A stretch of DNA of 10,295 nucleotides, taken from NCBI GenBank assembly GCA_012841845.1, contig DUTZ01000368.1, positions 1 through 10,295 of the forward strand, read 5' to 3'. Positions 1 to 10,295 of this stretch are shown here, one piece after another (position 1 is the stretch's first letter; every line of letters begins with the position of its first letter). The notes under the pieces are model-generated. The model was not told the origin of the DNA. It searched no databases and saw nothing but the letters and a program-made list of their open reading frames with translations. The stretch is from Actinomycetales bacterium (GTDB lineage Bacteria; Actinomycetota; Actinomycetes; Mycobacteriales; Mycobacteriaceae). The position numbers were made by a program, and so were the translations under genes.

Positions 1-1
1 C

Positions 2-967
2 CCCGTCCCGGTGGCCGATTCGCCGTTCCGGGACGTGTCCGGACCCGGCGGCGCCCACGTGCGGGAGGTCCGCCGGATCGACGAACGGACCTACCTGCTC
101 CACGTGTGGTCGCCGGCCAACGAGCGCACCCTCCGGGTGGGGATCATGGTCCCGCCGCCCGAGCTGGGACCGCGGCCGACCCTCTACTGCCTGGACGGCT
201 ACCAGGACTTCAGCCGGGAGGGCGAGGACGCGCTGGCCAGCGACTGGTACTGGTCCGGCGGCGGCCACGAGTTCTTCGGCGACAAGAACCTCAACGTCGT
301 CTTCACCGTCGACCCCGGGCCCACGATGTACCGCGACTTCCTCGTCCCCGTCCCCGGGCGGGGGCCGGTCCGGCTCGAGACCTTCCTCGCCGTGGAGCTC
401 CCGCCGCTCGTCGACGCGGCGTGCCGGGGCAACGGCACCAACGGGCTCATGGGGGTGTCGTCCGGCGCCGCCGCCGCGTTCATGACGGCGGTGCGCCACC
501 GCGGCAGGTACACGACCCTCGCCGGGTTCTCCGGCGTCTACGACGTGGCGAACGCCTTCGGCGCCGCGCTCTGGTCCGGGATGTGGCGGATGAAGGGCAT
601 CGAGCCGGAGTGGGTGATGGGCGTCGGGCTCACCGACCAGTGGCTCCGCTACGACCCCGGTCTGCGGCACAACGGCAACCTCCAGTCGCTGCGCGAGACC
701 ACCGTCTACCTCTCGGCGGCCGGCGGGCTCGTCCCCGGCGAGCCGTGGTCCCGGACGCGGTGGAACGCCGACCCCACGCTGTTCGGCGGCACGCTGGAGG
801 TCACCTCGTTCCACGCGACGACCCGCTTCGCGCACCTGCTGTCCACGGAAGGGGTGGACGTGACCGAGGACTACCGGCTGTCCGGGACCCACGACTGGCC
901 CCTGTGGCGGGAGCAGCTCCCGCTCGCGTGGCCCACGCTCGCCCGCGGCCTCGGGGTGCGTGGCTGA
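2..967 (+). CDS. Mycolyltransferase / antigen 85-family esterase (5' end cut by window)
   Basis: An alpha/beta-hydrolase of the antigen 85/corynomycolyltransferase family, which moves mycolic acids between trehalose mycolates and arabinogalactan outside the membrane. Counting from the GTG at 11, I see YCLDG (59-63, like YLLDG of Ag85), LETFLAVELP (122-131, like WETFLTSELP), the nucleophile elbow GVSSG with Ser150, an acidic residue Glu263 in GGTLEV, and GTHDW with His294 followed by PLW. These align with the Ag85 Ser126/Glu230/His262 triad, so the enzyme looks catalytically intact. No signal peptide is visible. The frame stays open to the window edge, and the codons before GTG read Pro-Val-Pro-Val-Ala-Asp, which looks like the region just after an exported protein's cleavage site. 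I therefore think the true start lies upstream and this is a 5'-partial gene. Exact substrate and paralogue cannot be assigned. The downstream metE-like gene has its own promoter-like box, so co-transcription is not required. Confidence 0.87.
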   Translation, partial: PVPVADSPFRDVSGPGGAHVREVRRIDERTYLLHVWSPANERTLRVGIMVPPPELGPRPTLYCLDGYQDFSREGEDALASDWYWSGGGHEFFGDKNLNVVFTVDPGPTMYRDFLVPVPGRGPVRLETFLAVELPPLVDAACRGNGTNGLMGVSSGAAAAFMTAVRHRGRYTTLAGFSGVYDVANAFGAALWSGMWRMKGIEPEWVMGVGLTDQWLRYDPGLRHNGNLQSLRETTVYLSAAGGLVPGEPWSRTRWNADPTLFGGTLEVTSFHATTRFAHLLSTEGVDVTEDYRLSGTHDWPLWREQLPLAWPTLARGLGVRG

Positions 968-1017
968 CCCGGACCGGGCGCCCGGCCGGACGCCCGCCGG
1001 GGCCGTCGCGCGGCCGC

Positions 1018-1023
1018 TACGCT
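1018..1023 (+). promoter_or_regulatory. -10 box of a probable leaderless promoter for the metE-like gene
   Basis: TACGCT fits the actinobacterial TAnnnT -10 consensus and ends 8 nt before the ATG at 1032. Transcription would start at or within a base or two of the start codon. No convincing -35 element and no Shine-Dalgarno sequence is seen. The box supports choosing the ATG at 1032 over the upstream GTG at 960. Confidence 0.5.
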
Positions 1024-1031
1024 GGGACGCC

Positions 1032-3332
1032 ATGAACGACGCCGCCGTCCGGGCGCACCTCGAACGCGATCGCGCCTCGAGCGTCCTGGGCTACCCGCGC
1101 ATCGGGCGCCGCCGCGAGCTCAAGCGCGCCCTCGAGCGGTACTGGCACGGCGACGGCACGGCCGCCGAACTGCGGGCGGTGGGCCGCCGGATCCGCGAGT
1201 CCACGTGGGACGACCTGCGTGCCCGGGGCCTGACCCAGCTCCCCGGGAACACCTTCTCCTTCTACGACCACGTCCTCGACGACGCGCTGCTCATGGGCGC
1301 CGTCCCCGGCCGCTTCCGGCGGCACGTCGAGGGCCTGGACCCCCTGGACCTGCAGTTCGCGCTGGCCCGCGGCCGGGCGGACGTCCCGCCGCTGGAGCTG
1401 GTCGCGCTCCAGGGCACCCCGTACCACTACCGGCAGCCCGAGTTCGAGGACTCCTCGCCGCTCGGGCTGCGCCCCGACGAGCTGCTCGCCGAGGTGGCGC
1501 GCGCCCACGAGCTGGGGCTGGAGATCCGCCCCGTCGTCACCGGCCCGGTCTCGCTGCTGCTGCTCGGCAAGGCCGCCCCGACCGCCGCCCCCGGCTTCGC
1601 GCCGCTCGCGCTGCTCGACCGCCTGCTCGACCAGTACGAGGCGCTGCTCGGGGTGCTCGCCGACGCGGGCGTCGTCTGCGTCCAGTTCGACGAGCCCTGC
1701 ATGACCATGGAGCGCACCCCGTTCGAGATCGGCCGGCTACACCACGCCTACGACCGGCTCTCGTCGGTGGCGGAGCGCCCGCGCATCCTCGTCACCGGCG
1801 AGTACGGCGACCTGGGCGAGGCGCTGCCCGAACTCGCGGCCACCGGGATCGAGGCGATCGGCCTGGACCTGGTCCACGGCCGGCGCGAGGCCGCCGAGCT
1901 CGCGGCCGTCCCCGGGCTGCGCGGCAAGCGGATCTACGCCGGCGTGGTGGACGGGCAGAACGTGTGGCGGACCGACACGTCCGCCGCCCTCGGCTACCTG
2001 CGGGAGCTCAAGGCGGAGTTCGACGACCTCGTGGTGTCCACCTCGTGCACCCTGCTCCACGTCCCCTACGACGTCCGCGCGGAGACCGACCTGCCGGCCG
2101 AGCTGTCCGACGCCCTCGCCTTTGCCGAGCAGAAGGTCGCCGAGGTGGTCTCGCTGGCCCACGCGCTCGTCGACGGCCCCACCCCGCGGTGGCGGCCCCT
2201 CCCGCTGCTGCCCAGTGCGCGCCGCGAGGACGTCCGGTCGCGGGTCGCCGGGGTCACCGACGCCGACCGCGTGCGGGCGCCGTACGCGCAGCGGGTCGAC
2301 CTGCAGGCCGCGCGACTGGGGCTGCCCCTCCTGCCCACCTCCACCCTGGGCTCCTTCCCGCAGACCGTGCAGATCCGCCGGGCCCGCCGCGACCTGGCCG
2401 ACGGCCGGATCGACTACGAGCGCTACCGCGAGTACCTGCGCGACGAGATCGCCGGGCTCGTCCGGCTGCAGGAGGACATCGGGCTGGACGTGCTCGTGCA
2501 CGGCGAAGTCGAGCGCAACGACATGGTCCAGTACTTCGCCGAGCTCCTCGACGGGTTCGCGGCCACCCGGCACGGCTGGGTGCAGTCGTACGGCTCCCGC
2601 TGCGTGCGCCCGCCGGTCCTCTACGGCGACGTGGCGCGGCCGGCACCCATGACGGTGGAGTGGACGGGCTACGCGCAGTCGCTCACCGACCGGCCGGTCA
2701 AGGGCGTGGTGACGGGCCCGGTGACGATGCTCGCCCGGTCCTTCTGCCGCACCGACCTGGCGCTGCCCGACGTGGCCACGCAGCTCGCCCTGGCGGTGCG
2801 CGACGAGGTGGCCGACCTCGAGGAGGCGGGCATCGCGATCATCCAGATCGACGAGCCCGCGATCCGCGAGCTGCTGCCCCGGCGCGGCGCCGACCGGCGG
2901 GCCTACCTCGAGTGGGCCGTGGGGACCTTCCGGCTGGCCTCCGCGGGGGCCCGCCCGGACACGCAGATCCACACCCACCTCAACTACTCGTCGCTGCGGG
3001 TGATGAAGGAGGCGATCGAGGACCTCGACGCCGACGTCACCGCGATCGTCGCCACCCGCTCGATCGACTGGGTGCTCGAGGCGCTCGGGGACCACACCCT
3101 CACGCGGCAGGTCGCGCCGGGCGTGTACGAGTCCCGGTCGGCGTTCGTCCCGGACATCGACCTGCTCCACGACCGACTCCGGACGGGGGTGGCCACGGTG
3201 GGGGAGGACCGGCTCTGGGCGGTGCCCGACGGCGGGCTCAAGACCAGGCACACCTGGCAGTTGGAGCCGAGCCTGCGCAACCTCGTCACCGCGGCGAGAC
3301 GAATCCGCCGGTCGGTTGCCCGGGACGGCTGA
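1032..3332 (+). CDS. MetE-family (cobalamin-independent methionine synthase) homologue lacking most zinc ligands
   Basis: A 766-residue homologue of MetE, which transfers the methyl group of 5-methyltetrahydrofolate polyglutamate to homocysteine in the cytoplasm. Length and two-barrel layout are normal (E. coli MetE has 753 residues). The N-terminal half carries LGYPRIGRRRELK (19-31), FDEP (219-222) and LVHG (280-283). The C-terminal half carries LGSFPQT (439-445), HGEVERNDM (490-498), GWVQSYGSR (515-523) and QIDEP (605-609). The substrate residues matching E. coli Glu484 and Asp599 are kept as Glu492 and Asp607. Of the zinc ligands only the histidine remains (His649). The positions of Cys643, Glu665 and Cys726 hold Asn651, Val673 and Gly734. 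The ATG at 1032 was chosen because homologues begin near this point and TACGCT sits 8 nt upstream; a GTG at 960 would add 24 low-complexity residues and overlap the previous gene. Family membership is certain; methionine synthase activity is doubtful. I leave the symbol empty for that reason. Confidence 0.9.
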   Translation: MNDAAVRAHLERDRASSVLGYPRIGRRRELKRALERYWHGDGTAAELRAVGRRIRESTWDDLRARGLTQLPGNTFSFYDHVLDDALLMGAVPGRFRRHVEGLDPLDLQFALARGRADVPPLELVALQGTPYHYRQPEFEDSSPLGLRPDELLAEVARAHELGLEIRPVVTGPVSLLLLGKAAPTAAPGFAPLALLDRLLDQYEALLGVLADAGVVCVQFDEPCMTMERTPFEIGRLHHAYDRLSSVAERPRILVTGEYGDLGEALPELAATGIEAIGLDLVHGRREAAELAAVPGLRGKRIYAGVVDGQNVWRTDTSAALGYLRELKAEFDDLVVSTSCTLLHVPYDVRAETDLPAELSDALAFAEQKVAEVVSLAHALVDGPTPRWRPLPLLPSARREDVRSRVAGVTDADRVRAPYAQRVDLQAARLGLPLLPTSTLGSFPQTVQIRRARRDLADGRIDYERYREYLRDEIAGLVRLQEDIGLDVLVHGEVERNDMVQYFAELLDGFAATRHGWVQSYGSRCVRPPVLYGDVARPAPMTVEWTGYAQSLTDRPVKGVVTGPVTMLARSFCRTDLALPDVATQLALAVRDEVADLEEAGIAIIQIDEPAIRELLPRRGADRRAYLEWAVGTFRLASAGARPDTQIHTHLNYSSLRVMKEAIEDLDADVTAIVATRSIDWVLEALGDHTLTRQVAPGVYESRSAFVPDIDLLHDRLRTGVATVGEDRLWAVPDGGLKTRHTWQLEPSLRNLVTAARRIRRSVARDG

Positions 3333-3334
3333 CC

Positions 3335-3346
3335 GTCTAATAGACT
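3335..3346 (+). promoter_or_regulatory. Promoter -10 region with overlapping palindrome, upstream of the 3410 gene
   Basis: TAGACT (3341-3346) matches TAnnnT and would start transcription near 3353, leaving a leader of about 57 nt. A TTGCCC at 3316-3321 could be the -35 element but the 19-bp spacer is long. A perfect 11-bp palindrome, GTCTA-A-TAGAC (3335-3345), overlaps the -10 box and begins 3 nt after the metE-like stop codon. It could be a small operator. Promoter and operator roles are inferred from sequence only. Confidence 0.4.
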
Positions 3347-3409
3347 CGGAACCATTCAGGCCCGGGCCGGACGGTCCGGGGTCGGCAGTGGACGAAAGAG
3401 GACCCGAAC

Positions 3410-3727
3410 ATGGCCGGTCAGACCCTCGAGCACACCGGTGCCGCCATCGTCGAGGAGTACTACCCCGAGTACGCCGAGACCAAGGCGCCCGTCTACCCGC
3501 TGTACTCCGACCTCGTCTACATCGGCTCGGCCGTCATCCTGCTGAGCATGGCCATGCTCGGCCTGCCCATCACCGCGCTCGGGTACGCCATCGACCCGCT
3601 CGCCGAGGGCGTCTCCATGGGCCTGGCGATCTTCGCCGTCGTGGCCAACGTCGTCGTCTTCCTCTTCGGCCTCGGCCTCTGCATGGCGGGCTTCAAGCGG
3701 CACAAGCGGCCGGACGAGCACCACTGA
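3410..3727 (+). CDS. Small two-helix membrane protein of unknown function
   Basis: A 105-residue protein that I do not recognise. Residues 1-34 are acidic and rich in tyrosine and proline (EEYYPEYAETK). Two hydrophobic segments follow, roughly 35-58 and 69-95, joined by a short loop containing Asp62 and Glu66. The tail is KRHKRPDEHH. The basic residues after the second helix suggest that both ends face the cytoplasm. The ATG at 3410 is preceded by AAAGAGGA (3395-3402), whose GAGGA core lies 7 nt upstream, so the start is well supported. Only 20 nt separate its stop from the proposed start of the DUF445 gene, so the two are probably one transcript and may act together in the membrane. No catalytic motif is visible and I infer no function. 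Confidence 0.8.
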   Translation: MAGQTLEHTGAAIVEEYYPEYAETKAPVYPLYSDLVYIGSAVILLSMAMLGLPITALGYAIDPLAEGVSMGLAIFAVVANVVVFLFGLGLCMAGFKRHKRPDEHH

Positions 3728-3747
3728 CCCGGCGTCCTGACGGGCCC

Positions 3748-5037
3748 GTGGTCCAGGCCGACACGACGCCCGCGCTGCGGGCCGGGGACCCGGACACCGA
3801 TGCCGAACGGAGGGTCGCCCTCCGGCGGATGAAGATCGTCGCGACGGGATTCCTCGTCGTCGCCGGCGTCATCTACCTGATCGCCGAATACGCCCTGCAC
3901 AACGGCGCCGACCCGTGGGTCGGCTACGTCCGTGCCGCCGCCGAGGCCGGCATGGTCGGCGGTCTCGCCGACTGGTTCGCCGTCACCGCCCTGTTCCGCC
4001 ACCCGCTGCGGATCCCCATCCCGCACACGGCGCTCATCCGCAAGAAGAAGGACCAGCTCGGGTCCTCCCTCGGGTCCTTCGTGGGCGAGAACTTCCTCGA
4101 CCCGGAGATGGTGAGCGAGAAGGTCCGCAGCGCCCGGATCCCCGAGCGCGCGGGGGAGTGGCTGCAGGACGACGAGCACCGCCGTCTCGCCTCCGACCAG
4201 GCCGCCAAGGCCATCCGCTCCGTCCTCGCGGTGCTGCGGGACGAGGACGCCGTGGCGATCATCGAGCGCACCATCGTCGCCCGCATCGCCGAGCCGCAGT
4301 GGGGGCCGCCCGCGGGGCGCATCCTCGACGAGCTCCTCGAGGAGGGGCGGCACCTGCCGCTGCTCGACCTCATGGCCGACCGCGCCCACCAGTGGGTCGA
4401 GGCCAACCCGGCCACCATCGACCGGTGGGTCACCGAGAAGGCCCCCACCTGGGCGCCGCAGTTCGTCAACGAGCTCCTCTCCGACCGCGCCTACCGCGAG
4501 CTCAGCGAGTGGACGTGGCAGATCAAGGTGGACAAGCAGCACGGGGTGCGCCTCGCCCTGATCGGCTTCGTCCGCGACTTCGCCCGGGACCTCCAGGAGG
4601 ACCCGGCCACCATGGCCAAGCTCGAGGTGTTCAAGCACGAGGTGATGAACCGCGAGGAGGTCCGGCGCGCCGCCGGCTCGGCGTGGGCCGCGGCCAAGCG
4701 GATGATCGTCGAGGCCACGGAGGACTCCACGTCCACGCTGCGCGTGAAGATCGACGACCTGCTGCGCCGGCTGGCCGACATGCTCGTCGACGACGCGCGG
4801 TTCCGCGGCCGGCTCGAGGGCTACATGACGCGCACCGCCGCCTACGTCGCCGAGAACTACGCCGGCGAGGTCACCTCGATCATCTCGGAGACCGTCGAGC
4901 GGTGGGACGCGGACGAGGCGTCGGAGAAGATCGAGTTGCTCGCGGGCAAGGATCTGCAGTTCATCCGCATCAACGGCACGGTCGTGGGGGCGCTGGCGGG
5001 GCTCGTCATCCACTTCGTCACCACCCTCGTCTTCTGA
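3748..5037 (+). CDS. DUF445-family membrane protein
   Basis: A 429-residue member of the DUF445/YjiN family, whose biochemical role is not established. A hydrophobic helix lies at about 29-50. The family signature follows, GGLADWFAVTALFRHP (71-86), then PIPHTALI and KKKDQLGSSLGSFVGENFL (99-117). A long charged, helical middle part continues to about 395, and the protein ends in a second hydrophobic segment (NGTVVGALAGLVIHF and on). The two membrane segments therefore bracket a large soluble helical domain. The frame is open further upstream, but the GTG at 3748 gives the usual family length and the N-terminal pattern expected (ADTTPALRAGDP). No good Shine-Dalgarno sequence precedes it, so the start is the least certain part; coupling to the gene ending at 3727 could explain this. 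From memory, M. tuberculosis Rv0473 holds the same place before the Rv0474-hbhA pair. Confidence 0.85.
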   Translation: MVQADTTPALRAGDPDTDAERRVALRRMKIVATGFLVVAGVIYLIAEYALHNGADPWVGYVRAAAEAGMVGGLADWFAVTALFRHPLRIPIPHTALIRKKKDQLGSSLGSFVGENFLDPEMVSEKVRSARIPERAGEWLQDDEHRRLASDQAAKAIRSVLAVLRDEDAVAIIERTIVARIAEPQWGPPAGRILDELLEEGRHLPLLDLMADRAHQWVEANPATIDRWVTEKAPTWAPQFVNELLSDRAYRELSEWTWQIKVDKQHGVRLALIGFVRDFARDLQEDPATMAKLEVFKHEVMNREEVRRAAGSAWAAAKRMIVEATEDSTSTLRVKIDDLLRRLADMLVDDARFRGRLEGYMTRTAAYVAENYAGEVTSIISETVERWDADEASEKIELLAGKDLQFIRINGTVVGALAGLVIHFVTTLVF

Positions 5038-5083
5038 GCCGCGGTGGTGTGACGGATCGCACGCCGGAGGGCGCCCCGGACCG

Positions 5084-5114
5084 CTTGCTGGAGTTAGCAC
5101 AGCTTGCTAGCGTT
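5084..5114 (+). promoter_or_regulatory. Promoter and candidate operator of the XRE regulator-hbhA unit
   Basis: TTGCTG (5085-5090) and TAGCGT (5108-5113), 17 bp apart, form a good sigma-70-type promoter with a start expected near 5120. Two repeat systems overlay it. One is a 12-bp imperfect direct repeat, CTTGCTGGAGTT (5084-5095) and CTTGCTAGCGTT (5103-5114), 10/12 identical and 19 bp apart, one copy over each promoter element. The other is an inverted repeat TAGCA-5 nt-TGCTA (5095-5109) between and over the elements. This is a layout expected for a repressor site, most simply of the XRE regulator encoded next. Binding is inferred. Confidence 0.6.
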
Positions 5115-5145
5115 GAAGGCAGACGGTAACCGACGAGGACGAATC

Positions 5146-5150
5146 GGAGG
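5146..5150 (+). promoter_or_regulatory. Ribosome binding site that fixes the start of the XRE regulator
   Basis: GGAGG lies 8 nt before the ATG at 5159, ideal spacing. An in-frame GTG at 5150 overlaps this site by its first base and cannot be served by it, so translation should begin at 5159. Confidence 0.75.
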
Positions 5151-5158
5151 TGGACGAC

Positions 5159-5662
5159 ATGGCCGACAGGAGCGACGAGGCCCGGCAACGGGACGAGGCG
5201 CAGGCGGCCGGGACCACCACCGAGCCGACGGCCGGCACCCTCGCGCGGCGGGACAAGCCCACGGGCGACGTCCCCCGCCCGGGTGACGACCGGAAGCGCT
5301 CGTCCGAACCGCAGGACATCGGCTCGTTCATCCGCGCACAGCGGGAGGCGGCCGAGGTGTCCATCCGGCAGCTCGCCGAGCGTGCCGGTGTCTCGAACCC
5401 GTACCTGAGCCAGATCGAACGCGGACTGCGCAAGCCGTCCGCCGAGGTCCTGGGACAGATCGCCAAGGGACTGAGGTTGTCCGCGGAGGTGCTCTACGCT
5501 CGCGCGGGAATCCTCGAACTGAGGGAGGGGAGCCCGGTGAGGGACGCGATCCTCACCGCCCCGGACCTCACGGAACGGCAGAGGGAGGTGCTCGTGGAGA
5601 TCTACGAGTCGTTCGTTCTCAACAACGCGACCGCCGCCGACACGGTCGTCGACGTCCCCTAG
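5159..5662 (+). CDS. XRE-family HTH regulator (Rv0474 / MLDSR-like)
   Basis: A 167-residue DNA-binding regulator. The first 50 residues are charged, low in hydrophobics and probably disordered. A cro/C1-type helix-turn-helix spans about 53-115: IGSFIRAQREAAEVS, then RQLAERAGVSNPYLSQIERG (70-89) containing the HTH, then RKPSAEVLGQIAKGL. A short helical C-terminal part (116-158) may serve dimerisation or ligand sensing. The HTH block is the type found in M. tuberculosis Rv0474, which sits directly before hbhA. From memory, Rv0474 has been reported as copper-responsive, and the Rhodococcus counterpart MLDSR controls the lipid-droplet protein MLDS and responds to long-chain fatty acids. Here too the next gene is the HBHA/MLDS-like gene, 83 bp away. 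The repeat-rich promoter at 5084-5114 suggests autoregulation. Ligand is unknown. Confidence 0.88.
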   Translation: MADRSDEARQRDEAQAAGTTTEPTAGTLARRDKPTGDVPRPGDDRKRSSEPQDIGSFIRAQREAAEVSIRQLAERAGVSNPYLSQIERGLRKPSAEVLGQIAKGLRLSAEVLYARAGILELREGSPVRDAILTAPDLTERQREVLVEIYESFVLNNATAADTVVDVP

Positions 5663-5675
5663 GGGCGCCGGCGGC

Positions 5676-5689
5676 GGCCCGGAAGGGCC
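5676..5689 (+). terminator. Short GC hairpin between regulator and hbhA (weak terminator or attenuator)
   Basis: A 5-bp stem GGCCC/GGGCC closes a GGAA (GNRA) tetraloop, 13 nt after the regulator stop codon. No U-tract follows. It is too short to be a sure terminator but could trim or partly attenuate read-through, or stabilise the hbhA message. Confidence 0.3.
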
Positions 5690-5712
5690 ACGCACCACCA
5701 GCGAGACAGAAG

Positions 5713-5721
5713 TAGCACAGC
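5713..5721 (+). promoter_or_regulatory. TAGCACAGC motif shared with the regulator promoter
   Basis: This 9-mer is identical to 5095-5103 in the promoter of the upstream regulator and lies 24 nt before the hbhA start codon. In such GC-rich DNA, two exact copies in two neighbouring regulatory gaps suggest a second binding site of the same regulator. Chance remains possible, because similarity does not extend far beyond the 9 bases and the inverted partner TGCTA is missing here. Confidence 0.3.
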
Positions 5722-5745
5722 CAGACCACGACACGAGGAGTCATC

Positions 5746-6804
5746 ATGGCCGCTCAGCAGAAGCCCACCGCCAAGAAGGCCGCCGCCAAGAAGCCGGCTG
5801 CCAAGAAGTCGCCCGCCAAGACCGCCGCCAAGGCGCCCACCAAGGGCCAGGCCGCCAAGAAGGTCTCGGCGTCGGGTAAGACCACCCCGCGCAAGTCCGT
5901 GGCCAAGGACCCGGCGTTCGACGGCAAGTTCGGTCAGGCCTTCGCCGCCGTCCGCACCCCGGTCTACGCCTACATCGGCGTCAACGACCTCGCCGTCGAG
6001 GCCGTCTCCGGTCTCGTCGCCGACCTGCGTCGTCGCGCCGAGGAGGCCGTCGCCGAGGCGCAGAACCGCGTCACCGACGCGCAGACCAAGGTCACCGAGA
6101 CGGTCGCCGACGTGCAGCGTCAGGCCGCCGAGGTGCCCGAGCGCGTCCAGGCCCTCCCGGCCGAGCTCGAGGAGCTCGTCAACAAGTACCGCCCGGAGGA
6201 GCTGCGCAAGGTCGCGGAGGCGTACGTTGCCGTCGCCGCCGGCATCTACAACGGTCTCGCCGCCCGCGGCGAGGACGTGGTGACCCGCCTGCGCGAGGAG
6301 AACCCGCAGCTCGAGGCCGGCCTGCAGCGCGTCAACGAGCAGGTCAACCGCGCCGCCGGTGTGGTTGACGAGCAGGTCGAGCTCGGCGAGGAGGCCCTCG
6401 GCACCGTGGCCCGCCAGACCCGGTCGATCGGCGTCAAGGCCGCCGGCCGCGTGTCCAAGGCCGCCCGCAAGGCCGCCGAGGTGACCGGCGACGCCGCCGA
6501 CCAGGCCGCGGACGCGGTCGATGAGGCCGCCTACGCCGTCTCGGACGAGATCCAGAGCGGCGCGGCCAAGGTCGAGGCCCGCACGGGCACCACCAAGGCC
6601 CCGGCCAAGAAGGCGCCCGCCAAGAAGGCTCCGGCCAAGAAGGCCGCCGCGAAGAAGGCCCCCGCCAAGAAGGCGGCCCCGGCCAAGAAGGCGACCACGG
6701 CCAACAAGCCGGCGTCCACGTCGACCTCGGCCACCCAGGCCGCCGACAAGCCGGCCTCGACCGGCACCACCGGCAGCCAGGCCGCGTCCGACGACAAGAA
6801 GTGA
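5746..6804 (+). CDS. hbhA: Heparin-binding hemagglutinin (HBHA) / lipid-droplet protein MLDS homologue with two lysine-rich regions
   Basis: A 352-residue HBHA-family protein. In mycobacteria HBHA is a surface adhesin that binds heparan sulfate through lysine-rich C-terminal repeats. In Rhodococcus the homologue MLDS coats lipid droplets and tethers DNA. The family core runs from about 66 to 235: VRTPVYAYIGVNDLAVEA, then LRRRAEEAVAEA and a long heptad-like helical stretch, RPEELRKVAEAY (149-160) and LGEEALGTVARQTRSIG (213-229). These match M. tuberculosis HBHA closely. C-terminal KAPAK-type repeats fill 284-316. Two oddities: residues 6-39 form a second lysine/alanine/proline repeat region before the core, and a 36-residue Ser/Thr/Ala-rich tail follows the C-terminal repeats, so these are internal. 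The protein is far longer than the 199-residue M. tuberculosis form. There is no signal peptide, as in HBHA. GAGGAG at 5735-5740 lies 5 nt before the ATG. It probably shares a transcript with the regulator upstream. Confidence 0.88.
   Translation: MAAQQKPTAKKAAAKKPAAKKSPAKTAAKAPTKGQAAKKVSASGKTTPRKSVAKDPAFDGKFGQAFAAVRTPVYAYIGVNDLAVEAVSGLVADLRRRAEEAVAEAQNRVTDAQTKVTETVADVQRQAAEVPERVQALPAELEELVNKYRPEELRKVAEAYVAVAAGIYNGLAARGEDVVTRLREENPQLEAGLQRVNEQVNRAAGVVDEQVELGEEALGTVARQTRSIGVKAAGRVSKAARKAAEVTGDAADQAADAVDEAAYAVSDEIQSGAAKVEARTGTTKAPAKKAPAKKAPAKKAAAKKAPAKKAAPAKKATTANKPASTSTSATQAADKPASTGTTGSQAASDDKK
5761..5862 (+). repeat. N-terminal lysine-rich repeat of the HBHA-like protein
   Basis: Encodes residues 6-39, with the five-residue units KPTAK, KAAAK, KPAAK and KSPAK followed by a looser K-A-P-T stretch. 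The DNA repeats around gccaagaag. The composition resembles histone H1 tails and the C-terminal repeats of the same protein. Confidence 0.75.
6595..6693 (+). repeat. C-terminal KAPAK repeat of the HBHA-like protein
   Basis: Encodes residues 284-316 as units KAPAK, KAPAK, KAPAK, KAAAK, KAPAK, KAAPAK and KA, a 15-nt basic period with silent variation and one codon insertion. In M. tuberculosis HBHA the equivalent repeats bind heparin and are lysine-methylated. Such tracts can change copy number by slippage. Confidence 0.85.
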
Positions 6805-6830
6805 CCGGCCGCGCCTGACCGCGCGCCACA

Positions 6831-6874
6831 CGACGCCCCCGGCCCGCTTCGCGAGAAGCGGACCGGGGGCGTCG
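6831..6874 (+). terminator. Strong hairpin terminator after hbhA
   Basis: The 12-bp arm CGACGCCCCCGG (6831-6842) pairs with 6863-6874, and CCGCTTC (6844-6850) pairs with 6855-6861 across one C-A mismatch. The loop is GCGA (6851-6854), a GNRA tetraloop. The stem is about 19 paired bases and starts 26 nt after the hbhA stop. No U-tract follows, as is common in actinobacteria. It separates the regulator-hbhA unit from the next promoter. Confidence 0.85.
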
Positions 6875-6877
6875 CCC

Positions 6878-6895
6878 GTCGACACCGTCGACACC
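6878..6895 (+). repeat. Tandem 9-bp repeat upstream of the DUF2516 gene
   Basis: GTCGACACC is present twice, back to back and identical. It lies between the hbhA terminator and the next promoter, about 50-67 bp before the expected start of transcription, where an activator could bind. No factor can be named. Confidence 0.45.
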
Positions 6896-6931
6896 GCGGG
6901 TCTCGGAGGGCGGGGCCCGGCCGGGGGCGCC

Positions 6932-6937
6932 TACACT
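6932..6937 (+). promoter_or_regulatory. -10 box of a probable leaderless promoter for the DUF2516-merR operon
   Basis: TACACT fits TAnnnT and ends 7 nt before the GTG start codon at 6945. No Shine-Dalgarno sequence is present. A 10-bp palindrome CCCGGCCGGG (6916-6925) lies in the spacer region, where MerR-type regulators commonly bind, but its GC-only content makes it weak evidence. Confidence 0.55.
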
Positions 6938-6944
6938 GACCCCT

Positions 6945-7226
6945 GTGATCGACTCGTTGCCCGGGGTGTGGAACCAGGTCCTCTCGGTGGTGCGCCTGGC
7001 GCTGGTGGCGTGGGCCCTGGTGGGCCTCGTCCTGGCCGTGCTGCCGCCGGCCTCCGCGTACACGATGGAGGGCAAGTGGCCCAAGCCGGCGTGGATCGCG
7101 ATCTGCGCCGTCGCGGCCATCGCCTTCTGGCTGGCACCGCTGAGCATCCTCGGCCTCGTCGCCATGGTGGCCGTGGGCGTGTTCTTCGCGGACGTCCGGC
7201 CCGCGGTGGGTGGCCTGCGCAGATGA
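6945..7226 (+). CDS. DUF2516 family membrane protein (Rv0476-like)
   Basis: A 93-residue integral membrane protein of unknown function. A first hydrophobic segment covers about 13-34. A polar stretch AYTMEGKWPKPAWIAI (38-53) follows, the best-conserved part of this small family as I recall it. Further hydrophobic residues run to about 83, probably two short helices, and the protein ends in VRPAVGGLRR. It begins with GTG directly downstream of a -10 box, consistent with leaderless translation. In M. tuberculosis Rv0476, a protein of this type, lies directly after hbhA, so the neighbourhood supports the assignment. The stop codon overlaps the next start codon as ATGA, so the regulator that follows is translationally coupled to it. 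Confidence 0.8.
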   Translation: MIDSLPGVWNQVLSVVRLALVAWALVGLVLAVLPPASAYTMEGKWPKPAWIAICAVAAIAFWLAPLSILGLVAMVAVGVFFADVRPAVGGLRR

Positions 7227-7936
7227 GCCCGGCGCCCAGGGGTGCGCCCCTCCAGCGCGTCGAGGAACTGGCGGAGAGCGCCGGTTCCACGGTGCGCAAC
7301 ATCCGCGTCTACCAGGAGAAGGGCCTCCTCCCGCCGCCGATCCGGCGCGGCCGCACCGCGCTGTACGGCCCCGAGCACCGCCGCCGGCTGACGCTCATCC
7401 TGCGGCTGCTCGACCGCGGCTACACGTTCGCGACCATCGACGAGCTCTTCACCGCCGAGCGCCACGGTCTGTCGCTCACGGACCTCATCGAGGCGGAGAA
7501 CTCGCGCGCGCTCCGCCGGTCAGGGGGCGCCCGCCGCCGCTTCACCCGGACCGACGCCGAGGCGGTCGCGGGCTTTCCGATGCCCCCCGAGCTGCTCGAG
7601 ATGGGGACCGCGATCGGCCTGGTCAGCGAGCCCGGGGCCGACGACGAGTTCTTCGCCGACGCCCACATGTACGAGATGTTCCGCGAGGTGGTCCGCCTGG
7701 GCCTCGACGCCGAGGGGGTCACACGGATCGGGGACCTCGTCCTCGAGGGGCAGGCCCGGTCGGCGGAGGCGATCGACGTGGTGGTCCGGGCCCTGCGGGA
7801 GGCGGGGCTGGACGACGCGCGGATCGAGGAGCGCGTGAACGCGCTCCTGGCGAGCGCGTCGGCGGCCGTCCGCCGGATCTTCCTCTCCGCCGTCGCCGCG
7901 CTCCTCGCCGAGCGTCACGGCATCACGAGGCCCTGA
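7223..7936 (+). CDS. MerR-family transcriptional regulator
   Basis: A 237-residue regulator. The N-terminal winged HTH of the MerR family spans about 9-80: RVEELAESAGSTVRNIRVYQEKGLLPPP (12-39), RRGRTALYGPEHRRRL (41-56) and LLDRGYTFATIDELF (62-76). The rest, about 110-230, is helical and acidic and is probably a dimerisation/effector part that I do not recognise. It contains no cysteine, so it is unlikely to be a thiolate metal sensor or a SoxR-type iron-sulfur sensor. Its ATG overlaps the stop of the DUF2516 membrane protein (ATGA), which couples the two and suggests a functional link, for example control of its own operon. From memory, M. tuberculosis has a different gene (Rv0477) at this place. 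It converges with purU. Confidence 0.88.
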   Translation: MSPAPRGAPLQRVEELAESAGSTVRNIRVYQEKGLLPPPIRRGRTALYGPEHRRRLTLILRLLDRGYTFATIDELFTAERHGLSLTDLIEAENSRALRRSGGARRRFTRTDAEAVAGFPMPPELLEMGTAIGLVSEPGADDEFFADAHMYEMFREVVRLGLDAEGVTRIGDLVLEGQARSAEAIDVVVRALREAGLDDARIEERVNALLASASAAVRRIFLSAVAALLAERHGITRP

Positions 7937-7975
7937 CCGGGCCGGCCCCGGCCCCGGCCGTGGGCGGGGGTCAGG
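7932..7975. terminator. Possible bidirectional terminator between merR-like gene and purU
   Basis: CCTGACC (7932-7938) pairs perfectly with GGTCAGG (7969-7975). The two arms contain the stop codons of the converging genes, and the 30 nt between them are almost only G and C and can pair further. No U-tract is present. Three of the seven pairs follow automatically from facing TGA codons, so evidence is moderate. Confidence 0.4.
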
Positions 7976-8837
7976 TGAAGACGACGGTGCGGTCGTCGTG
8001 CACCAGGACGCGGTCCTCGAGGTGCCAGCGCAGCCCGCGCGCCAGGACCAGCCGCTCGGCGTCGCGGCCCTGCCGCACCATGTCCCGCACGGTCGCGGTG
8101 TGGTCGACGCGGATGACGTCCTGCTCGATGATCGGCCCCTGGTCGAGGTCCGCGGTGACGTAGTGGCACGTGGCCCCGATGAGCTTGACGCCGCGGGTGT
8201 GCGCCTGGTGGTAGGGGCGCGCCCCCACGAAGCTCGGCAGGAAGCTGTGGTGGATGTTGATCGCCCGGCCGGCCCACCGGGTGCACAGGTGGTGGGGCAG
8301 GACCTGCATGAACCGGGCCAGGACGATCGCGTCCGGGTCGAGGTCGTCGACGAGCGCCGCGACCTCCTCGAAGGCCGGCCCGCGCTCGGACGGGTCCGCC
8401 GGGAACGGCACGTGGTGGAACGGCACGCCGTGCGCCTCGGTCATCCCGCGCAGGTCGTCGTGGTTGCCGATCACGGCGCGGATCCGGGCCGGGAAGTCGC
8501 CGCCCTCGACGCGACCGAGCAGGTCGTGCAGGCAGTGGCCCTCCCGGGACACGAGGATCACCACGTCCTTGGGCTCGCTCGAGTCGGCGATGTGCCAGTC
8601 CGTCTCCGGGCCCAGCTCGCCGGCGACGCGCTCGAACCGGCGGCGCAGCTCGTCGAGCTCCATGCCGATCGAGTCGGCGTCCACGGCCTGGCGGGTGAAG
8701 AACCAGTGGGAGTCCTCGTCCGCGTGGTAGGCGGCCTCGACGATGGTGCCGCCCAGCTCGGCGAGGAACGTGGCGAGGCGGGCGACGATGCCGATGCGGT
8801 CGGGACAACCCAGCGTGAGGACGAAGCGGCGTGACAT
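7971..8837 (-). CDS. purU: Formyltetrahydrofolate deformylase
   Basis: A 288-residue cytoplasmic enzyme that hydrolyses 10-formyltetrahydrofolate to formate and tetrahydrofolate, balancing one-carbon pools and supplying formate for purine synthesis. An N-terminal ACT domain covers about 4-80 (VLTLGCPDRIGIVARL at 6-21). The formyltransferase-fold domain follows, with KDVVILVSREGHCLHDLL (90-107), GNHDDL (124-129), INIHHSFLPSF (193-203) and the loop LDQGPIIEQDV (231-241). The catalytic triad of the fold is present as Asn194, His196 and Asp232. Length matches the family. The ATG at 8837 is chosen because the ACT domain starts right after it; a further in-frame ATG would add 20 unrelated residues and overlap deoC on the other strand. 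It is transcribed away from deoC. In E. coli PurU is regulated by methionine and glycine through the ACT domain; whether that holds here is unknown. Confidence 0.93.
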   Translation of the reverse strand: MSRRFVLTLGCPDRIGIVARLATFLAELGGTIVEAAYHADEDSHWFFTRQAVDADSIGMELDELRRRFERVAGELGPETDWHIADSSEPKDVVILVSREGHCLHDLLGRVEGGDFPARIRAVIGNHDDLRGMTEAHGVPFHHVPFPADPSERGPAFEEVAALVDDLDPDAIVLARFMQVLPHHLCTRWAGRAINIHHSFLPSFVGARPYHQAHTRGVKLIGATCHYVTADLDQGPIIEQDVIRVDHTATVRDMVRQGRDAERLVLARGLRWHLEDRVLVHDDRTVVFT

Positions 8838-8845
8838 GGCTGCCC

Positions 8846-8851
8846 ATTCTG
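8846..8851 (-). promoter_or_regulatory. Possible -10 box for purU
   Basis: On the minus strand CAGAAT ends 8 nt before the ATG at 8837. It matches TAnnnT except for the first base. No Shine-Dalgarno sequence is evident, so purU too may be leaderless. Weak on its own; the equal spacing in neighbouring genes adds some support. Confidence 0.35.
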
Positions 8852-8878
8852 CCAGCAGGGGCCGGCGGGCCGTCCGGT

Positions 8879-8884
8879 TAGGCT
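8879..8884 (+). promoter_or_regulatory. -10 box of a probable leaderless promoter for deoC
   Basis: TAGGCT fits TAnnnT and ends 6 nt before the ATG at 8891. There is no Shine-Dalgarno sequence. It shares the 53-bp divergent gap with the purU promoter. Confidence 0.5.
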
Positions 8885-8890
8885 GGCCCC

Positions 8891-9580
8891 ATGGCACCCA
8901 CCCCGCTCACCAGGTCCCGCGTGGCCGCGATGATCGACCACACCCTGCTCTCCCCGGACGCCTCCCGCGAGGACGTCGCGGCGCTCGTCGAGGAGGCGCG
9001 CGAGCTGGGCGTGGGCGCCGTGTGCGTGAGCCCCGCGATGCTGCCGGTGCGCGGCGAGGGGCTCACCGTGGCGACCGTCGCCGGCTTCCCCTCCGGCAAG
9101 CACCACGCCCTGGTCAAGGCCATGGAGGCCCGGCTCGCCGTGGACCAGGGGGCCGACGAGGTGGACATGGTGATCGACGTGGGCGCCGCGATCGCCGGGC
9201 TCGTCGACGAGGTGATGGCCGACGTCCTGGCCGTCCGCGACGCCGTGCCGCCGCCCGTCCGGCTCAAGGTGATCCTCGAGACCGCCGCGATCCACCGCGC
9301 GCTCGGCGACGAGGCGGGCGACGAGCGCATCGAGGCCCTCTGCCACGCCGTGGCCCGCGCCGGGGCGGACTACGTCAAGACCTCCACCGGGTTCCACCCG
9401 GCCGGCGGGGCGAGCGTCCGCGCCGTCGAGGCCATGCACCGCGCGATCGGAGGCCAGGTGGGCATCAAGGCCTCCGGCGGCATCCGCGACGCCGACACCG
9501 CGTGCGCCATGATCGACGCCGGCGCCACCCGCCTCGGCCTCTCCGGCAGCCGCGCGGTGCTCGAGGGCTTCGCCGACTGA
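8891..9580 (+). CDS. deoC: Deoxyribose-phosphate aldolase
   Basis: A 229-residue class I aldolase that splits 2-deoxyribose 5-phosphate into glyceraldehyde 3-phosphate and acetaldehyde, for catabolism of deoxynucleosides in the cytoplasm. The TIM-barrel motifs are all present: [11 protein letters not shown] (15-25), GFPSGKH (65-71), [10 protein letters not shown] (90-99), LKVILET (125-131), DYVKTSTGF (160-168) with the Schiff-base Lys163, and IKASGGIRD (192-200) with the second active-site Lys193. Asp92 corresponds to the proton-relay Asp102 of E. coli. Length is typical of the short actinobacterial form. The gene is divergent from purU and converges with the DUF2993 gene after 13 bp. As I recall, deoC lies close to hbhA in M. 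tuberculosis too. No other deo genes are in the window. Confidence 0.95.
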
Positions 9581-9597
9581 CCCGACCGGGCCGTCAG
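9577..9597. terminator. Possible small bidirectional terminator between deoC and the DUF2993 gene
   Basis: CTGAC (9577-9581) pairs with GTCAG (9593-9597), again using the two facing stop codons. The 11-nt interior adds only a CC/GG pair. Short and without a U-tract, so low confidence. Confidence 0.25.
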
Positions 9598-10295
9598 GCC
9601 GAGGGCTCGAGCACCACGTCGGTGCCGGCGATGTCCAGTACCAGCCCGCCCTCGACCACGCGGGCGCCGGTGATCTCCACGCCGTCGGGCAGCTCCGCGA
9701 GCGCGGAGTCCATCATGGACACCGTCCCGCCGAGCAGCCCGTCCGGCAGCGGGAACCCCAGGACGGAGGCCTGCTCGGGGTCCATCTGGAGGCGCCCGCC
9801 GGGGGCGATGCGCGGCGTGACCGTGGCCTCGGCGAGCCCCAGGTCCACCAGGAGCGTGCCCGCCCCGGGATCGGAGGCCACGGACTGGACCTGCACCAGC
9901 CCGCCGAGCAGCGTCTCGGAGGCCTCCTGCTGCGCGGCGGCCGTCATCATCTGGTCGGAGGCGAACACGGTCCCGGCGAGGGACTCCACGAGCGTGCGGT
10001 CGCCGGCCTCGCGCACGCCCTCGGCGGTGATGTCGATCGCGGGCGCCGGCTCGCCCGCCCCGTCCGGCGTCCGCCCGTCGGTGGTGATCCGGACCGAGCC
10101 GAGCGTGTCGTCGAAGACCGAGAGCAGCATGGGGCGCGGCCCGATGTCCACCTGGGCGGTCGAGCCGAGCGCCTCCGAGGCCTCCCGCTGCAGGCGCTCG
10201 CCGATGTTGTTGCGAAGCCCCAGCTCGACGCCGACCAGGCCCACCACCAGCAGGAGCACGAGCCCCGCCGCGACGAGCGCGGCGGTGCGGCCCCG
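9594..10295 (-). CDS. DUF2993 / LmeA-like membrane-anchored protein (5' end cut by window)
   Basis: The visible 233 residues belong to the DUF2993 family. LmeA of M. tuberculosis is the known member: a cell-envelope protein that binds phosphoinositides and is needed for lipomannan elongation. Reading from the window edge, RGRTAALVAAGLVLLLVVG and a few more residues form one hydrophobic segment with basic residues before it, a membrane anchor or uncleaved signal. ERLQREASEALGSTAQVDIGPRP follows, then a beta-rich body with PMLLSVFDDTLGSVRI and FPLPDGLLGG near the C terminus, the spacing expected of this lipid-binding fold. A GTG at 10259 is inside the hydrophobic segment, and the frame is open to the window end, so the true start lies outside. 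The gene converges with deoC after 13 bp; in M. tuberculosis the membrane protein gene Rv0479c has this position, but I cannot confirm that it is the orthologue. Confidence 0.8.
   Translation of the reverse strand, partial: RGRTAALVAAGLVLLLVVGLVGVELGLRNNIGERLQREASEALGSTAQVDIGPRPMLLSVFDDTLGSVRITTDGRTPDGAGEPAPAIDITAEGVREAGDRTLVESLAGTVFASDQMMTAAAQQEASETLLGGLVQVQSVASDPGAGTLLVDLGLAEATVTPRIAPGGRLQMDPEQASVLGFPLPDGLLGGTVSMMDSALAELPDGVEITGARVVEGGLVLDIAGTDVVLEPSA

Follow-up and report, generated by a model that had tools for sequence, protein, structure and literature searches.

The window, by which we mean the whole stretch of 10,295 nucleotides that was analysed, encodes a full-length homologue of the methionine synthase MetE in which three of the four catalytic zinc ligands are replaced. 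Taken as a whole, the best explanation is probably that a MetE paralogue arose once in the mycolic-acid bacteria and that its zinc catalysis was swapped for a metal-free job. The narrower statement that the protein is a paralogue with a changed chemistry is very likely correct. The features of the gene and of the protein are collected in Table 1.

Table 1. Features of the zinc-less MetE paralogue in the window. Residues are numbered as in the longer reading frame P0001; residue counts refer to the best 120 of 8000 relatives scored.
Feature	Position	Strand	Detail
Zinc-less MetE paralogue	1032..3332	+	766 aa from ATG 1032; 790 aa from GTG 960
N-terminal barrel, PF08267 Meth_synt_1	1077..2018	+	P0001 residues 40-353
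C-terminal catalytic barrel, PF01717 Meth_synt_2	2331..3299	+	P0001 residues 458-780
Ser465, homocysteine carboxylate contact in MetE (E. coli S433)	2352..2354	+	120/120
Glu516, homocysteine amino-group contact (E. coli E484)	2505..2507	+	120/120
Asp521-Met522-Val523, DMV loop	2520..2528	+	D and M 120/120; third residue V in 62, I in 58
Arg593 for pterin-stacking Trp (T. maritima W539)	2736..2738	+	Arg 117/120
Asp631, homocysteine amino-group contact (E. coli D599)	2850..2852	+	120/120
His673, sole retained zinc ligand (E. coli H641)	2976..2978	+	CAC; 120/120
Asn675 for zinc ligand Cys643	2982..2984	+	AAC; T/G/S/N/A/P/E/Q, never C
Val697 for zinc ligand Glu665	3048..3050	+	GTC; V 119/120, I 1/120
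Glu-Ser-Arg-Ser-Ala 724-728 for Asp-Ile-His-Ser-Pro	3129..3143	+	Arg726 for candidate acid His, 120/120
Gly758 for zinc ligand Cys726	3231..3233	+	GGC; 120/120

The longer, GTG-started open reading frame P0001 (960-3332, forward strand) adds 24 residues to the numbering from ATG 1032, and its conserved part begins at about residue 40. A 766-residue database copy of the same protein (P0002) matches the start at ATG 1032. The residue numbers H673, N675, V697 and G758 follow P0001 and are those of the initial annotation plus 24. Both Pfam domains were matched over nearly their whole length and the full-length double barrel is present. The AF2 model of the window protein had a pLDDT of 89.4 and a pTM of 0.87, showed the MetE fold and deviated from closed MetE by 1.9 A over 741 residues. 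The GC3 of the gene was 0.98, against 0.97-0.99 in four neighbouring genes. The source genome is 78% complete, in 606 contigs, with contamination put at 2%.

The zinc positions were then compared with those of relatives. A protein search was done with the catalytic half; 8000 sequences were scored and the figures were taken from the 120 most similar, which are not a random sample. The four codons at the zinc positions of the window gene are exactly those from which the loss of three ligands had been read initially. The alignment behind this reading is sound, as had also been claimed, since the homologues align through the intact motifs HTH[LIM]x, DADV and PD[GC]GLK. The pattern H-x-V/I-G was found in 120/120 of these best relatives and the canonical HCEC in 0/120; the named sources among them include Dietzia, Rhodococcus, Nocardia and Segniliparus. 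As the same loss occurs in all 120 and in many assemblies, the earlier view that a sequencing error is unlikely was confirmed.

The other active-site residues were compared first between 40 zinc-less and 10 canonical sequences and then in the best 120 of 8000. Their structural roles in MetE were taken from passages in PMC539065 and PMC7857596. In the passages on the T. maritima enzyme, the DMV loop joins the homocysteine and folate sites, the His of the DIHSP motif is the candidate acid and W539 stacks on the pterin (PMC539065). The counterpart of DIHSP in the branch is ESRS[AG]. Arg547 and Arg550 were invariant (120/120), and Arg52 and Lys55 were retained in all 115 of the sequences that cover them. 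The pterin-binding Glu was kept in 116/120. The Lys that bonds the pterin O4 was K or R in 95/120 and is Ala in the window protein. Because the folate-tail residues and the pterin-binding Glu are kept, folate may still be a substrate. With three zinc ligands, the Trp and the His replaced and the amino-acid pocket intact, the residues show a binding scaffold that is kept and chemistry residues that are replaced. A different methyl acceptor or a zinc-independent paralogue, both considered initially, may still apply, but the exchange of Trp and of His for Arg makes an ordinary methyl-folate chemistry doubtful. Four of the five replaced positions are nearly fixed (V, G, R and R) and only the Cys643 position varies. 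The exceptions are found in the Hoyosella-Speluncibacter-Tomitella group, where position 593 is F or L and position 637 is T. In P0084, P0091 and P0114 the residue at 593 is L or F, combined with T637; L060 has L593 and T637, and L049 has F593 and T637 and has kept the His at 726. The replacement of the Trp and of the DIHSP His is an observation that goes beyond the initial annotation.

Measured against MetE (TIGR01371 / PRK05222; T. maritima, C. albicans, A. thaliana and E. coli), the window protein shares the homocysteine pocket of Ser433, Glu484 and Asp599 but retains one zinc ligand of four and has Arg in place of both the pterin-stacking Trp and the His of DIHSP. At the His-Cys-Glu-Cys zinc site it has H-N-V-G. 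The TIGR01371 cut-off of 929.95 was reached neither by the window protein (809.6) nor by P0057 (881.8), whereas three canonical control copies of the same family scored 1017.8-1063.9. The broader NCBI MetE model NF003556 (cut-off 541) was passed by all five, the window protein with 881.3 bits. As judged from its sequence, the protein is a MetE paralogue by fold and descent and falls outside functional MetE by the active-site features tested and by TIGR01371.

A tree was calculated by a quick method from 95 of 135 tblastn matches, after removal of incomplete rows, of rows containing stops and of near-copies. A single branch (SH-aLRT 100) with a long stem of 0.82 set the 60 zinc-less proteins apart from the others, which answers the earlier question of whether they form a clade. 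The group sits among the canonical MetE proteins of other Actinomycetota. The pattern W..PDGGLK matched at least 117 of the 201 genomes of the GTDB family of the window. This number is a lower bound, since the pattern misses variants such as L027 (PDFGLK), a further clade member with Phe at position 758; a pattern of the same type was used for the canonical copies. In a class-wide set of 296 genomes W..PDGGLK was found in 3, all among the 25 that belong to the family of the window. As far as seen, the zinc-less branch occurs only in the mycolic-acid family.

Selection on the gene was estimated by pairwise Nei-Gojobori comparison in five Rhodococcus genomes of the P0057 group (10 pairs). The zinc-less gene had a dN/dS of 0.011-0.027 and the canonical gene of the same five genomes 0.049-0.072, so that the comparison proposed earlier gave the lower values for the zinc-less gene. 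The gene had been thought to be maintained, and with its presence throughout the clade these values say so more strongly. An early loss of activity, which had also been considered, is contradicted by the clade-wide branch and the purifying selection. The window gene itself gave a dN/dS of 0.17-0.34 against seven Dietzia genes (dS 0.49-0.80) and 0.45 against one Rhodococcus-type gene (L123); these values of 0.17-0.45 are less reliable because of the strong codon bias.

A possible physiological role came from the Rhodococcus proteins. The zinc-less copies of the five genomes are 99-100% identical to P0057 (Rhodococcus sp. WS1), and from this identity we take the genomes to belong to the R. erythropolis/qingshengii group. 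Among the 120 matches listed there was no other cluster with more than 88% identity to P0057. That the R. erythropolis/qingshengii proteins lie in the P0057 cluster fits this gap, and no row of the list names them. The five zinc-less copies contain 2 Cys and, with the start Met not counted, 7 Met, whereas the canonical copies of the same genomes have 4 Cys and 7 Met. In two of the five genomes (G238 and G125) the distance from mshA to the zinc-less copy is 37 kb, with 35-36 called genes, and to the canonical copy 3.3 Mb or 0.7 Mb.

Passages of a proteome study of Rhodococcus qingshengii IGTS8 report that a protein named MetE, IGTS8_peg5907, was 190-273-fold higher in the dibenzothiophene culture than in the sulfate culture and that it has 2 Cys and 7 Met (PMC8557817). 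In the same passages mshA is peg5948, 41 locus numbers from peg5907, and the authors interpret the induced MetE as sulfur-sparing and as replacing MetH for methionine (PMC8557817). From the Cys count and the mshA distance in the relatives, and not from its own sequence, IGTS8_peg5907 is most likely the zinc-less protein. A role of the paralogue in sulfur limitation is probable. If the IGTS8 assignment holds, the reading that sulfur-starved Rhodococcus uses MetE instead of MetH, as given in those parts of PMC8557817, needs revision, and a protein that biodesulfurising cells make in abundance and induce strongly would probably catalyse a different reaction. The link to the starvation proteome concerns Rhodococcus IGTS8.

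For the mechanism we propose the following. A homocysteine- or methionine-like amino acid would be bound by its head group through S465, E516 and D631. Arg593 and Arg726 would hold an anionic group at the place where the zinc-thiolate and the methyl-pterin meet in MetE. This group might be a thiolate, sulfinate, sulfonate or carboxylate on the amino acid, or an anionic partner. No metal would be required for the reaction, and the transfer or cleavage would help a sulfur-limited cell to acquire sulfur or one-carbon units or to redirect them. In its specific form the proposal is tentative: a metal-free enzyme of sulfur limitation, encoded beside glyoxylate-shunt genes, which would carry out either an arginine-based, zinc-independent thiol methylation or a novel reaction whose substrate is an anionic sulfur amino acid, for example homocysteine sulfinate or sulfonate. 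That the arginines hold an anionic amino-acid substrate is possible but rather doubtful.

The gene neighbourhood was analysed with a simple purpose-made gene caller that accepts frames of at least 70 aa. Immediately upstream of the zinc-less gene lies fadB2 in 60 of 64 distinct loci, whereas it precedes 0 of 39 canonical copies. The remaining four are two loci in which the gene starts at the locus end, L033, where icl adjoins the zinc-less gene and fadB2 was probably missed by the caller, and the window. One gene further upstream, icl was identified in 31 of the 60 loci; in 26 there is an unlabelled frame, which in most cases is truncated where a short locus ends, and in 3 the gene falls outside the locus. 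A RamB-like gene often follows beyond icl on the opposite strand. In L107 the neighbours scored above the NCBI cut-offs for isocitrate lyase (766.9 bits), 3-hydroxybutyryl-CoA dehydrogenase (523) and RamB (859.2). In the source genome icl and fadB2 are on contig C385 (L130), separate from the window contig. The first gene of the window contig codes for an esterase (11-967), so fadB2 and the zinc-less gene may have been separated by an insertion specific to this species.

This arrangement would suit a main role in carbon or one-carbon metabolism together with isocitrate lyase and FadB2, during growth on glyoxylate, acetate or fatty acids, with the sulfur link being secondary or mistaken. The position directly behind fadB2, with icl before it in the labelled loci, the nearby RamB gene in many loci and the short or overlapping spacing to fadB2 in several Gordonia, Williamsia and Dietzia loci all speak for it. 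However, in the eight Rhodococcus-type loci that were folded, fadB2 is separated from the zinc-less gene by a hairpin in which 11 of 21 pairs show paired changes. This hairpin would allow separate expression, and the sole proteome link, in the passages of PMC8557817, is to sulfur. We regard a main role in carbon metabolism as somewhat unlikely.

The upstream regions were scanned for regulatory elements. For the cobalamin riboswitch there was no Rfam match at the gathering threshold in eight zinc-less stretches (L107, L117, L119, L126, L050, L123, L124 and the window, in which the end of the contig truncates the upstream region). The riboswitch was present before 7 of the 8 canonical copies scanned, five of these being from near-identical genomes. 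The canonical copy without it is L120 of G028, a Segniliparus genome in which there was no MetH match. Among the copies scanned the riboswitch is thus usual for canonical MetE, whereas none was found for the zinc-less gene, which follows icl-fadB2. TAGAC/GTCTA, which we take to be McbR-like half-sites, were found upstream in 2 of 34 loci, one half-site in L117 and both in L023, there in an order unlike the motif.

The occurrence of the other methionine synthases was determined in the 201 family genomes. The zinc-less copy was accompanied by MetH only in 44 genomes, by canonical MetE and MetH in 71 and by canonical MetE only in 2. The earlier question of whether these genomes also hold a canonical metE or metH was thus answered for all 117 of them. 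MetH was missing in 11 of the 201 genomes, 9 of which have no zinc-less copy. The canonical metE gene is located elsewhere in the genome, away from the zinc-less gene. In the source genome, too, a MetE fragment with HCEC lies at the end of a contig (C339, L001), and a MetH domain is encoded on C267. The occurrence of MetH and MetE is compared in a passage of PMC6461909, MetE/MetH are mentioned generically in a passage of PMC9426449, and MetE is absent from the part of PMC13352529 consulted.

These counts bear on a zinc-free methionine synthase, in which the arginines would stabilise the homocysteine thiolate and the enzyme would be a cysteine-poor back-up for sulfur, zinc or oxidative stress. 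The retained homocysteine pocket and folate-tail residues are in line with such an enzyme, as is, if the IGTS8 assignment holds, the induction of a 2-Cys protein by sulfate starvation described in passages of PMC8557817. Yet changes affect the zinc site, the pterin Trp and the candidate acid alike, and cysteine sparing leaves the loss of Glu, His and Trp unexplained. The zinc-less copy was the sole methionine synthase in 0 of 117 genomes, though only 11 of 201 are without MetH, and canonical MetE was no rarer beside it (73 of 117 genomes) than in its absence (47 of 84). A zinc-free methionine synthase is accordingly unlikely, and a zinc-sparing paralogue in the strict sense, as the initial annotation had suggested, is not supported, given the changed catalytic residues that do not bind zinc and the missing sole copies.

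The protein might also be a catalytically dead MetE that is retained as a binder or regulator, for example as an amino-acid or folate sensor or as a partner of another enzyme. Binding residues kept and chemistry residues lost are what such a protein would show, but the nearly fixed replacements at four lost positions (R, R, V and G) suggest a new chemistry and make a dead binder quite improbable. Recent decay or a sequencing error in this one incomplete genome, for which the window's own sequence alone could speak, has a negligible chance and is ruled out by the clade-wide pattern from many assemblies and the strong purifying selection.

The database names seen for the zinc-less proteins, where given, are methionine synthase (MetE). 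By such names, 44 of the 201 family genomes would count as B12-independent methionine makers through a protein without the catalytic zinc site. The paralogue is also a clean natural case in which a well-studied zinc enzyme changes its catalytic centre and keeps its substrate pocket. A published account of the zinc-less MetE clade was not found among the papers listed in searches of the open-licence PMC literature. In a passage by Price et al., MesB-like proteins of the Chloroflexales are described that lack the zinc residues (FSHG, YCDQ and YREQ) and for which another function is proposed (PMC7857596). They are likewise relatives of the MetE catalytic barrel with lost zinc ligands, but have a single-barrel core with other residues and come from another phylum, whereas the zinc-less MetE is full-length with H-x-V-G and ESRS[AG]. 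Uroporphyrinogen decarboxylase and related methyltransferases belong to the same barrel superfamily with 11-14% identity; this likeness may serve as a lead on metal-free chemistry and is not a sign of membership.

In the tree of the zinc-less MetE clade, the loci L044, L049, L060 and L124 from Speluncibacter, Hoyosella and Tomitella formed one of the main branches. The members checked (database proteins P0084, P0091 and P0114, loci L049 and L060) carried T in place of the pterin-binding Glu and either F or L at position 593, the site of the Trp-to-Arg exchange; the His of the DIHSP position was retained in L049. The branch may represent an intermediate stage, or its function may have changed a second time.

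The esterase-family gene directly upstream of the zinc-less gene in the window overlapped with the longer MetE frame. Since other Dietzia loci have fadB2 in this slot, the esterase gene may be an insertion specific to the window's species; the icl-fadB2 of this genome was located on contig C385 (locus L130). A PurU-like gene is found a few genes downstream of the zinc-less gene, and a one-carbon link between the two is possible.

Features of the window and of a canonical metE locus in Dietzia
Feature	Location	Strand	Remarks
Esterase-family gene (PF00756)	window 11-967		directly upstream of zinc-less MetE gene
PurU-like formyltetrahydrofolate deformylase	window 7971-8897	(-)	ACT and formyl transferase domains
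Canonical HCEC metE, preceded by cobalamin riboswitch	L140 7818-12501		Dietzia G004

When eight sequences of Rhodococcus-type loci, including L107 and L123, were folded, a hairpin of 21 pairs was observed between fadB2 and the zinc-less gene. Paired changes were seen in 11 of these pairs and a clear T run was absent. A terminator, a processing site or an operator are candidate roles.

Neither full-length MetE kind, zinc-less or canonical, was found in the Dietzia genome G017, where MetH was present, nor in G213 of genus g3. In G213, MetH was also not found, and this organism may therefore be auxotrophic for methionine or rely on a different synthase. An extra frame of 350-627 aa for a short MetE-like protein, distantly related to the MetE catalytic barrel, was observed in 15 of 23 genomes of Dietzia, the window's genus (~30% identity, e.g. 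G002:C1:2297387-2298028); it may encode one of the core methionine synthases, such as MesD. Adjoining the canonical metE of L140 on the opposite strand are genes that, named from their translations only, look like a regulator of the DtxR type and an ABC transporter for metals.
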